A DNA stretch of 64,000 nt from Oscillospiraceae bacterium (lineage in GTDB: Bacteria > Bacillota > Clostridia > Oscillospirales > CAG-272), in NCBI GenBank assembly GCA_015063845.1, contig SVTJ01000001.1, positions 124,001 through 188,000 of the forward strand, given 5' to 3'. The stretch's first letter is position 1. Every line of letters begins with the position of its first letter. Of the stretch, positions 1 to 64,000 are shown in pieces. Both the position numbers and the translations under genes were made by a program. A model generated the notes under the pieces. It searched no databases. It saw nothing but the letters and a program-made list of their open reading frames with translations, and was not told the origin of the DNA.

Positions 1-177
1 AGAGTGCAGATAGCAAAGCCTCTTAGTGAGGGCTTTGAGGGGGCAAACGGAGAGAAGCCTAAGAGAGTTACTGTTGTTAGAAAGGCGTCGGTCAATGTAG
101 GCAGAAACGATCTGTGTCCGTGTGGCTCGGGTAAAAAGTACAAGAAGTGCTGCGGTGCGCCGCAAAATCAGCAGTGA
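1..177 (+). CDS. secA: Preprotein translocase subunit SecA, C-terminal end (partial)
   Basis: Only the last 58 codons are present; the gene begins before the window. SecA is the cytosolic ATPase that drives preproteins through SecYEG. The visible part is the unstructured C-terminal linker followed by the SEC-C zinc motif, readable as [13 protein letters not shown] at about residues 39-51, which in SecA binds zinc and contacts SecB or ribosomes. The motif sits at the very end of the chain, as expected for SecA. Other proteins also carry SEC-C motifs, so the family call depends on the typical basic linker and terminal position; I consider SecA most likely. Confidence 0.8.
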
Positions 178-214
178 TATATCAGAGAACTGTTAAACAC
201 AAAGGATTTCAAAA

Positions 215-898
215 ATGGGATTTGGAATTTTATTTATAGGTTATTTTGTTGCAGCAATAATCTTTATCGGGTATATGTCGATAGTGAGAGTGTTGGGATG
301 CGCTGTAATGCTCATCTCAACTCTTAAGCTGCGAAAGTACAATAGAACGTTCGATATGCTTTTGATAGTGCTGGGAGTATGTATCCTGTTCTATGGGTTT
401 GATGCGGTAGTTGATATTTTGGGCATAACACTTGCAGGTACTACGGCAACGCTCGTGCTATTGGCGGATACGTTGATAAACTTTGCACTGAACTCAAGCT
501 TGCTACTATCGATAAGAGCAATAGCCAAGGAGACTGAAACGGACAAGTTGTATTTTGCGGCGACGCGAAATCTTGTTTTCTTTGGAATATTGCTTGTTCT
601 TCAGCTTATTGCTAAGCTGCCTTTTAAGGTCACGCAGAATCTTAATATTATAGCTATCATTTTGTTGCTTGTGCTTTCGGTACTCAATCTTGTCCTTATT
701 TTCCGCTGTTACGCGCAGATATGTGATTCCGGCGACGTTGAGATGGAGAGAAAGCCTTCTCGGTTTGCGTTTGTAAATAAGTACAGAGATGAGATGGATA
801 AAAGACGCGCCGAGGCAGATGCTGAGCGTGAACGCATAAAGAGGGAGCGTGATATTAAGGGCGAGCAAAAGAGAAGAAATAAAAAGAATAAGAAATAG
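215..898 (+). CDS. Unrecognised multi-pass membrane protein
   Basis: A 227-residue protein I do not recognise. It has about five hydrophobic segments (roughly residues 5-32, 47-68, 77-100, 115-135 and 140-165). The cytosolic tail from about residue 180 is strongly charged, and its last 40 residues are almost entirely Lys, Arg, Glu and Asp with coiled-coil character. The ATG is preceded by an AAAGGA site. It ends 8 bases before the next membrane-protein gene, so the two are probably co-transcribed and may act together. No catalytic motif is visible. Confidence 0.6.
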   Translation: MGFGILFIGYFVAAIIFIGYMSIVRVLGCAVMLISTLKLRKYNRTFDMLLIVLGVCILFYGFDAVVDILGITLAGTTATLVLLADTLINFALNSSLLLSIRAIAKETETDKLYFAATRNLVFFGILLVLQLIAKLPFKVTQNLNIIAIILLLVLSVLNLVLIFRCYAQICDSGDVEMERKPSRFAFVNKYRDEMDKRRAEADAERERIKRERDIKGEQKRRNKKNKK

Positions 899-906
899 GA
901 GGAAAT

Positions 907-2277
907 ATGCAAAGGTCAAAAAGATATGTAAATTTTAAAGCTATTGGATTATCACTTATATTCTTGTTCAATCCAAATATCAATATCATAGATGTTCTTC
1001 CAGATTTCATAGGTTACATACTTCTTTGTCTGGCACTTGTTAAGCTTGCGGATCTTAATGATACGCTTTCGGAGGCACTCGATGCTTTTAAAAAGCTTAT
1101 AATAATCGATGCAGCAAAGATACTTGCGCTTATGTGGACCTTTGGTATCAGCGTGAGCAGTGAACGCAACTCATCGATCCTTTTGTGGGCGTTTGTTTTC
1201 GGAGTGCTTGAGCTTATATTTGTGATCCCCGCTTTTATCAAGCTTTTCAAGGGATTGTCAGAGATAGGTTATCTTTATGAGAATAGCTCAATAATCGCCA
1301 GCAAGCGCGCGTATTCAAAAAACAAAACGGACAAACTTTGCGTTTTTACGGTAGTATTTCTTGGATTTAAGGCACTTATGTCGTTTGTCCCAGAGCTATT
1401 GAATTTGACGTCTCCAGAGTATTACGACGGAAATACAACGCAAAATCTCTATCAGTTTATAGGTACTATTCGCCTTTTGGCATTTGTTCCCACGCTTATT
1501 TTCGGTATCGTGTGGCTCTGCCGTGTATTGGCGTATTTCAAAAAGGTAAACAGTGATGAGATACTTATGCCTGCACTTGATAAGGCGTATGCAGAAAAGG
1601 TGCTTCCGAGAGACGGAATATTTATTATAAGAAATGTTACTACGGCTCTTTTGATACTTGCCGTCTCATGTGTGCTTTGTTTTGATCTGAGACTTGAAAA
1701 TATAAACGTTATTCCAGATTTTTTATCTGCTGTACTGCTTATATGCTTTTTTATTGTGCTGGGGAAAAAGATAAAAATAAAAAAGGCAATACCTATATTG
1801 CTGGGTGCCGTATATTTTGTCACATCAGCATTGGCAAGTTTTTTTGAATTTAAGTTCTTTGAGAATTATTATTACAGTGCGGTTTACAGAAGTGCTGACG
1901 CATTGAACGCTTACAGAGCGATGCTGATATCATCAATAGCAAACGTTTTGGCATTTGTTGCAATATTTGTTTGCGTATTGATCTCTCTAAAGAAGATCAT
2001 AGCCGAGCATTGTGGACATATAACGATAAGCGGAGAGAGCGCATCGGGCGCACAGCTTGATATGTCGATAAAGAAAGAGTTGAACAAAAACATAATTATT
2101 TGTGCGGTTGGCTTGGCGGTGTATGCTATTACAAACATTTGCTACGTTCTTCTTGCCAAGGAATACGGTTTTATGTTCTTCATTGATGTTGTTGGAGCAA
2201 TAATATTTGTGGTAACGTTTTTTAAGGCTTATTTTGATATTTCAGCGGCAGTTAAAGCTAAATATATACTGTCATAA
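907..2277 (+). CDS. Unrecognised polytopic membrane protein with an internal repeat
   Basis: A 456-residue integral membrane protein, starting 8 bases after the previous gene behind a GGAGG site. It has about ten hydrophobic stretches and no signal peptide. A motif of the form N-I-N-(I/V)-x-PDF followed by a hydrophobic helix occurs twice, at about residues 24-40 and 264-280, which suggests an old duplication of a membrane module. I cannot assign a function. Co-transcription with the preceding membrane protein is likely from the short spacing. Confidence 0.6.
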   Translation: MQRSKRYVNFKAIGLSLIFLFNPNINIIDVLPDFIGYILLCLALVKLADLNDTLSEALDAFKKLIIIDAAKILALMWTFGISVSSERNSSILLWAFVFGVLELIFVIPAFIKLFKGLSEIGYLYENSSIIASKRAYSKNKTDKLCVFTVVFLGFKALMSFVPELLNLTSPEYYDGNTTQNLYQFIGTIRLLAFVPTLIFGIVWLCRVLAYFKKVNSDEILMPALDKAYAEKVLPRDGIFIIRNVTTALLILAVSCVLCFDLRLENINVIPDFLSAVLLICFFIVLGKKIKIKKAIPILLGAVYFVTSALASFFEFKFFENYYYSAVYRSADALNAYRAMLISSIANVLAFVAIFVCVLISLKKIIAEHCGHITISGESASGAQLDMSIKKELNKNIIICAVGLAVYAITNICYVLLAKEYGFMFFIDVVGAIIFVVTFFKAYFDISAAVKAKYILS

Positions 2278-2290
2278 ATTACCGCCGAAT

Positions 2291-2434
2291 TGTACGAATA
2301 TAACTGTACGATTTGAGCATACTTAATATTGCAAAGGGCAATAGCCCAATGCAAAATCTTGACTTTCAGGCAGGTCTTTCGTTATCGAATTTTCTGTGTA
2401 GGCGTTCATTCCGTCTATGAGGGACGCTTACAGA
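2291..2434 (+). promoter_or_regulatory. Structured leader upstream of a small gene
   Basis: The 181-base gap before the small gene at 2459 contains two possible hairpins. One is GGGC/GCCC at 2336-2347. The other is an 11-bp stem formed by 2397-2407 and 2422-2432 with two or three G-U pairs, ending about 16 bases before the ribosome binding site. This could be a 5' leader that controls the small protein or an independent RNA. I recognise no known riboswitch class. Confidence 0.3.
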
Positions 2435-2458
2435 GATCGTTGATTAAAAGGAGACGTT

Positions 2459-2650
2459 ATGGAAAAGCCGAAAAGCAAGAAGAAAATAGAATACACCTAC
2501 GATATCAACAGGTGTGAAAGTATTTTTGACGCACCCGATGATCAGCCGTACCTCGACAGTACCGAGGGCGGAAAATGGGGAAAGGGAAAGGACGATATGC
2601 CTAACAGCTTATACGATTATACCCCCTATAACAACCCATTGCCATATTGA
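2459..2650 (+). CDS. Small hydrophilic protein of unknown function
   Basis: A 63-residue protein with a Lys-rich N-terminus, an acidic middle and a C-terminus rich in Tyr, Asn and Pro (it ends NNPLPY). AAGGAG lies 5 bases before the ATG, and a strong terminator follows 15 bases after the stop, so the gene forms its own transcription unit. No transmembrane segment, Cys cluster or known domain is visible. Overlapping ORFs in the other frames lack such a site. It looks real but cannot be assigned. Confidence 0.5.
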   Translation: MEKPKSKKKIEYTYDINRCESIFDAPDDQPYLDSTEGGKWGKGKDDMPNSLYDYTPYNNPLPY

Positions 2651-2664
2651 TAGGTGGAAACGAC

Positions 2665-2702
2665 ACCCGACCGATGCTTACGCTTCGGTCGGGTCGCTCT
2701 TT
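2665..2702 (+). terminator. Rho-independent terminator
   Basis: A 10-bp perfect stem (2665-2674 with 2685-2694) is followed by CGCTCTTTTTC. It closes the small-protein transcript and separates it from the SRP RNA promoter. Confidence 0.8.
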
Positions 2703-2737
2703 TTCATAAAAAAGATTTTAAAAATTTTAAAATATAC

Positions 2738-2766
2738 TTGAAAATACAGCTATAATCTGCTATAAT
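2738..2766 (+). promoter_or_regulatory. Sigma-A promoter of the SRP RNA
   Basis: TTGAAA at 2738-2743, a 17-base spacer and TATAAT at 2761-2766. Transcription would start near 2773, about 32 bases before the terminal helix of the RNA, leaving a short 5' leader to be trimmed. Confidence 0.75.
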
Positions 2767-2804
2767 ATATAGGTAACTGAAATTTGGGCAAAAGCCTAAA
2801 TGAC

Positions 2805-3103
2805 AGGCTGTAAAATAAGGCCATACAAGCCGGGGAATTAGCGGAGCCCTGTACCTGAAATCCGCTACAGCAGGGGTGTATTCCTTTTTTGAGGACCGAG
2901 TTTTGGCGGTCTGTTGCCGTTCCTGCTGCGTTGAGGAGTGGGTCTTGCGCAATTAAGGGCTGTGAACCATGTCAGGTGGGGAACCAAGCAGCATTAAGCG
3001 GTTTACTTGATGTGCCGCGAGGTAGCCTGCTCGGAGCAGGAGGTACGGTGTACGCGTGGAAATGACGTTCGATCTTTAGGTGTATGGTCTTATTATGCAG
3101 CCT
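2805..3103 (+). ncRNA. ffs: Signal recognition particle RNA, large Bacillus type
   Basis: This RNA is the scaffold of the signal recognition particle, which binds Ffh and targets membrane proteins co-translationally. The Ffh-binding hairpin is clear near 2968-2996: TGTCAGG, a GGAA tetraloop closed by U-A and two G-C pairs, then AAGCAGCA. The 5' part has the Alu-like segment with GGGGAATTAGCGG and GCCCTGTAC, as in the Bacillus scRNA. The ends pair over about 23 bp (2805-2827 with 3081-3103). The mature RNA probably lies inside, about 2815-3095. It lies directly upstream of dnaX, as in other Bacillota. Confidence 0.92.
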
Positions 3104-3129
3104 GTTTCTATTGAGAGGAGGAGAGTGCT

Positions 3130-4710
3130 ATGCATCAGGCATTGTATAGAAAATGGCGTCCGCAAACGTTTGATGACGTATGCGGTCAGGAGCACATTAC
3201 CTCAATTTTAAAATATGAGACTGAGCACAACAAGTTTTCTCACGCATATTTGTTTTGTGGCTCTCGCGGAACAGGAAAGACCACTTGCGCGAAAATACTT
3301 GCTAAGGCTGTCAACTGTGAAAGTCCCGTGAACGGAAGTCCGTGTAACAAGTGCGCGTCGTGTCTCGCAATCGACAGCGGTGCTGCGACGGACGTCCTTG
3401 AAATGGATGCTGCATCGAACAACGGTGTCGATAATATTAGAGACATCAGAGATGAAGTCGTATATATGCCAACGTCGCTAAAATACCGTGTGTATATAGT
3501 CGACGAGGTGCATATGCTCAGTGGAAGCGCTTTTAACGCACTCTTGAAGACGCTTGAAGAGCCGCCTGCTCACGTTGTGTTTGTGCTTGCTACTACCGAG
3601 CTTCACAAGCTTCCAACTACAATTATATCCAGATGTCAACGTTTTGACTTCCGACGTATTTCAACCGAAGTACTTATGGATAGGTTGTCGTATATCGCAG
3701 AAAATGAAGGCATTAAGTATCAAAAAGATGCCTTGCGCGTTATAGCGAAAATAGCCCAGGGCGGTATGAGAGATGCTATAAGCTTGCTTGAGCTTTGCGC
3801 GGGAACACGCAATGAGGTCGATCTTGCTGTCGTTAACGAAACGCTTGGCGCGGGGGATAGAGACAGTATCGATAATACCGTAAGGGCAATTGCGCGAGGT
3901 AATTACGATGCAATATTTGCAACTGTAAACGATGTGGTAAACTCATCAAAGGACATAACGGTATTTTGGGAAGACCTTGCGGCATATTACAGAGATATGT
4001 TGGTTATGAAAACCACCGCTTCCGCTCAAAGGTATCTTGATCTTACAGAAAATGAGAGCGAGCAGCTTAAGGCAACATGTTCTTTGTTTACAAAAGAGAC
4101 ATTGCTCTGGCATTGTAAGGTCATTGACGAAGCGTATCACATTATGAAAAAATCGGGCGGAGCTAAGCGTACCGTGGCTGAAATGGCGCTTATAAGAATA
4201 TGTGACGGAACGCTTGATAATTCCGTTGATGCGCTGTCTTCCAGAATATCAAAGCTTGAAAACGCTTTGGCGTCGGGCGTGTATAAGTCGGCTGCGGCTG
4301 TTGATTCGAATGAGACTAAGGCGAAAGAATCTACTGACACAAAAGCACCTAAAAACGAGGAAGCAGTAGCAGAAACAAAACCAAGTGAACTCCAAAAAGC
4401 AGATACGGGCAAGTGCGAATTGAAGACGCTAAGAGGATGGTACGAGATCGCAGAAAAGGCGGCAGCAGGAGACGCATCGTTGGGTGCATTTCTTAAGATG
4501 GCTAAAGCTTTTGTTGACGAAGACGGAAATATATACGTCAAGTACCCTAACGATTTTGTGAAAACCATGGTTGAAAGTGCTCACGCGGAGGACGCAATAC
4601 TTGCGGCTATCCGTTTGGTGCTTAAAAACGATATTTCACGCGATAAACTCATTTTCGGTATGTTAGACGGTGATGAGAGCGGCGATGAATTTGAAGATAT
4701 GATTATATAA
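3130..4710 (+). CDS. dnaX: DNA polymerase III subunit gamma/tau
   Basis: A 526-residue clamp-loader ATPase, which loads the beta clamp and links the replicative polymerases. Visible features: Walker A GSRGTGKTT at residues 44-52, a four-Cys zinc module just after it (about residues 63-77), the Walker B DEVH motif, and the sensor ISRCQ motif. The C-terminal third (from about residue 390) begins with a low-complexity Lys/Glu/Ala linker, then a tau-like domain. The start follows GAGAGGAGGAGAG. It is followed after 16 bases by ybaB and then recR, the classic order. I saw no convincing slippery site for a gamma-only product. Confidence 0.96.
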   Translation: MHQALYRKWRPQTFDDVCGQEHITSILKYETEHNKFSHAYLFCGSRGTGKTTCAKILAKAVNCESPVNGSPCNKCASCLAIDSGAATDVLEMDAASNNGVDNIRDIRDEVVYMPTSLKYRVYIVDEVHMLSGSAFNALLKTLEEPPAHVVFVLATTELHKLPTTIISRCQRFDFRRISTEVLMDRLSYIAENEGIKYQKDALRVIAKIAQGGMRDAISLLELCAGTRNEVDLAVVNETLGAGDRDSIDNTVRAIARGNYDAIFATVNDVVNSSKDITVFWEDLAAYYRDMLVMKTTASAQRYLDLTENESEQLKATCSLFTKETLLWHCKVIDEAYHIMKKSGGAKRTVAEMALIRICDGTLDNSVDALSSRISKLENALASGVYKSAAAVDSNETKAKESTDTKAPKNEEAVAETKPSELQKADTGKCELKTLRGWYEIAEKAAAGDASLGAFLKMAKAFVDEDGNIYVKYPNDFVKTMVESAHAEDAILAAIRLVLKNDISRDKLIFGMLDGDESGDEFEDMII

Positions 4711-4726
4711 AAAGGAGTTAAAAACT

Positions 4727-5074
4727 ATGAGAGCAAACATCCCGAAGGGAATGGGCGGCGGCCCTCAGAATATGAACGCAATGATAAAGCAGGCACAGAA
4801 GATGCAGGAGGATATGGCAGCGCTTCAGGAAGAGCTTGATGCGCGTGAGTACGATATCTCTGCCGGCGGCGGTGTTGTCGGTGTTAAGATAAACGGCAAG
4901 AAAGAGATACTTTCTATCGATATTCAGCCCGAAATAGTTGATCCCGATGATATCGAAACACTTTCCGATATACTCGTTGCTGCTGTGAATGAGGCGATAA
5001 AGAGAGTTGACGATACAAACAATGCGGAAATGTCCAAGATAACCGGTAGCGTTGGCTTCCCGGGAATGTTCTGA
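4727..5074 (+). CDS. ybaB: YbaB/EbfC family nucleoid-associated protein
   Basis: A 115-residue DNA-binding protein of the YbaB/EbfC family, which forms dimers that bind DNA and is usually encoded between dnaX and recR, as here. Its typical features are visible: a Gly/Met-rich N-terminus, an amphipathic helix (about residues 18-38), the motif GGGVVGVKINGKKEI, a D-P-D-D-x-E-x-L-x-D segment and a Gly-Phe-Pro-Gly tail. AAAGGAG precedes the ATG. It ends one base before the recR start, which implies coupling. Confidence 0.93.
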   Translation: MRANIPKGMGGGPQNMNAMIKQAQKMQEDMAALQEELDAREYDISAGGGVVGVKINGKKEILSIDIQPEIVDPDDIETLSDILVAAVNEAIKRVDDTNNAEMSKITGSVGFPGMF

Positions 5075-5075
5075 T

Positions 5076-5675
5076 ATGACGGATTATATTGAGTCGCTCC
5101 AGAGACTTTCGGAGCAATTCTCAAAGCTTCAGGGTGTTGGACGTAAAAGCGCTATGAGAATGGCATTTTCGCTCATAGAGTTTGATGATGAATCCGCACA
5201 AGAGTTTGCGCAGGCGATCATTGACGCAAAGAGAATGATACACAGATGTCCGCTTTGCGGAAACCTTACCGATAAGGACGAGTGCTATGTTTGCTCGGAT
5301 CTTTCGAGAGATACAAGTATTATTTGTGTTGTTGAGGACGTAAAAGCACTTATGTCTATCGAAAAGGTAAGGGAGTATAAGGGAGTGTACCACGTGCTTC
5401 ACGGAGCGATATCTCCCGTTAACGGCATCACCCCCGATAAGATACGCATCAAGGAGCTCATAGAGCGTGTTGGAAGCGGTGACGTTAACGAAGTTATCGT
5501 TGCCACGAACCCTACACAAGACGGCGAGGTTACGGCGATGTATATCTCGAAGTATCTAAAGCCCTTGGGGGTGAAGGTAACAAGACTTGCATACGGTATT
5601 CCGGTGGGCTCTGATCTTGAATATGCGGACGAGATAACCTTGGGCCGTGCTATTGAGGGCAGACGTGACGTTTAA
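5076..5675 (+). CDS. recR: Recombination protein RecR
   Basis: A 199-residue recombination mediator that works with RecO (and RecF) to load RecA at gaps. Visible: an N-terminal helix-hairpin-helix (LQGVGRKSAMRMAF), a four-Cys zinc finger (CPLCGNL...CYVC, about residues 56-71), and a TOPRIM core (VVEDVKAL, later ATNPTQDGE). I chose the ATG at 5076 over an in-frame upstream start at 5052, because that start lies inside ybaB and adds an atypical extension; the length then matches the usual 198 or so. It lies one base after ybaB and is followed by a terminator. Confidence 0.95.
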   Translation: MTDYIESLQRLSEQFSKLQGVGRKSAMRMAFSLIEFDDESAQEFAQAIIDAKRMIHRCPLCGNLTDKDECYVCSDLSRDTSIICVVEDVKALMSIEKVREYKGVYHVLHGAISPVNGITPDKIRIKELIERVGSGDVNEVIVATNPTQDGEVTAMYISKYLKPLGVKVTRLAYGIPVGSDLEYADEITLGRAIEGRRDV

Positions 5676-5681
5676 TACATA

Positions 5682-5716
5682 AAAAAAGCAGACGGTTTTA
5701 TTCGTCTGCTTTTTTG
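5682..5716 (+). terminator. Rho-independent terminator after recR
   Basis: A perfect stem GCAGACG/CGTCTGC, extended by A/T pairs on both sides, ends in a run of T. It closes the SRP RNA-dnaX-ybaB-recR unit. Confidence 0.85.
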
Positions 5717-5752
5717 CATATATTATCTTAAATGAATAAGCGGAGGAACGTT

Positions 5753-6931
5753 ATGCAGTCAAAACGGAGAAACACGAGACGTATAAAAATTATTGCCATT
5801 ATTATATCATTGGCAATGCTGTGCTCTGTGAGCGTGATTTATGCGGTTGCTGAGGAAGCAAATAAGTATCCTACTCTTAATCTGGATTGCAGATCGGCGC
5901 TTCTCATGGAAGCAGAGACGGGGAAGATATTGTATGCTAACAATGAAAATGAAGCATTGCCGCCTGCTTCTGTTACAAAGGTTATGACGTTGCTTCTGGT
6001 GATGGAAGCACTTGAAAGTAAAAAGATTGCGCTTACCGATATGGTGGCGGCAAGTGAGCACGCTTGTTCAATGGGAGGCTCGCAAATATATCTGGAGGTG
6101 GGGGAGCAGATGTCTGTTGAGGACCTGCTGAAAAGTGTTGTCATAGCTTCCGCAAACGATGCAGCAGTTACTCTTGCAGAATACATAGCGGGTACGGAAG
6201 ATGCATTTGTTGAGATGATGAACAAAAAAGCCGCAGAGCTTGGAATGAAAAACACTAATTTTGAAAACACTAACGGGCTGGATGATACGACGCAAAATCA
6301 TGTTACTTCCGCTATGGATATAGCTATCATGTCGCGCGAATTGATAAAATATAAAAAGATCACCGAGTATAGCAGCATATGGATGGATACTGTCAGAAAC
6401 GGCGAATTCGGCCTTACGAATACAAATAGACTTATAAGATTTTATAAAGGCGCAACGGGATTGAAAACTGGATCTACATCAAAGGCGGGCTTTTGTATTA
6501 CCGCAACAGCCGAGCGAGACGGCATGACGCTTATAGCGGTCATTATGGCATCTCCGAGCAGAGATGCGAGAAATGCATCAGCAGTATCGCTGTTAAATTA
6601 CGGATTTTCAAATTTTGCATTATACCGTGATGCGGAGTGTGCAGGGGAGAGTGTGAAGGTTATAAACGGAGTTGAAAATACGTGTTCGACTGTGAAAGAG
6701 GGATTTGTTGCTGTCGTTCCGAAATCAAGTATCGGGCAGGTGGAAAAGGTGTGCGAAATATCGCAAGAAATAAGTGCTCCCGTGAAAATAGGAGATGAGG
6801 TAGGAAAGGTACAATACACGCTGAACGGAGAAGAGCTGGGGAGCGTAAGAGTGTTGGCAAATAAGGAAATAAAACAGTTAAATTTCTTTGATATTTTGAT
6901 AAGAATAATTGCAAAAATGGTACTAAAATAA
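5753..6931 (+). CDS. D-alanyl-D-alanine carboxypeptidase (DacF/PBP5 type), active-site motifs intact
   Basis: A 392-residue low-molecular-weight penicillin-binding protein that trims the terminal D-Ala from peptidoglycan stem peptides outside the membrane. It has an N-terminal signal or anchor (residues 11-33) and all three catalytic motifs: SVTK (Ser73, Lys76), SAN and KTG in GLKTGSTSKAGF. A C-terminal beta domain ends in a hydrophobic helix with basic residues (FFDILIRIIAKMVLK), the usual amphipathic membrane anchor. I chose the ATG at 5753 because GGAGG lies 7 bases upstream; an earlier in-frame ATG at 5732 has no site. Compare the motif-dead homologue at 45835-47181. Confidence 0.9.
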   Translation: MQSKRRNTRRIKIIAIIISLAMLCSVSVIYAVAEEANKYPTLNLDCRSALLMEAETGKILYANNENEALPPASVTKVMTLLLVMEALESKKIALTDMVAASEHACSMGGSQIYLEVGEQMSVEDLLKSVVIASANDAAVTLAEYIAGTEDAFVEMMNKKAAELGMKNTNFENTNGLDDTTQNHVTSAMDIAIMSRELIKYKKITEYSSIWMDTVRNGEFGLTNTNRLIRFYKGATGLKTGSTSKAGFCITATAERDGMTLIAVIMASPSRDARNASAVSLLNYGFSNFALYRDAECAGESVKVINGVENTCSTVKEGFVAVVPKSSIGQVEKVCEISQEISAPVKIGDEVGKVQYTLNGEELGSVRVLANKEIKQLNFFDILIRIIAKMVLK

Positions 6932-7078
6932 TTAAACCGTTGTGATTTAATAAAAAAACGAAATTAATATTATAAAAATCCAAATTGTTACAAAAAAATC
7001 ACAAATTATTATTAAATATATTCATTTTATGTTATATAATATAATCCTACGTTTTTATATAGATAGTGAGGGACCAAA

Positions 7079-8419
7079 ATGACGTTAAGATTAAAGGATA
7101 AGTATATCAAATCTTTTGTGGATGAAGCTGAACTTAAGGCAATTCAGTCGGAGATAACCTGTGCTCATAAGCAGCTTCTTGAGGGAACAGGTGCAGGCAA
7201 TGCATTCCTTGGATGGACTACGCTTCCAGATGACTACGACAAAGAAGAATTTGAAAGAATAAAAAAGGCGAGCGAGAGAATAAAAAAGAGCTGTGACGTA
7301 TTCGTTGTTATCGGTATCGGCGGTTCATATCTTGGCGCGCGTGCCGTCATTGAATTTATAAAGTCTCCCCTTTATAATAACCTTAAGAAGGATACCCCCG
7401 ATATTTACTTTGCGGGATGCAATATAAGCGCTCAGTATCTCAATGAGATACTTTCCATTTGTGAGGATAAGGATGTTTGCATCAACGTTATATCTAAGTC
7501 GGGAACAACTACCGAGCCTGCGGTCGCATTCCGTGTATTCCGCGCTTTACTTGAAAAGAAGTACGGCAAGGACGGTGCAAAGGAAAGAATATTTGTTACG
7601 ACTGATAAGGCACGCGGAACACTTAAAAAGTTTGCCGATGAGGAAGGCTACGAGACGTTCGTAGTTCCCGATAACGTTGGCGGGCGTTTCTCGGTTCTTA
7701 CCGCTGTTGGCCTTCTTCCTATATCCGTTGCGGGAATAGACATTGATATGCTCATGAAGGGTGCGTCTGACGCTGCGCAGTACTGCAAGGCAACAGCTGA
7801 CATTGATAAAAATGATTGTATGAAGTACGTTGCTCTCAGAAATCTTATGTACAGAAATGGCAAGTCACTCGAGGTCATGGTAAGCTACGAGCCCTATGCC
7901 GCAATGTTCAACGAGTGGTGGAAGCAGCTTTATGGCGAGAGCGAGGGAAAGGATGGAAAGGGTATATTCCCGTCTTCTGTGATCTTCTCCACAGATCTGC
8001 ACTCACTCGGTCAGATACTGCAGGACGGTCAGAGAAATCTGTTTGAGACTGTAGTGTACGTAAAGGAACCCGCGACAAAGCTTGAGATACCCTACGATGA
8101 GGCAAACGTTGACGGTCTTAATTTCCTTGCTGGCGTTGACCTTAATGACGTTAACAACAAGGCGATGAAGGGAACTATACTTGCTCATATCGACGGTAAT
8201 GCTCCCAATATCTTCATTGAGATCGAAGATAAGAGCGAGCATTCACTTGGATATCTGCTGTATTTCTTTGAGTTTGCTTGCGGCGTTTCCGGATACGTTC
8301 TTGGCGTAAATCCCTTTGACCAGCCCGGTGTTGAAGCATACAAAAAGAATATGTTCGCGCTTCTCGGAAAGCCCGGATATGAGGAACAGAAGAAGGCTCT
8401 GGAAGAAAGATTAAAATAA
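7079..8419 (+). CDS. pgi: Glucose-6-phosphate isomerase
   Basis: A 446-residue enzyme of the Bacillus-type length, interconverting glucose 6-phosphate and fructose 6-phosphate in glycolysis and gluconeogenesis. Recognisable segments are [28 protein letters not shown] (sugar-phosphate binding), [16 protein letters not shown], and a late conserved segment ending [12 protein letters not shown]. The ATG follows GTGAGGGA. The 147-base gap upstream is very AT-rich with two overlapping TATAAT hexamers (7035-7045) but no good -35, so the promoter is uncertain. It is monocistronic by spacing. Confidence 0.95.
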
Positions 8420-8441
8420 TTATCTTTTTTTCAAATAACTC

Positions 8442-8470
8442 TTGCAAAAATCTGCTTTATTTGTTATAAT
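8442..8470 (+). promoter_or_regulatory. Sigma-A promoter for the small P-loop gene
   Basis: TTGCAA at 8442-8447, a 17-base spacer and TATAAT at 8465-8470. It lies 46 bases before the start at 8517, so this gene has its own promoter apart from pgi. Confidence 0.65.
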
Positions 8471-8516
8471 ATATTTGAGCAGTAAATTACTGCAATAAAT
8501 TTATCGGAGGTCCGGA

Positions 8517-8924
8517 ATGTTAAAATTGATAATCGGTGTAAAAGGCACGGGTAAAACCAAAAATCTCATCAACTTGGTAAATACCGCATCTGAAAACTCT
8601 CACGGCGATGTAGTTTGTATCGAAAAGGGTACAAAGCTCCGTTATGATGTAAAGTATACAGCAAGACTTATTGATACTAATGAATATTACGTAACCGATG
8701 CACAGTCGTTGTACGGCTTCATCGCAGGTATATTGGCAAGTAATCACGACGTTACCGATCTTTTCATAGACTCTGCTCTCAAGATCTGCCAGAATGATAT
8801 TGTTGCGTTTGATGCTTTTGTTGAAGAGGTAAACACTCTCGCAGCAAAGCTCAATGTTAAGGTAACTATGACTTCCTCTATTCCCGTTGAGGAAGCAAGT
8901 GAGATAGTTAAGAAATATCTCTAA
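8517..8924 (+). CDS. Small P-loop NTPase-like protein, function unknown
   Basis: A 135-residue protein beginning directly with a Walker A motif (GVKGTGKT at residues 7-14) after a single beta strand. A hydrophobic strand followed by Asp (DLFIDS) could be Walker B. The chain is too short for a complete helicase or AAA+ protein and has no membrane segment. The late segment with VKVTMTSSIP resembles the strand-sensor part of a minimal P-loop fold. A good ribosome site (CGGAGG) and its own promoter and terminator show a real, independently expressed gene. Function is not assignable from the sequence. Confidence 0.65.
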   Translation: MLKLIIGVKGTGKTKNLINLVNTASENSHGDVVCIEKGTKLRYDVKYTARLIDTNEYYVTDAQSLYGFIAGILASNHDVTDLFIDSALKICQNDIVAFDAFVEEVNTLAAKLNVKVTMTSSIPVEEASEIVKKYL

Positions 8925-8944
8925 TTTGAATTACACAATTTACT

Positions 8945-8976
8945 AAAGCCTTCGGTACTCGTGCCGAAGGCTTTAT
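8945..8976 (+). terminator. Rho-independent terminator
   Basis: A 13-bp stem AAAGCCTTCGGTA/TGCCGAAGGCTTT with a short loop. The T tract is short, so it may be a partial terminator letting some transcription reach topB. Confidence 0.65.
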
Positions 8977-8993
8977 TCGAGTAAGGAGGAAAA

Positions 8994-11111
8994 ATGGTAC
9001 TTATTATCGCCGAGAAGCCAAGTCTTGGTAGAAACATAGCAGCCGGTATCGGCGATTTTAAGCGCAGAGACGGTTATCTTGAAAGTAAAGACTGTCTTAT
9101 AAGTTGGGCGTTTGGCCATCTGTTTTCGCTTGCGGATATTGAACATTATAATCCGCGTCCGGACGGACAAACAAAATGGTCGATGGAAAATCTTCCTTGT
9201 CTTCCAAATAGTTTTGACTATGAGCTGCGTAAAGAAAAGGGCGGGCAGGTAGACAGCGGTATCCTCAAACAGTTTAAGGTTATAGAAACGCTTTGCAACA
9301 GAAGTGACGTTGACGTTATCGTGAACGCGGGAGACGCAGACCGTGAGGGCGAGATAATAGTGCGAAACTGTATAGCGCATGCCCTGAAAACTCCAAAGAC
9401 AGTAAAGAGACTTTGGTTGCCCGACCAAACAAAGGAAACTGTTGAAGCATCATTTAAGGATATGAAAGACGATGCCGACTATGATAATCTTGCAAACGAG
9501 GGTTATGCGAGAACGTATATAGATTGGCTCTACGGCGTAAACCTCACAAGATACGCAACGCTGCGTACGGGAACGCTTTTGCGTGTAGGACGCGTTATAG
9601 TTCCGATAGTAAAGGCTATATACGATAGAGATATGGCAATAAAAAACTTTGTTCCCGAGAAGTATTATTCGATCGCGAGCAAGGAAAAAACGAACGGTCA
9701 AGTAGTCGACCTCCAAAGTAAACTCAGATTTAACGCAAATCAACACGGCACAGCACAGGCTAAATGTGATGAATATAATGCTTGTGAGGCATTAGTTACG
9801 GATCTCAAAAGAAAAAAAGATACGCTTTCTTGCGGAAAGCTTTATTCGTTATCCAAGCTTCAAAATGTGCTCGGCAAGAAATATAAAATGTCTATGGCGC
9901 AAAGCTTGGAGATAGTTCAAAAGCTTTACGAGGAAGGATATTTGACCTATCCGCGTACTAATTCCGAATATCTTGCGACTGCAGAAAAGGGAAAAGTCAA
10001 AAAGATACTTGAAAACTGTCAGAAGCTCGGTTATCCCGTAGCATTTAAGGATAAGAAAACGATATTCGACGATAGTAAGATAGAATCGCACTCGGCAATT
10101 ACACCGACGTATAAGATACCCGACAAAAATAGGCTCAGCGAAGTTGAGATGCAGGTATATTCAACTGTATTCCGCAGATTTGTCGCTGTATTCTGCGCGG
10201 AGGACTGCGTTGTTGAGCGAGTTGAGATGACGGTCAGTGTGGGACAGCTCGAGGATTTTGTTCTCAAAGGGCTTACTATTAAAGAGAAGGGCTGGACAAA
10301 GTACGACGACAGTACACAAAAGGATAAGATACTTCCCGACCTGCAAAAGGGTGACAGGGTATGTATTGATTTTAAGCCGCTTGAAAAGGAGACCACGCCA
10401 CCCAAGCATTATACGATAGAAACACTTAATAATTATCTCAAGAATCCGTTCAGGGAAGAAAAAGCTGCTATTGATGACACAATGGGAGCGGATGACGCTG
10501 AAGAATACAGAGCAATGCTTGAGGGAGTTGAGCTTGGCACGGAAGCAACTCGTACGGGTATTATTGACAATGCGAGAAAGAGCGGCTATATACAATTGAA
10601 AAAGGATGTATATACTATACTTCCTGATGGAATATATATGATAGAGTCGCTTTCGCGTCTCAACATAAATATGGACAAGTTTAAGACCTCTGAAATGGGT
10701 AAAGCACTTAAACGCGTTTTTAGAAATGAGATAGCGATCGAAGATAGCGTTGAGCTTGCTAAGAATGAGATCAGACAGTATTTCGAAACAAAACAGGTAC
10801 CAATCGAAGAAGATACCGATACGGGCTTCTTTGGAGATGTTGTCGGCTCGTGTCCGCTTTGCGGAGCAGAAGTAAAGCGCGGCAAATACGGATATGGTTG
10901 TATGGGCTATAAACAAGGATGTAATTTCAGAGTGAATTCTTATATCTGCGGTAGATCCGTTTCCGCATCAAACGTTAGATTGCTGTTGGAAAGCGGAAGA
11001 ACTTCGAAGATCAGAGGGTTTGTGTCTAAGCAAGGCAAAAGCTTTGATGCGTATCTTAAACTGTCGGACGGAAAATGTGTGTTTGATTTTGATGATACGC
11101 TACATAATTAA
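8994..11111 (+). CDS. topB: DNA topoisomerase III (type IA)
   Basis: A 705-residue type IA topoisomerase that cuts and passes single strands and resolves replication and recombination intermediates. Visible: the N-terminal TOPRIM motif IIAEKPSLGRNIA, the acidic DADREGE metal site, the active-site tyrosine context GYLTYPRTNSEYL, and GTEATRTGIID. The C-terminus carries one Cys4 module (CPLCG...CMGYKQGC, about residues 622-646) and a topoisomerase C-terminal repeat. GGAGG precedes the ATG. No conjugation genes lie nearby, so this is probably chromosomal topB. A gene for a membrane protein starts 15 bases later and may be co-transcribed. Confidence 0.92.
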   Translation: MVLIIAEKPSLGRNIAAGIGDFKRRDGYLESKDCLISWAFGHLFSLADIEHYNPRPDGQTKWSMENLPCLPNSFDYELRKEKGGQVDSGILKQFKVIETLCNRSDVDVIVNAGDADREGEIIVRNCIAHALKTPKTVKRLWLPDQTKETVEASFKDMKDDADYDNLANEGYARTYIDWLYGVNLTRYATLRTGTLLRVGRVIVPIVKAIYDRDMAIKNFVPEKYYSIASKEKTNGQVVDLQSKLRFNANQHGTAQAKCDEYNACEALVTDLKRKKDTLSCGKLYSLSKLQNVLGKKYKMSMAQSLEIVQKLYEEGYLTYPRTNSEYLATAEKGKVKKILENCQKLGYPVAFKDKKTIFDDSKIESHSAITPTYKIPDKNRLSEVEMQVYSTVFRRFVAVFCAEDCVVERVEMTVSVGQLEDFVLKGLTIKEKGWTKYDDSTQKDKILPDLQKGDRVCIDFKPLEKETTPPKHYTIETLNNYLKNPFREEKAAIDDTMGADDAEEYRAMLEGVELGTEATRTGIIDNARKSGYIQLKKDVYTILPDGIYMIESLSRLNINMDKFKTSEMGKALKRVFRNEIAIEDSVELAKNEIRQYFETKQVPIEEDTDTGFFGDVVGSCPLCGAEVKRGKYGYGCMGYKQGCNFRVNSYICGRSVSASNVRLLLESGRTSKIRGFVSKQGKSFDAYLKLSDGKCVFDFDDTLHN

Positions 11112-11126
11112 AAAAGGAGAAAGAAT

Positions 11127-12782
11127 ATGAAAAAATCGATCAGAATCCTGATATCTGCTGTGATAACGTTAATTATCGCGGCTGCGCTGTTTTACGTTTG
11201 GCTTCCTGCGATAAACGTATACAATCAAGAATTTTGGATATTCCTTACTGTTTTAGTTGTTGTTTTTGCGGCAACGTATGTCGTTATTGGACTTAAGAGA
11301 AAAAAGTATGACGTAAAGGTAAACAAGCAGACCTTCAAAAGTGCGGGTGTTAAGGTGTTTATAATTGCAGTTGCTATACCCGTCGTTGTTTTGATAGTCG
11401 GTAACGTTATCTCCTCTACTTTCTTTAATGCAGCAAAATACTCTCAGATAATTGAGGTAAAGGAAGCTATTTTTGAGGAAGATATGCCCGAAACGGGACT
11501 TGTTACTAATATCGCTTTGATGGATTCCGACTCGGCAAAGATACTCGGTGATAGAAAGCTTGGTGCGCTTTCTGAGGTGGTATCTCAGTATCAGATAGGT
11601 GCCGGCTACTCACAGATAAACTACAAAGGAGCTCCGCAAAAGGTAGCTAACCTCGAGTACGTAGATTTCTTTAAGTGGTTTAACAACAAAGACAAGGGTG
11701 TTCCCGGATATGTTATGGTCGATCCCGTGAACAGCTCTGCGGATTATATAGCTCTTTCAACACCTATGAAATACGTTGACAGCGCATACTTCGCTGAGGA
11801 TCTTCACAGAGCACTGCGTATGTCATATCCCACTAAGATATTCGGAAATTATTCCTTTGAGCTTGACGAAGCGGGAAATCCCTATTGTATCGTTTCGTGT
11901 ATGTCTCCGAAGGTTGGAATGTTCGGTGCTATGGACGTGACCGAGGTGGTTGTTTTCAATCCTTGTGACGGCTCGCACACGCTTTATGCGCTTTCCGAAA
12001 CTCCTTCTTGGATAGATAACGTATTTACAGGTCAGCTTGCATCGCAAAAGTACGACTGGTACGGAACGCTTAAAAACGGTTTCTGGAACAGTGTGATCGG
12101 TAACAAGGACTGTAAGGTAACGACCGATGACTTTGGATATATCGTTATTGAGGACGACGTCTGGTTCTTTACGGGTGTTACTTCCGTCAGCAGCGATGAG
12201 AGTAATATTGGATTTATCATCAGCAACGCGAGAACTGGCGAGTATAAGTTCTATCCCGTTATCGGCGCGGAAGAATATTCGGCAATGATGGCGGCTGAAG
12301 GAGAGGTTCAGGAAAAAGGCTACGTTGCGTCTTTCCCGTCACTTATAAATGCCGCAGGTGAGGCAACCTATATAATGGTGCTTAAGGATAACGGCGGACT
12401 TGTGAAGCTATACGCTCTTGTTAACGTTGAGAATTACAGCATAGTTGCAACGGGAACAACGCAGGCGGAAGCTAAGCAAGCGTATATTGACTTGCTGCGT
12501 TCCGAGGGAATAATAAAAGAAAACGTAGAGGTCGAGCCCGTGACACCTCAGGTCGAGACCAAACAAACGACGATTACTGTAAAAAAGGTGACAATTGCGA
12601 CTGTTGACGGCAATTCCGTGGTTTATATAAACGGAGATGACGGAAACATTTATAAAAAAGCTCTTTCGGCTGACGAAACGCTGCTTCTTATAAAGGAAGG
12701 CGACAAGATCGATATCACCTATATCGATATCGCAGGTGCAGATAAGATCAAAGAACTCCAGGTTTGGGGTATAAAAGAGTAA
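11127..12782 (+). CDS. Membrane-anchored protein of unknown function
   Basis: A 551-residue protein with three hydrophobic segments near the N-terminus (about residues 7-27, 33-52 and 72-93), then a long soluble domain (about 100-480) and a small beta-rich C-terminal module (about 490-551) after a short Val/Glu/Pro/Thr linker. The soluble part is rich in aromatic and Gly-containing beta segments. I recognise no catalytic motif. It follows topB by 15 bases behind AAAGGAG and ends at a strong two-way terminator. I leave it unassigned. Confidence 0.6.
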   Translation: MKKSIRILISAVITLIIAAALFYVWLPAINVYNQEFWIFLTVLVVVFAATYVVIGLKRKKYDVKVNKQTFKSAGVKVFIIAVAIPVVVLIVGNVISSTFFNAAKYSQIIEVKEAIFEEDMPETGLVTNIALMDSDSAKILGDRKLGALSEVVSQYQIGAGYSQINYKGAPQKVANLEYVDFFKWFNNKDKGVPGYVMVDPVNSSADYIALSTPMKYVDSAYFAEDLHRALRMSYPTKIFGNYSFELDEAGNPYCIVSCMSPKVGMFGAMDVTEVVVFNPCDGSHTLYALSETPSWIDNVFTGQLASQKYDWYGTLKNGFWNSVIGNKDCKVTTDDFGYIVIEDDVWFFTGVTSVSSDESNIGFIISNARTGEYKFYPVIGAEEYSAMMAAEGEVQEKGYVASFPSLINAAGEATYIMVLKDNGGLVKLYALVNVENYSIVATGTTQAEAKQAYIDLLRSEGIIKENVEVEPVTPQVETKQTTITVKKVTIATVDGNSVVYINGDDGNIYKKALSADETLLLIKEGDKIDITYIDIAGADKIKELQVWGIKE

Positions 12783-12786
12783 AAGA

Positions 12787-12822
12787 AAAACGCCATTGAC
12801 GAAAGTCAATGGCGTTTTTTAT
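12787..12822. terminator. Bidirectional terminator
   Basis: A 14-bp perfect stem (AAAACGCCATTGAC with its complement) and a 4-base loop, with A and T tracts on its two sides. It lies between the converging genes ending at 12782 and 12823 and can serve both. Confidence 0.85.
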
Positions 12823-14307
12823 TTATTTGTGATAAAGCTTTTTAGTTGCGTAAGTCGGCTCGGTCGTCATATTCATACCAAGCTTTTTATAGATGTTATT
12901 GTCAACGTTGGACAGCATTACACTGACGTGCGCTTGACAGCCCTTAAGCTTTGGAAGCTGTTCCATAGCAAGCGCCGCAACGGGGTTTGTCGTAGCGGAT
13001 ATTGCAAGAGCTATGAGCACTTCGTCGGAGTGCAGTCTCGGGTTATTGTTTCCAAGATTTTCGACCTTGAGCTTCTGCAAAGGTTCAAGAACGACTACGG
13101 GAAGCAACAGCATCGCATCGTCAATACCGCCAAGACGCTTGAGAGCGTTCATAAGTGCGGATGCGGCAGCACCCATGAGCTTTGATGTTTTTCCTGTGAC
13201 GATAGTTCCGTCGGGAAGCTCTATTGCGGCAGCGGGCTCGCCCGTTTCTTCAGCCTTATCAAGAGCAGGAGCAACTACCTTTCTAAACGACGTATCTACA
13301 CCAACCTTGCTCATAATAAGCTCTGTCTTATATACCTCTTCTGCGTCAGCCGTGCCCGTTCTCTTGCGACAAAGCGTGTCGTAGTATCTTCTTACTATCT
13401 CCATCTTAGAAGCGTTGCAAACCACCTCATCGTCGGTGATACAGTATCCTGCCATATTTACGCCCATATCTGTGGGGGATTTGTATGAGCATTCGCCGTA
13501 TATCTGCTTGAATATCGCCTGGAGAACAGGGAATACCTCAATATCTCTATTGTAATTTACTGCTGTAATTCCCGTTGCTTCAAGGTGGAACGGGTCGATC
13601 ATATTTACGTCGTTGAGGTCTACGGTCGCTGCTTCGTATGCCATATTAACGGGGTGCTTGAGAGGAAGATTCCATATAGGGAAGGTCTCAAACTTTGCGT
13701 ATCCCGCTTTTATACCGCGCTTATGGTCGTGATAAAGCTGAGAGAGGCAAGTTGCCATCTTTCCGCTTCCGGGACCGGGAGCTGTTACAACTACGAGTGG
13801 CTTCTTTGTCTCAATGTATTCATTTTTACCGTATCCGCTGTCGCTAACTATCTTTCGTACGTTTGTGGGATATCCCTCGATAGGATAGTGACGGCAGACC
13901 TTAACGCCAAGATTGTTAAGACGCTTTATAAACGCGTCGACGGGAGCTTGGCTTGCATACTGTGTTATAACAACGCCGCCAACGTCGATACCTATGTCGT
14001 TAAATGCATCTATAAGGCGAAGCGTGTCCATATCGTACGTGATACCGAGGTCACCGCGTATCTTATTCTGCTCGATAGAGGTAGCCGAAACAACGATAAG
14101 AACCTCTGCATCATCCTTAAGATTGAGAAGCATTCTTATCTTACTGTCGGGCTGAAATCCTGGGAGCACTCTTGCGGCGTGATAGTCATCAAAAAGCTTT
14201 CCGCCAAACTCAAGATACAGCTTTCCTCCAAAACTCGATATTCTTTCAAGTATTTTCTTTGATTGAAGCTCGATATATTTATTGTTGTCAAAGCCTAAAG
14301 CGTTCAT
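12823..14307 (-). CDS. DUF1846 family protein
   Basis: A 494-residue cytosolic protein of the DUF1846 family, which is widespread in Bacillota and has a P-loop/Rossmann-like architecture but no agreed function. Family landmarks are the N-terminal segment ending FDDYHAARVLPGF, the Gly-rich loop APGPGSGKMATCLSQLYHD in the middle, and the Thr/Asn-rich stretch MAYEAATVDLNDVNMIDPFH. The ATG follows GAGG. It is transcribed alone and converges on the gene ending at 12782. The family call is confident, the function unknown. Confidence 0.85.
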   Translation of the reverse strand: MNALGFDNNKYIELQSKKILERISSFGGKLYLEFGGKLFDDYHAARVLPGFQPDSKIRMLLNLKDDAEVLIVVSATSIEQNKIRGDLGITYDMDTLRLIDAFNDIGIDVGGVVITQYASQAPVDAFIKRLNNLGVKVCRHYPIEGYPTNVRKIVSDSGYGKNEYIETKKPLVVVTAPGPGSGKMATCLSQLYHDHKRGIKAGYAKFETFPIWNLPLKHPVNMAYEAATVDLNDVNMIDPFHLEATGITAVNYNRDIEVFPVLQAIFKQIYGECSYKSPTDMGVNMAGYCITDDEVVCNASKMEIVRRYYDTLCRKRTGTADAEEVYKTELIMSKVGVDTSFRKVVAPALDKAEETGEPAAAIELPDGTIVTGKTSKLMGAAASALMNALKRLGGIDDAMLLLPVVVLEPLQKLKVENLGNNNPRLHSDEVLIALAISATTNPVAALAMEQLPKLKGCQAHVSVMLSNVDNNIYKKLGMNMTTEPTYATKKLYHK

Positions 14308-14512
14308 AACAAACCTCGCAAAAAAATCATTACCTATATATTTTAATACATTTTGCGATTTTTTTCAATAGTAAAATGTAAATTAAATCATTTATTTTAA
14401 TAATACCTTTCTCAAAGCTCTAAAAAGCGGTGAGTATACTGTCAAATTTCCAATAAATGCATAATATATTAGGGAAGAGCAAACGCTCAAATATTTTCAG
14501 GAGGATGATTAT

Positions 14513-15355
14513 ATGTCTGAAAACAGATACCCGTGCTCGGGCTCGGACAGGAGTTTTTCCAAGTCGGAAACTGTTTGTATAGATACAAACAGAGTTTTGG
14601 ATTCCTGCCGTGACAGAGATTGCTTTGAAGACGTAAAGGTGTTGCTCACAGACTTCGGTAACGATATCATAGAGCATACAACGAGTATCAGGGCAAAGGA
14701 CGCGCACATTGCGTGGACACAGATATCGATAGAGCCCATAAAATTTAACAAAGGATTTTATTCAGTAAATATCAAATTTTTCGTAAAGCTGTGCTTTGAG
14801 GCATGCCTTTGCGGCGGTAAGAGCCAGTATTTCGACGGTATTACCGTACTTGAGAAAAAGGTCATACTCTACGGTAGCGAAAGCAACGTAAACGTATTTA
14901 AGAGCAGTTTTGACTGCGCTGATTTTTGCGCTGATATAAAGCCCAGCAATCCTTGCAGAAACGTTCCTACCGCGGTAGTAGAGGTGGTAGATCCCATAAT
15001 TCTTAACACGAAGGTAAGAGAGCCTGAGGATACATGTTGCTGCTGTTGCTGTTGCTGCGGAGATATTCCCACGGGTGTTGCGGGAGATATCGGCGGACAG
15101 CTTTGCGACAGTGACGGTAGATACCTGACTGTTTCGCTGGGGCTTTTCTCGGTCGTAAGAATAGTTCGACCTGCACAGTATCTTATCAACGCAACTGAAT
15201 ACTGTGTTCCCGATAAGATATGCATATCGGCAGAAGAAGACGATCCGTGCTCGGTATTCAGAAATATGGCTTTTCCCACATCAGAATTTTGTCCCCCCGA
15301 CTTTACACCGCCACATCACAATGATAAGGGCGGTAAGTGCGGCTGCGGAAACTAA
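14513..15355 (+). CDS. Cys-rich protein with an eight-cysteine run, possible spore-surface protein
   Basis: A 280-residue protein with scattered Cys and a run of eight consecutive Cys at residues 175-182, encoded by a TGT/TGC mixture at 15035-15058, followed by GDIPTG. The first part (about 30-170) and last part (about 190-250) look like beta-rich domains. The C-terminus is short and rich in Pro, His, Gly and Cys (ends GKCGCGN). No signal peptide or membrane segment is visible. CAGGAGG lies 7 bases before the ATG. A CATAATATA at 14460-14468 resembles a sigma-K -10 (CATA-N3-TA), without a well-spaced -35. I infer a coat or exosporium role; a metal-binding role is the alternative. Confidence 0.6.
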   Translation: MSENRYPCSGSDRSFSKSETVCIDTNRVLDSCRDRDCFEDVKVLLTDFGNDIIEHTTSIRAKDAHIAWTQISIEPIKFNKGFYSVNIKFFVKLCFEACLCGGKSQYFDGITVLEKKVILYGSESNVNVFKSSFDCADFCADIKPSNPCRNVPTAVVEVVDPIILNTKVREPEDTCCCCCCCCGDIPTGVAGDIGGQLCDSDGRYLTVSLGLFSVVRIVRPAQYLINATEYCVPDKICISAEEDDPCSVFRNMAFPTSEFCPPDFTPPHHNDKGGKCGCGN

Positions 15356-15381
15356 AAAAACGGGCGAATGCCCGTTTTTTT
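15354..15381 (+). terminator. Rho-independent terminator, possibly two-way
   Basis: AAAAAAACGGGC, a GAAT loop and GCCCGTTTTTTT. It lies between the Cys-rich gene and the convergent ABC-transporter operon. Confidence 0.85.
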
Positions 15382-15385
15382 ATTA

Positions 15386-16174
15386 TTAGAATGTCTCGAC
15401 TGATTTTTGCAGAAATGCTTGCGTGAGCTGAGATTTAGGAGCGTCAAATACCTCTGAGGGAGTTCCGGTCTCCTCAATAATTCCGTTTGCCATAAATATA
15501 ACTTTGTCCGAAACGTTCTTTGCAAACTCCATCTCGTGAGTTACGACTATCATAGTGCAATCGGTAGATTTAAGATCCTTGATTACACGAAGCACTTCTC
15601 CTGTGAGCTCGGGGTCGAGTGCAGACGTAGGCTCGTCAAAGCAAAGAATGTCGGGAGAAAGAGCAAGCGCTCGAGCGATAGCCACACGTTGTTGTTGACC
15701 GCCAGAGAGCTGGCAAGGATAGCAGTCAGCTTTTTCTGTAAGTCCGACCTGCTCAAGAAGCTTCTTAGCGTGAGCGTTTATTTCCTCAATGCGTGTTTTC
15801 TTTTGTTCCGCGGTGAGTTTTTCCTCTTTTAGACGCATTTTAGGTGCAAGAGTTATGTTATCCAATACGCTGTACTGTGGGAACAGGTTGAAGGATTGAA
15901 AAACAAGCCCAAAATGCAAACGCTTATTTCTTATATCGCTATCTTTATATTTTTTCTTTTGCTCCGCATCGTATATTACATTACCGTCAATCTCGATCGT
16001 ACCAAGGTCAGGCTCTTCGAGAAAATTGAGGCAACGGAGCAGGGTAGTCTTTCCGCTACCCGATGAACCGATTATTGAAAGTACCTCGCCCTTTTCAAGC
16101 GCAAAATCAATTCCTTTGAGGACCTCGGTCTTGCCGAAGCTTTTACGAATATTTTTGATTTCAAGTAAAGCCAT
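15386..16174 (-). CDS. Polar amino acid ABC transporter, ATP-binding protein
   Basis: A 262-residue ABC ATPase of the GlnQ/ArtP type that powers amino-acid import at the inner face of the membrane. Visible: Walker A GSSGSGKTT, a Q-loop (FQSFNLFPQ), the signature LSGGQQQR, Walker [16 protein letters not shown] and the H-loop VTHEM. It is the last gene of a three-gene minus-strand operon, 13 bases after the permease, and its stop lies next to a terminator. Substrate cannot be read from the ATPase. Confidence 0.93.
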   Translation of the reverse strand: MALLEIKNIRKSFGKTEVLKGIDFALEKGEVLSIIGSSGSGKTTLLRCLNFLEEPDLGTIEIDGNVIYDAEQKKKYKDSDIRNKRLHFGLVFQSFNLFPQYSVLDNITLAPKMRLKEEKLTAEQKKTRIEEINAHAKKLLEQVGLTEKADCYPCQLSGGQQQRVAIARALALSPDILCFDEPTSALDPELTGEVLRVIKDLKSTDCTMIVVTHEMEFAKNVSDKVIFMANGIIEETGTPSEVFDAPKSQLTQAFLQKSVETF

Positions 16175-16187
16175 TATGTCCTCCTAT

Positions 16188-16874
16188 TTACGCCTTGAAA
16201 TAGCTCAGGCGTTTTTCAAAGTAATTGAACAGCAGAGTGAGTACACCAACAAACAAGAGATAGAAAACTCCTGTATAGAACAGCGGCCACAGCAATGCAC
16301 GGCTCGCGAGCTGCTCTGCAAGCTTAAGTATCTCAACGACCGAGATAACTCTTGCAAGAGCTGTATCCTTTACCAACGTGATTATCTCGTTGGACATAGG
16401 GGGAATAATTCTCTTGATCACTTGCTTAAGTATTACCTTGAAGAATATTTGCATTTTGGTCATTCCGAGAACCTGACCTGCTTCTCGCTGACCGACGGAA
16501 ATGCTTTCGATACCGCCTCTGTATATCTCGCTGAAATAGCAAGCATAGTTGATAACAAAGGCTATAAGAGCGGACAAGAATCTCGCCGATATCGTAAATT
16601 TAAATCCAAGTACAGTTACCAATAAGTCCGGTAAATGTATATTGAACAGCATGCCCGGAACGTAGAATACTATGAACAACTGAAGCATAAGAGGAACGCC
16701 TCGTATTATCCATACAAATACCTTCATCACATATCTGACAGGCTTAAATTTTGTCATAGTTCCTGCGCAAATAAGAAGACCTAACGGCAGTGCAAATAAA
16801 AGTGTAAGAATGAACAGTAAGCACGTTACCTTAAAGCCTTCGAGCAGAAATAGTGTAACTTCCCAAAAACTCAT
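16188..16874 (-). CDS. Polar amino acid ABC transporter, permease
   Basis: A 228-residue His/Glu/Gln/Arg-type permease with about five hydrophobic segments. The ATPase-contacting EAA loop is visible as EAGQVLGMTKMQIFFKVILKQ. A second membrane stretch near IISVVEILKLAEQ fits the family. It lies between the binding protein (93 bases upstream) and the ATPase gene (13 bases downstream). A single permease gene implies a homodimer. Confidence 0.92.
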   Translation of the reverse strand: MSFWEVTLFLLEGFKVTCLLFILTLLFALPLGLLICAGTMTKFKPVRYVMKVFVWIIRGVPLMLQLFIVFYVPGMLFNIHLPDLLVTVLGFKFTISARFLSALIAFVINYACYFSEIYRGGIESISVGQREAGQVLGMTKMQIFFKVILKQVIKRIIPPMSNEIITLVKDTALARVISVVEILKLAEQLASRALLWPLFYTGVFYLLFVGVLTLLFNYFEKRLSYFKA

Positions 16875-16967
16875 TTTAATATCCTTAAAAAAAATTACTC
16901 AAATAACAGCACCGCAGTCACAAAATGGACTGCGATGCCGTTGATTTATCAGTGTCTGCTATTAGTA

Positions 16968-17798
16968 TCAGTTATACTCGGTGATAACGTAGTTAGAAAG
17001 ACCGTACTTCTCAGCGAGAGCTGCGAGAGTTCCATCAGCAGCAAGCTCTTTGATAGCGCCGTTAACCTTAGCGGTGAGGTCACTGCCTTTCTTGAAGCCT
17101 ACGGAGTATTTCTCAGAGGGAATCTCGATGCTGTCAACGATCGTAAGGGAAGCATAGTCGCCCTTGCCGATAATTGTCTTAGCCATGGTCTTGTCGATAA
17201 CAACAAACTGTACGTTTCCGCTCATAAGCTCGTTAAGAGTAGCTGTCTGAGCTGCACATCCGATATAGTTCTTTTCATCTGCGAGGAAGCCCTTAACGAC
17301 ACCCTCACCGGCAGAGCCTTCCTCAGCTGCGCCCTTCTTGTCAGCGAGAGCCTGTGCGGTATTAAGAGTAGCGGCATTTTCTGCCTTAACTACAACGCAC
17401 TGCTCGTTGTTCATGTAAGCGTAAGAGAAATCTACCTTATCGCTTCTTTGGATACCGTCATCGTCTGCGCAGTTGGAAGTAAAGCCGTTCCAAATGCAGT
17501 TGATAGCGCCGGACTCAAGCTCAAGATACTTGTTGGACCATTCGATAAGCTTGAACTCAACGTCCATACCGAGCTTAGCAGCAACGAGCTGAGCAAGCTC
17601 TGTATCAAAGCCTACGAGGTTGCCACTTGCATCCTTATAGTTCATCGGCTCATAGAGAGTGTAACCAACGATAAGCTTCTGCTTAGGTGCTTCTGTTGTG
17701 TCATCAGCTGCGGGAGCGTCGGCGTTCTCGACGGAACATCCGACAAAAGCGAACAAGCACATAATAAGTGCAAGTGAGAGAGCGATCAATTTTTTCAT
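16968..17798 (-). CDS. Polar amino acid ABC transporter, substrate-binding lipoprotein
   Basis: A 276-residue SBP_bac_3 lipoprotein that captures an amino acid outside the membrane. It has a Lys-rich signal peptide and a lipobox ending FVGC (Cys22), then an acidic/Ala/Pro linker. The domain order is canonical: N-lobe start KLIVGYTLYEPM, GFDTELAQLVAAKLG, and at the C-terminus SVGFKKGSDLTAKVNGAIKE. I chose the start at 17798 because GGAGG lies just before it; an upstream in-frame ATG at 17855 would place a hydrophilic stretch before the signal peptide. It is a useful local control for the permuted protein at 30986. Confidence 0.93.
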   Translation of the reverse strand: MKKLIALSLALIMCLFAFVGCSVENADAPAADDTTEAPKQKLIVGYTLYEPMNYKDASGNLVGFDTELAQLVAAKLGMDVEFKLIEWSNKYLELESGAINCIWNGFTSNCADDDGIQRSDKVDFSYAYMNNEQCVVVKAENAATLNTAQALADKKGAAEEGSAGEGVVKGFLADEKNYIGCAAQTATLNELMSGNVQFVVIDKTMAKTIIGKGDYASLTIVDSIEIPSEKYSVGFKKGSDLTAKVNGAIKELAADGTLAALAEKYGLSNYVITEYN

Positions 17799-17885
17799 AA
17801 TAAAAACCTCCGTACCGAACTTCGTCGGCATAATAATTTTGTTGGCAAAGGTCATTTTAACGCTTTACCTTGATAAAACATTAAT

Positions 17886-17914
17886 ATGATACCATATTTA
17901 AATACGTTTGTCAA
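17886..17914 (-). promoter_or_regulatory. Sigma-A promoter of the amino acid transporter operon
   Basis: On the minus strand TTGACA (17909-17914), a 17-base spacer and TATCAT (17886-17891). The predicted leader of about 80 bases has no clear hairpin. Confidence 0.7.
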
Positions 17915-17995
17915 GCCATTTTTTAAATATATTTTGAATATAGAGCTTTTTTGTTATTTTGTCGAAAATATTTTGAATTTTTACGCGCTAAAGTA

Positions 17996-18024
17996 TTGAA
18001 ATTGAGAGAGATTTGATATATAAT
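17996..18024 (+). promoter_or_regulatory. Sigma-A promoter of the phosphoglucomutase gene
   Basis: TTGAAA at 17996-18001, a 17-base spacer and TATAAT at 18019-18024, 33 bases before the ATG at 18058. The predicted start gives a short leader carrying AGGAGG. Confidence 0.7.
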
Positions 18025-18057
18025 TAATGTATCAAAGAATTTTAGGAGGATAAGGCT

Positions 18058-19734
18058 ATGGATTACATGGAACTGTATCACCACTGGTTGAACAGCGAAA
18101 ATACCGATGAGGAAACAAAAGCAGAGCTTCGTGCGATTGCCGATGACAAGGAAGAGATAGAAAGACGCTTCTATTGTGAGATGGAATTCGGTACCGCAGG
18201 TCTTCGCGGTGTTCTCGGTGTAGGTATAAACCGTATGAATAAGTATATCGTAAGAAAGACCACACAGGGATATGCCGAGTATATTAAGAAGGCAGGAGCT
18301 GACGCTTGCAAGAGAGGAATCGTAATTGCACACGATAACCGTCGTTACAGTGTTGAGTTTTGTCGCGAAACAGCAGGCGTGCTTGCCAAGAACGGAATTC
18401 AGGCATATATATTTGATTCGCTTCGTCCCACTCCCGAGCTTTCTTATACGGTAAGACATCTTGGAGCGTTTGGCGGAGTTATGATAACCGCTTCTCACAA
18501 TCCTCCCGAATATAACGGCTATAAGCTCTACGATGAGCGTGGCTGTCAGCTTGTTCCCGAGCTTAATGATAAGGTTGTTGATGAAATAGCTAAAATAGAC
18601 GATCCGCTTTCCGTTAAGGCACTCACACTTGACGAGGCTGGCGACCTCATAAAGGTGCTTGGCGAAGATGTTGACGAGAGCTACTATAAAGACATTCTTT
18701 CGATTTGTGTAAATCCCAATATTAAGAAGGATATCAAGATAGTTTATTCTCCTCAGCACGGTACGGGTAACGTTCCCGTAAGAACTGTACTTGACAGACT
18801 TGGATATAACGTTATTCCCGTAGAAGAGCAGTGCTATCCCGATACCGAGTTCTCTAACACTCCCAATCCTAACCCCGAGACCGACGATGCATACATACTC
18901 GGTATGGAATATGCAAGAAAGTATGATGCGGACATAGTTATCACGACCGACCCCGACTGTGACAGACTTGGCGTTGCCGTTAAGCAGAATGGGGATTATG
19001 TCAGAATGACAGGTAACCAGTCGGCTGCCGTTCTTCTCGAGTATATTCTTTCGCAGAAGGCAAAGAAGGGAACACTCCCCGCAAACGGCGTTATGTTTAA
19101 CACCGTCGTTACGTCTGACCTTGGTGACAGGATTTGCGATAAGTACGGAATAAGCGTTGAAAAGACGCTTACTGGCTTTAAGTTTATCGGAGATAAGGTC
19201 TACAAGCACGAGCTTGCTGGAGATAAGCAATTTGTCTTCGGATACGAGGAGAGCTACGGTTGTCTCGTTGCTGACTTTGTAAGAGATAAGGACGCTGTTC
19301 AGGCATCTTTGATGCTTTGTGAATCCGCTTCGTATTATCACGAGCAGGGAAAGACGCTTATAGATGTTCTTAACGAGCTTTATGCGGAGCACGGATACTT
19401 CCTTGATGCGCTCGACAACTTCACATTCAAGGGAATTGACGGAGCAGATAAAATATCTGCGCTTGTTAACGGACTTCGTAACGATCCGCCCGCAGTTGTC
19501 GGCGACGTGAAGGTTAAGACACTTGAGGATTACAAGTCTAAAACAATGATGGACGCAGGCTTCCCGAGCTCAAACGTGCTCAGATTTATTCTTGAGGACG
19601 GAAGCTGGGTAGCAGTACGTCCGAGTGGCACTGAGCCTAAGTGTAAATTCTACTTTAGCGTAGTTGCAGAGAACAAAGAAAAAGCAACTGAAAAGCTTGC
19701 AGTTATGCGCAAGGTCTTTGAAGCAGGTTGCTAA
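18058..19734 (+). CDS. Phosphoglucomutase/phosphomannomutase
   Basis: A 558-residue alpha-D-phosphohexomutase, close to Bacillus PgcA in length, that interconverts hexose 1- and 6-phosphates for sugar nucleotide and envelope synthesis. Visible: substrate loop FGTAGLRGVLGVG near the N-terminus, the phosphoserine loop TASHNPPEYNGYK, the metal loop TDPDCDRLGVA, the sugar-binding loop GYEESYG, and a final phosphate-binding RPSGTEPK. All catalytic elements are present. It has its own promoter and terminator. Confidence 0.93.
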   Translation: MDYMELYHHWLNSENTDEETKAELRAIADDKEEIERRFYCEMEFGTAGLRGVLGVGINRMNKYIVRKTTQGYAEYIKKAGADACKRGIVIAHDNRRYSVEFCRETAGVLAKNGIQAYIFDSLRPTPELSYTVRHLGAFGGVMITASHNPPEYNGYKLYDERGCQLVPELNDKVVDEIAKIDDPLSVKALTLDEAGDLIKVLGEDVDESYYKDILSICVNPNIKKDIKIVYSPQHGTGNVPVRTVLDRLGYNVIPVEEQCYPDTEFSNTPNPNPETDDAYILGMEYARKYDADIVITTDPDCDRLGVAVKQNGDYVRMTGNQSAAVLLEYILSQKAKKGTLPANGVMFNTVVTSDLGDRICDKYGISVEKTLTGFKFIGDKVYKHELAGDKQFVFGYEESYGCLVADFVRDKDAVQASLMLCESASYYHEQGKTLIDVLNELYAEHGYFLDALDNFTFKGIDGADKISALVNGLRNDPPAVVGDVKVKTLEDYKSKTMMDAGFPSSNVLRFILEDGSWVAVRPSGTEPKCKFYFSVVAENKEKATEKLAVMRKVFEAGC

Positions 19735-19746
19735 GTTGAAAATATT

Positions 19747-19779
19747 GACCGCACTTTATTTAAGTGCGGTCTTTTTTTA
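19747..19779 (+). terminator. Rho-independent terminator
   Basis: A 10-bp perfect stem GACCGCACTT/AAGTGCGGTC with TTTTTTT after it, 12 bases beyond the phosphoglucomutase stop. Confidence 0.88.
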
Positions 19780-19784
19780 TTCAA

Positions 19785-19813
19785 TGACATTTTGTGACAC
19801 GGTAGCATAAGAT
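19785..19813 (+). promoter_or_regulatory. Candidate sigma-E promoter of cotJABC
   Basis: TGACATT at 19785-19791, 14 bases, then CATAAGAT at 19806-19813, near the mother-cell sigma-E consensus (KMATATT, 14 bases, CATACAHT) though the -10 has two or three mismatches. In Bacillus the cotJ operon is sigma-E dependent. Confidence 0.4.
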
Positions 19814-19866
19814 GTAATTAGAGACTTACGCGTAAGCTCTATAAAAAACAGAAAGGTTATGATACT

Positions 19867-20157
19867 ATGTACATTGACAAAGATACCTCAAATGGCTGCA
19901 ATTTGAACGAAAGTCTTTTGAGAAGAATGTCCTGCGGTTGTGAGGGTAATACAGTAGATACAACTCAGGGCACATCCGCCTGTAACGGCAAATGGGGGCT
20001 TAAGGATTATCCTTTGGCGATGGTCTATTCACCGCTTCAGGAGTTTTGCGAGCTCTACGACCTTGATGACGCATTGAAAAATGGAACGCTTTTTAAACAG
20101 CTTGATCTTCCTTTCATGGGAGAAAGCGTTGTGAGAGGAGGCGGCTGCCGTGGTTGA
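19867..20157 (+). CDS. cotJA: Spore coat protein CotJA
   Basis: A 96-residue protein whose C-terminal half matches the CotJA family: PLAMVYSPLQEFCELYDLDDALKNGTLFKQLDLPF. CotJA is a small protein needed, with CotJC, for assembly of an inner spore-coat layer. The N-terminus is variable and Cys/Asn-rich. AAAGG precedes the ATG. The stop overlaps the start of cotJB by 8 bases, and cotJC follows, reproducing the family operon. Confidence 0.9.
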   Translation: MYIDKDTSNGCNLNESLLRRMSCGCEGNTVDTTQGTSACNGKWGLKDYPLAMVYSPLQEFCELYDLDDALKNGTLFKQLDLPFMGESVVRGGGCRG

Positions 20158-20494
20158 CAGATACAGTAACGGACGGGGAATGGGCAGAAGCTCGCTTGGC
20201 AGAAGCTCCTGTGGCTCTTGCAATTCGTGCGGTGACAACAGCGAGTGCAAGAAGATGCTTGCATATCTGCAAAAGGTCGAGTTCTCTATGATAGACACTA
20301 TACTATATCTTGATGCTTATCCGTGCTCCGCGGAGGCGTTGAAGTACTACTATAAGCTCAAGGAAGAGCGCGCAAAGCTTATTGATGCGCTCTCGAAAAA
20401 GTGTAATATGCCTATAACAAGCTTTGATAATGCAAGCACTGACGCTTGGTCTTGGACGGACGCTCCTTGGCCTTGGGAAAATGCGGCGAACTAA
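20150..20494 (+). CDS. cotJB: Spore coat protein CotJB
   Basis: A 114-residue protein with the CotJB signature: a helical core with MLAYLQKVEFSMIDTILYLD, then HP-like Tyr/Lys-rich helix and the tail WSWTDAPWPWE. The start is GTG at 20150, overlapping cotJA by 8 bases, because AGGAGG sits 9 bases upstream. The N-terminal 35 residues are Gly/Ser/Cys/Arg-rich (about five Cys), which is unusual and may crosslink in the coat. Middle gene of the cotJABC operon. Confidence 0.9.
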   Translation: MVDRYSNGRGMGRSSLGRSSCGSCNSCGDNSECKKMLAYLQKVEFSMIDTILYLDAYPCSAEALKYYYKLKEERAKLIDALSKKCNMPITSFDNASTDAWSWTDAPWPWENAAN

Positions 20495-20515
20495 GAGAGA
20501 AAGGAAGACAGACTT

Positions 20516-21121
20516 ATGTGGATATACGAAAAAAAGCTTGAATACCCTGTAAAAATAAAAAATCCCAATCCTCAGATAGCGCAGGTGATAATATCACAGC
20601 TTGGCGGACCCGACGGAGAGCTTGGAGCATCAATGAGATATCTTCATCAGAGATATTCAAGTCCCGATAGCAAGGTTACAGGAATTCTTACTGACATCGG
20701 AACTGAGGAGCTTGCTCACCTTGAGATCGTGGCAGCAATACTTCACCAGCTTACCAAAAATCTTACACCCGACCAAATAGCGGGTACACCTTTTGCTACG
20801 TACTTTGTTGACCATACCGTCGGAACTTATCCCGTCGCTGCCTCGGGCGTTCCTTTTGATATGAAATATGTAGGTGTAAAGGGAGATATCATTACAGATC
20901 TTCACGAGGATCTTGCGGCAGAGCAAAAGGCAAGAACAACGTATGATAATATACTTCGCCTTGTTGACGATCCCGACGTTCGTGATCCTATCAAATTCCT
21001 TCGTGAGCGAGAGATAGTCCACTATCAGCGCTTCGGCGATGCTCTCAGAATGGTACAGGATAAGCTCGACTCTAAGAATTTCTATGCTATCAACCCATCT
21101 TACGATAGAAAAAATAAGTAG
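20516..21121 (+). CDS. cotJC: Spore coat protein CotJC, manganese catalase family
   Basis: A 201-residue coat protein of the manganese catalase (ferritin-like) family. Metal ligands sit in four-helix segments: an early helix after GGPDGELGASMRYLHQR, DIGTEELAHLEI (Glu and His), EDLAAEQKARTTYDNI, and REREIVHYQRF (Glu and His). The set fits a dimanganese centre, so a peroxide-destroying activity is plausible but not shown. It follows cotJB by 21 bases behind AAAGGAAG and is closed by a terminator. Confidence 0.93.
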   Translation: MWIYEKKLEYPVKIKNPNPQIAQVIISQLGGPDGELGASMRYLHQRYSSPDSKVTGILTDIGTEELAHLEIVAAILHQLTKNLTPDQIAGTPFATYFVDHTVGTYPVAASGVPFDMKYVGVKGDIITDLHEDLAAEQKARTTYDNILRLVDDPDVRDPIKFLREREIVHYQRFGDALRMVQDKLDSKNFYAINPSYDRKNK

Positions 21122-21135
21122 TTGATACTATCTTT

Positions 21136-21172
21136 TGCATTGGCAACGTAAGCGTTGCCAATGCATTTTTTC
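21136..21172 (+). terminator. Rho-independent terminator after cotJC
   Basis: A 13-bp perfect stem TGCATTGGCAACG with its complement, a TAAG loop and TTTTTTC. Confidence 0.88.
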
Positions 21173-21173
21173 A

Positions 21174-21202
21174 TTGACAGTATTGATTATTTATTGTATA
21201 AT
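21174..21202 (+). promoter_or_regulatory. Consensus sigma-A promoter
   Basis: TTGACA at 21174-21179, a 17-base spacer and TATAAT at 21197-21202: both hexamers match the consensus exactly. It drives the gene at 21236 and lies directly after the cotJC terminator. Confidence 0.85.
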
Positions 21203-21235
21203 AGATATATACATTTACGCAAGGAGAACAAGAGT

Positions 21236-21706
21236 ATGAGGCTTATATTTAAACAAAGATTTTTCTCTTGGTTTGATAGCTATGACATATACGATGAAAT
21301 GGGTAATACACTCTTTACTGTTAAAGGTGAGCTTGCGTGGGGACATTTGTTGCGCATATACGATGCAATAGGGAATGAGATAGGTTGCATCAAAGAAAAG
21401 GTGTTTACATGGCTGCCTAAATTCGAGATGTATTTTGGAGACAACTACGTGGGTAGTATCAACAAGGAGTTTTCGTTTTTTAAACCCAAATTCAATATAG
21501 ATTATAAGGGTTGGAATGTAAATGGCAACTGGCTTGAGTGGGATTATGAAATTGTGGATTATAAAGGGCAAACCGTTGCTACAATTTCCAAACAGCCTTG
21601 GAATTTTACAGATACATATGTAATTGACGTATATAACCCTAACGATACTGTGTATGCCCTTATGCTTGTCCTTGCTATAGACGCGGAAAAGTGTTCGCGG
21701 GATTGA
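21236..21706 (+). CDS. LURP-one-related (tubby-like fold) protein
   Basis: A 156-residue protein with the alternating strand pattern of the LURP-one-related family: MRLIFKQRFFSWFDSYDIYDEMGN, then repeats of the form x-F-T-V-K-G-E, IYDAIGNEIGCIKEK, FEMYFGDNYVGSI, YEIVDYKGQTVATISK and VIDVYNPND. The family folds as a 12-strand barrel around a helix; bacterial members have no settled function. I chose the ATG at 21236, preceded by AAGGAG, over an earlier in-frame start at 21155 inside the terminator. A consensus promoter suggests strong constitutive expression. Confidence 0.75.
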   Translation: MRLIFKQRFFSWFDSYDIYDEMGNTLFTVKGELAWGHLLRIYDAIGNEIGCIKEKVFTWLPKFEMYFGDNYVGSINKEFSFFKPKFNIDYKGWNVNGNWLEWDYEIVDYKGQTVATISKQPWNFTDTYVIDVYNPNDTVYALMLVLAIDAEKCSRD

Positions 21707-21760
21707 TATGTACAGAGAGTAGCTGGATATTACGGTGCACGATATAATTGGAGAAAGTAT

Positions 21761-22531
21761 ATGAATTTGAATTTTGATATCAAAAAATTTATTTTAGATA
21801 AAACAATAGAGTATATCAACCAAATGCCTAAAGATGTTTATGTTTTGTATTATTTTATCAACACCAATGAGGGAACTGCAAAAGTTCCAACCTTGTCTTT
21901 GATGTATAATACGTTATCCGAATTGGGCGAGAATGGAATTGAACCTAACGAAATTTCTTGGAATTTCGCTTGTTGGAACATCGAAGAATTACCTATGATC
22001 GGTGATAACATAAACGATAGCAAAGAAGCGGAGAAAAGTATATTGATGCTATCAGAATGGTTTGAAAGCAACGGATATGATAGTTCTATGATAATAAAGG
22101 ATCCATTGGACGGTTATTTTGAGATGACAAAGGCTTACTTTGTTTTGTCTGAAATAATAGAGAAAATTGCACCTGAGGTAAAAGAAGTCGCAAGAAACAG
22201 ATTTAACCGTGAAGTGGTATTATTGTTGGGTGAATATTCTTATATTCCAACTGATATCATGAGGATAGCAGCAATGAATGGTATCGAGGCACAGCCTTTC
22301 ATAACGTATTGCGAGGACATGCTTTGCTGGAACGAAGATTTAAACTGTACGGCGGAGCAAACCTTTGAAGAAAATTATGAACAAATGATTTACCAGAATA
22401 AAGAAATAAGTCGTATGTTAAAGTATGGCTTTGATGAAGATAGCGAATATGGCAGAGTTTTTTCTGAGTTTCTTGAAAAGGTAAAGAAAGAGTTTAATGA
22501 TAATAACACCGGGGACGGTTCTGTGTGCTAA
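21761..22531 (+). CDS. Hypothetical protein of unknown function
   Basis: A 256-residue soluble, acidic protein with no signal peptide or membrane segment. The N-terminal part (VYVLYYFINTNEG, then SLMYNTLSELG, then EISWNFACW) recalls the layout of DUF4303-type proteins, some of which are toxin immunity proteins, but the resemblance is weak. It is more AT-rich than its neighbours, and a separate TATAAT lies near 21744, so it may be transcribed apart from the preceding gene. No toxin gene is adjacent. Unassigned. Confidence 0.5.
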   Translation: MNLNFDIKKFILDKTIEYINQMPKDVYVLYYFINTNEGTAKVPTLSLMYNTLSELGENGIEPNEISWNFACWNIEELPMIGDNINDSKEAEKSILMLSEWFESNGYDSSMIIKDPLDGYFEMTKAYFVLSEIIEKIAPEVKEVARNRFNREVVLLLGEYSYIPTDIMRIAAMNGIEAQPFITYCEDMLCWNEDLNCTAEQTFEENYEQMIYQNKEISRMLKYGFDEDSEYGRVFSEFLEKVKKEFNDNNTGDGSVC

Positions 22532-22547
22532 TTAAAAATAGTTTTTA

Positions 22548-22584
22548 CCGCATTGGTGATGCTTTGCCGCCAATGCGTTTTTTT
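22548..22584 (+). terminator. Rho-independent terminator
   Basis: An 8-bp stem CGCATTGG/CCAATGCG followed by TTTTTTTG, 17 bases after the stop of the hypothetical gene. Confidence 0.8.
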
Positions 22585-22665
22585 GTTTTTTTGTAAAAAC
22601 GAAAAAAAGACTTTATTTTTTTTGATATATGTGCTATAATTATAAAAGCGCGTAAATGCGACACT

Positions 22666-24585
22666 GTGAAAGGAATGGCGAAAGACGTGGATAAGGTTGA
22701 CAATCAGAATTATAGCGTTAAATATTTGAATAATATTGCTTCTCCGCAGGACTTTAAGGCTATTCCCAAGGAGAAAATGACAGAGGTCGCAGAGGAGATA
22801 AGACGAGAGCTTGTGAGAATAGTCTCTCAAAATGGCGGTCACCTTGCTTCAAATCTCGGCGTGGTCGAGATGACTATGGCTATACACCGAGTATTCGATT
22901 CTCCCGAAGATCATATTATCTTTGACGTTGGTCATCAAAGCTACGTTCACAAGATGCTTACGGGTAGGTATTCTCAAATGGATACACTCAGGCAGTCGGG
23001 CGGTATTAGCGGATTTACCAATAGGGAAGAGAGCGAGCACGATTGCTTTGGCGCAGGGCATAGCTCGACGTCGTTCTCGGCAGGGCTTGGTTTTGCTGTT
23101 TCGGACAAGCTCAACGGCTCGTCTGCGTATACCGTAGTTGTTCTCGGTGACGGTGCATATACGGGCGGTATGGTACACGAGGCACTCAACAACTGTCGCA
23201 AGGACCTCAATCTTATAATCATTCTCAATGAGAATGAGATGTCTATATCAAAGAATATAGGTCGCTTCGCTACGCACCTCTCGAAGCTCAGAACAAGACC
23301 GGGATATTTCAAGACAAAAAAGGCAACGGGTACGTTTTTGCGCAAGATACCGCTTATCGGACGTTGGCTGTACAGAGTGGTTCGAGGAGTTAAAAAGCTG
23401 TTTAAAAATCTGCTTTACGGCTCTAACTATTTTGAGAGTATGGGGCTTACTTATCTTGGACCAATTGACGGCAATGACTATGCTGCGGTTGAAAATCTCC
23501 TTAGCGAGGCAAAGAAGCTTAACGAAAGCGTTGTCGTACATCTCAAGACCGTGAAGGGAAAGGGCTATGAGCCCGCTGAAAAAGCACCCGACATATATCA
23601 CGGTATGTCTCCTTGCGCGGGGACTTCAACCGCTAAAACCTGCTTTTCCAAGGCTATGGGGCATGTTATTTCCGATCTGGCGGTGGAGAACGATAAGATA
23701 TGCGCTGTTACCGCCGCTATGTGTGACGGAACAGGACTTTGTGAGTTCAAGGAAAGATTTCCAAAGAGATTTTTTGATGTCGGCATTGCGGAGGAGCATG
23801 CACTCACGTTTGCTGCGGGACTTGCGGCTAACGGAATGCGTCCGTTCGTTGCCATATATTCCACGTTCTTACAGCGTGGCTTTGACAATATAATTCACGA
23901 TATCGCCTTACAAAAGCTTCCCGTTATAATGTGTGTGGACAGAGCGGGGCTTAATGCGGGTGACGGTGCTACGCATCACGGTATGTTTGACGTAGCGTTT
24001 TTATCTGAGATACCGAATCTCAGAATATATACGCCCGCGACGATAGAGGTATTAGAGCTGTGTATAAAGGACGCGCTTGAAAGAAATATGCCTTGCGCTA
24101 TAAGATATCCCAATGGAACGGAGAAAGACGATATCGTTTCCGCATTTTATTCGGGAGAGCGTAAATTGCCGCTTGGCGCGGTATGTAATTTCGAAAAGCA
24201 TACGCCGCTTGACGCGGTCATAGTTACGCACGGCAGAATTGCTCAAAACGCACTTGTCGCTCAAAAAATGTTGGGCGAAAGAGGTGTAGCTGTCGGTATA
24301 GTTCTTCTTGAGGTATTGAAGCCGTACAACGTGACACTTGACAATATTCTTTCGCTTATTCCAGACGGTACTCGCTCGATTGTTTTTCTTGAGGAAGAGA
24401 TAAGAAGCGGCGGTATGGGAGTATGTTTGTGCGACGAGTTATCGAAGCGTGGCGAGGTAAATATCAATACCAAAATTATGGCTGTTGATGATATATTCGT
24501 TACCGATAGAAAAGTCGGTGAGGACATCTACACGTCGGCAGGTATCGATGCGGATAGCATATGCGCTGCGATAAATAAAATATAA
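22666..24585 (+). CDS. dxs: 1-deoxy-D-xylulose-5-phosphate synthase
   Basis: A 639-residue thiamine-diphosphate enzyme joining pyruvate and glyceraldehyde 3-phosphate, the first step of the MEP isoprenoid pathway; the product also feeds thiamine and pyridoxal synthesis. Visible: DVGHQSYVHKMLTGR, HSSTSFSAGLG, the thiamine-binding GDGAYTGGMVHEALNN (GDG...NN), DVGIAEEHALTFAAGLA and the transketolase C-terminal domain. The start is uncertain. GTG 22666, ATG 22675 and GTG 22687 are in frame; the AAAGGA at 22669-22674 would best serve GTG 22687, 12 bases on. The conserved region begins at about YLNNIASPQDFKAI. Confidence 0.93.
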   Translation: MKGMAKDVDKVDNQNYSVKYLNNIASPQDFKAIPKEKMTEVAEEIRRELVRIVSQNGGHLASNLGVVEMTMAIHRVFDSPEDHIIFDVGHQSYVHKMLTGRYSQMDTLRQSGGISGFTNREESEHDCFGAGHSSTSFSAGLGFAVSDKLNGSSAYTVVVLGDGAYTGGMVHEALNNCRKDLNLIIILNENEMSISKNIGRFATHLSKLRTRPGYFKTKKATGTFLRKIPLIGRWLYRVVRGVKKLFKNLLYGSNYFESMGLTYLGPIDGNDYAAVENLLSEAKKLNESVVVHLKTVKGKGYEPAEKAPDIYHGMSPCAGTSTAKTCFSKAMGHVISDLAVENDKICAVTAAMCDGTGLCEFKERFPKRFFDVGIAEEHALTFAAGLAANGMRPFVAIYSTFLQRGFDNIIHDIALQKLPVIMCVDRAGLNAGDGATHHGMFDVAFLSEIPNLRIYTPATIEVLELCIKDALERNMPCAIRYPNGTEKDDIVSAFYSGERKLPLGAVCNFEKHTPLDAVIVTHGRIAQNALVAQKMLGERGVAVGIVLLEVLKPYNVTLDNILSLIPDGTRSIVFLEEEIRSGGMGVCLCDELSKRGEVNINTKIMAVDDIFVTDRKVGEDIYTSAGIDADSICAAINKI

Positions 24586-24592
24586 AATAAAA

Positions 24593-24630
24593 AAGACGGT
24601 GCTTCATTCGGAGCATCGTCTTATATTTTT
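24593..24630. terminator. Bidirectional terminator between dxs and dinB
   Basis: An 11-bp stem (24593-24603 with 24612-24622, one G-T pair) with A-rich and T-rich flanks, placed between the converging dxs and dinB. Confidence 0.75.
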
Positions 24631-25853
24631 GAAAACGAGCATTTTTCTTCTTGTACATCTATCCCCGAAAGAATGCTTTCATACAACATAATTCCTCTTT
24701 TTAACGAGCCTTTCCCAAAGTGCTCTCTTATATAGTCGGCGGTGCTGTCAAGATGCTCTTGTTTTTCTGCGTTGTATGCGGATGGGGATATGCACATTTG
24801 AAAGCAGTTGTCATCAGTAAGATTTGTAGCTCTTACTCCCAATGAACGCACGGGCTTTCCCGATATATGGTTGGCTCTGTAAAGTCCAAAGGCTTCTTTG
24901 AAGAGAGCTTGCACGGTACGACAGGGGAGAGGCATTTTCGTTTGCCTTTCATAAGAGTTAAGTTCTCGGTCTCGGACATATATCTGCACGGTAGAACAAA
25001 CGAAATTCAGCTTGCGCAGGCGTGCCGATACAGTTTCGCAGAGCTCGTAAAAGACGACCTTTATCTCTTCGTCGTTGATGATATCACGGCAGGTGGTTAT
25101 ACTGTTTCCAACCGATTTTATAGGTATGTCGATGTTTGCGCTTATGACGGGAGAGGTATCAAGTCCGTTTGCGTAATTCCACAAGCATATACCGTTCTTT
25201 CCAAATACCATTTCCAAAGCTTTTGCGTCGGTATTTGCGAGCTCGCCTATTGTTTTTACGTTTAATCTTGCAAGAGCTTTCTTTGTGGCCCTACCGACAA
25301 AAAGCAGGCTATCTGCTGGCAGAGGCCAGACTGTTTGTTTGAAATTTGACGGAGATATAAGCGTAGTGGCATCGGGCTTCTTTATATCCGAACCGAGCTT
25401 TGCAAATACCTTGTTGAAGGATACTCCGCAAGATACAGTTACCCCAAGAGAGCTTTTTATCCTATTTCTTATATCATTGGCGATAAAAATACCTTCGTCA
25501 TATGATGACGCGATATCGGACACGTCAAGCCAGCATTCATCTATACCAAACGGCTCAACTTTGTCGCTATATTCCAAATATATGCTTCGAGCCATTCTTG
25601 ATATGGCTATATAGTCATCGTAATGAGGCGGAACGGTTATGAGTGCGGGGCATTTTTCTCGCGCTGACCATATAGGCTCACCCGTTTTCACTCCAAAGCT
25701 CGCGGCAAGAGCGTTCTTTGCGAGTATTATCCCGTGTCGCTTTTCAACGTCTCCCGCAACAGCAACAGGGGACGTGCCAAGCCAAGGTCTTTTCAAGCAC
25801 TCTACCGATGCGAAAAAATTATTCAAGTCCGAATGAATAATTACTCTATTCAT
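24621..25853 (-). CDS. dinB: DNA polymerase IV (Y family)
   Basis: A 410-residue error-prone translesion polymerase. Visible Y-family motifs: IIHSDLNNFFASVEC at the N-terminus (metal Asp), YSDKVEPFGIDECWLDV (Asp/Glu pair), SCGVSFNKVFAKLGSDIKKPD, and a helix-hairpin-helix (RLNVKTIGELANTDAKAL). No clear beta-clamp motif is seen at the C-terminus. I took the ATG at 25853 because GGAG lies 7 bases upstream; the open frame extends further upstream across its own promoter. A consensus SOS box lies at its transcription start. UmuC-type relatives are alternatives, but DinB fits the context. Confidence 0.88.
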   Translation of the reverse strand: MNRVIIHSDLNNFFASVECLKRPWLGTSPVAVAGDVEKRHGIILAKNALAASFGVKTGEPIWSAREKCPALITVPPHYDDYIAISRMARSIYLEYSDKVEPFGIDECWLDVSDIASSYDEGIFIANDIRNRIKSSLGVTVSCGVSFNKVFAKLGSDIKKPDATTLISPSNFKQTVWPLPADSLLFVGRATKKALARLNVKTIGELANTDAKALEMVFGKNGICLWNYANGLDTSPVISANIDIPIKSVGNSITTCRDIINDEEIKVVFYELCETVSARLRKLNFVCSTVQIYVRDRELNSYERQTKMPLPCRTVQALFKEAFGLYRANHISGKPVRSLGVRATNLTDDNCFQMCISPSAYNAEKQEHLDSTADYIREHFGKGSLKRGIMLYESILSGIDVQEEKCSFSKI

Positions 25854-25877
25854 AGTATTCTCCCTATTGACAAAATA

Positions 25878-25925
25878 GAACAAATGTTCTATAATTATTA
25901 TACTACGGTGATAGGAAAATGTCAA
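25878..25925 (-). promoter_or_regulatory. dinB promoter with LexA SOS box
   Basis: On the minus strand TTGACA (25920-25925), a 17-base spacer, TATAAT (25897-25902) and then GAACAAATGTTC (25878-25889), which matches the Bacillota LexA/DinR site GAAC-N4-GTTC exactly. The box covers the transcription start, so LexA binding would block initiation. Confidence 0.85.
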
Positions 25926-25959
25926 CAGGTAATATTTTAAAAATAATTATTACAGATAC

Positions 25960-25998
25960 TTTATTTATGAATATTTTTGTGGTATAATTATATGGAAC
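25960..25998 (+). promoter_or_regulatory. uvrB promoter with a degenerate SOS-like half-site
   Basis: TATAAT at 25983-25988 with a weak TTTATT 17 bases upstream. GAACGCTTTATC begins at 25995, six bases after the -10, the same place as the dinB box, but only the left half matches. It may be a weak LexA site or chance. Confidence 0.4.
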
Positions 25999-26017
25999 GC
26001 TTTATCAAGGAAAGGAA

Positions 26018-28012
26018 GTGAGCAAAAAAATGAAAGATCAGGTATTCAAGCTGCATTCTCAGTATCAGCCGAGCGGAGACCAGCCCGAGGCTATACAAGG
26101 TCTTGTTGACGGTATAAGAAGCGGAAAGAGATATCAGACACTTCTCGGTGTTACAGGCTCTGGAAAGACTTTTACTATGGCAAACGTAATAGCTCAGATA
26201 AATAAGCCGACACTCGTTCTTGCTCACAACAAAACGCTCGCAGGACAGCTTTGTTCTGAATTCAGAGAGCTGTTTCCCGAAAATGCGGTGGAATATTTTG
26301 TGTCATATTATGACTACTATCAGCCCGAGGCATATATTCCCGGCAAGGATATGTATATAGAAAAGGACGCTATGATAAATGATGAGATAGATATGCTCCG
26401 TCATAGCGCAACGTCTGCGCTGTTCGAACGCAGAGACGTCATTATTGTCGCAAGTGTATCTTGCATATATTCACTTGGAGATCCGCTTGAATATAAGAGT
26501 CTTGTTATGGCACTTAGACCGGGTATGGAGATGAGCAGAGACGAGCTCGTAAAGAATCTTGTAAGAATAAGCTATGACAGAAACGATCTTGCGCTTGAAC
26601 GCGATAAGTTCCGCGTTCAGGGTGATACGGTAGACATAATCCCCGCAAATATTGGCGATAAGGCTATACGTGTAGAGTTTTTCGGTGATGAGATAGACAG
26701 GATATGTGAGATAAACACGGTTACCGGCGAGGTGCTGAAGACCTTGAGCTATGCGCCGATATATCCCGCGACACACTATGCTGTGTCGGACGAGAAAAAA
26801 GAGAAAGCGCTTAATGCGATATTGCTCGAGATGATAGCTCGAAGAGACTATTTCTTGAGCGAGGGAAAGCTTATCGAAGCCCAGAGAATAGAGGAACGTG
26901 TAAAATACGATATCGAGATGCTTCGGGAAGTGGGATTTTGTTCGGGTGTTGAGAACTATTCGAGAGTTCTCGCGGGAAGACCCGAAGGATCTACTCCCTA
27001 TACATTACTTGATTATTTTCCCGATGACTTTATTATGTTCATCGATGAGTCGCACGTAACTCTTCCTCAGGTGAGAGGTATGAGCGGCGGCGATACTGCA
27101 AGAAAGAAGAATCTTGTTGAATACGGTTTCCGTTTGCCGTCTGCGTTTGACAACAGACCCTTGTTTTTTAATGAATTTGAGGAAAAGCTCAATCAGGTGG
27201 TGTTTGTCAGCGCGACCCCCGGAGACTTTGAGCAAGACAACTCCGAGGCTGTTGTGGAACAGCTTATTCGTCCTACGGGACTTGTTGATCCCGCCGTTGA
27301 GGTGAGACCCATCGAGGGACAAATAGACGATCTTATCGGTGAGATAAGGCTTCGCGTGGAAAAGAACGAAAGAGTTCTCGTAACAACTCTGACGCGAAAG
27401 ATGGCTGAGGATCTCACGGGATATCTTGAAAACAACGGAATTAAGGTAAAGTACATTCACTTCAACGTTGATACGATAGAGCGAATGCAGATAATAAGAG
27501 ATCTGAGACTTGGTGAGTTTGACGTGCTTGTCGGTATTAATCTTTTGCGTGAGGGGCTTGATATCCCCGAGGTGTCTTTGGTGGCTATACTTGATGCAGA
27601 CAAAGAGGGTTTTTTGAGGGCTGAGCGAAGCCTTATACAGACCATCGGACGTGCGGCCCGTAATGCCGAGGGTAAGGTCATTATGTATGCTGATAAGATC
27701 ACGGGTTCTATGGAAAGAGCGATAAAGGAAACAGACCGTCGTCGAGCCGTTCAGCAAAAGTTCAATGAAGAACACGGAATAATTCCCAAGACCATAAAGA
27801 AGGATATAAGAGATATTATCGAGATTGGTAAGACTGATAAGTCTGCTGACAGACACAATAAGGCTCAGCCTCGAAAGAAGCTAAGTGCCGGCGAAAAGGA
27901 AAAGCTTATCGCGGAACTTACCAAGCAAATGAAGGACGCGTCAAGGCGTCTTGAGTTCGAGCAAGCTGCATTTATCCGAGATAGGATCAAAGAGATAAGA
28001 GAAGAAAAATAA
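26018..28012 (+). CDS. uvrB: UvrABC system protein B
   Basis: A 664-residue helicase-like damage-verification subunit of nucleotide excision repair. Visible: N-terminal GDQPEAI, Walker [14 protein letters not shown], the beta-hairpin region [14 protein letters not shown], the DEXH-type box [10 protein letters not shown], motif [10 protein letters not shown] and motif [11 protein letters not shown]. The C-terminal UVR helix contains [14 protein letters not shown] and binds UvrC. The start is a GTG at 26018 with AAGG upstream; an ATG at 26030 is an alternative. uvrA follows after 14 bases in the same operon. It diverges from dinB. Confidence 0.95.
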
Positions 28013-28026
28013 ACAGAGGAAACACA

Positions 28027-30855
28027 ATGGCAAGATCTATAGTTATAAAAGGAGCAAGAGTAAATAATCTCAAGAATATTGACGTTGAGATACCGAGAGA
28101 CAAGCTCGTCATATTGACGGGACTGTCGGGCTCGGGTAAATCCTCACTTGCTTTTGATACGATATACGCAGAGGGACACAGACGTTTCGTTGAGTCGCTG
28201 TCCTCGTACGCGAGACAGTTTTTAGGTCAGATGGACAAGCCTGACGTTGATATGATAGAGGGGCTTTCTCCCGCTATATCTATCGATCAAAAAACGACAT
28301 CCAAAAATCCACGTTCAACTGTTGGAACGGTAACCGAGATATATGACTACTTGCGTCTTTTGTACGCGAGAATAGGTGTTCCTCACTGTCCTGTTTGCGG
28401 TAAGGAGATAAGACGTCAGTCTACCGATACCATAATAGATAAAGTTATGGAGCTTGACGAGGGTACTCGCTTTATGGTGCTTGCTCCCGTTGTTCGCGCG
28501 CAAAAGGGAATGCACGAAAAGGTATTTACTAATGCAAAAAAGAGCGGATACGTCAGAGTGCGTGTCAACGGAAGTATATACGAGCTCTCCGAGGAGATCA
28601 AGCTTGATAAGAATAAAAAGCATAATATTGAGATAATCGTTGACCGACTTGTGATGAAGCCCGATATACGTTCAAGACTTTCCGATTCCATCGAGAATGC
28701 ACTCAGAATTGCGGAAGGTCATCTCACGATCGTCACAGTGCCGAGAAGCGGGGAAGCTGAAGAGCTTGAGTTTTCGCAAAGCTATGCTTGCGAGGAGCAC
28801 AACGTTTCTTTTGGCGATCTTGAGCCGAGAATGTTTTCGTTCAACAACCCTGCGGGCGCATGTCCGCACTGTGCGGGTCTTGGAGATATGCGCCGTGTTG
28901 CCGTTGACCGACTGATCCCGGATGACAGACTTTCGCTGCGCGAAGGTGCAATCGCCGTTAACGGATTTAAGACGATGGAAGAGCAAAGCTGGAACGGCCC
29001 TTTGTTTATAGCCGTTGGAAAAAAGCACGGATTTGATCTTGATACCCCCGTGAAGGATCTTTCAAAGGATGCGTATAATATTTTACTTTACGGTACGGGT
29101 AACGAGTTTTATGAGATAAGACGCTGGTTTGGCGGTGTTGAACATCATCAGAAAACTCGTTTTGACGGAATCGTTGCAATGATAGAAGCCCGTATCCAAC
29201 AAAGCGGTAACGACGATTACTATGAGCAGTTTATTGAGGAAGCTCCTTGTCCTGTATGCGACGGAAAGCGTCTCAACCCCAACTCTATTGCAATAACTGT
29301 CGGCGGCAAGAATATTGATGAGTTTTGTCGCTTGTCCGTAGAGGCATCGCTTGAATTTATAGAAAACTTTGAGCCCGAGGGAATGGAAAAGGTCATCTCT
29401 GCGGAGATCATCAAGGAGATAAAGGCAAGACTTGGTTTTCTTAAGAGCGTTGGTCTTGAGTATCTGACACTTTCAAGGAAGGCGGGCTCGCTGTCGGGCG
29501 GAGAGGCTCAGAGAATAAGACTCGCAACGCAGATAGGCTCTGCGCTTGTCGGGGTTTTATATATACTTGACGAGCCGAGTATAGGACTTCATCAGCGTGA
29601 CAACTCAAAGCTGATTGAAACGCTCAAAAAGCTTCGTGATCTCGGAAATACGGTTATCGTCGTAGAGCACGACGAAGAAACTATGCTTGAATCGGACTTC
29701 ATCGTTGATATAGGTCCCGGAGCGGGAATACACGGCGGTGAGATAGTTGCGGCAGGTACGCCCAAAGAGGTCATGGCATCCGAAAAATCTGTTACGGGTG
29801 CTTATCTCGCGCGCAGAAAGAGTATTAAAGTTCCTCAAAAGAGAAGAAGCGGTAACGGTAAATTTTTGACTGTTAAGGGTGCTTATGAGCATAATCTTAA
29901 GAATATCGACGTTTCTATTCCGCTTGGCTGCTTTAACTGCGTAACTGGTGTTTCGGGTTCGGGAAAATCCTCTCTTGTAAATGGGATTATCGGTCCTGTA
30001 CTTTCAAGAGAACTCAATCACGCGATACGCGGTTCGGGACACTACAAGTCAATAGATGGTATTGAAAACCTCGATAAGGTCATAGTTATCGATCAAAGTC
30101 CAATAGGACGTACACCGCGCTCAAATCCCGCGACGTATACGGGACTGTTTACCGATATAAGAGAGCTCTTTGCTCGTACCGCAGACGCTAATGCGAGAGG
30201 ATATAAATCGGGAAGGTTTTCCTTTAATATCAAGGGCGGTCGCTGTGAGGAGTGCGAGGGAGACGGAGTTAAAAAGATAGAGATGCATTTTCTCCCCGAC
30301 GTATACGTTACTTGCGACGTATGTCACGGAAAGCGCTACAACAGAGATACTCTTGAGGTCAAATTCAAGGACAAGAATATCTCCGACGTGCTTGAGATGA
30401 CAGTCGAAGAGGCGCTTTTGTTCTTTGACGGAATACCTAAGATCAAGCAGAAGCTTCAGACTCTTTATGACGTCGGTCTTGGTTATATAAAGATAGGTCA
30501 GTCCTCGACTACAATTTCGGGCGGAGAAGCGCAGCGTGTCAAGCTCGCAACTGAGCTCTCACGCAGAGGAACTGGAAAGACTATGTATATTCTCGACGAG
30601 CCTACCACGGGACTTCATACGGATGACGTTGCCAAGCTTATCGAAGTACTTCAACGACTTTGTAGCGCAGGTAACACATTGCTTGTCATAGAGCACAACC
30701 TTGACGTTATAAAGACGGCTGATCATATTATAGACCTCGGTCCTGAGGGCGGAGACAAGGGAGGAACGATAGTTGCACAAGGAACTCCCGAAGAAGTTGC
30801 TCGCTGCGAAAAGTCGTATACGGGGATGTATTTGAATAAAATATTGAATAAATAG
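28027..30855 (+). CDS. uvrA: UvrABC system protein A
   Basis: A 942-residue damage-sensing ATPase with two ABC modules. Visible: first Walker [14 protein letters not shown], zinc module [11 protein letters not shown], second zinc module [10 protein letters not shown], signature [14 protein letters not shown], then second Walker [13 protein letters not shown], a third zinc module around [22 protein letters not shown], and signature [14 protein letters not shown]. Length is normal. It is co-transcribed with uvrB. Confidence 0.97.
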
Positions 30856-30917
30856 AGTTTTATGCATATATTCAACAAAAATACGACTTGATTTTGGTAT
30901 TTTTATGCCAAACTCTA

Positions 30918-30946
30918 TTGACAAATGCACAGTTGTGCTGTATAAT
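30918..30946 (+). promoter_or_regulatory. Sigma-A promoter of the second amino acid transporter operon
   Basis: TTGACA at 30918-30923, a 17-base spacer and TATAAT at 30941-30946. The spacer holds the palindromic GCACAGTTGTGC (30928-30939), a possible operator. Confidence 0.8.
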
Positions 30947-30985
30947 TTATGTACAAATATTATAATTTCATTTGGAGGATAAGAA

Positions 30986-31882
30986 ATGAAAAAGATTATT
31001 TCTTTGGTTCTTGTAGCAGTTATGCTTGTTTTTTGTCTTGCATCCTGCGCAAAGAAAAACAGTGATTTTGTAGCAACTGATGCTACTGACCTTATCCAGG
31101 AGGATTTTGGTATTGCAGTTCAGAAGGGCAATGCAACTCTTCTCGCTGAGGTCAACAAGGTTGTTGATGCTTGGGTAAAAGACGGTACAATGACTAAATA
31201 CGTTGATTACTATACAGCACTTTCCGATTTCGAAGCAGGTGCTGAGGGCGCAACAAAGCCTGACGCGGGTGATCTTAAGCTCACTTGGGATTTTGGTGCT
31301 GCAACTGAAACTATAACCGTTTACACCGAGTCGGGATTTGCTCCTTTTGAGTTTATCTCTAACGGAAACGTTATCGGTGTTGATATCGCTATCATGAGCG
31401 AAGTAGCTCTTAACATGGGTAAGAAGCTTGACGTTCAGGACGTTGCTTTTGACACTATTCCTACTTGTGTTCAGCAGGCAACGGGTGATGCTGTCGGCGC
31501 GGCAGGTATGACCATTACCGATGAGAGAAAGGAAACAGTTGACTTCTCTAACATTTATTACAGCTCTACTATCGTAGTAGTTTCCGCAAAGGATAAGCCC
31601 ATCTCTACCGTTAAGGATCTCACAGGCCTTAAGGTTGCTGTTCAGGAAGGAACAAGCGGTGATATTATTATCTCTAAGGCAACAACGACTGACGGATATA
31701 AGTATATCACGGAGAACGATGCAGGTGAAGAGGAAGAAGTAACCATCAAGTGCGGCGAGGGAACTGAGGTAGTTCGCTACAAGCAGTACGCTCTTGCTCT
31801 TGAGGATCTTAAGGCAGGAAGAGTTGATGCAATACTTATGGACAAGCTTCCCGCACAGACAATGCTCGCAGTAGCTAACTGA
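30986..31882 (+). CDS. Amino acid ABC transporter binding lipoprotein with apparently permuted domain order
   Basis: A 298-residue extracellular lipoprotein with a lipobox ending LASC (Cys21). The segments of an SBP_bac_3 domain occur in an unusual order. The usual C-terminal segment (EDFGIAVQKGN, then LLAEVNKVVDAW and VKDGTMTKYVDYY) lies at residues 39-76. A linker follows, then the usual N-terminal lobe (ITVYTESGFAPFEFISNG, GVDIAIMSEVALNMG, from about 110) and the second lobe. The chain ends at DAILMDKLPAQTMLAVAN, where the C-terminal segment normally begins. The reading frame is uninterrupted, so this is not a frameshift. Permease and ATPase genes follow. The ATG follows GGAGG. Confidence 0.88.
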   Translation: MKKIISLVLVAVMLVFCLASCAKKNSDFVATDATDLIQEDFGIAVQKGNATLLAEVNKVVDAWVKDGTMTKYVDYYTALSDFEAGAEGATKPDAGDLKLTWDFGAATETITVYTESGFAPFEFISNGNVIGVDIAIMSEVALNMGKKLDVQDVAFDTIPTCVQQATGDAVGAAGMTITDERKETVDFSNIYYSSTIVVVSAKDKPISTVKDLTGLKVAVQEGTSGDIIISKATTTDGYKYITENDAGEEEEVTIKCGEGTEVVRYKQYALALEDLKAGRVDAILMDKLPAQTMLAVAN

Positions 31883-31955
31883 TTTAAATATTATTAAGAA
31901 CTATCAGTGAGAGAGTTTTTACTCTCTCACTTGTTCTGCTAAAGGAGATTTTAAC

Positions 31956-32675
31956 GTGTTCTTTGAAACGCTATGGAATAGATTGAGCAGGGCTTTGCTT
32001 GAACAGGGTAGATGGAAAATGTACCTTGAAGGCCTTGGCAATACACTTGTTATTGCACTTATTGCTACGCTTATAGGTACTACTATCGGTGTACTGTTCG
32101 CAATGATCAAGTACATAAATAAAAAAAGCGGTAAGCTTAAGATAATATCAAAGATAGTTGACGTTTACATAACTATCGTTCGCGGAACCCCTGTCGTTCT
32201 TCAGTTGATGATACTCTATTTTATTGTATTCTCTGGTTGGAACAACGGAATAATGATAGGTGCGATAACTTTTGGTATTAACTCGGGTGCGTATGTTGCC
32301 GAGATAGCCCGCGCAGGCTTTGAAAGTGTTGACGACGGTCAGATGGAGGCAGGTAGATCACTGGGTATGTCTACGTGGCAGACTATGTATCATATCATTA
32401 TTCCTCAAGCTGTCAGAAACTGCTTGCCGCCTCTTTTCAACGAGTTTATAACACTTGTTAAGGAAACCGCTATCGTTGGTTACGTTGGAATTATGGACCT
32501 CGGAAAGATACCGGGACTTATACAGTCGAGAACTTTCGACTATTTGTTCCCGCTTTTGATAGCAGCTTTGCTGTATCTTGCGGTCGTAATGGTACTGACA
32601 AAGATATTGCATATTATTGAAAAGCATTTTTCAAAATCCGATAGACGTAGCGGAGGTGTTGCAAATGGAAAATAA
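31956..32675 (+). CDS. Amino acid ABC transporter, permease
   Basis: A 239-residue His/Gln/Glu-type permease with about five membrane segments. The segment [21 protein letters not shown] is the EAA loop that contacts the ATPase, and [17 protein letters not shown] matches the family. The start is a GTG at 31956 with AAAGGAGA upstream. The stop overlaps the ATPase start by 11 bases, which implies coupled translation. A single permease gene again implies a homodimer. Confidence 0.93.
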
Positions 32676-33441
32676 TAATACACCGCTTATTCAAGTAAGA
32701 AATCTTAAGAAAAGTTTCGGTGACGTGGCTGTTCTTGATGATATTTCAACTGATATTTATAAAGGTGAGAGAGTGGTCGTTATCGGCCCGTCAGGATCAG
32801 GTAAGAGTACGTTTTTGCGTTGCCTGAACTGTCTTGAGGACCCTACGGGTGGAGAGATAATATTTCAAAATGAGAATATTGCCGACCCCAAGGTAGATAT
32901 CAACAAACACCGTCAAAACATGGGTATGGTGTTCCAGCAATTCAATCTTTTTAATAACAAGACTGTTCTGCAAAACATTATGCTTGCGCCTATGACCATT
33001 TACGGTAAAAACGCAAAGAAGAACGGAATCGGCAAAAAGCAGTTTGAAGAGCAGTGCAGAGAAAAGGCAATGAGTCTTCTTAAGCGTATTGGTCTTGAAG
33101 ATAAGGCGAACGTTTATCCGTCCACTCTTTCAGGCGGACAAAAGCAAAGAATCGCCATTGTAAGAGCGCTTGCGATGGAACCTGAGGTCATGCTTTTTGA
33201 CGAGCCCACATCTGCTCTTGACCCTGAAATGGTTGGAGAAGTACTTGACCTTATGAAGGAGCTTGCAAAAGAGGGAATGACTATGGTTGTCGTTACTCAT
33301 GAAATGGGCTTTGCCCGTGAAGTCGCGGATAGAATACTCTTTATGTGCGACGGAGTTATTGCCGAAGAAGCGGCTCCCGATGAATTCTTTAATAATCCTA
33401 AAAACCCCAGACTTCAGCAGTTCTTGCAGAAGGTACTTTAA
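32665..33441 (+). CDS. Amino acid ABC transporter, ATP-binding protein
   Basis: A 258-residue ATPase of the GlnQ family. Visible: Walker [17 protein letters not shown]-loop FQQFNLFNN, signature [16 protein letters not shown], Walker [16 protein letters not shown] and the H-loop VTHEMGFA. I chose the ATG at 32665, 7 bases after CGGAGG, rather than an open frame running from 32617 inside the permease. It ends the operon and is followed by a strong terminator. Confidence 0.94.
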
Positions 33442-33443
33442 AC

Positions 33444-33479
33444 AAAAAAATGGATTTCCGAACGGAAATCCATTTTTTT
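33444..33479. terminator. Bidirectional terminator
   Basis: A 17-bp perfect stem (AAAAAAATGGATTTCCG with its complement) lies between the ATPase stop and the convergent yajC stop. Confidence 0.88.
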
Positions 33480-33487
33480 GTTGTTTT

Positions 33488-33772
33488 TTAGTTTTCCTGA
33501 GCGTCCTCAGCGTGAACGTCAACGGATCTGATAGCTGACTTCAAAAATCTGATCTTTGTTCTGTCATGACCTGTTTCGATCATAACGGTCTCTTCCTTGA
33601 TGCTTACGATCTTACCGATTATTCCACCGATAGTCGTAACCTCATCGCCAACCTGAAGATTGTTACGCATATTTGCGATCTCTTTTTCCTGCTTCTTCTG
33701 AGGTCTTATCATGAAGAAGTAGAGAACTACAAACATTACGACGATTATTATGAGTGAGCCAATTGTTCCCAT
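33488..33772 (-). CDS. yajC: Preprotein translocase subunit YajC
   Basis: A 94-residue accessory Sec subunit with one N-terminal membrane helix (about residues 4-22) and the family motif FFMIRPQKKQEKE, then a beta-rich domain with GDEVTTIGGIIGKIVSI. It associates with SecDF, but no secDF, tgt or queA genes are adjacent. GGAGG lies before the ATG. Confidence 0.93.
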   Translation of the reverse strand: MGTIGSLIIIVVMFVVLYFFMIRPQKKQEKEIANMRNNLQVGDEVTTIGGIIGKIVSIKEETVMIETGHDRTKIRFLKSAIRSVDVHAEDAQEN

Positions 33773-33889
33773 AGTATTCCTCCCAAAATCAATTTGACTT
33801 ATTATACCACAACTGCGCGTATATTACAATTAAAGAATTGTGAATAATTTGTTTAAAATTTCCTAAACTTAAAAATATTAGTAAAACTG

Positions 33890-33918
33890 TTGAAATCTTT
33901 ATATTATTGTGGTATAAT
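33890..33918 (+). promoter_or_regulatory. Sigma-A promoter of the rimM operon
   Basis: TTGAAA at 33890-33895, 17 bases, TATAAT at 33913-33918, 37 bases before the rimM ATG. Confidence 0.75.
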
Positions 33919-33954
33919 AAAATATGTATATCTACGTGAAAAATCGGAGGGAAT

Positions 33955-34464
33955 ATGACCGATAATAAATATATTGAATGCGCAAAGGTAATAAACACTC
34001 ACGGGTGTCGCGGCGGTATCAAGTTGGAGTCTTGGTGTAATTCACCGTATGATCTCGCAGAGCTTGATACGGTCTACGCAAAGAAGTCGGGTGCTTACGT
34101 AAAATATAAGGTCTTGAAGACATCTGTTTTTAAGCAGTTTGTTATTATGGAGCTTGAAGGTGTATCGGATATGGATGCGGCTTTGGCAATGAAAAATACA
34201 GTTCTTTATGCAGATAGAGAAGATTTTGAGCTTGAAGACGGAGAATTCTTTATTGCCGATATTATCGGTGTTGATGTTATTGATGCTGAAAACGGAACTG
34301 TTTACGGAAAGGTTACCGATATAATCAATAGAGGTGCGTCTGATATTTACGTTATAGAAACAGCAAACGGGGAAAGAATGATACCTGCTGTTGATGAATT
34401 CATCGTCAAAGTTGACGTAACCAAGGGCGTATTTGTCAAGACTATTCCCGGATTGCTGGATTGA
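33955..34464 (+). CDS. rimM: Ribosome maturation factor RimM
   Basis: A 169-residue factor that helps assemble the 30S head by binding protein S19. It has the two expected parts: an N-terminal RimM barrel (INTHGCRGGIKLESW) and a PRC-barrel (GEFFIADIIGVDVID...MIPAVDEFIVKVD). It is the first gene of a five-gene run and lies 7 bases before trmD. The usual upstream neighbours rpsP and a KH-domain gene are missing. Confidence 0.94.
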   Translation: MTDNKYIECAKVINTHGCRGGIKLESWCNSPYDLAELDTVYAKKSGAYVKYKVLKTSVFKQFVIMELEGVSDMDAALAMKNTVLYADREDFELEDGEFFIADIIGVDVIDAENGTVYGKVTDIINRGASDIYVIETANGERMIPAVDEFIVKVDVTKGVFVKTIPGLLD

Positions 34465-34471
34465 GGTCGCT

Positions 34472-35173
34472 ATGATATTTGATGTAATGACGCTATTCCC
34501 GCAGCTTGTTGAATACGTGCTGGGAGAAAGCGTAATAGGACGAGCGCAGAAAAGTGGTGCGATAGAAGTGGCTTGCCACAATATAAGAGACTATTCCGAA
34601 GATAAGCACCGCCGCGTTGACGATACCCCGTACGGTGGCGGTAAGGGAATGCTTATGGCTGCACCGCCGATATTCAACTGTTATGACGCTATACTGAAAA
34701 AACGATGTGATATTACGGGTAGGCGCAAGGTCGTTTATATGTCGCCTGCGGGCAAAATACTTGATCAGAAGATCGCAGATGATCTTGCCAAGTGTGAACA
34801 CGTGGTCGTACTTTGCGGTCACTACGAGGGTGTTGACAGACGTATAATCGACGAGATAGTTGATGAAGAGATATCGATAGGTGATTACGTACTGACAGGT
34901 GGAGAGATACCTGCGTGTATCCTTGTAGACTGTGTTGCAAGACTTGTAGATGGAGTGCTTGCCGCTCCCGAGTGCTATCTTGACGAGAGCATAACGGGTG
35001 GTTTGCTTGAATATCCGCAATATACGAGACCATACGAGTTTCACGGCGTGAAGGTCCCCGATGTACTCATATCAGGGCATCACGAAAATATTGAAAAATG
35101 GCGTAAAGAGCGCTCCATAGAGCTTACAAAAGAGAGAAGACCCGATCTGCTTGAAAAATACGAAAGGAGATAA
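34472..35173 (+). CDS. trmD: tRNA (guanine-N1)-methyltransferase TrmD
   Basis: A 233-residue SPOUT enzyme that methylates G37 of tRNAs using SAM, preventing frameshifts. Motifs: N-terminal IFDVMTLFPQ, DDTPYGGGKGMLM, LCGHYEGVDRRIIDEIVDEEISIGDYVLTGGE, the knot region, and the C-terminal segment LLEYPQYTRP. I chose the ATG at 34472 after GAGG over an open frame starting inside rimM. rplS, the usual next gene, is absent; a polysaccharide-polymerase-like gene follows after 5 bases. Confidence 0.96.
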   Translation: MIFDVMTLFPQLVEYVLGESVIGRAQKSGAIEVACHNIRDYSEDKHRRVDDTPYGGGKGMLMAAPPIFNCYDAILKKRCDITGRRKVVYMSPAGKILDQKIADDLAKCEHVVVLCGHYEGVDRRIIDEIVDEEISIGDYVLTGGEIPACILVDCVARLVDGVLAAPECYLDESITGGLLEYPQYTRPYEFHGVKVPDVLISGHHENIEKWRKERSIELTKERRPDLLEKYERR

Positions 35174-35178
35174 CGTTT

Positions 35179-37149
35179 ATGAAAAGGCGTGCAAAAAAGA
35201 GCGTCAACGAAAAGAATAACGTCGTTGGTGTGAGTTTTATAATATTTTTGCTTGATAAGCTTGCAAACGCGATATATAACGCCTTAATTAACGGTGTTTT
35301 CGGACAGGCATTTACGGCGTATAATAGAGAGCTTATAGCTTATAACGAAGGTCATGTTTCTGCTTATTTCAGAGGTACGGTGAAATCCCGCCATTTCTTC
35401 AGACGTGTGAGAGAATATGTTTCCTGCAATTTTGAAAATAGTTTCTTTTTGACCAAGCTAAGAAAAGGTGTGTGCTCGTTGGCACATGTACCGTTGAAAA
35501 TATACGGAAGATTTTTCTTGAGCTTTGGAATTTATACTTTGCTTGTTTACTTTATAAGAACGCTTCTTCCAATCTTGGGAACAGCAAATGATGACTATCT
35601 GTTTATCGGACTTGCTGTGTGCTGTATAACCGCACCGTTACATTTCTCAAGAGTAACTCTTGCAAAAGCGGTTCGCTACGGGAAAATAACGTCGACAATA
35701 TTTGTTGATTGCTTTGGATATAGAGACGAGAGCTTCGAGAAAACTGTTGAGATTAAGAATTCAAGCTCGGGAATTGCCATACTTTTGGGACTTTTTGCGG
35801 GTGTCGCAACGTTCTTTGTTCATCCCTGGGCGATACTCGCTGCACTGATATCTTTTGCGTTTGTTGCTTTGATAGTAAATACCCCAGAGATAGGAATACT
35901 GATATCTATCTTTTCGTTACCGTTCCTTGCTATTGTGGATCATCCAACTCTTTGTCTTGCGGTATTGGTACTGACTACCTCGATATCCTACGCAATAAAG
36001 CTTATACGCGGAAAAAGAGTACTCAAGTTTGAGCTTATAGACATCATGGTCTTGGTGTTCGCGATATTGGTATTTTTGGCGGGCGCAATAACTGTCGGCG
36101 GCAGAGCGTCGTATAATTCGGCACTTTTGTCGTGTGCTATGATGCTTATATATTTTCTTATAAAGAATTTGATAAGGACCGAAAAGTGGCTCAGACGTTG
36201 TGTTCTGGCATTTGTAGGTTCGGGTACTGTTATAGCCGCTTACGGTGTTATTCAGTATGTTCTCGGTTTTGCTGTGGACGATTGGTTAGACACAACGTAT
36301 TTTACAAATATATACGGAAGAGCAACGTCGGTTTTCGATAACCCGAATTATTTGGCGGCATATCTTTGCGCTGTATTTCCGTTTGCGCTTTATTGCGCTA
36401 TAAACCGTGAGACGACCAAAGAGCGTTCGCTTTATTCATGGGCATCGGTTCTTATAGTTGCTTGCATAGTTTTCACTTGGAGCAGAGCGGCGTGGATAGC
36501 TGTTATCGTTTGTTCGATCGTATTCTTTATGATAAGATCAAGAAAAACGGTGAGATATATTATTGGTGTACTGTGTACTATCCCGTTTTTGATATTTATT
36601 ATTCCTGACAATATACTCACACGCTTTATGAGTATTGGTGATCTGGCGGATTCATCTACGCTATACCGTGTTTATACGTGGATTGGCAGTATTAAGATGA
36701 TAAAGGATAACCTATTGGGCGGTATAGGATACGGCACGGAAGCATTTGCTGAAGTATATCCGTCCTATGCTTATGCAGGAATCGAGGAAGCTGTTCACAG
36801 TCATAGTCTCTATTTGCAAATAATCATAAGCATGGGTATAGGCGGAATTCTTTGCTTTGCTTTTGTCGCGGTATTATTTGCGCAGAAGAGCTTTGAGTAT
36901 ATAAAGTCACCGTGTAATGATGATACGCGGACTATAACGTCAGCTGCACTCGTGTCTGTTATCGGCTTGCTGATCATGGGTGTGTTTGATTATATTTGGT
37001 ATAATTATACTGTTTTCTTTGCTTTCTGGATGGTTATGGCTATCGGCGTTGCCGCGGTCAAGATTGGAAACAGAGAAAAAGAAAGAGAAAAGGTCTCTTG
37101 TAACACGGATGATTATTCAGCTTTTTTAGATATAGATTGTAAGCGTTAA
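35179..37149 (+). CDS. O-antigen ligase/polymerase family membrane protein
   Basis: A 656-residue protein with about 12 hydrophobic segments and a Wzy_C/O-antigen-ligase core: FDNPNYLAAYLCAVFPFAL, WSRAAWIAV, then a large loop with R-x-Y-T-W and GIGYGTEAFAEVYPSYA, then HSHSLYLQIIISMG, whose His and Arg residues are typical of the family. In this family such enzymes join or extend polysaccharides at the outer face of the membrane. The N-terminal 100 residues are soluble and basic. It starts 5 bases after trmD in the same operon, an unusual place. Target polysaccharide is not identifiable. Confidence 0.85.
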   Translation: MKRRAKKSVNEKNNVVGVSFIIFLLDKLANAIYNALINGVFGQAFTAYNRELIAYNEGHVSAYFRGTVKSRHFFRRVREYVSCNFENSFFLTKLRKGVCSLAHVPLKIYGRFFLSFGIYTLLVYFIRTLLPILGTANDDYLFIGLAVCCITAPLHFSRVTLAKAVRYGKITSTIFVDCFGYRDESFEKTVEIKNSSSGIAILLGLFAGVATFFVHPWAILAALISFAFVALIVNTPEIGILISIFSLPFLAIVDHPTLCLAVLVLTTSISYAIKLIRGKRVLKFELIDIMVLVFAILVFLAGAITVGGRASYNSALLSCAMMLIYFLIKNLIRTEKWLRRCVLAFVGSGTVIAAYGVIQYVLGFAVDDWLDTTYFTNIYGRATSVFDNPNYLAAYLCAVFPFALYCAINRETTKERSLYSWASVLIVACIVFTWSRAAWIAVIVCSIVFFMIRSRKTVRYIIGVLCTIPFLIFIIPDNILTRFMSIGDLADSSTLYRVYTWIGSIKMIKDNLLGGIGYGTEAFAEVYPSYAYAGIEEAVHSHSLYLQIIISMGIGGILCFAFVAVLFAQKSFEYIKSPCNDDTRTITSAALVSVIGLLIMGVFDYIWYNYTVFFAFWMVMAIGVAAVKIGNREKEREKVSCNTDDYSAFLDIDCKR

Positions 37150-37159
37150 GGAGAATGTT

Positions 37160-37684
37160 ATGAACGAAAATAATGCAACAGTTACAAAAACGCAAAAGAG
37201 CGAAAAGAAAAAAGGTAAGTTCAATTTTATTGACTTCTTGCTCATTCTTATCTTGGTAATGCTTATAGCTTCTATCGTTTACGTACTTATGCCAAGTAAT
37301 TGGATAAAAGGAATGTTTGCGGATAAGTCGGTAAATATTGAGTATTCCATTGAGATAATCGGTGTGGATAAGGCTTATATTGAGAATATCAAGGATAACG
37401 ACGTTGTTCTTGACGGTGTTAGTAAGGCGAATATAGGTACCGTAAAGGCGGTCACTGATATTACCCAATACACAGAGCTTAAGTACAACGAGGAAACAAA
37501 TCAAGGTGTTCTTTCGCCCGTTGAGGGAAAGTATAACATTATCGTTACTATAACCGCAACTGCGGACTATAATGAGGGTCAGGGTTATACGGTGAATGGG
37601 ACGAGAATTGCCGTCGGCGAAAAGATCAATGCAAGATTCCCGAACTACGTTTGTGATGGATATTGCATTAGCGTGCCTCGATAA
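37160..37684 (+). CDS. DUF4330 family protein, copy 1
   Basis: A 174-residue membrane-anchored protein: a basic cytosolic N-terminus, one membrane helix (about 24-44) and an extracellular beta-rich domain with IEYSIEIIGVDKAYIENI. It resembles DUF4330 proteins. It lies 10 bases after the O-antigen-ligase-like gene and 24 bases before a second copy, so the three probably share a role in exopolysaccharide or envelope building. Function unknown. Confidence 0.7.
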   Translation: MNENNATVTKTQKSEKKKGKFNFIDFLLILILVMLIASIVYVLMPSNWIKGMFADKSVNIEYSIEIIGVDKAYIENIKDNDVVLDGVSKANIGTVKAVTDITQYTELKYNEETNQGVLSPVEGKYNIIVTITATADYNEGQGYTVNGTRIAVGEKINARFPNYVCDGYCISVPR

Positions 37685-37708
37685 TAACACAGTAAAGGAG
37701 TAGTTTTT

Positions 37709-38242
37709 ATGAAAAATACAACTGATAACGTAAAGAAAGTTCCGAGATTTGGTATCTTGGATTTCGTTATAATACTTCTTGTGATAATTGCGGTGCTTGG
37801 GGTGTTTTTCCGAACCAATATCATTAATATGATAAATAACACCAAAGATCTTCAGAAATATACGGTTTCATATACGATAGAAAATGTCCGTTATACAACG
37901 CCTAACTTTATTAGCGTAGAGGATAAGGTATATTTTGCCTCAAATGGTGAACAGTTTGGCACAATTATCAATGCATCGGAAAATATGAGTGCGCTTGATA
38001 CGACCTTACCGTCCGAGAACTTCACGACTGCGACGGGTGAGATCGTCGAGGTTTTCTATCCCAACAACGAAACACGCGTCAAAGCGATGGGAAGACTTGA
38101 ATGTGATGGAAGATATTCGAGCGATGGCAGCTTCCTTGTCAACGGAAAAGAGCATATCGCAATGGGTCAGTATATAGACGTTAAAACAGAGTACGTAACC
38201 GTTACGATAAGGATCGATGAAATTACCGTAGTAAACGCGTAA
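37709..38242 (+). CDS. DUF4330 family protein, copy 2
   Basis: A 177-residue paralogue of the preceding protein with the same plan: basic N-terminus, KVPRFGILDFVIILLVIIAVLGV helix, then a domain with KYTVSYTIENVRYTTPNFI. A conserved end motif (VNGKEHIAMGQYIDV) matches VNGTRIAVGEKINA of copy 1. The pair is likely a tandem duplication whose members have diverged. The downstream gap (38243-38434) holds a TATAAT at 38379 for the next gene and no clear terminator. Confidence 0.7.
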   Translation: MKNTTDNVKKVPRFGILDFVIILLVIIAVLGVFFRTNIINMINNTKDLQKYTVSYTIENVRYTTPNFISVEDKVYFASNGEQFGTIINASENMSALDTTLPSENFTTATGEIVEVFYPNNETRVKAMGRLECDGRYSSDGSFLVNGKEHIAMGQYIDVKTEYVTVTIRIDEITVVNA

Positions 38243-38434
38243 ATTTGCAAAAACATGTCTCTTTTTTTGGTAAAGTGTGAAAAATGAAGGTGTTTTGGCC
38301 TGTTTTGTTGAAAAAGTTTATTGAAAATAACCAAAGTTTATCTATTGATTTTAATGGCTTTTTTTGATATACTATTAGTATAATAAATTCGTGTATATTT
38401 TTATACGGTTGGTATTACGAACAGGAGCAGTATT

Positions 38435-38707
38435 ATGGTAAAAAGAGACGTAACGATAACAAACAATATTGGCTTGCATGCAAGACCTGCTACGTTTTTT
38501 ATTCAGAAGGCAAATTCATATAAGTCATCGGTTTGGATAGAGAAGGATGAACGCAAGATTAGCGCTAAGAGTTTACTCGGTGTGCTTTCGCTCGGTATTG
38601 CTCAGGGTATGACTGTTACTATCATTGCTGACGGTCAGGATGAAAAGGATGCCGTTGACGGTCTTTACAACCTTATCGATACAGGATTTGCTGAATTTGA
38701 TAACTGA
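38435..38707 (+). CDS. HPr family phosphocarrier protein
   Basis: A 90-residue HPr-like protein. His15 in GLHARPA is present, the residue phosphorylated by enzyme I, and Ser46 in AKSLLGVLSLG, the residue phosphorylated by HPr kinase in Bacillota, is also present. It can therefore act in PTS transport and in carbon catabolite control; Crh, which lacks His15, is excluded. It is flanked by its own terminator and not by ptsI. Confidence 0.92.
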   Translation: MVKRDVTITNNIGLHARPATFFIQKANSYKSSVWIEKDERKISAKSLLGVLSLGIAQGMTVTIIADGQDEKDAVDGLYNLIDTGFAEFDN

Positions 38708-38714
38708 TTGATTT

Positions 38715-38748
38715 GGGTGTCGCAAGCTTGCGACACCCTTTTGATTTT
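38715..38748 (+). terminator. Rho-independent terminator after HPr
   Basis: A 12-bp perfect palindrome GGGTGTCGCAAG/CTTGCGACACCC with a TTTTGATTTTT tail. The uvrC operon begins just after it, so uvrC transcription is either read-through or from an unseen promoter. Confidence 0.75.
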
Positions 38749-38766
38749 TGAAAGAGGAGAATGTAA

Positions 38767-40623
38767 ATGCCACAAGATACAAAGAAGACAGCCGAGCTTC
38801 TTCTAAAAGCAAATAGCTTGCCGTTATGTCCCGGCGTTTACATTATGAAGGACAAAAACGGCAAGATAATCTACGTCGGTAAATCAAGAAAACTCAAAAA
38901 CAGAGTATCCCAGTATTTTCAAAATTCAAGGAAGAATTACAAAACTTCGCGAATGGTAGGTGCTGTCGATAACTTTGAGTATATCGTCTGCAAAACTGAG
39001 ATAGAAGCATTGACGCTTGAAAACACACTGATAAAGCAATACTCACCAAAGTACAATATAAAGCTGAAGGATGCAAAATCATATCCGTATATCAAGGTCA
39101 CGGATGATGAATATCCGCGTATTGTTTTTACACGAACAAGAAGCTCCGATAAGGCAAAATACTTTGGTCCGTTTTCGGGCACCGCAACCGTATATTCAGT
39201 TCTCGATATTCTTCACAAATCTCTCGGTATTCCGTCATGCAAAAGACAGTTCCCAAGAGATATTGGGAAAGAACGTCCTTGTATATATTATCAAATGGGA
39301 CAATGCTGCGGTCTTTGTACGGGGAACGTAACTAAAGATGAATACAATTCGCTTATCAAATGCGCTATTGACGTGCTTCGCGGAAACACATCGGCTGCAA
39401 TTCAAAAGCTCAGTGAGCAGATGATGCAGTTTGCCGAAGATGAAAGATTTGAGGCGGCGGCAAAGTGCAGAGATACGGTTGCCGCGCTTGAGAGACTTCA
39501 TCAAAAGCAGAATGTCGTTGCATCTCCCGATACGGAGATGGATGTATTTGGACTTTGGCAGGATGATTACTGTACGAGCATATCGTGTGTATACGTTCGC
39601 GGCGGTGCAGTTATTGACAAGAACGACTATGTGTTCGGTATGGAGACCGAAGTCGATGAGGGGGCATTGTCTGCTTTTTTAGTTGAGCACTATATGAGAC
39701 GTGATACGATCCCTAAGGAGATAATCGTATCGTTTGTTCTCGAGGACGCGGATAGGGAAATGCTAGAAACTTATTTTTCGCAAAAAGCAGGAAGACGTAT
39801 AATCGTAAGGCATCCCGAGAGAGGAAATACACGTCAGCTTTGCGATACTGTAGTGTCGAACGCCCAGCAGAAGGCGCAACAAGTGCGTTTAGAGGCTCAA
39901 AAGGACGAGACTGTGCTCGTCAGCCTTGCGCAGCTCTTAAAGCTTGAAACAGTACCTGAGCGCATCGAGGCATATGATATATCGAACATCGGCTCTGAGA
40001 ATATAACGGCTGGAATGGTCGTTTACGTTAACGGTAAGCAGAGCAAGAACGATTACAGATACTTTAATATAAAGTCAGTTGACGGTACGGATGATTACGC
40101 TTCTATGAAAGAGGCAATTAGACGCCGTCTTAATCATCTCGCTTCCGACGCAACAGGTTCGTTTTCCGAATATCCTGATCTTATGCTTATTGATGGCGGA
40201 CGAGGACACGTTTCGGTAGTTCGTGAGGTGCTTGATGAGTTTGGTATTGATATACCCGTTTTCGGTATGGTCAAGGATGACTTTCATAAGACTCGTGCGT
40301 TGTGCAATCAAACACAAGAGATAAACATAGCAAAAGATAGAGCAATTTTTACGCTTATCTATAAGATACAGGAAGAAGTGCACCGTTTTACGGTAGGTCA
40401 CACTTCAAGCGCGAAACGCTCTACCTATAAGCATTCATCTCTTGAAAAGATAAACGGAATAGGTCCGTCAAAGGCTAAAAAACTATTGCTTCATTTTGGC
40501 ACTCTGACGTCTCTCAAGGCGGCTTCGATAGAGGATATAGCAGCTGTGTCGGGCATATCCGAGCGAGATGCTGAGGCAGTATATTCCTATTTAAAAAACA
40601 CCAAGGCGGTAACTAAAAAATGA
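38767..40623 (+). CDS. uvrC: UvrABC system protein C
   Basis: A 618-residue dual-incision nuclease of excision repair. Visible: N-terminal GIY-YIG domain (GVYIMKDKNGKIIYVGKSRKLKNR), a UVR helix (FAEDERFEAAAKCRDTVAALER) that binds UvrB, a C-terminal endonuclease domain (AYDISNI, LMLIDGGRGH, D-rich), and a final helix-hairpin-helix (INGIGPSKAKKLLLHFG). AGAGGAG lies before the ATG. Its stop overlaps the rsmD start, so the two are translationally coupled. Confidence 0.96.
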   Translation: MPQDTKKTAELLLKANSLPLCPGVYIMKDKNGKIIYVGKSRKLKNRVSQYFQNSRKNYKTSRMVGAVDNFEYIVCKTEIEALTLENTLIKQYSPKYNIKLKDAKSYPYIKVTDDEYPRIVFTRTRSSDKAKYFGPFSGTATVYSVLDILHKSLGIPSCKRQFPRDIGKERPCIYYQMGQCCGLCTGNVTKDEYNSLIKCAIDVLRGNTSAAIQKLSEQMMQFAEDERFEAAAKCRDTVAALERLHQKQNVVASPDTEMDVFGLWQDDYCTSISCVYVRGGAVIDKNDYVFGMETEVDEGALSAFLVEHYMRRDTIPKEIIVSFVLEDADREMLETYFSQKAGRRIIVRHPERGNTRQLCDTVVSNAQQKAQQVRLEAQKDETVLVSLAQLLKLETVPERIEAYDISNIGSENITAGMVVYVNGKQSKNDYRYFNIKSVDGTDDYASMKEAIRRRLNHLASDATGSFSEYPDLMLIDGGRGHVSVVREVLDEFGIDIPVFGMVKDDFHKTRALCNQTQEINIAKDRAIFTLIYKIQEEVHRFTVGHTSSAKRSTYKHSSLEKINGIGPSKAKKLLLHFGTLTSLKAASIEDIAAVSGISERDAEAVYSYLKNTKAVTKK

Positions 40624-41192
40624 TGAGAATTATAACGGGAACAGCAAAGGGAATACGACTGAAAACACTCGAGGGAGACACAACGCGTCCGACTGCTGAG
40701 CGAGTTAAGGAAGCGGTGTTCTCTATGCTCCAGATGGACATTGAGGGCAGAGAAGTGCTCGATCTTTTCTCAGGCTCCGGTCAAATGGCGCTTGAGGCAC
40801 TCAGTCGAGGTGCAAGCTCGGCTGTTATGCTTGACAGTTCCCCTGCGGCAATATCCGTAATAACCGAGAACGCAAACAAAACAAAGCTAATTTCGAAATG
40901 TACGATAAGAAGAACTGACTATCTTGATTATATTAAAAGAAACAGGGGCAAAAAGTTCGATATAGTTTTTCTTGATCCGCCATATGCCTCTGGATACTAT
41001 AAAATAGCGCTTCGCGCACTTATTGATAGCGATATGCTTAAGAATACCAGCCTTATCGTTTGCGAAAGTGGAGAAGACACTATCTTTGGTGGAGATGAGC
41101 AGCTTGCAAAAGCATTTTGTGTCGTAAAGCAATCAAGATACAGTAAGACGTTTATAACAGTCATTTCTCCTGCAGAAAAGGAGGATGTGTAA
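40620..41192 (+). CDS. rsmD: 16S rRNA (guanine966-N2)-methyltransferase RsmD
   Basis: A 190-residue SAM-dependent methyltransferase of small-subunit rRNA. Visible: RIITGTAKG, TRPTAERVKEAVFSML, SAM-binding VLDLFSGSGQMALEALSRGA and catalytic DPPYASGYY. Its ATG overlaps the uvrC stop by four bases (ATGA); a second ATG at 40623 is also possible. coaD follows after two bases, the usual pairing. Confidence 0.94.
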   Translation: MMRIITGTAKGIRLKTLEGDTTRPTAERVKEAVFSMLQMDIEGREVLDLFSGSGQMALEALSRGASSAVMLDSSPAAISVITENANKTKLISKCTIRRTDYLDYIKRNRGKKFDIVFLDPPYASGYYKIALRALIDSDMLKNTSLIVCESGEDTIFGGDEQLAKAFCVVKQSRYSKTFITVISPAEKEDV

Positions 41193-41194
41193 AT

Positions 41195-41695
41195 ATGAAG
41201 GACGGTAAAAGTATTGCGGTAGTACCGGGAAGCTTTGATCCGATAACCAACGGGCATATCGACATCGTAAAGAGAGCGGCAGAGGCATACGACGTTGTGT
41301 ATCTAGCCGTTATGGTGAATGATCAAAAAAAATATATGCTTGATATGGAGCAGAGACGGGTGATAGCAGAGGCGTGTCTTTGCGATATTCCAAACGTTAA
41401 CGTCATATCGTCTGACGGTATGCTTTGGCAGCTTGCAAAGGAGTTGTGTGCAGATGCGATAGTTAAGGGTTATCGAAACGAAGTCGATTATGAGTACGAG
41501 CAAAAGATGGCACAGTTTAACTATGAGCATAATCAGGACGCTCCTACGGTCTTACTTAAGGCTGATCAAGACCTCGAGACACTTAGCTCAACGGTGGTTA
41601 GAGAGCGTATAGCGAATGATATGCCTATTAGCGATTGTTTACCTGAGGTCGCTATAAAAATGCTCAAAGAGTTTCTCGCTAAAAAAGAAATTTAA
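41195..41695 (+). CDS. coaD: Phosphopantetheine adenylyltransferase
   Basis: A 166-residue enzyme that makes dephospho-CoA from 4'-phosphopantetheine and ATP. Motifs: VVPGSFDPITNGHIDIV (T/HxGH nucleotide-binding loop), KYMLDMEQR, RNEVDYEYEQKMAQFN, and LSSTVVRERIAND. It lies two bases after rsmD with AAAGGAGG overlapping the rsmD end. Length is the family norm. Confidence 0.96.
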   Translation: MKDGKSIAVVPGSFDPITNGHIDIVKRAAEAYDVVYLAVMVNDQKKYMLDMEQRRVIAEACLCDIPNVNVISSDGMLWQLAKELCADAIVKGYRNEVDYEYEQKMAQFNYEHNQDAPTVLLKADQDLETLSSTVVRERIANDMPISDCLPEVAIKMLKEFLAKKEI

Positions 41696-41703
41696 ATTAA
41701 GCT

Positions 41704-41732
41704 TCATAATGTGAATTGTCCTCCCATATAAT
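41704..41732 (+). promoter_or_regulatory. Sigma-E promoter of spoIVA
   Basis: TCATAAT (41704-41710), exactly 14 bases, then CATATAAT (41725-41732), close to the mother-cell sigma-E consensus KMATATT-N14-CATACAHT. It lies 45 bases before the spoIVA start, whose Bacillus homologue is a sigma-E gene. Confidence 0.75.
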
Positions 41733-41776
41733 TTAGCAGAAAGAATTTTGTTAAATTATTGGGAGGATCATATTTT

Positions 41777-43255
41777 ATGGGTGAACACTCAATTTATCGT
41801 GATATCGCAGAGAGAACGGGCGGAGATATCTATATCGGCGTTGTAGGGCCCGTCAGAAGCGGTAAATCGACGTTTATTAAGAGATTTATGGAGGCACTCG
41901 TTCTCCCTAATATCGACGATAATTATTCGCGTGAAAGAGCAAGAGACGAGATGCCCCAATCGGCAGCAGGTAAGACGGTTATGACTACCGAGCCTAAATT
42001 CGTTCCCGATGAGGCTGTGACTATAAAGCTTGATGATTGTGCCACACTTCGTGTCAAAATGATAGATTGCGTCGGATATATCGTTAGTGAAGCACTTGGT
42101 ACGATAGAGAACGGCCAGCCAAGAATGGTGCACACGCCCTGGCAGGAAGAGCCTATGCCTTTTGTTGCCGCCGCTGAGATGGGCACGGAAAAGGTTATTA
42201 AGGAGCACTCTACTATTGGTATGCTTATAACCACCGACGGAAGCATTGGAGAGATATCACGGGAGAGCTACGTTGAAGCAGAAGAGCGTGTTGTCAATGA
42301 GCTGAAAGCTATTGGTAAGCCTTTTGCAATGATACTTAATTCTGCTGAGCCTACGAGTGACAGAGCAATTTCGCTGGCATATGAGCTTGAGGCGAAGTAT
42401 AAGGTTCCCGTTGCTCTCGTCAGCTGCTCGGATCTTGACGCTGAGGATATAAAGAATATTCTTGACCTTGTTCTCCACGAGTTTCCCGTAACCGAGCTTA
42501 GAGCTAAAATACCTTCTTGGATGAGCGCTATTGATGCCACTCATGAGATAAAGGCGTCTATATATTCGACCGTGAGAGCGTGCGCTGATAAGATAAGCAA
42601 GGCGGGCGACATAAAGGACGCTATTGAGTTGCTTGCTGAGAATGAATATATAAAGTCATATTCGCTTGATGAGATAGACCTTGGAAGCGGAAAGGCATAT
42701 GCGAGCATAGAGCTTGACAATTCGCTCTATTACGATGTGATAAGTGAGCTCACGGGATTTGAGATCGACAGTGAGCAAGCATTGATAGCATTGTTGCGTG
42801 AACTCGCTGTCGCAAAGAAACAGTATGACAGAGTAGCAGAAGCACTTGAAGCAGCGGAAGAAAAGGGGTATGGAATAGTTATGCCTACTATCGAAGAGCT
42901 GCATCTTGAAGAGCCGCAAATAGTTAAGCAGTCGGGCGGATACGGTGTCAGACTTTGTGCGTCAGCTCAGTCGATACATATGATACGTGCCAATATAGAA
43001 ACTGAGATAAATCCAATAGTAGGTACTGAACAGCAGTCAGAGGACCTCGTGAAATATATGCTTAAGGAATACGAGGCAGAGCCTGGACGTATATGGGAAT
43101 CCAACGTGTTTGGCAAGAGCCTTTACGAGCTTGTTAACGAGGGATTACACACAAAACTCGAGCATATGCCGGAGGAATCAAGAACCAAGCTCTCGGAAAC
43201 ACTCGAGCGAATAATAAACGAGGGTAGCGGCGGACTTATCTGTATAATACTCTAA
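41777..43255 (+). CDS. spoIVA: Stage IV sporulation protein A
   Basis: A 492-residue morphogenetic ATPase that polymerises on the forespore surface and anchors the coat. Visible: N-terminal Walker A GPVRSGKSTFIKRF (about residues 26-39), IYRDIAERTGGD in front of it, a switch-like DCVGYIVSEALG, and a long C-terminal region ending GSGGLICIIL, typical of SpoIVA and important for localisation. The length equals the Bacillus subtilis protein. I took the ATG at 41777, 10 bases after GGGAGG, over the in-frame start at 41759. A sigma-E promoter lies upstream. Confidence 0.96.
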   Translation: MGEHSIYRDIAERTGGDIYIGVVGPVRSGKSTFIKRFMEALVLPNIDDNYSRERARDEMPQSAAGKTVMTTEPKFVPDEAVTIKLDDCATLRVKMIDCVGYIVSEALGTIENGQPRMVHTPWQEEPMPFVAAAEMGTEKVIKEHSTIGMLITTDGSIGEISRESYVEAEERVVNELKAIGKPFAMILNSAEPTSDRAISLAYELEAKYKVPVALVSCSDLDAEDIKNILDLVLHEFPVTELRAKIPSWMSAIDATHEIKASIYSTVRACADKISKAGDIKDAIELLAENEYIKSYSLDEIDLGSGKAYASIELDNSLYYDVISELTGFEIDSEQALIALLRELAVAKKQYDRVAEALEAAEEKGYGIVMPTIEELHLEEPQIVKQSGGYGVRLCASAQSIHMIRANIETEINPIVGTEQQSEDLVKYMLKEYEAEPGRIWESNVFGKSLYELVNEGLHTKLEHMPEESRTKLSETLERIINEGSGGLICIIL

Positions 43256-43257
43256 AT

Positions 43258-43335
43258 AAAAAAACCGACAGAGAAAGGCTGGTTATCATAAGGAAGTTTA
43301 ATTTCTCTTGTAGGGATCGGCGTCCTTGACGGTCC
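43258..43335 (+). repeat. Left inverted repeat of the island
   Basis: Starts with A-rich sequence and CCGACAG, then AGGCT, TCATAA, TTGTAG, GGATCG and ends with GACGGTCC. Read in the same direction, the reverse complement of the right copy shares these blocks in the same order (roughly three quarters identity by eye). The last part can fold as a small hairpin. Confidence 0.5.
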
Positions 43336-43368
43336 AAAAAGGTATTATTGCTCTGCTGTAAACAAAGA

Positions 43369-43403
43369 TACCCCCGACAGATTGAAAAAATCTGTTGGGG
43401 GTA
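43369..43403. terminator. Hairpin, possible terminator
   Basis: A 13-bp stem (43369-43381 with 43391-43403, one G-T pair) beginning TACCCCC. It could end spoIVA transcription on the plus strand; the T tract is weak. Confidence 0.45.
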
Positions 43404-43461
43404 GTTTATTCACATCTATAAATTGAAATTCAGAGAGTAGATCACTTCAAAATGTCAAAAA

Positions 43462-43806
43462 CTATTCTATCGGATACTCAACATCTAGCATTTTTTCAAC
43501 TTCTTCTTCGGTAGCATAGAATATATTAGAATAAACTTCAATATTTGTTCGTGCATTAGTATCAAATGTAGCAAATATATCAACAATGGTATATAGCCTT
43601 ATCTTAACTATTTGATTATGAATATTAACATATTCAGATTCATACTCTTTTGCTATTTTCTCGGATTTCAAGTCTGCGTCTTCCATACTTAATGCTTTGA
43701 TTAAAATGATTCTTTCTTCCCAAGCTGGTGTTTCATCCAGTAATTCATTATCTATACTATAAAACTTTGATTGATATAAACATTTTACTGCATACATATC
43801 TTTCAT
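43462..43806 (-). CDS. DUF4288 domain-containing protein
   Basis: A 114-residue acidic cytosolic protein with the DUF4288 pattern: MYAVKCLYQSKFY, then WEERIILIKALSMEDADLKSEKIAKEYESEYVN and a C-terminal acidic helix. DUF4288 proteins are small, often near mobile or toxin-immunity loci, and of unknown function. I chose the ATG at 43806, preceded by GGAG, over one at 43848. It is the sole gene between the inverted repeats, and is more AT-rich than its neighbours. Confidence 0.65.
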   Translation of the reverse strand: MKDMYAVKCLYQSKFYSIDNELLDETPAWEERIILIKALSMEDADLKSEKIAKEYESEYVNIHNQIVKIRLYTIVDIFATFDTNARTNIEVYSNIFYATEEEVEKMLDVEYPIE

Positions 43807-43937
43807 AATACTTATCTCCAATCTAATCAACAGTTTCTTATTTGTCATTCTGTTTTATCGCCAGTTTCGCCTTTGTATTACAAAGACATAGGACAAAACC
43901 CATACCCCTATAATGCTGATTAAATTATATCATAAAT

Positions 43938-43963
43938 CGGCAGAGAAAACAACATCTCTGCCG
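43938..43963. terminator. Hairpin of unknown direction
   Basis: A 9-bp perfect stem CGGCAGAGA/TCTCTGCCG with an 8-base loop, followed by AAAATAA. It lies upstream of the DUF4288 gene inside the island, and T-rich flank is lacking on the plus strand, so its role is unclear. Confidence 0.35.
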
Positions 43964-43978
43964 AAAATAATGTGTTAC

Positions 43979-44055
43979 GGACCGTCGAGGACGACGGTCT
44001 CTACAATTTTGTAAACATCTTTATGAGAAGGAGCCTAACTGTCGGTTTTTTTTAT
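43979..44055 (-). repeat. Right inverted repeat of the island
   Basis: The mirror copy of the left repeat. Its inner end is GGACCGTCG/CGACGGTC, a perfect 8-bp hairpin (43980-43998), and its outer end CTGTCGG with a run of eight T, next to the stop of the recombinase gene. Confidence 0.5.
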
Positions 44056-45066
44056 TTATTCGTCATCGACACCTCCAAGTGTCGAGAGCGGGTTTTTCTC
44101 CATAGCTTCTTCCATGCTGCGGTTGCTAACGTGAGTATATATCTGAGTCGTGTTCAGCTGTTCGTGTCCAAGTATATCCTTGAGAACACGGACATCGACG
44201 TTACCCGTTTGATACATAAGCGTTGCCGCTGTATGACGGAGCTTATGGACCGAATAGTGCTTTGATTCAAGCCCTGCCATATCAAGATATTTGTAGACCA
44301 TCCATTGAACTGTCTTTACGCTGATGCGTTGCTCGCGGTTACTGAGAAACAGTGCGTGTGTAGGGGCATTCTTGTGCTTGTCTCCGCATCTTTCCTCAAT
44401 GTGGTCGGAGAGTGCCGTTCTGCAAGCGTCGTTAAGATAAACAATGCGTTGTTTATTTCCTTTACCTGTAACTGTCAGTGAGCGCAGCTGAGCGTCAACG
44501 TCTTCAAGGTCGATACCAACAAGCTCGGACACTCGCATTCCGCAGTTCAAAAACAAAGTAATTATAGCGTAGTCGCGAACGTTAGTTTTTGATTCCTTAT
44601 CGTTTTTGACAGCCTTTAGCAGCTCAAGACTCTCTTCAAGCGTCAAAAATTTTGGTAATGCCTGCTTTTTTTTCGGCGCTTCAATGTCGGATGCGGGATT
44701 GTCCTCAAGCATCATACGTTTTGTTGTGAGATATTTGAAAAAGCCCTTGATGGAGGACAGCTTTCTTGATTTCGCCGCTGCCATATTTCCTCTTACGTTG
44801 TCGGCATACATCAGAAATTCATATATGTCCTCGGTCGTTATATTTCGTATGTAATTGAGATCTATTCCGCGAATATCTATTTCCTCGAACTCTTCGCTCT
44901 CAACGCTTATTTTTTTGTCGCGCGCCAATAGGAATCTGAAAAACGTACGTAGATCAAGCAGATATTCGGATATTGTTTTTTCGGATGCGTTTTGAATAAC
45001 GGATTTGTATGACGCAAATTCCCTCACAAGAGGTGGGAGCGTGTTGAGCGGTACGCTGTATGCCAT
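44056..45066 (-). CDS. Tyrosine recombinase, XerC/XerD type
   Basis: A 336-residue tyrosine site-specific recombinase. It has a SAM-like N-terminal core-binding domain (about residues 1-125), then the catalytic domain with the first Arg in NCGMRVSELVG, a Lys in the beta turn (GKGNKQR), HKLRHTAA (His, Arg), GHEQLN (His) and the tyrosine nucleophile in IYTHVS. All catalytic residues are present. Chromosome dimer resolution is one possible role; it also sits next to an inverted-repeat island, so mobility is possible. A consensus xerC operon context is not seen. Confidence 0.88.
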   Translation of the reverse strand: MAYSVPLNTLPPLVREFASYKSVIQNASEKTISEYLLDLRTFFRFLLARDKKISVESEEFEEIDIRGIDLNYIRNITTEDIYEFLMYADNVRGNMAAAKSRKLSSIKGFFKYLTTKRMMLEDNPASDIEAPKKKQALPKFLTLEESLELLKAVKNDKESKTNVRDYAIITLFLNCGMRVSELVGIDLEDVDAQLRSLTVTGKGNKQRIVYLNDACRTALSDHIEERCGDKHKNAPTHALFLSNREQRISVKTVQWMVYKYLDMAGLESKHYSVHKLRHTAATLMYQTGNVDVRVLKDILGHEQLNTTQIYTHVSNRSMEEAMEKNPLSTLGGVDDE

Positions 45067-45148
45067 GATTTTCTCCTTCTTTTTTTGAGATTGTGTTATC
45101 TTTAAGTGAGAATTTAGTTGATAAAGTGTAAACTTTTATTATAGGTTA

Positions 45149-45177
45149 TTGAAAAAGGGCGGGGGATTGTTTATAAT
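45149..45177 (+). promoter_or_regulatory. Sigma-A promoter
   Basis: TTGAAA at 45149-45154, 17 bases, TATAAT at 45172-45177, serving the membrane-protein gene at 45215. Confidence 0.7.
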
Positions 45178-45214
45178 GTAGATAATATGTTTTATATCCT
45201 ATGGAGGTATATTC

Positions 45215-45796
45215 GTGAAGGGCTTCTTCGGTCAGTATTCATATAGCATTATTAAAATGTTTGTAAACCAGTTTGCCATATCTATTTTCGGTTCGGTCCT
45301 TGCTATGGCAACTGCGGCTTCAGGCAACAAGACACTTACGCTTGTTGTTAGTATATTTGCAATAATCTTTTACTTGTTCTTGATCTACACCATGACTTGG
45401 GAGATCGGAGCTAAGGATAAGATATCGGTCGACGTTGGCAAAAAGCCGTACCGTCCTTACATTGGACTGCTGATGTCTCTTGTTGCTAATATTCCCAACT
45501 TTATCATTGCAATCGTATACACTATCGGCTACCGTGATATGGCGGTCGCTCAGTGGGCGGGAACAATGACGTTTATCGCACGTGTTGCGTCGATATTCAC
45601 TGAGGGAATGTATCTTGGATTTATCACAGCGATCAACGTTGCTGGCAATCCCATTCAGCATTATTGGTGGGCATACTTTGTTATCACGATCCCCGCTATT
45701 ATTACTTCATGGATCGCGTATTTCGCAGGACACAAGAACTTCAGAATCGTAGCGGGATTTTTCAATAAAAAACCTGATACGGCAAATAAAAAATAA
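45215..45796 (+). CDS. Integral membrane protein of unknown function
   Basis: A 193-residue protein with about five hydrophobic segments (roughly 10-32, 42-63, 83-105, 120-140 and 150-175). The first residues are GFFGQYSYSIIKMFVNQFAIS, with Asn/Gln in a hydrophobic context. The start is a GTG at 45215 preceded by GGAGG. It has its own promoter and terminator. I recognise no family. Confidence 0.6.
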   Translation: MKGFFGQYSYSIIKMFVNQFAISIFGSVLAMATAASGNKTLTLVVSIFAIIFYLFLIYTMTWEIGAKDKISVDVGKKPYRPYIGLLMSLVANIPNFIIAIVYTIGYRDMAVAQWAGTMTFIARVASIFTEGMYLGFITAINVAGNPIQHYWWAYFVITIPAIITSWIAYFAGHKNFRIVAGFFNKKPDTANKK

Positions 45797-45804
45797 TATT
45801 TCTC

Positions 45805-45837
45805 CCCCTGCTCATAAGAGCAGGGGATATTTTTTTA
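45805..45837. terminator. Bidirectional terminator
   Basis: A 9-bp perfect stem CCCCTGCTC/GAGCAGGGG and an ATAA loop, with T-rich sequence after it, between the converging genes ending at 45796 and 45835. Confidence 0.8.
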
Positions 45838-47181
45838 GTAAAAGTTTTTATATTCGATATTCTTAACGGTCTTTCTTCTTGTCTTCATCAGGAAAATATA
45901 GAAGTATATCAACAGTGATATCGTAATTATGCAAACGCAGATAATTACGGCGCGGCTGCAAAGAAATATTCTTGCATTGTGCAAAAATAAGATAAGTCCG
46001 TTAGCTTGAATATCTTCTTTGGTAACGAGCTTTGATGAGGCGATGACCTCACCGTTATATATGACGTCTACTCCTCCCACGACTACGTTTTTACTTAGTG
46101 GTGCTTGTAAGGTGTCATAATGAAGATAGGATCTGTATTCCAAATCGCTGTTAACGTCAATGTCCCGAGGAATAAGAGCATAAGCGTCCTCTGCCGAAAT
46201 GCAAGGCACGGAAGCGGTCTCTTTGCCGTCCTCGGGAGATGCGAGCTCAATATCCGCAAAACAAATATCTTTTCCGCTCTCGAGTACCTTTGTGTATTTA
46301 AAATTGTCAAATCCATAGGAAAGTAGGGTGTTTGCATATTCATAAGAATATATGGTTCCGTTGTGCTCCTGCGCGCCCATGACTATACATATATACGCCT
46401 CATCACCGTGCTCGGCGTATACGATTGCTGAGTATCCGCCAAGATCCGTAAAGGAAGTAATAAGACCTTTTACGTTTTTGTTATTATATCCGTCGGCATA
46501 GTAGGTGTTTATAAGAGAGTTACGGTTATTAACTCTCACTTCCGTGCCGCCATTGTCAGAATATGAAAAATACGGAGTTGAGCTCATGCGGACATATAGC
46601 TCGTTTTTGCTTGCCAGCTTCGCAAGTGAAAGAATATCCGAAAGGGAAGTGTACATTTTTTTGTCGTCAAGCCCCGTTGGATTTGTATAGCTGCTTGACC
46701 TTAACCCCCACTCGTTGCATTTGGCGTTCATAAGCTCCACAAACGCCTCTGTGCTCTCTGAGCACAGCTTTGAGACAACTATAGCGGCATCGTTTCCACC
46801 ACCGCACAAAAGGGCTAGAAGCAACTCCTCTACGGTCACTGTCATTCCAGGCTTTAGTCGAGCAGTAAAGCCTTCTGTTCCATCAAGAAGCTCTGAGGTT
46901 ATTACTATCCTTTCTCCGAGCCTATCGGAAAGAGTTTCACAAGCAATAAGCCCCGTCATCATCTTAGCCGAGCAAGCAGCGAATATCTTTTTATTCTCAC
47001 TCTGCTGGAAAACGATCTTGTCAGCATTAACGTTATACAGACATATATCGCTCGCATATTTCATGTTGGGAAGCTCATTCTCATCCTCTGATGCAAAGCA
47101 AGTCTGACAAAACGCCGAGAGAAAAAAGCTCAAAGTAAAAAAGAAGGAAACAATTCTGAATGAAATGCGATTTGTATTCAT
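45835..47181 (-). CDS. D-alanyl-D-alanine carboxypeptidase homologue with altered catalytic motifs
   Basis: A 448-residue exported protein with the DacF/PBP5 fold: signal peptide (about 8-30), a transpeptidase-like domain and a C-terminal membrane helix (about 411-433) before a basic tail. All three active-site motifs are changed. SxxK reads C-S-A-K (Cys70, Lys73), SxN reads G-G-N (128-130), and KTG reads I-T-S (241-243). The intact gene at 5753 reads SVTK, SAN and KTG. The frame is open and the surrounding fold motifs remain (NDAA, NPTGLDD), so it is probably a non-catalytic, possibly peptidoglycan- or protein-binding protein. It ends a bioY-ireB-dac operon. Confidence 0.85.
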   Translation of the reverse strand: MNTNRISFRIVSFFFTLSFFLSAFCQTCFASEDENELPNMKYASDICLYNVNADKIVFQQSENKKIFAACSAKMMTGLIACETLSDRLGERIVITSELLDGTEGFTARLKPGMTVTVEELLLALLCGGGNDAAIVVSKLCSESTEAFVELMNAKCNEWGLRSSSYTNPTGLDDKKMYTSLSDILSLAKLASKNELYVRMSSTPYFSYSDNGGTEVRVNNRNSLINTYYADGYNNKNVKGLITSFTDLGGYSAIVYAEHGDEAYICIVMGAQEHNGTIYSYEYANTLLSYGFDNFKYTKVLESGKDICFADIELASPEDGKETASVPCISAEDAYALIPRDIDVNSDLEYRSYLHYDTLQAPLSKNVVVGGVDVIYNGEVIASSKLVTKEDIQANGLILFLHNARIFLCSRAVIICVCIITISLLIYFYIFLMKTRRKTVKNIEYKNFY

Positions 47182-47208
47182 TTGTTTCCTCCTTCAAAAA
47201 ATTGAATA

Positions 47209-47427
47209 TTATTTTATTTCCAAGTAATTCTTTATCAAGGCTTCCAAAAGCTCATCGCGGTTTATATGCGATATCTTTCCTCTTGCGTTTTTCCAGTCCG
47301 TAATGTATACGGGGTCTTCTGAAAGTATGTATCCTGCAATTTGATTTGTGGGGTCATAGCCCTTCTCGCAAAGAGCGTCGTAAACCTCCATAAGGATCTG
47401 TTTGATCTCTGTACTGTTGTTGCTCAT
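47209..47427 (-). CDS. IreB family regulatory phosphoprotein
   Basis: A 72-residue protein of the UPF0297/IreB family. Recognisable: IKQILMEVYDALCEKGYDPTNQIAGYILSEDPVYITDWKNAR and RDELLEALIKNYL. In Enterococcus, IreB is a substrate of the Ser/Thr kinase IreK; the family is common in Bacillota. Its Thr-rich phosphorylation site is not obvious from sequence here. GGAGG precedes the ATG. It lies 17 bases after bioY and 27 before the carboxypeptidase homologue. Confidence 0.88.
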   Translation of the reverse strand: MSNNSTEIKQILMEVYDALCEKGYDPTNQIAGYILSEDPVYITDWKNARGKISHINRDELLEALIKNYLEIK

Positions 47428-47444
47428 TTATTTCCTCCACAAGC

Positions 47445-47987
47445 TCAAAGCTTAATTATTGTTTTTAGTCTTGCTGATAAAAATACAGCCGCGATGATCT
47501 TCGCTATGTCGGGCAATATAAAGGGAAGTACGCATACTGATAATGCGCTTAGAATATTTGGAACGGTAAAGCTTCCGTAAACCGCAACAAACCAAAGAGT
47601 GCCTAGTATATAACACATCAAAAGTGAGACCGACATAGAAAGCGCAAGCTTTCTTTTGGTACTTGCGTTAAAAGCTCTTATTATCGGCGGGATAAGCAGA
47701 AAACTCAAAATAAAACCGCCTGTGGGACCCATAAGTGCCGCGAGCCCCGACGAAAACCCCGAAAAGACGGGAAGACCGCAAAATCCAAGAAGTATATAAA
47801 GCGCAACAGATGCAAAGCTTATCTTTAATTCAAAGACGGAACATATAACAAAAATCGATAGCGTTTGGAGCGTAAAGCTCACTGTAAACGGTATTGTAAG
47901 CCAAGCCGATATAATGATTATCGCGGTGCACATTGAAATTATCGCCATATGCTTCGCATACGCTCGGTAGCCTTGTTTTTTATGCAT
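47445..47987 (-). CDS. Biotin transporter BioY
   Basis: A 180-residue membrane protein, the substrate-binding S component of a biotin ECF transporter. It has about six hydrophobic helices and the BioY pattern: MCTAIIIISAWLTIPFTVSFTLQTL, LYILLGFCGLPVFSGFSSGLAALMGPTGGF. I chose the ATG at 47987, 7 bases after GGAG, over one at 48032. No bioMN or ecfAT genes are nearby, so it would use a shared energising module. First gene of a bioY-ireB-dac operon. Confidence 0.9.
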   Translation of the reverse strand: MHKKQGYRAYAKHMAIISMCTAIIIISAWLTIPFTVSFTLQTLSIFVICSVFELKISFASVALYILLGFCGLPVFSGFSSGLAALMGPTGGFILSFLLIPPIIRAFNASTKRKLALSMSVSLLMCYILGTLWFVAVYGSFTVPNILSALSVCVLPFILPDIAKIIAAVFLSARLKTIIKL

Positions 47988-48096
47988 TTGAAATCTCCAA
48001 AGAGTTGTTAAATATAGTATATCATTACCCATATGTTTTTTCTACAAACTAATTGTTAATTTTTATAAATATATGTCAAAAAATTATCATTATCTC

Positions 48097-48125
48097 TTGA
48101 TTTTTAGCTTCATATGGTGTATAAT
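48097..48125 (+). promoter_or_regulatory. Sigma-A promoter of fba
   Basis: TTGATT at 48097-48102, a 17-base spacer and TATAAT at 48120-48125, 32 bases before the ATG. Confidence 0.7.
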
Positions 48126-48157
48126 ATTCGAGGAATAAAATTAAAGGAGACATAAAT

Positions 48158-49021
48158 ATGTTAGTTTCAGCAAAAGAAATGCTTCAAAAGGCAAAAGCAG
48201 GCAAATACGCAGTCGGTCAGTTCAACATCAATAACCTTGAGTGGACAAAGGCTGTTCTTCTTACCGCGCAGGAGATGAATTCTCCCGTTATTCTCGGTGT
48301 TTCCGAGGGCGCAGGAAAGTATATGGCAGGCTATAAGACCATAGTTGGTATGGTAAATGGAATGCTCGAGGAGCTCAAGATAACAGTTCCCGTAGCGCTT
48401 CACCTTGACCACGGCTCTTATGAGGGCTGCTATAAGTGTATCGAAGCAGGATTTTCATCCGTAATGTTCGACGGTTCTCACTATCCTATCGCTGAGAACG
48501 TCGAAAAAACAAAGGAGCTCGTTGCGGTATGTAACGAGAAGGGACTTTCCATCGAGGCAGAGGTTGGCTCTATCGGCGGTGAGGAAGACGGTGTTGTTGG
48601 TGCAGGCGAGTGCGCAGATCCCGCAGAGTGCAAGATGATCGCAGATCTCGGTGTTACAATGCTTGCTGCAGGTATCGGTAACATCCACGGTAAGTATCCC
48701 GAGAACTGGAAGGGACTTTCCTTCGAGACACTTGACGCTGTTCAGCAGAAGACAGGCGATATGCCTCTCGTTCTCCACGGCGGTACAGGTATTCCCGAGG
48801 AGATGATAAAGAAGGCAATATCTCTCGGCGTTGCAAAGATAAACGTTAACACAGAATGCCAGCTTTCCTTTGCTGCTGCAACTCGTGAATATATCGAGGC
48901 AGGCAAGGATCTTTCAGGTAAGGGCTTTGACCCCAGAAAGCTTCTCGCTCCCGGCTTTGAGGCTATCAAGGCAACCGTCAAGGAGAAGATGGAGCTCTTC
49001 GGTTCTGTAAACAAGGCATAA
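48158..49021 (+). CDS. fba: Fructose-bisphosphate aldolase, class II
   Basis: A 287-residue zinc aldolase of glycolysis, cleaving fructose 1,6-bisphosphate into the two triose phosphates. Visible: GQFNINNLEW, zinc ligands LHLDHGSY, EVGSIGGEEDG, IGNIHGKYP and VLHGGTGIPEE, and the substrate-binding KINVNTECQ. The ATG follows AAAGGAGA. It has its own promoter and terminator. Closely related tagatose-bisphosphate aldolases are alternatives, but length and motifs fit fba. Confidence 0.95.
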   Translation: MLVSAKEMLQKAKAGKYAVGQFNINNLEWTKAVLLTAQEMNSPVILGVSEGAGKYMAGYKTIVGMVNGMLEELKITVPVALHLDHGSYEGCYKCIEAGFSSVMFDGSHYPIAENVEKTKELVAVCNEKGLSIEAEVGSIGGEEDGVVGAGECADPAECKMIADLGVTMLAAGIGNIHGKYPENWKGLSFETLDAVQQKTGDMPLVLHGGTGIPEEMIKKAISLGVAKINVNTECQLSFAAATREYIEAGKDLSGKGFDPRKLLAPGFEAIKATVKEKMELFGSVNKA

Positions 49022-49038
49022 TCAAAATAATAAGCTTA

Positions 49039-49070
49039 CAAAGGTTGCGACTTCTGCGCAACCTTTGTTT
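49039..49070 (+). terminator. Rho-independent terminator after fba
   Basis: An 11-bp stem CAAAGGTTGCG/CGCAACCTTTG; the T tract is short and interrupted (TTTGATAATATTTC). Confidence 0.7.
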
Positions 49071-49120
49071 GATAATATTTCTTTTATCATTTTATGAAAA
49101 AAAAAGAAAGAGGTACTAAA

Positions 49121-50248
49121 ATGACTAAGATAGATATTGTTTCGGGATTTCTCGGAGCTGGAAAAACTACACTTATAAACAGACTTATTCATGAGGCATA
49201 CGTTGGTGAAAAGCTTGTCCTTATTGAAAACGAATTCGGTGAGATAGGTATTGACGGGGGCTTTCTTCAGGAGGCAGGCGTAGAGATAGCAGAGATGAAC
49301 TCGGGCTGTATATGCTGCTCGCTCGTCGGAGACTTCAGCGAGGCTCTTAAAAAGGTGGTTTCGGAGTATGCTCCCGATAGGATCCTTATTGAGCCTTCGG
49401 GCGTTGGAAAGCTTAGTGACGTCACTAAGGCTGTTGTTGCAGCTGACATTCACGATGCTGTTATAAATAGCGCTGTTGTCGTTGTTGACGTAAATAAGTG
49501 TAAGCTTTACATGAAGAACTTCGGTGAATTCTTTAACGATCAAATAGAGCATGCGAGCTGTATTTTCTTCAGTCATACGGATAACACGACTGACGCAAAG
49601 CTCGCAGAGGCAGTTCGACTTGTCAGAGAGCACAATGCAACGGCAGAGCTGGTTACAACGCCGTCCGATAAACTTGATATTTCCGCATTGATAGATGCAT
49701 TTGAAAAGCGCTCAACACTCGAGGAGCAGCTCAAAAAGCTTGCTGATGAGGAGATATGCCCGGAATGTGGACATCATCACGGTCATGAGCATCACCATCA
49801 CCACGACCACGATGAACACGAGCATCATCACCATCACGACCACGATGGGCACGAGCATCATCATCACGACCACGATGAGCACGAACATCATCATGATCAC
49901 GGAGAAGACTGTCATTGTCACGAGTGTGAAGAGCGTCATCACGATCACGGTCATCATCACCATCATCATGCAGATGAAGTATTTACAAGCTGGGGTAGGG
50001 AAACGATAAAGAAATTCTCCAAGGAGAGCATAGCCGCTATTCTTGCTTCTCTCGAAAATAGAGAAGAGTATGGATTTATACTTCGTGCTAAGGGTATTGT
50101 CGAGGGAGAGCATGGAGAGTGGATACACTTTGACTACGTACCTGGAGAACCTGACGTAAGAACAGGCTGCTCTGCAACGATCGGTAAGATATGCGTAATA
50201 GGCTCTAAGATCGACGAGAACGCTATCTGTGAGCTTTTTGAGGTGTAA
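49121..50248 (+). CDS. CobW/COG0523-type GTPase with a His-rich metal-binding insert
   Basis: A 375-residue metal chaperone GTPase. Visible: Walker A GFLGAGKTTL, the zinc-binding SGCICCSLVGDF (CxCC), IEPSGVG and a C-terminal CobW_C domain. Between the two lies an insert (about residues 213-289) with about 39 His plus Asp, Glu and a C-x-C/C-x-x-C set, built from short HHHHHDHDEHE-type repeats. Such inserts store or bind zinc, nickel or cobalt; which metal is not readable. The start at 49121 follows AGAGG; an earlier ATG at 49094 lacks a site. It lies two bases before a second CobW-like gene. Confidence 0.88.
   Translation: MTKIDIVSGFLGAGKTTLINRLIHEAYVGEKLVLIENEFGEIGIDGGFLQEAGVEIAEMNSGCICCSLVGDFSEALKKVVSEYAPDRILIEPSGVGKLSDVTKAVVAADIHDAVINSAVVVVDVNKCKLYMKNFGEFFNDQIEHASCIFFSHTDNTTDAKLAEAVRLVREHNATAELVTTPSDKLDISALIDAFEKRSTLEEQLKKLADEEICPECGHHHGHEHHHHHDHDEHEHHHHHDHDGHEHHHHDHDEHEHHHDHGEDCHCHECEERHHDHGHHHHHHADEVFTSWGRETIKKFSKESIAAILASLENREEYGFILRAKGIVEGEHGEWIHFDYVPGEPDVRTGCSATIGKICVIGSKIDENAICELFEV
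49790..49902 (+). repeat. Tandem repeat encoding the His-rich insert
   Basis: Units of 33, 33 and 30 bases at 49790, 49823 and 49856 (each CATCAYC...GACCACGATGRRCACGAR), then a partial fourth unit. Similarity at DNA as well as protein level points to recent expansion, so length may vary between strains. Confidence 0.8.
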
Positions 50249-50250
50249 GA

Positions 50251-51192
50251 ATGAAATTGCCTGTCTATCTTTTTACGGGTTTTCTTGAGGGCGGAAAGAC
50301 CTCTATAATTCAGGAGAGCCTTAACGACGAGAAATTTAATACTGGAGAAAAGACACTTGTTATTCTTTGCGAGGAAGGCTTTACTGAGCTTGACCCTTCG
50401 CAGTTCTGGGGTAAAAACGTTACCATTCATACTGTCGATGATAAGTCTTGGCTCACTCGTGAAAATCTCGAAGGATTAACGAAAAACCGCAAGCTTGACC
50501 GTATCATTATCGAATACAACGGTATGTGGGAACTCAAAGACCTTTACGCGGCATTTCCATCTGGGTGGGCAATATATCAGAATATGATGTTTGCCGACGC
50601 CAATACCTTTATCAACTACAATGCAAATATGCGTCAGCTTGTCTTTGATAAACTAAGTGATGCGGAAATGATAGTACTCAACCGTACACCTGCAAATATT
50701 GATAAAGAAGAGATACACAAGATCGTTCGCGGTATCACACGCAGAGCTGCTATTGTCTACGATTATCCTGACGGTCACGTTGAGTATGACGATATTGAAG
50801 ATCCGTTGCCTTTTGATATAGACGCACCGATCATAGAGATTGACGATGCCGACTATGCGCTTTGGTATAGAGATCTTTCTGAAAATATGGCAGATTATAA
50901 CGGCAAGGTAGTAAAATTCAAAGGACTTATCGCAGCCGATGACAGACTTCCTTCAAACTCATTGGTGATAGGTCGTCCTGTTATGACCTGCTGTGCCGAC
51001 GACATTCAGTATAGCGGACTAATCAGCGTTTTCAAAAATGCAGGTACGCTGAAAACAGGAGATTGGATAACGGTAAAGGGGACTATTAAAATTGAAAAGC
51101 ACAAGCTTTATCGCAATCAAGGCCCTGTGCTTTACGTTGAATCGACTGAATTCGCTGTTCAGCCAAAGCAGCCTGTGGCAACGTTTTATTGA
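50251..51192 (+). CDS. CobW-like GTPase fused to a TIGR03943-like domain
   Basis: A 313-residue protein starting two bases after the first CobW gene. The N-terminal half is a CobW-like P-loop domain with a variant Walker A (GFLEGGKTSII) and IIIEYNGMW in place of the usual Walker B/GxCCC stretch; no CxCC is present. The C-terminal third (from about residue 210) resembles the OB-like C-terminal part of TIGR03943/YcgQ proteins: DYNGKVVKFKGLIA, VIGRPVMTCCADD, TGDWITVKGTIKIE. These families occur beside CobW GTPases and metal permeases. I infer a metal delivery module with the preceding gene; a partner permease is not adjacent. Confidence 0.75.
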   Translation: MKLPVYLFTGFLEGGKTSIIQESLNDEKFNTGEKTLVILCEEGFTELDPSQFWGKNVTIHTVDDKSWLTRENLEGLTKNRKLDRIIIEYNGMWELKDLYAAFPSGWAIYQNMMFADANTFINYNANMRQLVFDKLSDAEMIVLNRTPANIDKEEIHKIVRGITRRAAIVYDYPDGHVEYDDIEDPLPFDIDAPIIEIDDADYALWYRDLSENMADYNGKVVKFKGLIAADDRLPSNSLVIGRPVMTCCADDIQYSGLISVFKNAGTLKTGDWITVKGTIKIEKHKLYRNQGPVLYVESTEFAVQPKQPVATFY

Positions 51193-51193
51193 T

Positions 51194-51230
51194 AAAAAAA
51201 GAACACGGAAAAACTCCGTGTTCTTTTTTT
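51194..51230. terminator. Bidirectional terminator
   Basis: A 16-bp perfect stem beginning AAAAAAAGAACACGG lies between the converging CobW-like gene and clpX. Confidence 0.88.
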
Positions 51231-52563
51231 ATTCAAGCTCACCCGCAATAGGCGTGTCAAGCTGTACTAATTCTTTTTCAACAAGCTTCGGTTCAGCAAG
51301 GCCGTTAACACAGTCTGCGCTGATAATTACCTCGGCAACGTTTTCCTTAGAAGGAACGTCGTACATTACAGACATCATCAAATTTTCCATTATTGAACGA
51401 AGTCCGCGCGCTCCAGTGTTACGCTCAATTGCCTGAGCAGCGACAGCTTCAAGCGCTTCTTTGTCAAACTCAAGCTCAACTCCGTCCATCTCGAGAAGCT
51501 TTTTATATTGCTTTACAAGAGAGTTCTTGGGCTCATTGAGTATTCTCACAAGAGCGTCCTTATCAAGGTCGTCAAGCGGAACCGCAACGGGAATACGGCC
51601 GACAAGCTCGGGAATAAGTCCGAACTTAACTATATCGTGGGGAATAACATCCTTGTAGATACCTGCCTTGGTTTTTTCCGACTTTTTCTTTATCTCGCTG
51701 ACAAATCCGATAGCCTGGTTACCCTGACGCTTTTCGATGATCTTATCAAGGCCCTCGAAAGCACCGCCGCATATGAAGAGAATGTTCTCGGTGTTGATTT
51801 GAATAAATTCTTGATTGGGATGCTTACGTCCGCCCTGAGGTGGTACGTTTGCGACTGTGCCCTCAAGTATTTTAAGGAGTGCTTGCTGTACGCCCTCGCC
51901 CGATACGTCACGGGTGATAGATCTGTTTTCGCTCTTGCGAGCTATCTTATCTATCTCATCGATATAAATAATACCTTTTTCTGCCTTATCTATATCATAG
52001 TCCGCTGCTTGGATAAGACGAAGAAGAATATTCTCAACATCCTCGCCTACGTAGCCAGCTTCTGTGAGCGTTGTCGCATCCGCGATAGCAAAGGGAACTT
52101 TTAGTGAACGTGCGAGCGTTTGTGCAAGATAGGTCTTTCCAACACCTGTGTTGCCTATAAGAAGTACGTTGCTCTTTTGCAAACTAACTTCGCTGACATT
52201 ATCCTCGTCGGCATTCTTTTTTGAACGCTGATCGTTTTTGTCTCTATTGTAAAGTATACGCTTGTAGTGGTTATAAACTGCAACTGACAAAACCTTCTTT
52301 GCATCGTCCTGACCGATAACGTATTCATCAAGAACGCTCTTTATTTTCGCGGGCTTGGGAAGCGTTTCAAACGAAAGCTCGTCACCGACGGTTGCAGAAG
52401 CGGCGATGGTGTTTTCATATATCAGCTCCTGGCAAGCGTCAACGCAAAAATCGCATATATAAACGCCCGTAGGGGAGGGGATAAGAAAATTGACCTGGTT
52501 TTCGTTTCTGCCGCAAAAGGAGCAGTAACGCGTATTTGTGCCTTTTGTATTATTTGAAGACAT
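51229..52563 (-). CDS. clpX: ATP-dependent Clp protease ATP-binding subunit ClpX
   Basis: A 444-residue AAA+ unfoldase that feeds substrates to ClpP. Visible: the N-terminal zinc finger (CSFCGRNE...CDFCVDAC), Walker [16 protein letters not shown], Walker [12 protein letters not shown], sensor residues in [20 protein letters not shown], and the [11 protein letters not shown] segment. The ClpP-contacting IGF loop reads IGF at QAIGFVSEI. It is the last gene of tig-clpP-clpX, 23 bases after clpP. Confidence 0.97.
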
Positions 52564-52586
52564 TTGAAGATCCTTTCGGGAATATT

Positions 52587-53198
52587 TTAAGCTCTCTTTT
52601 CAAAGATCTTATCTATAAGTCCATACTCAAGAGCCTGCTTCGCGGTCATAAAATTATCGCGCTCGGTGTCTCTTGCGATCTCCTCGATGGGGCGACCTGT
52701 GTTTTCGGATAAGATCCTATTGAGATTATCTCTTGTGCGGAGAATAAGGTCTGCCTGAATCTTTATATCAGTTGCCTGACCCTTAGCACCGCCGAGAGGC
52801 TGATGTATCATTATTTCGCTATTGGGAAGAGCAATACGCTTGCCCTTAGCGCCTGCAGCAAGGAGAAAAGCGCCCATGCTTGCGGCCATACCGATGCATA
52901 TTGTTGATACGTCACACTTAATGTAATTCATAGTATCGTATATCGCCATACCTGCGGTAACTGAGCCGCCGGGGCTGTTGATATAAAAGCTGATATCCTT
53001 ATCGGGATCCTGTGCCTCAAGGAAAAGAAGCTGTGCAACAACAAGGGAGGCAGTTGCGTCATTTACCTCATCGGACAAGAATATTATTCTGTCATTGAGC
53101 AGGCGAGAAAAAATGTCGTAAGAGCGCTCGCCCTTTCCTGTCTGTTCCACGACCATCGGGACCAGAGCATTGTACATTTTGTTTTCCATATTGAACAT
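52587..53198 (-). CDS. clpP: ATP-dependent Clp protease proteolytic subunit
   Basis: A 203-residue serine protease that forms a double-ring chamber with ClpX or ClpC. Catalytic triad: Ser in [14 protein letters not shown], His in MIHQPLGG, and Asp in a later segment (ARDTERDNF). The start is ATG 53198, with GGAGG 6 bases upstream; an upstream in-frame ATG at 53210 lacks a site. It lies 28 bases after tig. No CtsR site (AGGTCA repeats) is visible, so the operon may be expressed constitutively. Confidence 0.96.
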
Positions 53199-53226
53199 AA
53201 CTACCTCCAAATATTAAGTTGTAAGA

Positions 53227-54510
53227 TTACTTTGTTTTGATAACTGCGTTAGCCTTAACGAAGTCCATAGCCTTCTTGACCTTCATATCCTCAGCAATAG
53301 CTGCTGCATCTATGCTTGCCTTGACCTGCTCGAGCTCTACGCCGTAAGCCTTTGCGATGTTCTCGTACTCACCGTTGATGTCCTCTTCGGTTGCCTCGAG
53401 ATTCTCAAGAACTGCTATCTTCTCAAGAGCAAGTCTTGCCTTTACCTGACGCTCAGCCTGAGGTCTCATCTGCTCGCGGAGAGCATCAAGTGTAAGACCT
53501 GTGTACTTGAAATAGGTATTGAGGTCAAGACCCTGTGCGCGAAGTCTGTTGTCATAGTCACGAACGAAGTTCTCGGTTTCTGTAACAAACATAGCCTCGG
53601 GAATATCAGCCTCGAGCTTTTCGATAAGAGCCTCAACGAGCTTTTCCTCAACTGCGTTGTCAGCAGCGGTCTCGTGTCTCTTTTCAATTTTAGCCTTAAG
53701 ATCAGCCTTATATTCATCAAACGTATCAAAATCTGAAACGTCCTTTGCAAAATCATCGTCAAGAGCGGGGAGTTCTACCTTAGTAATAGCGTGGATCTTG
53801 CACTTGAATACTGCTTCCTTACCAGCAAGGTCAGCTGCGTGATACTCAGTGGGGAACGTAACGTTTACGTCAAACTCCTCATCAATGTTCTTTCCGGCAA
53901 CCTGCTCCTCGAAGCCGGGAATAAAGGATCCGGAACCAAGCTTAAGTGCATAGTCAGTACCCTTGCCACCCTCAAAAGCAACACCGTCGCAGAAGCCTTC
54001 GAAGTCGATAACAGCTGTATCGCCCATCTCAGCCGCACGGTCGGTAACGTCGATCTCTCTGGAGTTTCTCTCTCTAACAGTTTCGATCTCTTTGTCAACA
54101 TCCTCATCGGTAACGGGAGTTACCTCCTTTTCAACCTCTATACCAGCATAGTCCTTGATCTCAACATCGGGCTTTACGAAAACCTTAGCGGAGAGAACAA
54201 GACCGTTCTCGTCTATAGAAACGATATCGAACTCGGGCTGGCTTACAACGTCGAGCTTTGCCTCTTCAAGAGCCTCGGGGTATACAGTGGGGATGAGGTC
54301 GTTTATTGCGTCCTCATAGAAAACGCCTGTGCCGTACATCTTTTCGATGATGGACTTAGGAGCCTTGCCCTTTCTAAATCCGGGAACTGTGATAGACTTT
54401 ACCTGCTTGCGGTATACCTTATCAACAGCAGCGTCAAAGGTAGCCTTGTCAACAGTTATGTGCAGCTCGTACTGATTCTTTTCGATCAATTCAGATTTTG
54501 TTAAACTCAT
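53227..54510 (-). CDS. tig: Trigger factor
   Basis: A 427-residue ribosome-associated chaperone with peptidyl-prolyl isomerase activity. The ribosome-binding motif FRKGKAPKSIIEKMYG is visible near residues 45-60, followed by a PPIase domain (GDTAVIDFEGFCDG, KLGSGSFIPGFEEQVAGK) and a C-terminal helical arm. GAGG precedes the ATG. It is the first gene of tig-clpP-clpX. Confidence 0.95.
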   Translation of the reverse strand: MSLTKSELIEKNQYELHITVDKATFDAAVDKVYRKQVKSITVPGFRKGKAPKSIIEKMYGTGVFYEDAINDLIPTVYPEALEEAKLDVVSQPEFDIVSIDENGLVLSAKVFVKPDVEIKDYAGIEVEKEVTPVTDEDVDKEIETVRERNSREIDVTDRAAEMGDTAVIDFEGFCDGVAFEGGKGTDYALKLGSGSFIPGFEEQVAGKNIDEEFDVNVTFPTEYHAADLAGKEAVFKCKIHAITKVELPALDDDFAKDVSDFDTFDEYKADLKAKIEKRHETAADNAVEEKLVEALIEKLEADIPEAMFVTETENFVRDYDNRLRAQGLDLNTYFKYTGLTLDALREQMRPQAERQVKARLALEKIAVLENLEATEEDINGEYENIAKAYGVELEQVKASIDAAAIAEDMKVKKAMDFVKANAVIKTK

Positions 54511-54560
54511 TTGGTTTAAACCTCCGGTAAATAAATAATAATTTTTTGCATACAGTATAT

Positions 54561-54589
54561 ATTGTACTTTTTTTTGACTCGTTTGTCAA
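54561..54589 (-). promoter_or_regulatory. Sigma-A promoter of tig-clpP-clpX
   Basis: On the minus strand TTGACA (54584-54589), a 17-base spacer and TACAAT (54561-54566), about 50 bases before the tig ATG. Confidence 0.75.
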
Positions 54590-54605
54590 TAGATTTTTTG
54601 AAAAA

Positions 54606-55322
54606 TCAGACAATTCTTGGCAGAAAATCAAGAAAATCCGCCGAAATCATTCTAAAGGTAATGTTATCAAAGTTGAAGCTATCGGAATGAGCATAGCTTC
54701 CGTGGATATGTCCGAAATAGCACGTACTGATATCATACTTTTTTAATACGTCCAATATGGGTCGACAAACAAATTCGCCCCAAACGGGAGGGAAGTGAAG
54801 AAATGCTATTATCGGCTTTCCTGTTTGGCCGGAGAGATTTTGTGCCTCGGAAAGGGACATGTTTAAACGTATAGCCTCTCTATTTACTATCTTATCATAG
54901 TCAACATTTTCTTCCGCGTTTTGCATTGTTCTGTCCGTGAACCAGCCGCGCGAGCCCGCTATAATATAGCCTTCCGCCTGGGTCGCGTTATTGTTGAGGA
55001 TTTCGATGGTCGTTATATTATGTTCTTTAAAAAACGCTTGAAGCTTTGTGACGGTCGACCACCAAAAATCGTGATTTCCTTTAAGGATTATTTTTTTGCC
55101 TGGTAGGGCATTCAGCCACAAAAGATCACTTAATGCGTCCTCGGTCGTAAGCGCCCACGAAATATCGCCCGCTATGATGACGGTATCGTTTTCGCAAACT
55201 ACGCGTTTCCAGTTGTCAGAAAGCTTATTTATATAATTATTCCATCTTTTTCCAAAGACCTCCATTGATTTCTGACTGTTAGCAGTCGCCAAATGAAGGT
55301 CGGCTATGACAAAAACAGCCAT
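54606..55322 (-). CDS. Metallophosphoesterase
   Basis: A 238-residue calcineurin-like phosphoesterase. Metal ligands are clear: ADLHLA at the start, IIAGDISWA, LKGNHDFWW, a histidine in AFLHFPPV, and FGHIHGSYA at the end. The family includes phosphodiesterases and phosphatases; the substrate is not readable. It begins 73 bases from the divergent DUF1540 gene, behind AAGGATC. It is likely a monocistron. Confidence 0.88.
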   Translation of the reverse strand: MAVFVIADLHLATANSQKSMEVFGKRWNNYINKLSDNWKRVVCENDTVIIAGDISWALTTEDALSDLLWLNALPGKKIILKGNHDFWWSTVTKLQAFFKEHNITTIEILNNNATQAEGYIIAGSRGWFTDRTMQNAEENVDYDKIVNREAIRLNMSLSEAQNLSGQTGKPIIAFLHFPPVWGEFVCRPILDVLKKYDISTCYFGHIHGSYAHSDSFNFDNITFRMISADFLDFLPRIV

Positions 55323-55395
55323 GATCGATCCTTTCGTATAATTTATTGTATTTTAGAGCACAATACTAATATTCTTATCAAGGAGGTTTGAAAGA

Positions 55396-55581
55396 ATGAG
55401 CAATAAAAAATGCACAACAGATGCTTGCAACGTAAGCAAGGAGCACATCAAGGGCATCAAATGCGACGTTAAGAACTGCGTATATCACGATTGTGACACG
55501 TATTGTACAGCAGGTCAGATAGCCGTTGGAAACAGCATGGCAGCAAACGCCGCTTGTGACACTTTTAAGGAAAGAAAATAA
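55396..55581 (+). CDS. DUF1540 domain-containing small Cys-rich protein
   Basis: A 61-residue protein with six or more Cys in the DUF1540 arrangement: IKCDVKNCVYHDCDTYCTAGQI and a final C-D-T-F-K. The Cys and His positions suggest a small zinc-binding or disulfide fold; the family is common in spore-forming Clostridia and function is unknown. AAGGAGG precedes the ATG. It is the only plus-strand gene here and is closed by a terminator. Confidence 0.85.
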   Translation: MSNKKCTTDACNVSKEHIKGIKCDVKNCVYHDCDTYCTAGQIAVGNSMAANAACDTFKERK

Positions 55582-55595
55582 TCACTTTAAACACA

Positions 55596-55632
55596 GGGGT
55601 TGTCGCACAAGCGGCAACCCCGAGTGATTTTT
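55596..55632. terminator. Hairpin between converging genes
   Basis: An 11-bp stem GGGGTTGTCGC/GCGGCAACCCC (one G-T pair) with an ACAA loop. The tail is GAGTGATTTTT, so termination may be moderate. It separates the DUF1540 gene and thrC. Confidence 0.6.
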
Positions 55633-57109
55633 ACATAAACTTGTATACTTCCGTGAGCATCTCGTCTTTTTCGATAACAGTATCAAAATTGACTTTTCTG
55701 CTTGCAAGACCTCTGAGCGGATAGGAGATCTCGGTAGTGGTGAGAGCAGACAAGTCGTCAAGAGCACCTGTATCTGCGGACGCTGTCTTGTGAGCGATCG
55801 CTTCATAAACATCGGACGCAAACTTATAGGGGCTTGCGGTAGATGCTACTATCATCTTAGAGTTGTCGCCGCTGAGTGCAAGATACTGCTCAGCGCAGTT
55901 AAGCGCAACTGAGGTATGCGTGTCAGCAAGATATCCGTAATCGCGATAGAAGTGTTCAAGCGTTGCTCGTGTGCTATCCTCGTTGGCATAGAAGCCAACA
56001 AAGTTCTCGTCAATGACAGCCTTTACGTCGTCACTTACGGTATAAGCTCCGTTTTCATTGAGCTGCTTCATATATGCGGCTGTCTTTTCAGCACCTGCCG
56101 CAAAGAAGAGGAGGCGCTCAAGATTGCTGGATATAAGGATATCCATAGAGGGGGATATAGTAGTATGGAAATCTCTATTCTTATTGTACGTACCCGTAGC
56201 CAAGAAATCGGTAAGAACGTTATTGTCATTCGATGCGCAAATGAGCTTTCCAAGAGGAAGTCCCATGCACTTTGCAAGATACGCCGCAAATATATTACCG
56301 AAATTACCCGTTGGAACACATACGTTTACTTTCTCACCGTAGTTTATGTCTCCACGCGCGATCATATCACAGTATGCGGAAACATAATAGACTATCTGAG
56401 GAGCAAGTCTACCCCAGTTTATGGAGTTAGCGCTTGAAAGAATATAACCGTTCTTAAGAAGCTCTGCCTTTGCCTCTTCATCGGAGAATATCTTCTTAAC
56501 GCCGTTTTGAGCATCGTCAAAGTTGCCCTTGATAGCGCAGACGTTTACGTTCGTTCCTGTCTGTGTAGCCATCTGAAGCTTCTGTACCTTGCTTACACCA
56601 TCAACGGGATAAAATACCATTATTTTGACACCGTCAACGTCTTTGTAGCCTTCAAGAGCAGCTTTACCGGTGTCTCCCGAAGTTGCAACAAGAATAAGAG
56701 CAGTATTGTTTTCGCCTGTCTTAACAAGAGCTCTCGAGAGCAGACGAGGCATTATCTGGAGTGCCATATCCTTGAAAGCTGCGGTTGGACCGTGCCAAAG
56801 CTCAAGCGAATAAATAGTGTCGGTGACTTTAGCAAGAGGAGCCGCACCACCGGGGAAAGAGCTTTCGCAATAAGCTTCCTTGCAATCCGCTAAAAGCTCG
56901 TCGTATGTATAGTCGGTAAGAAACTTTGAAAGAACAGTAGCGGCTCTTTCGGGATATGTCATACCGCAAAGCTTCTCAACATCTTCCTTTGTGAGTGTAG
57001 GAAGACTTTCGGGCACGAAAAGTCCGCCGTCTGCGGCAAGTCCTTTTTTGATAACTACTGCCGAATCAAAACTATTCTTTTTTTGATCTCTTGTGCTGTA
57101 ATACTTCAT
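55631..57109 (-). CDS. thrC: Threonine synthase
   Basis: A 492-residue PLP enzyme that makes threonine from O-phosphohomoserine. Visible: MKYYSTRDQ at the start, PLP lysine in GPTAAFKDMALQ, ATSGDTGKAALEG (phosphate loop), and SSANSINWGRLAPQ. The long length and the N-terminal segment are of the class with homology to yeast Thr4. I took the ATG at 57109, after AAAGGATA, over one at 57160. It is the last gene of the apgM-to-thrC operon, an unusual partner for rnhB-yraN. Confidence 0.93.
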   Translation of the reverse strand: MKYYSTRDQKKNSFDSAVVIKKGLAADGGLFVPESLPTLTKEDVEKLCGMTYPERAATVLSKFLTDYTYDELLADCKEAYCESSFPGGAAPLAKVTDTIYSLELWHGPTAAFKDMALQIMPRLLSRALVKTGENNTALILVATSGDTGKAALEGYKDVDGVKIMVFYPVDGVSKVQKLQMATQTGTNVNVCAIKGNFDDAQNGVKKIFSDEEAKAELLKNGYILSSANSINWGRLAPQIVYYVSAYCDMIARGDINYGEKVNVCVPTGNFGNIFAAYLAKCMGLPLGKLICASNDNNVLTDFLATGTYNKNRDFHTTISPSMDILISSNLERLLFFAAGAEKTAAYMKQLNENGAYTVSDDVKAVIDENFVGFYANEDSTRATLEHFYRDYGYLADTHTSVALNCAEQYLALSGDNSKMIVASTASPYKFASDVYEAIAHKTASADTGALDDLSALTTTEISYPLRGLASRKVNFDTVIEKDEMLTEVYKFM

Positions 57110-57156
57110 TTGAGTATCCTTTCTTTTGTGTTTTGCTAATATATTAGCCTTTCGGA

Positions 57157-57540
57157 TCAAGCTCCAAAGGCATTTGTGATATGGTTGATCTCAAGTATGC
57201 TGTTATCGTCCTTGTTTAAATGTACCTCAATAACGTCAAATCTTGGCTGTAAGGTACGATATTTTCCGCTCCTTAGGTATGCGCGGGCAGCATCGAGTGT
57301 GCGTTGTTGTTTTGCTTTTGTAACTGCGGATGCGGGTGTTCCGTATTTATATGACATGTTTTCGTCAGTACTGCGTGTTTTGACCTCGACGAAAACTATA
57401 TATTCTTTGTCTTTTGCAATGATATCGATCTCGTTATGTGAAAAATGCGCATTGCTTGCAACAAGCTTATATCCGTTCTTTTTCAAATACTTAGAGGCAG
57501 CCCGTTCTCCAAGTCTACCTATGTCAACTGTTTTCATCAT
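57157..57540 (-). CDS. YraN/UPF0102 family protein
   Basis: A 127-residue predicted endonuclease-like protein: IGRLGERAASKYLKKNGY, then HNEIDIIAKDKEYIVFVEVKTRS, which holds the PD-(D/E)xK-type catalytic pattern (Asp, Glu, Lys). The substrate is unknown. It overlaps rnhB by 17 bases and precedes thrC by 47; it is conserved next to rnhB in many bacteria. Confidence 0.9.
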   Translation of the reverse strand: MMKTVDIGRLGERAASKYLKKNGYKLVASNAHFSHNEIDIIAKDKEYIVFVEVKTRSTDENMSYKYGTPASAVTKAKQQRTLDAARAYLRSGKYRTLQPRFDVIEVHLNKDDNSILEINHITNAFGA

Positions 57541-58135
57541 TGTTTAAAAAACGGATGAACTTAGTGCGGTAAATAGGAGCAGGACCGTATTTGCGCAAAG
57601 CTTCCATATGGTCTTTTGTTCCGTAGCCCTTGTGCTTGGCAATACCGTACATTGGATATTGTGCGTCAAGCTCAACACAAAGTCTGTCTCTTGTAACCTT
57701 TGCGAGAATAGATGCTGCGGCAATTGACGGTGATATCGCGTCACCGTGAACAACCGGGGAAGCAGGAACGGGGAAGTCACGCGCAATGTTACCGTCGATC
57801 AAAGCGAAATCGGGTTTTACCGAAAGAGTGTTTATGGCTTCTTTCATCGCGTCCATAGTCGCTTGCAAGATATTCGTATCGTTAATTTGCTCGACCGTGC
57901 CGTAACAAATAGAATAAGCGATAGCCTCTTTGCAAATAACGTCATACAAAGCTTCTCTCTTTTTTTCTGTAAGCTTTTTTGAGTCGTTAAGCCCTTCTAT
58001 ATATAGACCGCAGGGAAGTATGACAGCCGCAGTTACGACAGGTCCGCAAAGCGGACCTCGACCTGCCTCGTCAACACCGCAAACATATGTGTAACCTTTG
58101 TCGATTAGGTCTTTTTCGAGAGTGTATTCGAGCAT
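57524..58135 (-). CDS. rnhB: Ribonuclease HII
   Basis: A 203-residue enzyme that removes ribonucleotides and RNA primers from DNA. Visible: GVDEAGRGPLCGPVVTAAVI with the catalytic Asp/Glu, a second Asp in DFALIDGN, and DAISPSIAAASILAKVTRD. It lies 3 bases after rbgA and overlaps yraN by 17, as in related genomes. Confidence 0.96.
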   Translation of the reverse strand: MLEYTLEKDLIDKGYTYVCGVDEAGRGPLCGPVVTAAVILPCGLYIEGLNDSKKLTEKKREALYDVICKEAIAYSICYGTVEQINDTNILQATMDAMKEAINTLSVKPDFALIDGNIARDFPVPASPVVHGDAISPSIAAASILAKVTRDRLCVELDAQYPMYGIAKHKGYGTKDHMEALRKYGPAPIYRTKFIRFLNNDENS

Positions 58136-58138
58136 ATT

Positions 58139-59008
58139 CTACCTCGTAGGAGCATCAAGAGATATTCGACCTATCTTTGCTGCTCTGTATTCGTCTATCA
58201 GCATATTCGCAGTGCGCTCGGTGTCGATCTCACCGCCCGAGATAAGGTGTCCGCGCTTTTTGCCGATGAGGCGGAGAAGATCATAGTTATTAACTTCGTC
58301 GATAGATGGAACTTCTCCGAGCTTATATCTTGTTGCAAGGAGGTCGGGATACATCTGACGAAGTCTTCCGCATAAAGCCGAAGCAATAGCCTCTATATCG
58401 AGAACGTCGTCCTTGATTGCTCCCGTAATAGCGAGATTTTCGCCAACGGCAGCATCTTCGAATTTAGGCCAAAGTACACCCGGCATATCAAGAAGCTGTA
58501 TTCCGATATTTGTAGTGACCCACTGTTTATCAAGCGTAACTCCGGGACGGTTTTCTACCTTTGCTTTCTTGGTTCCGCAGAGCTTGTTTATAAGTGAGGA
58601 TTTTCCAACGTTTGGTATACCCACGACCATGACCTTGATAGCTCTGCCCATCATGCCTTTTTCCTCGTATCGAGCTACCTTGTCGTGGCAAAGCTCTTTA
58701 AGCGCTGGTGCTATACTTGAAATACCCTGACCGCTGATGCAGTCTGTCTCTATACAAACTGTGTTTTGATTGGTATATTTTTTTGCCCAATACTCGGTAA
58801 TGCTTTTATCTGCGAGAGAAGACTTATTCAAAAGGATGATAGTAGGCTTATCAGCGCATATTCTTGATATTTCCGGATTTCTTGAGCTGTACGGAATACG
58901 TGCATCAAGTATTTCGATCACAGCATCCACGCTTTTCAAATTTTCGGTTATAAGGCGTCTGGTTTTTGCCATATGCCCTGGGAACCATTGTATTGTTTGC
59001 GAGGGCAT
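58139..59008 (-). CDS. rbgA: Ribosome biogenesis GTPase YlqF/RbgA
   Basis: A 289-residue circularly permuted GTPase for 50S assembly. The permuted order is plain: the G4-like NKSSLAD comes before G1 (GIPNVGKSSLINKL) and G3 (DMPGVL). The N-terminus is WFPGHMAK, typical of the family. GGAGG precedes the ATG. It lies 21 bases after lepB. Confidence 0.95.
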   Translation of the reverse strand: MPSQTIQWFPGHMAKTRRLITENLKSVDAVIEILDARIPYSSRNPEISRICADKPTIILLNKSSLADKSITEYWAKKYTNQNTVCIETDCISGQGISSIAPALKELCHDKVARYEEKGMMGRAIKVMVVGIPNVGKSSLINKLCGTKKAKVENRPGVTLDKQWVTTNIGIQLLDMPGVLWPKFEDAAVGENLAITGAIKDDVLDIEAIASALCGRLRQMYPDLLATRYKLGEVPSIDEVNNYDLLRLIGKKRGHLISGGEIDTERTANMLIDEYRAAKIGRISLDAPTR

Positions 59009-59029
59009 AACACGCCTCCTTAACTTGAT

Positions 59030-59677
59030 TTATTTGACTGCTCCAAATTTTGAGAACGGAGATATGCGGAACAGTACCTTGCCGAGGATCCTATCCTCGT
59101 CAACGTATCCGACGTTGGTGGTGTCGGTGCTGTCCATTGAATTATTTCTGTTATCACCAAGCACGAACACAGTGCCTTCGGGAACAACAAAAGTGTGGAC
59201 ACCGCCGTTTTTATGGGCAAGGATATGAACCTTGTGTTCTTGAAAATGAACGTATGGCTCATCAAGCGTAAAGGTGTTGCCGTCCTTATCAGTAACTGTA
59301 ACTTCCCATGTGTTTACATTTACCGTGACAGTATCTCCGCCGACACCGATAACTCGTTTAACAAGAGGCATATTAACTCTGCCGGTCTGGTGAAAAACGA
59401 TTATATCACCACGCTTTGGCGTGTAAGCAAAATCGGAGATTATCAATGTTTCCTTATCAAGCAATGTATTGTTCATAGAGTCTCCGTCGACGTTACAAGT
59501 TCTGAATACGAACGAGAACAAAAGTATTACCGCACAAACGGCAATGACGAACAGCTCCACGTAGTCGATAAACTCGGAAAATCTCTTCTTTGGCGGCTCT
59601 GAAACAGTCGGTGTCTGCGTGTCCGAGTTGTTCTCAGGTGTTGTATCTAATATTTCATTTTCATTAAACTCAGACAT
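59030..59677 (-). CDS. lepB: Signal peptidase I
   Basis: A 215-residue membrane protease that cleaves signal peptides of exported proteins. It has an acidic Pro/Thr-rich cytosolic N-terminus, one membrane helix (about 37-61), the catalytic Ser in DGDSMNNTL, the catalytic Lys in PLVKRVIGVGGD and the motif VFVLGDNRNNSMDS. It lies 21 bases after apgM and 21 before rbgA. Confidence 0.95.
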   Translation of the reverse strand: MSEFNENEILDTTPENNSDTQTPTVSEPPKKRFSEFIDYVELFVIAVCAVILLFSFVFRTCNVDGDSMNNTLLDKETLIISDFAYTPKRGDIIVFHQTGRVNMPLVKRVIGVGGDTVTVNVNTWEVTVTDKDGNTFTLDEPYVHFQEHKVHILAHKNGGVHTFVVPEGTVFVLGDNRNNSMDSTDTTNVGYVDEDRILGKVLFRISPFSKFGAVK

Positions 59678-59698
59678 TGTTTTACCTCTTAACCGTGA

Positions 59699-60913
59699 TT
59701 ATTTTTGTGTGAGGATATCCATCAAGGTATATCCGTTAGCGACATAGTATCCCATAGCTGCCGCACTGCTCTCGTCAAAGGTAGAGCAGCCTTTCTCGTC
59801 TTTTTCGGAAGAATAGATGAAGAAGGGAACAGGGTCTATCGTGTGCGTTCTCTTGCAAACGGGAGTGGGGTGGTCGGGAAGGACCATGATCTTAAAAGGC
59901 TCACCCGAGTTCTTAAGATACTCATAAACGGGAGCGAGTATCTTTTTATCGATAAGCTCAATGGATTTTACCTTGTTGTCGGTTTCAGCGCGGTGTCCGC
60001 ACTCATCGGGTCCTTCTACGTGAACATATACAAGCTCAGTGCCATTCTTGAAAGCATCAATAGCAGCATTCGCTTTTCCATCGTAATTGGTATGAACATT
60101 ACCCGTAGCACCTTCAACGTCGATGGACTTCATCTCAGCGCAAAGTCCGATACCTTTTATGAGGTCGACTGCTGAGATGACAGCAGCGTCAAGTCCCCAC
60201 TTTTGCTTAAAGGAGGGAAGCTGAGGCTTTTTGCCTGGGCTCCACAGCCATGCGGAGTTTGCGGGCTTAAGTCCACGAGCCTTTCTCGCTACGTTTACGG
60301 GGTGATCCTTGAGAATGTCATAAGATTTTTTCATAAGCTCAAGGAACTCTGCGCCGCCGTCCTCGACACGTGGGAGATAGTCACCTATGCGTTTGCCGAG
60401 AATGTCGTGGGGGCGCATAAAGTTATATTTGTCGTCGCTGTTCTTCCAAATGAGACAATGACGGTAGCTAACACCCGTATAGAACTTTCTCATATCGTTT
60501 CCAAGCTCTTTTTCGAGCGTTTTTATAAGCTCGTCAGCCTCGGCGGTAGATATCTCGTCTGCGCTATGGTCGATTATAATTCTGTCTTCATATGTATCTT
60601 GTTCCTCGGTAAGCGTTACGACGTTGCATCTATATGCAGTCTCATCAGGCTGCATCTGTATACCCATACTAACAGCTTCAAGAGGAGAGCGTCCCTTAGA
60701 ATATATCTTAGGGTCAAATGAGAGTATCGCCATATTTGCGGTGTCGCTTTCGGGGACCATTCCGTCGGGAACGTTGGAAACCGTGCCAACAAGGGATCTC
60801 GAAGCGAGCATATCCATTGTGGGTTTATCTGCTTTTTGCATTGGTGTGAGATCGCCAAGCTCTGCTATAGGTGTGTCTGCCATTCCGTCAGGTATAAGGA
60901 TAAAGTATTTCAT
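59699..60913 (-). CDS. Cofactor-independent phosphoglycerate mutase, archaeal ApgM type
   Basis: A 404-residue alkaline-phosphatase-superfamily mutase. The start KYFILIPDGMADTPIAELGDLTPMQKADKPTMD and the nucleophile segment PESDTANMAILSFDP are typical, as is HVEGPDECGHRAETDNKV with metal ligands near the C-terminal third. It would interconvert 3- and 2-phosphoglycerate in glycolysis. First gene of the six-gene operon with lepB. Confidence 0.92.
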   Translation of the reverse strand: MKYFILIPDGMADTPIAELGDLTPMQKADKPTMDMLASRSLVGTVSNVPDGMVPESDTANMAILSFDPKIYSKGRSPLEAVSMGIQMQPDETAYRCNVVTLTEEQDTYEDRIIIDHSADEISTAEADELIKTLEKELGNDMRKFYTGVSYRHCLIWKNSDDKYNFMRPHDILGKRIGDYLPRVEDGGAEFLELMKKSYDILKDHPVNVARKARGLKPANSAWLWSPGKKPQLPSFKQKWGLDAAVISAVDLIKGIGLCAEMKSIDVEGATGNVHTNYDGKANAAIDAFKNGTELVYVHVEGPDECGHRAETDNKVKSIELIDKKILAPVYEYLKNSGEPFKIMVLPDHPTPVCKRTHTIDPVPFFIYSSEKDEKGCSTFDESSAAAMGYYVANGYTLMDILTQK

Positions 60914-60945
60914 AGAATCAACCTCAAAAAAATAAAATATAATTA

Positions 60946-60974
60946 ATTATATCACAAATACCTTGATTTTACAA
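60946..60974 (-). promoter_or_regulatory. Promoter of the apgM-lepB-rbgA-rnhB-yraN-thrC operon
   Basis: On the minus strand TTGTAA (60969-60974), a 17-base spacer and TATAAT (60946-60951), 32 bases before the ATG. Confidence 0.6.
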
Positions 60975-61025
60975 TGAATTTCTCAATTATTTAATAAAAA
61001 TTTAAATAAATATAACTATTAATTC

Positions 61026-61054
61026 TTGAAAAATACTGTCGATTGTGTTAAGAT
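61026..61054 (+). promoter_or_regulatory. Sigma-A-like promoter
   Basis: TTGAAA at 61026-61031, 17 bases, TAAGAT at 61049-61054, serving the gene at 61085. Confidence 0.55.
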
Positions 61055-61084
61055 ATAAGTACAAAGTACCGAAGAGGTGTTCAT

Positions 61085-61732
61085 ATGGATAAAAAAGCTC
61101 AAAAATCAGAGATGAATAAAGCAAAAAAACGCTTACTGATAGCAATAGGCGTCATATTTTCATTGCTGATATTGCTTGCTGTGGCTTCTGCTTTGATAGA
61201 TCTTTACGAAAACAATAAAGCGTCCGAGAGTGAAGAGATCGACTTCGATTTTTACGAAGCAAACTATGAAGAGGACATATTTCTGAACGAGGAATACAAC
61301 AAGAAAATTTCCGGTGGATTTATCTCTTACGAAAAAGAAGACGTAACCGTAGGAATTAATAGGGACAATGCTTACGCGCAAGGAGAAGAAGTCGACTTCA
61401 TCGTGGAAATGCTTTACGATATAATTTATGGTGACAATGTAGCATACAATCAGCGATTCAGCACTGAGTATTACAAAAACAATGCACCGAAGGATAAATT
61501 CACGATGCAGATGCTCTATGACGTGAAGATCTCTCATGTCTCCAGCGAAGTGGTGAATACAGAAGCAGGGAATTATACAAAATCTGTCTATACTGTGGAA
61601 TATAGGATATATAGGAATAACGGTACGTTTAGGCGCGACATCGGAAATGGCGCACGCATTCAGTATATAACGGTGACCAATCGTACGGGAGAAATTCTGA
61701 TAGACGAGCTCGTAACACCTACCTACAAATAA
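61085..61732 (+). CDS. Membrane-anchored extracytoplasmic protein of unknown function
   Basis: A 215-residue protein with a Lys-rich start, one membrane helix (about residues 18-38) and a mostly acidic extracellular part. From about residue 100 there is an alpha+beta domain with AYNQRFSTEYYKNN, VVNTEAGNYTKSVYTVEYRIYRNNGTFR and a final strand with RTGEILIDELV, a pattern reminiscent of NTF2-like or small cystatin-like domains. I do not recognise the family. Its own promoter and terminator mark a monocistron. Confidence 0.6.
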   Translation: MDKKAQKSEMNKAKKRLLIAIGVIFSLLILLAVASALIDLYENNKASESEEIDFDFYEANYEEDIFLNEEYNKKISGGFISYEKEDVTVGINRDNAYAQGEEVDFIVEMLYDIIYGDNVAYNQRFSTEYYKNNAPKDKFTMQMLYDVKISHVSSEVVNTEAGNYTKSVYTVEYRIYRNNGTFRRDIGNGARIQYITVTNRTGEILIDELVTPTYK

Positions 61733-61736
61733 AAAC

Positions 61737-61768
61737 CAAGACCGCGCAAAGCAAATTGCGCGGCCTTG
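61737..61768. terminator. Bidirectional terminator
   Basis: A GC-rich stem of about 12 bp (CAAGACCGCGCAA with TTGCGCGGCCTTG, one mismatch-like G-T pair) between the converging genes ending at 61732 and 61783. Flanking A tracts suit minus-strand termination best. Confidence 0.65.
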
Positions 61769-61782
61769 AAATTATAGTGTTT

Positions 61783-62217
61783 TTACTGGAGCTGATCAAC
61801 GATACCATGTACCCAGTTAAGGATATCGGTCTTTTCATCATCGTTGAGCTTTCCGCCGAGGAAAGGAAGTCCACCGATCTTGATAAACTTAACGTCACCG
61901 ACAAGGTTTGTTCCTGCAGACTTAACAGTCTCAATAAGCTTGTCAGCCATCTTCTGATCACCGTCAACAAGAAGAGCTACGTTCTGTGCCTTCTTCTTAT
62001 CAAGCTCGAAGCAGAAACGGCGAAGAATATCGTCGGGATCGCCCTTACCGGAAACAGCGAGTATAACAAGACGCTCGTTCTGGCAGGAGTAGGCAGGCGG
62101 AATAATGTCGATAGCGTTCGCATTCTGCGCAAGGTCGAATTCAACCTTTACAGCTTCAGCAATGCTTTTCATTTTTGCCTTACCGGAGTAGTAAAGAAAT
62201 CTCATTTTGAGTGCCAT
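61783..62217 (-). CDS. Conserved hypothetical protein, possible Rossmann/flavodoxin-like fold
   Basis: A 144-residue cytosolic protein with alternating strands and helices: MRFLYYSGKAKMKSIAEAV, RLVILAVSGKGDPDDILRRF, NVALLVDGDQKMADKLIETVKSAG, and a Gly-rich segment FIKIGGLPFLGGKLND. The pattern suggests a small flavodoxin-like fold, but the FMN loop T-x-T-x-x-T is missing, so flavin binding is doubtful. GGAGG precedes the ATG, and a TATAAT lies upstream at about 62252-62257 on the minus strand. Unassigned. Confidence 0.55.
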   Translation of the reverse strand: MALKMRFLYYSGKAKMKSIAEAVKVEFDLAQNANAIDIIPPAYSCQNERLVILAVSGKGDPDDILRRFCFELDKKKAQNVALLVDGDQKMADKLIETVKSAGTNLVGDVKFIKIGGLPFLGGKLNDDEKTDILNWVHGIVDQLQ

Positions 62218-62542
62218 AAGTAAATTCCTCCAAAGATCATTATTATGACTACATTATAGCACATAATGCGATCAAAATAAATAAACATTTTGTAAATCTT
62301 TGCAATGTAATCAAATCAATTTAACCGCTTTGAGGGAATACCTTCGGGGGAACAAGGATAACGACCATATTGGTGACTGTATTTTAACAGAGATAAAATT
62401 ATACAAAATGCAAATTTTGTATAATTTAGGGAAGCGGAATTTGAGGGGTTTTAAAGTATCAGGTGGAATGATGTATTTGGAATACCCTGATATGAGCTTG
62501 ATCGTGCTATATTTATGATGTTTGATAAGGAGTATTTGCCCT
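62218..62542. other. Non-coding gap of 325 bases
   Basis: Holds the minus-strand -10 for the gene at 61783 (near 62252-62257), a perfect 14-bp A/T-rich hairpin (62396-62427) and an inverted pair TATCAGG/CCTGATA (62457-62463 and 62486-62492). A 72-codon open frame at 62300-62518 has no ribosome site and is not convincing. No clear plus-strand promoter is visible for the gene at 62543. Confidence 0.5.
62396..62427. repeat. Perfect A/T-rich hairpin with a GCAA loop
   Basis: Arms AAATTATACAAAAT (62396-62409) and its complement (62414-62427) around GCAA, a GNRA-type tetraloop. There is no T tract after it, so it does not look like an ordinary terminator. Confidence 0.6.
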
Positions 62543-63232
62543 GTGAGTTTCTTGGATTTTAACTCTTTGATAATCAGCAATAACGATACCGATAGATCTT
62601 CGCTATCTAATACGCTTACATATTTTAAGGACCTTGGTATTCGTAGATTTATAGTTACCTGTGGTGTTGATCCTGCTATCGATACTTATTCAAGTATGCT
62701 ATCCGATATTCGTGCTCTGCGTGCTGCTGCAATGGATGCGCGTCCACGCGCTGTGTCACTATTGGTCGTACCGTGCGTTCATTTGTCTTGTGGAGTCCTT
62801 AGAAACCCTATATTAAAGAAGCTGTCATATAATGGTACGCACATATTTGTTCAAGCACCTTTGTTTGTCGATGACAAGTGGCTTCCGTCCGATATCAATT
62901 ATCTTTTGTATAAACAAAATCTCAAGCCTATATTTGTTTCCTTCGAGCGTAATCTTTTGACATCCGATTATGAGTTTGGCAATAAATTATACAAAACTCA
63001 AAGCTCGCGGTTTTGTCTTGACCTGAATTTTTTGACGGGTGCCGATGGAAGACGCCGTGTCGAACAAGCGATATTCAGAAACATTCCCGTTATACCTTGT
63101 GTTTCGGGTCGATTTGAAAACTACGAATCTCAGATTCGTCGGTTTGAGATACTTAAGACAAGACTTGGAGCATCCAATTATTACCGTCTCTCCAGGACGC
63201 TCAACGATAACGGCAAAGCATTGTTTACTTGA
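62543..63232 (+). CDS. PHP/CpsB-like protein that lacks the metal ligands
   Basis: A 229-residue protein whose layout follows CpsB/YwqE-type PHP phosphatases: an N-terminal SFLDFN where DxHxH is expected, then LKDLGI-like helices, GTHIFVQAPL, KPIFVSFERN where HPERY is expected, DLNFLTG where QINAGSL is expected, and PCVSGRFEN where SDAHN is expected. Every metal-binding His has been replaced. I chose GTG 62543, with AAGGAG 10 bases upstream, over a TTG at 62522. It overlaps spoIIID (opposite strand) by 8 bases at the 3' end. The homology is inferred from spacing and not proven; a non-enzymatic role is likely. Confidence 0.5.
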   Translation: MSFLDFNSLIISNNDTDRSSLSNTLTYFKDLGIRRFIVTCGVDPAIDTYSSMLSDIRALRAAAMDARPRAVSLLVVPCVHLSCGVLRNPILKKLSYNGTHIFVQAPLFVDDKWLPSDINYLLYKQNLKPIFVSFERNLLTSDYEFGNKLYKTQSSRFCLDLNFLTGADGRRRVEQAIFRNIPVIPCVSGRFENYESQIRRFEILKTRLGASNYYRLSRTLNDNGKALFT

Positions 63233-63491
63233 CAGTTTTGATATTTATGTATTTTTGACGTGTTGCTTCCCCACCTCTCAAGTGTCTTTCTTGCTTGTTG
63301 ATCGCAAGTATTTGTTTTGCTTGATAATATAGCGTCTTATTAACTCTTTTGAGCGTTTGTGTCACGTCCTTATGTACTGTGCTTTTGCTTATTCCGAAAT
63401 GTGCTGCGACCGCTCTTACAGTAGCTTTGTTTTCTATCAGATACGTTGCGATGATAACGCACCGTTCTTTGTTACCTGAAATATACATCAT
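63225..63491 (-). CDS. spoIIID: Sporulation transcription factor SpoIIID
   Basis: An 88-residue DNA-binding regulator that controls mother-cell genes after engulfment, switching from sigma-E to sigma-K programmes. The helix-turn-helix RAVAAHFGISKSTVHKDV is near-identical in form to Bacillus SpoIIID, and the basic C-terminal motif RHLRGGEATRQKY that also contacts DNA is present. Start ATG 63491 with GGAG upstream (63488 is also possible). The upstream region has a weak sigma-E-like promoter. Confidence 0.96.
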   Translation of the reverse strand: MMYISGNKERCVIIATYLIENKATVRAVAAHFGISKSTVHKDVTQTLKRVNKTLYYQAKQILAINKQERHLRGGEATRQKYINIKTVK

Positions 63492-63522
63492 TGCTTACAT
63501 CTCCATTCGTTTGTTCTTTAAA

Positions 63523-63551
63523 TCTATATGAGAGATAAGCGTCATTTATTA
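63523..63551 (-). promoter_or_regulatory. Weak sigma-E-like promoter of spoIIID
   Basis: On the minus strand TAATAAA (63545-63551), 14 bases, then CATATAGA (63523-63530). Spacing fits sigma-E, but both elements carry mismatches. Confidence 0.35.
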
Positions 63552-63570
63552 TTAATTGAGGAAATTTACT

Positions 63571-64000
63571 ATGATCAAGGAACAGTCCAAATTTAACAAC
63601 TCCAATATTTTTGAAGGAATGCCATCTATATCCGCTGTCATTAAGTCTATCGAAAATGGAAATAGCGACAGACTTATTATTGCCGTGTACGTTGACGAAC
63701 AAAGGGTCGATGCAAAGCGTAAAGAGATAGGATTTTTGAAAGCCAAGGCAGTACGGCACGGGTTTGATATCCATTTTGAAAAACATGAGCATATTGATGA
63801 GCTCGCTGTCGGTAATACACACGGCGGTATTATTGCGGAATGTACTGACAAAACTATCCCACTACTTGACGAAAAAAGCATAGTTTCCAATGGCGTTTAT
63901 TATATGCTTGAGGGGATCGAGGATCCTTATAATTTTGGCAATGCCATAAGATCCTTGTATGCTTCGGGTGCTGACGGTATCATCGTAGGCTCGCGAAATT
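63571..64000 (+). CDS. TrmH/SpoU-family RNA 2'-O-ribose methyltransferase (partial)
   Basis: The frame opens at ATG 63571 (TGAGGAAA upstream) and runs off the window end, so only about 143 residues are seen. The start has a small substrate-binding domain, then YYMLEGIEDPYNFGNAIRSLYASGADGIIVGSR, which is the SpoU motif 1 (N-x-G-x-x-R-x-A/L). These SPOUT enzymes methylate rRNA or tRNA riboses; which one cannot be determined. It diverges from spoIIID, with an 80-base shared upstream region. Confidence 0.85.
   Translation, partial: MIKEQSKFNNSNIFEGMPSISAVIKSIENGNSDRLIIAVYVDEQRVDAKRKEIGFLKAKAVRHGFDIHFEKHEHIDELAVGNTHGGIIAECTDKTIPLLDEKSIVSNGVYYMLEGIEDPYNFGNAIRSLYASGADGIIVGSRN

Follow-up and report, generated by a model that had tools for sequence, protein, structure and literature searches.

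The window, meaning the whole 64,000-nucleotide stretch of DNA that was analysed, encodes a binding lipoprotein of the SBP_bac_3 family together with the permease and ATPase of an ABC importer (Table 1). The segments of the lipoprotein are named by their place in the ordinary protein. N is the first part of lobe 1, M is lobe 2 up to its last helix, and C comprises the last lobe 2 strand, the second hinge strand and the end of lobe 1, the normal order being N-M-C. In the window protein C stands first, and the chain ends in segment M after the helix DKLPAQTMLAVAN. An initial reading of this DNA (the first-pass annotation) had described an intact frame with its operon partners, and the frame with its lipobox, the permease and the ATPase were all recovered. 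A second amino-acid importer operon occupies positions 15386-17855 of the minus strand; its frames lie at 15386-16174, 16188-16874 and 16968-17855, and they include the normal-order sister used here for comparison.

Table 1. Genes and protein segments at the permuted locus and the comparison gene (window positions)
Feature	Position	Strand	Basis or remark
Circularly permuted SBP_bac_3 lipoprotein, 298 aa, order C-N-M	30986..31882	+	intact frame, Pfam, phmmer, profile
Signal peptide and lipobox LASC; Cys21 as the predicted lipidated residue	30986..31048	+	sequence only
Moved segment C, residues 23-80: last lobe 2 strand, second hinge strand, C-terminal lobe 1	31052..31225	+	
Linker, residues 83-108, old C-terminus to old N-terminus	31232..31309	+	resembles the C-terminal tail of normal-order L085 genes
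Segment N, residues 109-202: N-terminal lobe 1 to first hinge strand; conserved ligand Arg	31310..31591	+	
Segment M, residues 207-298: lobe 2; conserved ligand Thr and Asp	31604..31879	+	
ABC importer permease, BPD_transp_1, HEQRo family	31956..32675	+	
ABC importer ATPase, GlnQ-like	32665..33441	+	start is an ATG picked by eye inside frame 32617-33441
Sister SBP_bac_3 lipoprotein, normal order, comparison protein	16968..17855	-	

Profile and sequence searches give the window protein the order C-N-M and not the N-M-C of SBP_bac_3. The Pfam SBP_bac_3 profile (PF00497) scores 88.5 bits against a curated cut-off of 26.4, and its match covers residues 110-220, corresponding to profile positions 1-110 of 132 only. 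The sister protein matches at residues 63-285 over positions 3-130 of 132, in the normal order that the first-pass annotation had assigned to it. A phmmer comparison with the solved AncQR chain (4zv1) returned three out-of-order pieces: query residues 109-237 fall on chain residues 11-140, 257-290 on 138-171, and 38-73 on 192-227. Furthermore, a tail profile built solely from the C-terminal tails of 77 normal-order relatives, searched with the database size set to 1000, matches the window protein at residues 23-80 over profile positions 2-63 of 66 (E 6.4e-17). At E < 1e-3 this profile finds 49 of 50 C-N-M (CNM) frames and 34 of 35 M-C-N (MCN) frames, always ahead of N, and all 77 N-M-C (NMC) frames, on whose tails it was trained, always behind N. 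Shuffled sequences yielded 0 matches in 162. The observed permuted order is thereby confirmed as real, and the natural circular permutation that had been proposed is supported. The chain does stop where the moved segment would normally start, as claimed, and the segment does follow the lipobox; however, it had been delimited as residues 39-76, and the tail profile spans 23-80, so the moved segment is slightly longer.

The short Pfam match, taken alone, is what one would expect if residues 23-80 were an added domain or a duplicate and not a moved segment. Such an origin is very improbable and was rejected on the tail profile together with the frame ends. Forty-eight of the 50 CNM frames stop 1-9 residues after M, L103 continues for 238 residues into a permease, and the frame of L014 is truncated where its contig ends; the case in which a duplicate stands in front and the original is still C-terminal, which the first-pass annotation had named as fatal to its proposal, is absent. 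An assembly or binning artefact is less probable still. The suspicion draws on the fact that five relatives found in a scan of genome contigs are themselves metagenome assemblies (Clostridia from deer and goat gut). Against it, these relatives are 66-83% identical to the window protein and all five share its order, over residues 1-298 or 17-297, the outcome sought by the homologue search that had been suggested. The frame is intact and has its own signal peptide, the moved segment and the linker show low dN/dS, and the same order occurs in many separate genomes of several families. An artefact was rejected on the relatives' order and the low dN/dS.

Relatives keep the permuted order under purifying selection. 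The permease and ATPase come next in all three of the five relatives whose frames were listed. Arg, Asp and Thr occupy the ligand columns without exception across the alignment (147 of 147 proteins), and this Arg and Asp are presumably the contacts for the alpha-amino acid. A lipobox pattern is present in 50 of 50 CNM frames. Searches of the window's own genome returned this gene as the sole match; since even the normal-order sister was unlisted in them, a distant permuted paralogue is possible.

The predicted structure was judged from its confidence values and its secondary-structure elements. AlphaFold2, supplied with the mature window protein and 14 rows of permuted relatives, gave the two-lobe fold expected of SBP_bac_3 with a mean pLDDT of 93.9 and a pTM of 0.88. 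L068, another C-N-M protein from the group called clade II below, reached a pLDDT of 92.6 and a pTM of 0.82. In full-length numbering, the predicted elements of the window protein are strands at 28-32 and 39-46, helices at 50-66 and 68-83, the linker, then the elements of N and M and a terminal helix. VIA-align placed model residues 85-278 on residues 1-174 of 238 in LAO and model residues 89-278 on residues 4-169 of GlnBP. About 84 residues at the front of the model and about 60 at the end of the chain are unmatched, as a permutation predicts. The aligned range begins at model residues 76-89 in 38 of the 50 rows listed and at 27-30 in the other 12, which means that in those 12 part of the moved segment was matched to another part of the chain. 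Judged by titles, none of the 50 rows listed is a type I binding protein, although kinship with that type may exist.

This alignment also locates the cut. The window chain end falls on LAO residue 174 of 238 and GlnBP residue 169. The second connecting strand of LAO is taken to lie at about 186-194. Because residue 174 precedes that strand, the cut is probably inside lobe 2, about 12 residues before the LAO second connecting strand, and both lobe crossovers should remain. Accordingly, the lipid anchor should no longer be on lobe 1 but on lobe 2, at some distance from the hinge. The first-pass annotation had instead pictured a cut at the hinge, lobes joined by one strand in place of two and an anchor near the hinge; alignment and secondary structure speak against each of these. 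A hinge cut was rejected for the window protein on the predicted elements and the structural alignment. The one-crossover arrangement that had been imagined may belong to the MCN group, which is cut at hinge 1.

A three-segment classifier was run on all frames from 188 loci. Among 163 distinct relatives it recorded 77 NMC, 50 CNM and 35 MCN proteins and one MCNMCN chain, figures that are not population frequencies, since the relatives were gathered with permuted queries. None of the 163 classified relatives has a non-cyclic order, and no C-N-M-C intermediate was seen among them. All 77 NMC frames stop 0-40 residues past the last segment. Twenty-four of the MCN frames stop in 2-3 residues and 11 continue for 235-248. 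In an MCN protein such as L124 or L127 the chain runs from lobe 2 to the first hinge. M-C-N is a second natural permutation, seen in L124 (1189-1998, plus strand), L127 and L140-L168.

Genome counts per family were made by hand from matches running through the permuted query and are lower bounds at the stated cut-offs. On this basis CNM proteins occur in at least 30 of 196 genomes of the window's family (31 places, 25 read as sequence), at least 16 of 101 in family f90 (13 read as sequence) and at least 6 of 43 in family f106 (all read as sequence). The MCN order occurs in at least 32 of 150 genomes of family f52, one case being the MCNMCN chain, and all of these were read as sequence. Order, class and phylum samples were wider and used stricter cut-offs. 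Of the 394 genomes in the order sample, 6 matched; all belong to the window's family, 5 being CNM and 1 normal. The class sample gave 18 matching genomes of 391, three of them CNM (G000, G774 and G856), and the phylum sample 12 of 398, with CNM in G634 and MCN in G659 and G682. When the MCN protein P0003 was compared with plasmids by tblastn, 1279 records gave a match, and in 8 of these the match covered 80% or more of the query at a single place.

Permuted domains also occur fused to importer components. Pfam detects a permease domain in both long frames tested, L103 and L127. The L103 frame (1297-2940, plus strand), which is the same as L138 1587-3230, encodes 548 residues in which a CNM domain with a lipobox has a permease fused at its lobe 2 end. 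In family f52, seven further frames, L195 to L201, all carry N, mostly preceded by C and M; the M match is weak (E 0.05-0.2) in L198, L200 and L201, and C is undetected in L197. The five of these tested with Pfam (L195, L197, L198, L200 and L201) all contain a permease domain. L197 (1112-3874, minus strand) is a 921-residue frame in which M precedes N and permease and ATPase domains follow in the same chain; the genome that holds it, G659, also holds L124, L195 and L196. A more elaborate layout is found in L180 (2088-4499, plus strand) and L201 (960-3332, plus strand), which have M-C in front, then a normal-order domain, a rear N and a permease. The nested normal-order domains cover profile positions 4-131 in L180 and 1-131 in L201. 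Such chains could be intermediates of permutation; alternatively, a permuted domain could have a normal one inserted in it.

How often the order changed was addressed with two trees. The core tree, a careful tree of 68 proteins from which L058 was dropped and to which the window's sister was added, requires at least three changes of order. The canonical-order tree, a quick one, left out 15 of 162 frames with short segments (L171, L147, L129, L099, L132, L060, L086, L089, L062, L113, L102, L090, L121, L014 and L181), and its rows were thinned at 88% identity from 147 to 131. A single clade of all CNM proteins is rejected on both: p-AU 0.001 with lnL 68.7 lower on the 68 rows of the core tree, and p 0.0006 with lnL 172.4 lower on the 131 rows of the canonical tree. 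Given this rejection, clade I, which holds the window protein, and clade II look, from their sequences, separately permuted at the same loop. For the MCN proteins, a single origin is unrejected. The quick free tree split them, but the tree that keeps MCN together was 5.0 lnL better (p 0.565), so the quick search had missed it.

The alternative to separate CNM origins is that all CNM proteins stem from one permutation and that the intervening normal-order proteins are reversions. Several smaller groupings are compatible with such a history. One origin for clade II and L185 is unrejected (p 0.478 on the careful tree; with the quick search the constrained tree was 10.5 lnL better, p 0.669). On the full alignment, one origin for clade I with L016, L097 and L098 falls short of clear rejection (p 0.077, or 0.070 without L098), although on the core, with long branches, one origin for clade I with L016 was rejected (p 0.0019). 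Subsets with 45 and 43 rows served for the tests of L185 and of L016/L097. The two adjacent normal-order genes of L085 moreover represent a state from which reversion could come. Yet a single origin meets the rejection on both trees, and it presupposes several precise reversions that would each be a permutation in their own right. It is improbable, and separate origins for clades I and II are the preferred reading. Extra CNM origins are possible for L016/L097 and for L185. The latter (1833-2654, plus strand) is 66% identical to the normal-order L175 and at most 48% identical to other CNM proteins; it is possibly a recent separate permutation.

The L085 pair bears on the route by which the window protein arose. 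In genome G907, two adjacent normal-order binding-protein genes lie at 2162-3058 and 3380-4297 on the minus strand. They are the nearest normal-order relatives of the window protein among those aligned, at 55% and 49% identity, and their C-terminal tails resemble its C segment and linker. A tandem pair with a linker-like tail suggests, at the level of sequence likeness, duplication, fusion and partial loss, although L085 could be a reversion to normal order and not an ancestral survivor. On the proposed route, an ordinary SBP_bac_3 gene would have been duplicated in tandem and the copies fused, after which loss of N-M from copy 1 and of C from copy 2 would leave C-N-M. A linker of about 26 residues would bridge the old termini, and the new termini would lie in a lobe 2 loop. 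Lobe 1 would become one continuous stretch of chain and lobe 2 discontinuous, with the anchor on lobe 2 where it was formerly on lobe 1. Both hinge strands would be kept, so Venus-flytrap closure should stay intact.

The computational observations comprise the segment order, its conservation, purifying selection and a confidently predicted fold; from them we infer, for the window protein, ligand binding, transport, hinge geometry and the route of origin. The reading favoured here, with a probability of about 85%, is that the product of the gene is a functional lipoprotein, binding polar amino acids for a three-gene ABC importer and permuted to C-N-M through duplication, fusion and loss.

As to the function of the permutation and the selective reason for it, which we also infer, two views can be set side by side. 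The permutation may be selectively neutral, a fold-equivalent protein working as before with the lobe 2 anchor of no consequence, and the chance of this is about even. Ligand residues are much alike in the different orders, as is tether length (a median of 14 residues from the Cys to the first segment in CNM, 13 in NMC and 13 in MCN). Three points speak against neutrality, though only suggestively: barring reversions, the CNM order must have arisen two or more times at one and the same loop; three cyclic orders all persist; and permuted domains are found fused to permeases. A broader proposal is offered tentatively. At least three permutations, two or more to CNM and one or more to MCN, would have occurred at two cut sites within one class (five relatives carry a Clostridia label), all cyclic orders would coexist, and the lobe 2 loop would have been reused because there is an advantage in joining the anchor, or the permease itself (L103 and the MCN fusions), to a different lobe, for instance when the closed protein docks on the permease.

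Work on hinge motion, folding, ancestral reconstruction and biosensors has a standard model in the type II binding proteins, whose permutation has mostly been regarded as an engineering step. The present phenomenon is broader than one gene and is repeated in nature with normal-order relatives surviving. Pairs of permuted and normal-order proteins offer matched natural material on the position of the chain ends and anchor in folding, closure and docking. Since the standard profile covers the window protein over 110 of 132 positions, more such proteins may hide in annotated genomes.

Permuted-order chains are absent from the PDB matches listed for P0001 (best 60 of 83) and P0003 (best 60 of 66) and from the 53 matches each for A3 and A2. 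In the open-access literature, with most subscription papers lying outside it, no report of a natural permutation in SBP_bac_3 was found; in PMC2912341, and likewise in PMC7683729, the term circular permutation appears a single time, in the reference list. The window protein resembles the type II polar amino-acid binders (LAO, GlnBP, ArgBP, ArtJ and AncQR), to which it is homologous in all three segments. With the LAO/GlnBP group it shares the predicted two-lobe fold, the ligand Arg, Asp and Thr, and an operon with a HEQRo permease and a GlnQ-like ATPase. It differs from that group in having C-N-M in place of N-M-C and, as predicted, in bearing its chain ends and lipid anchor in lobe 2.

GlnPQ (6h30) has two tandem normal-order domains linked to a permease and, as far as the available text describes it, no permuted domain (PMC8025302). 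The MCN protein P0003 is colinear with the 6h30 run formed by M-C of domain 1 and N of domain 2, and the colinear matches of both P0003 and A3 to 6h30 span the joint of its tandem domains. P0003 is 74% identical to the normal-order L170 in N and 63% identical to the normal-order L174 in M-C. By analogy, tandem permease-linked domains such as those of GlnPQ would be a plausible parent of the MCN proteins and their permease fusions.

The only printed natural permutation of an importer binding protein that was found is TpMglB-2 (Tp0684, 5JX2), for which the accessible part of the report proposes the name "Type Ic / Cluster Bc" (PMC4990184). According to that text, it is a permuted type I, cluster B sugar binder in which the first three N-lobe strands have moved to the C-terminus and a fourth crossover has been added; it binds its ligand with a change in shape, its topology is shared by relatives in Gram-positive and often gut bacteria, and its authors raise tethering as a possible reason (PMC4990184). 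The window protein is assigned to SBP_bac_3 by Pfam and is set apart from 5JX2 by Pfam name and published description only. On that description both are naturally permuted, lipid-anchored binding proteins of ABC importers, the lipid anchor of Type Ic having its counterpart in the lipobox (PMC4990184). Their strand moves differ, because in the window protein the C segment has gone to the front and N still precedes M. Compared with TpMglB-2 as described in the accessible text, the window protein is of type II, is probably cut in lobe 2 and is expected to have no extra crossover (PMC4990184).
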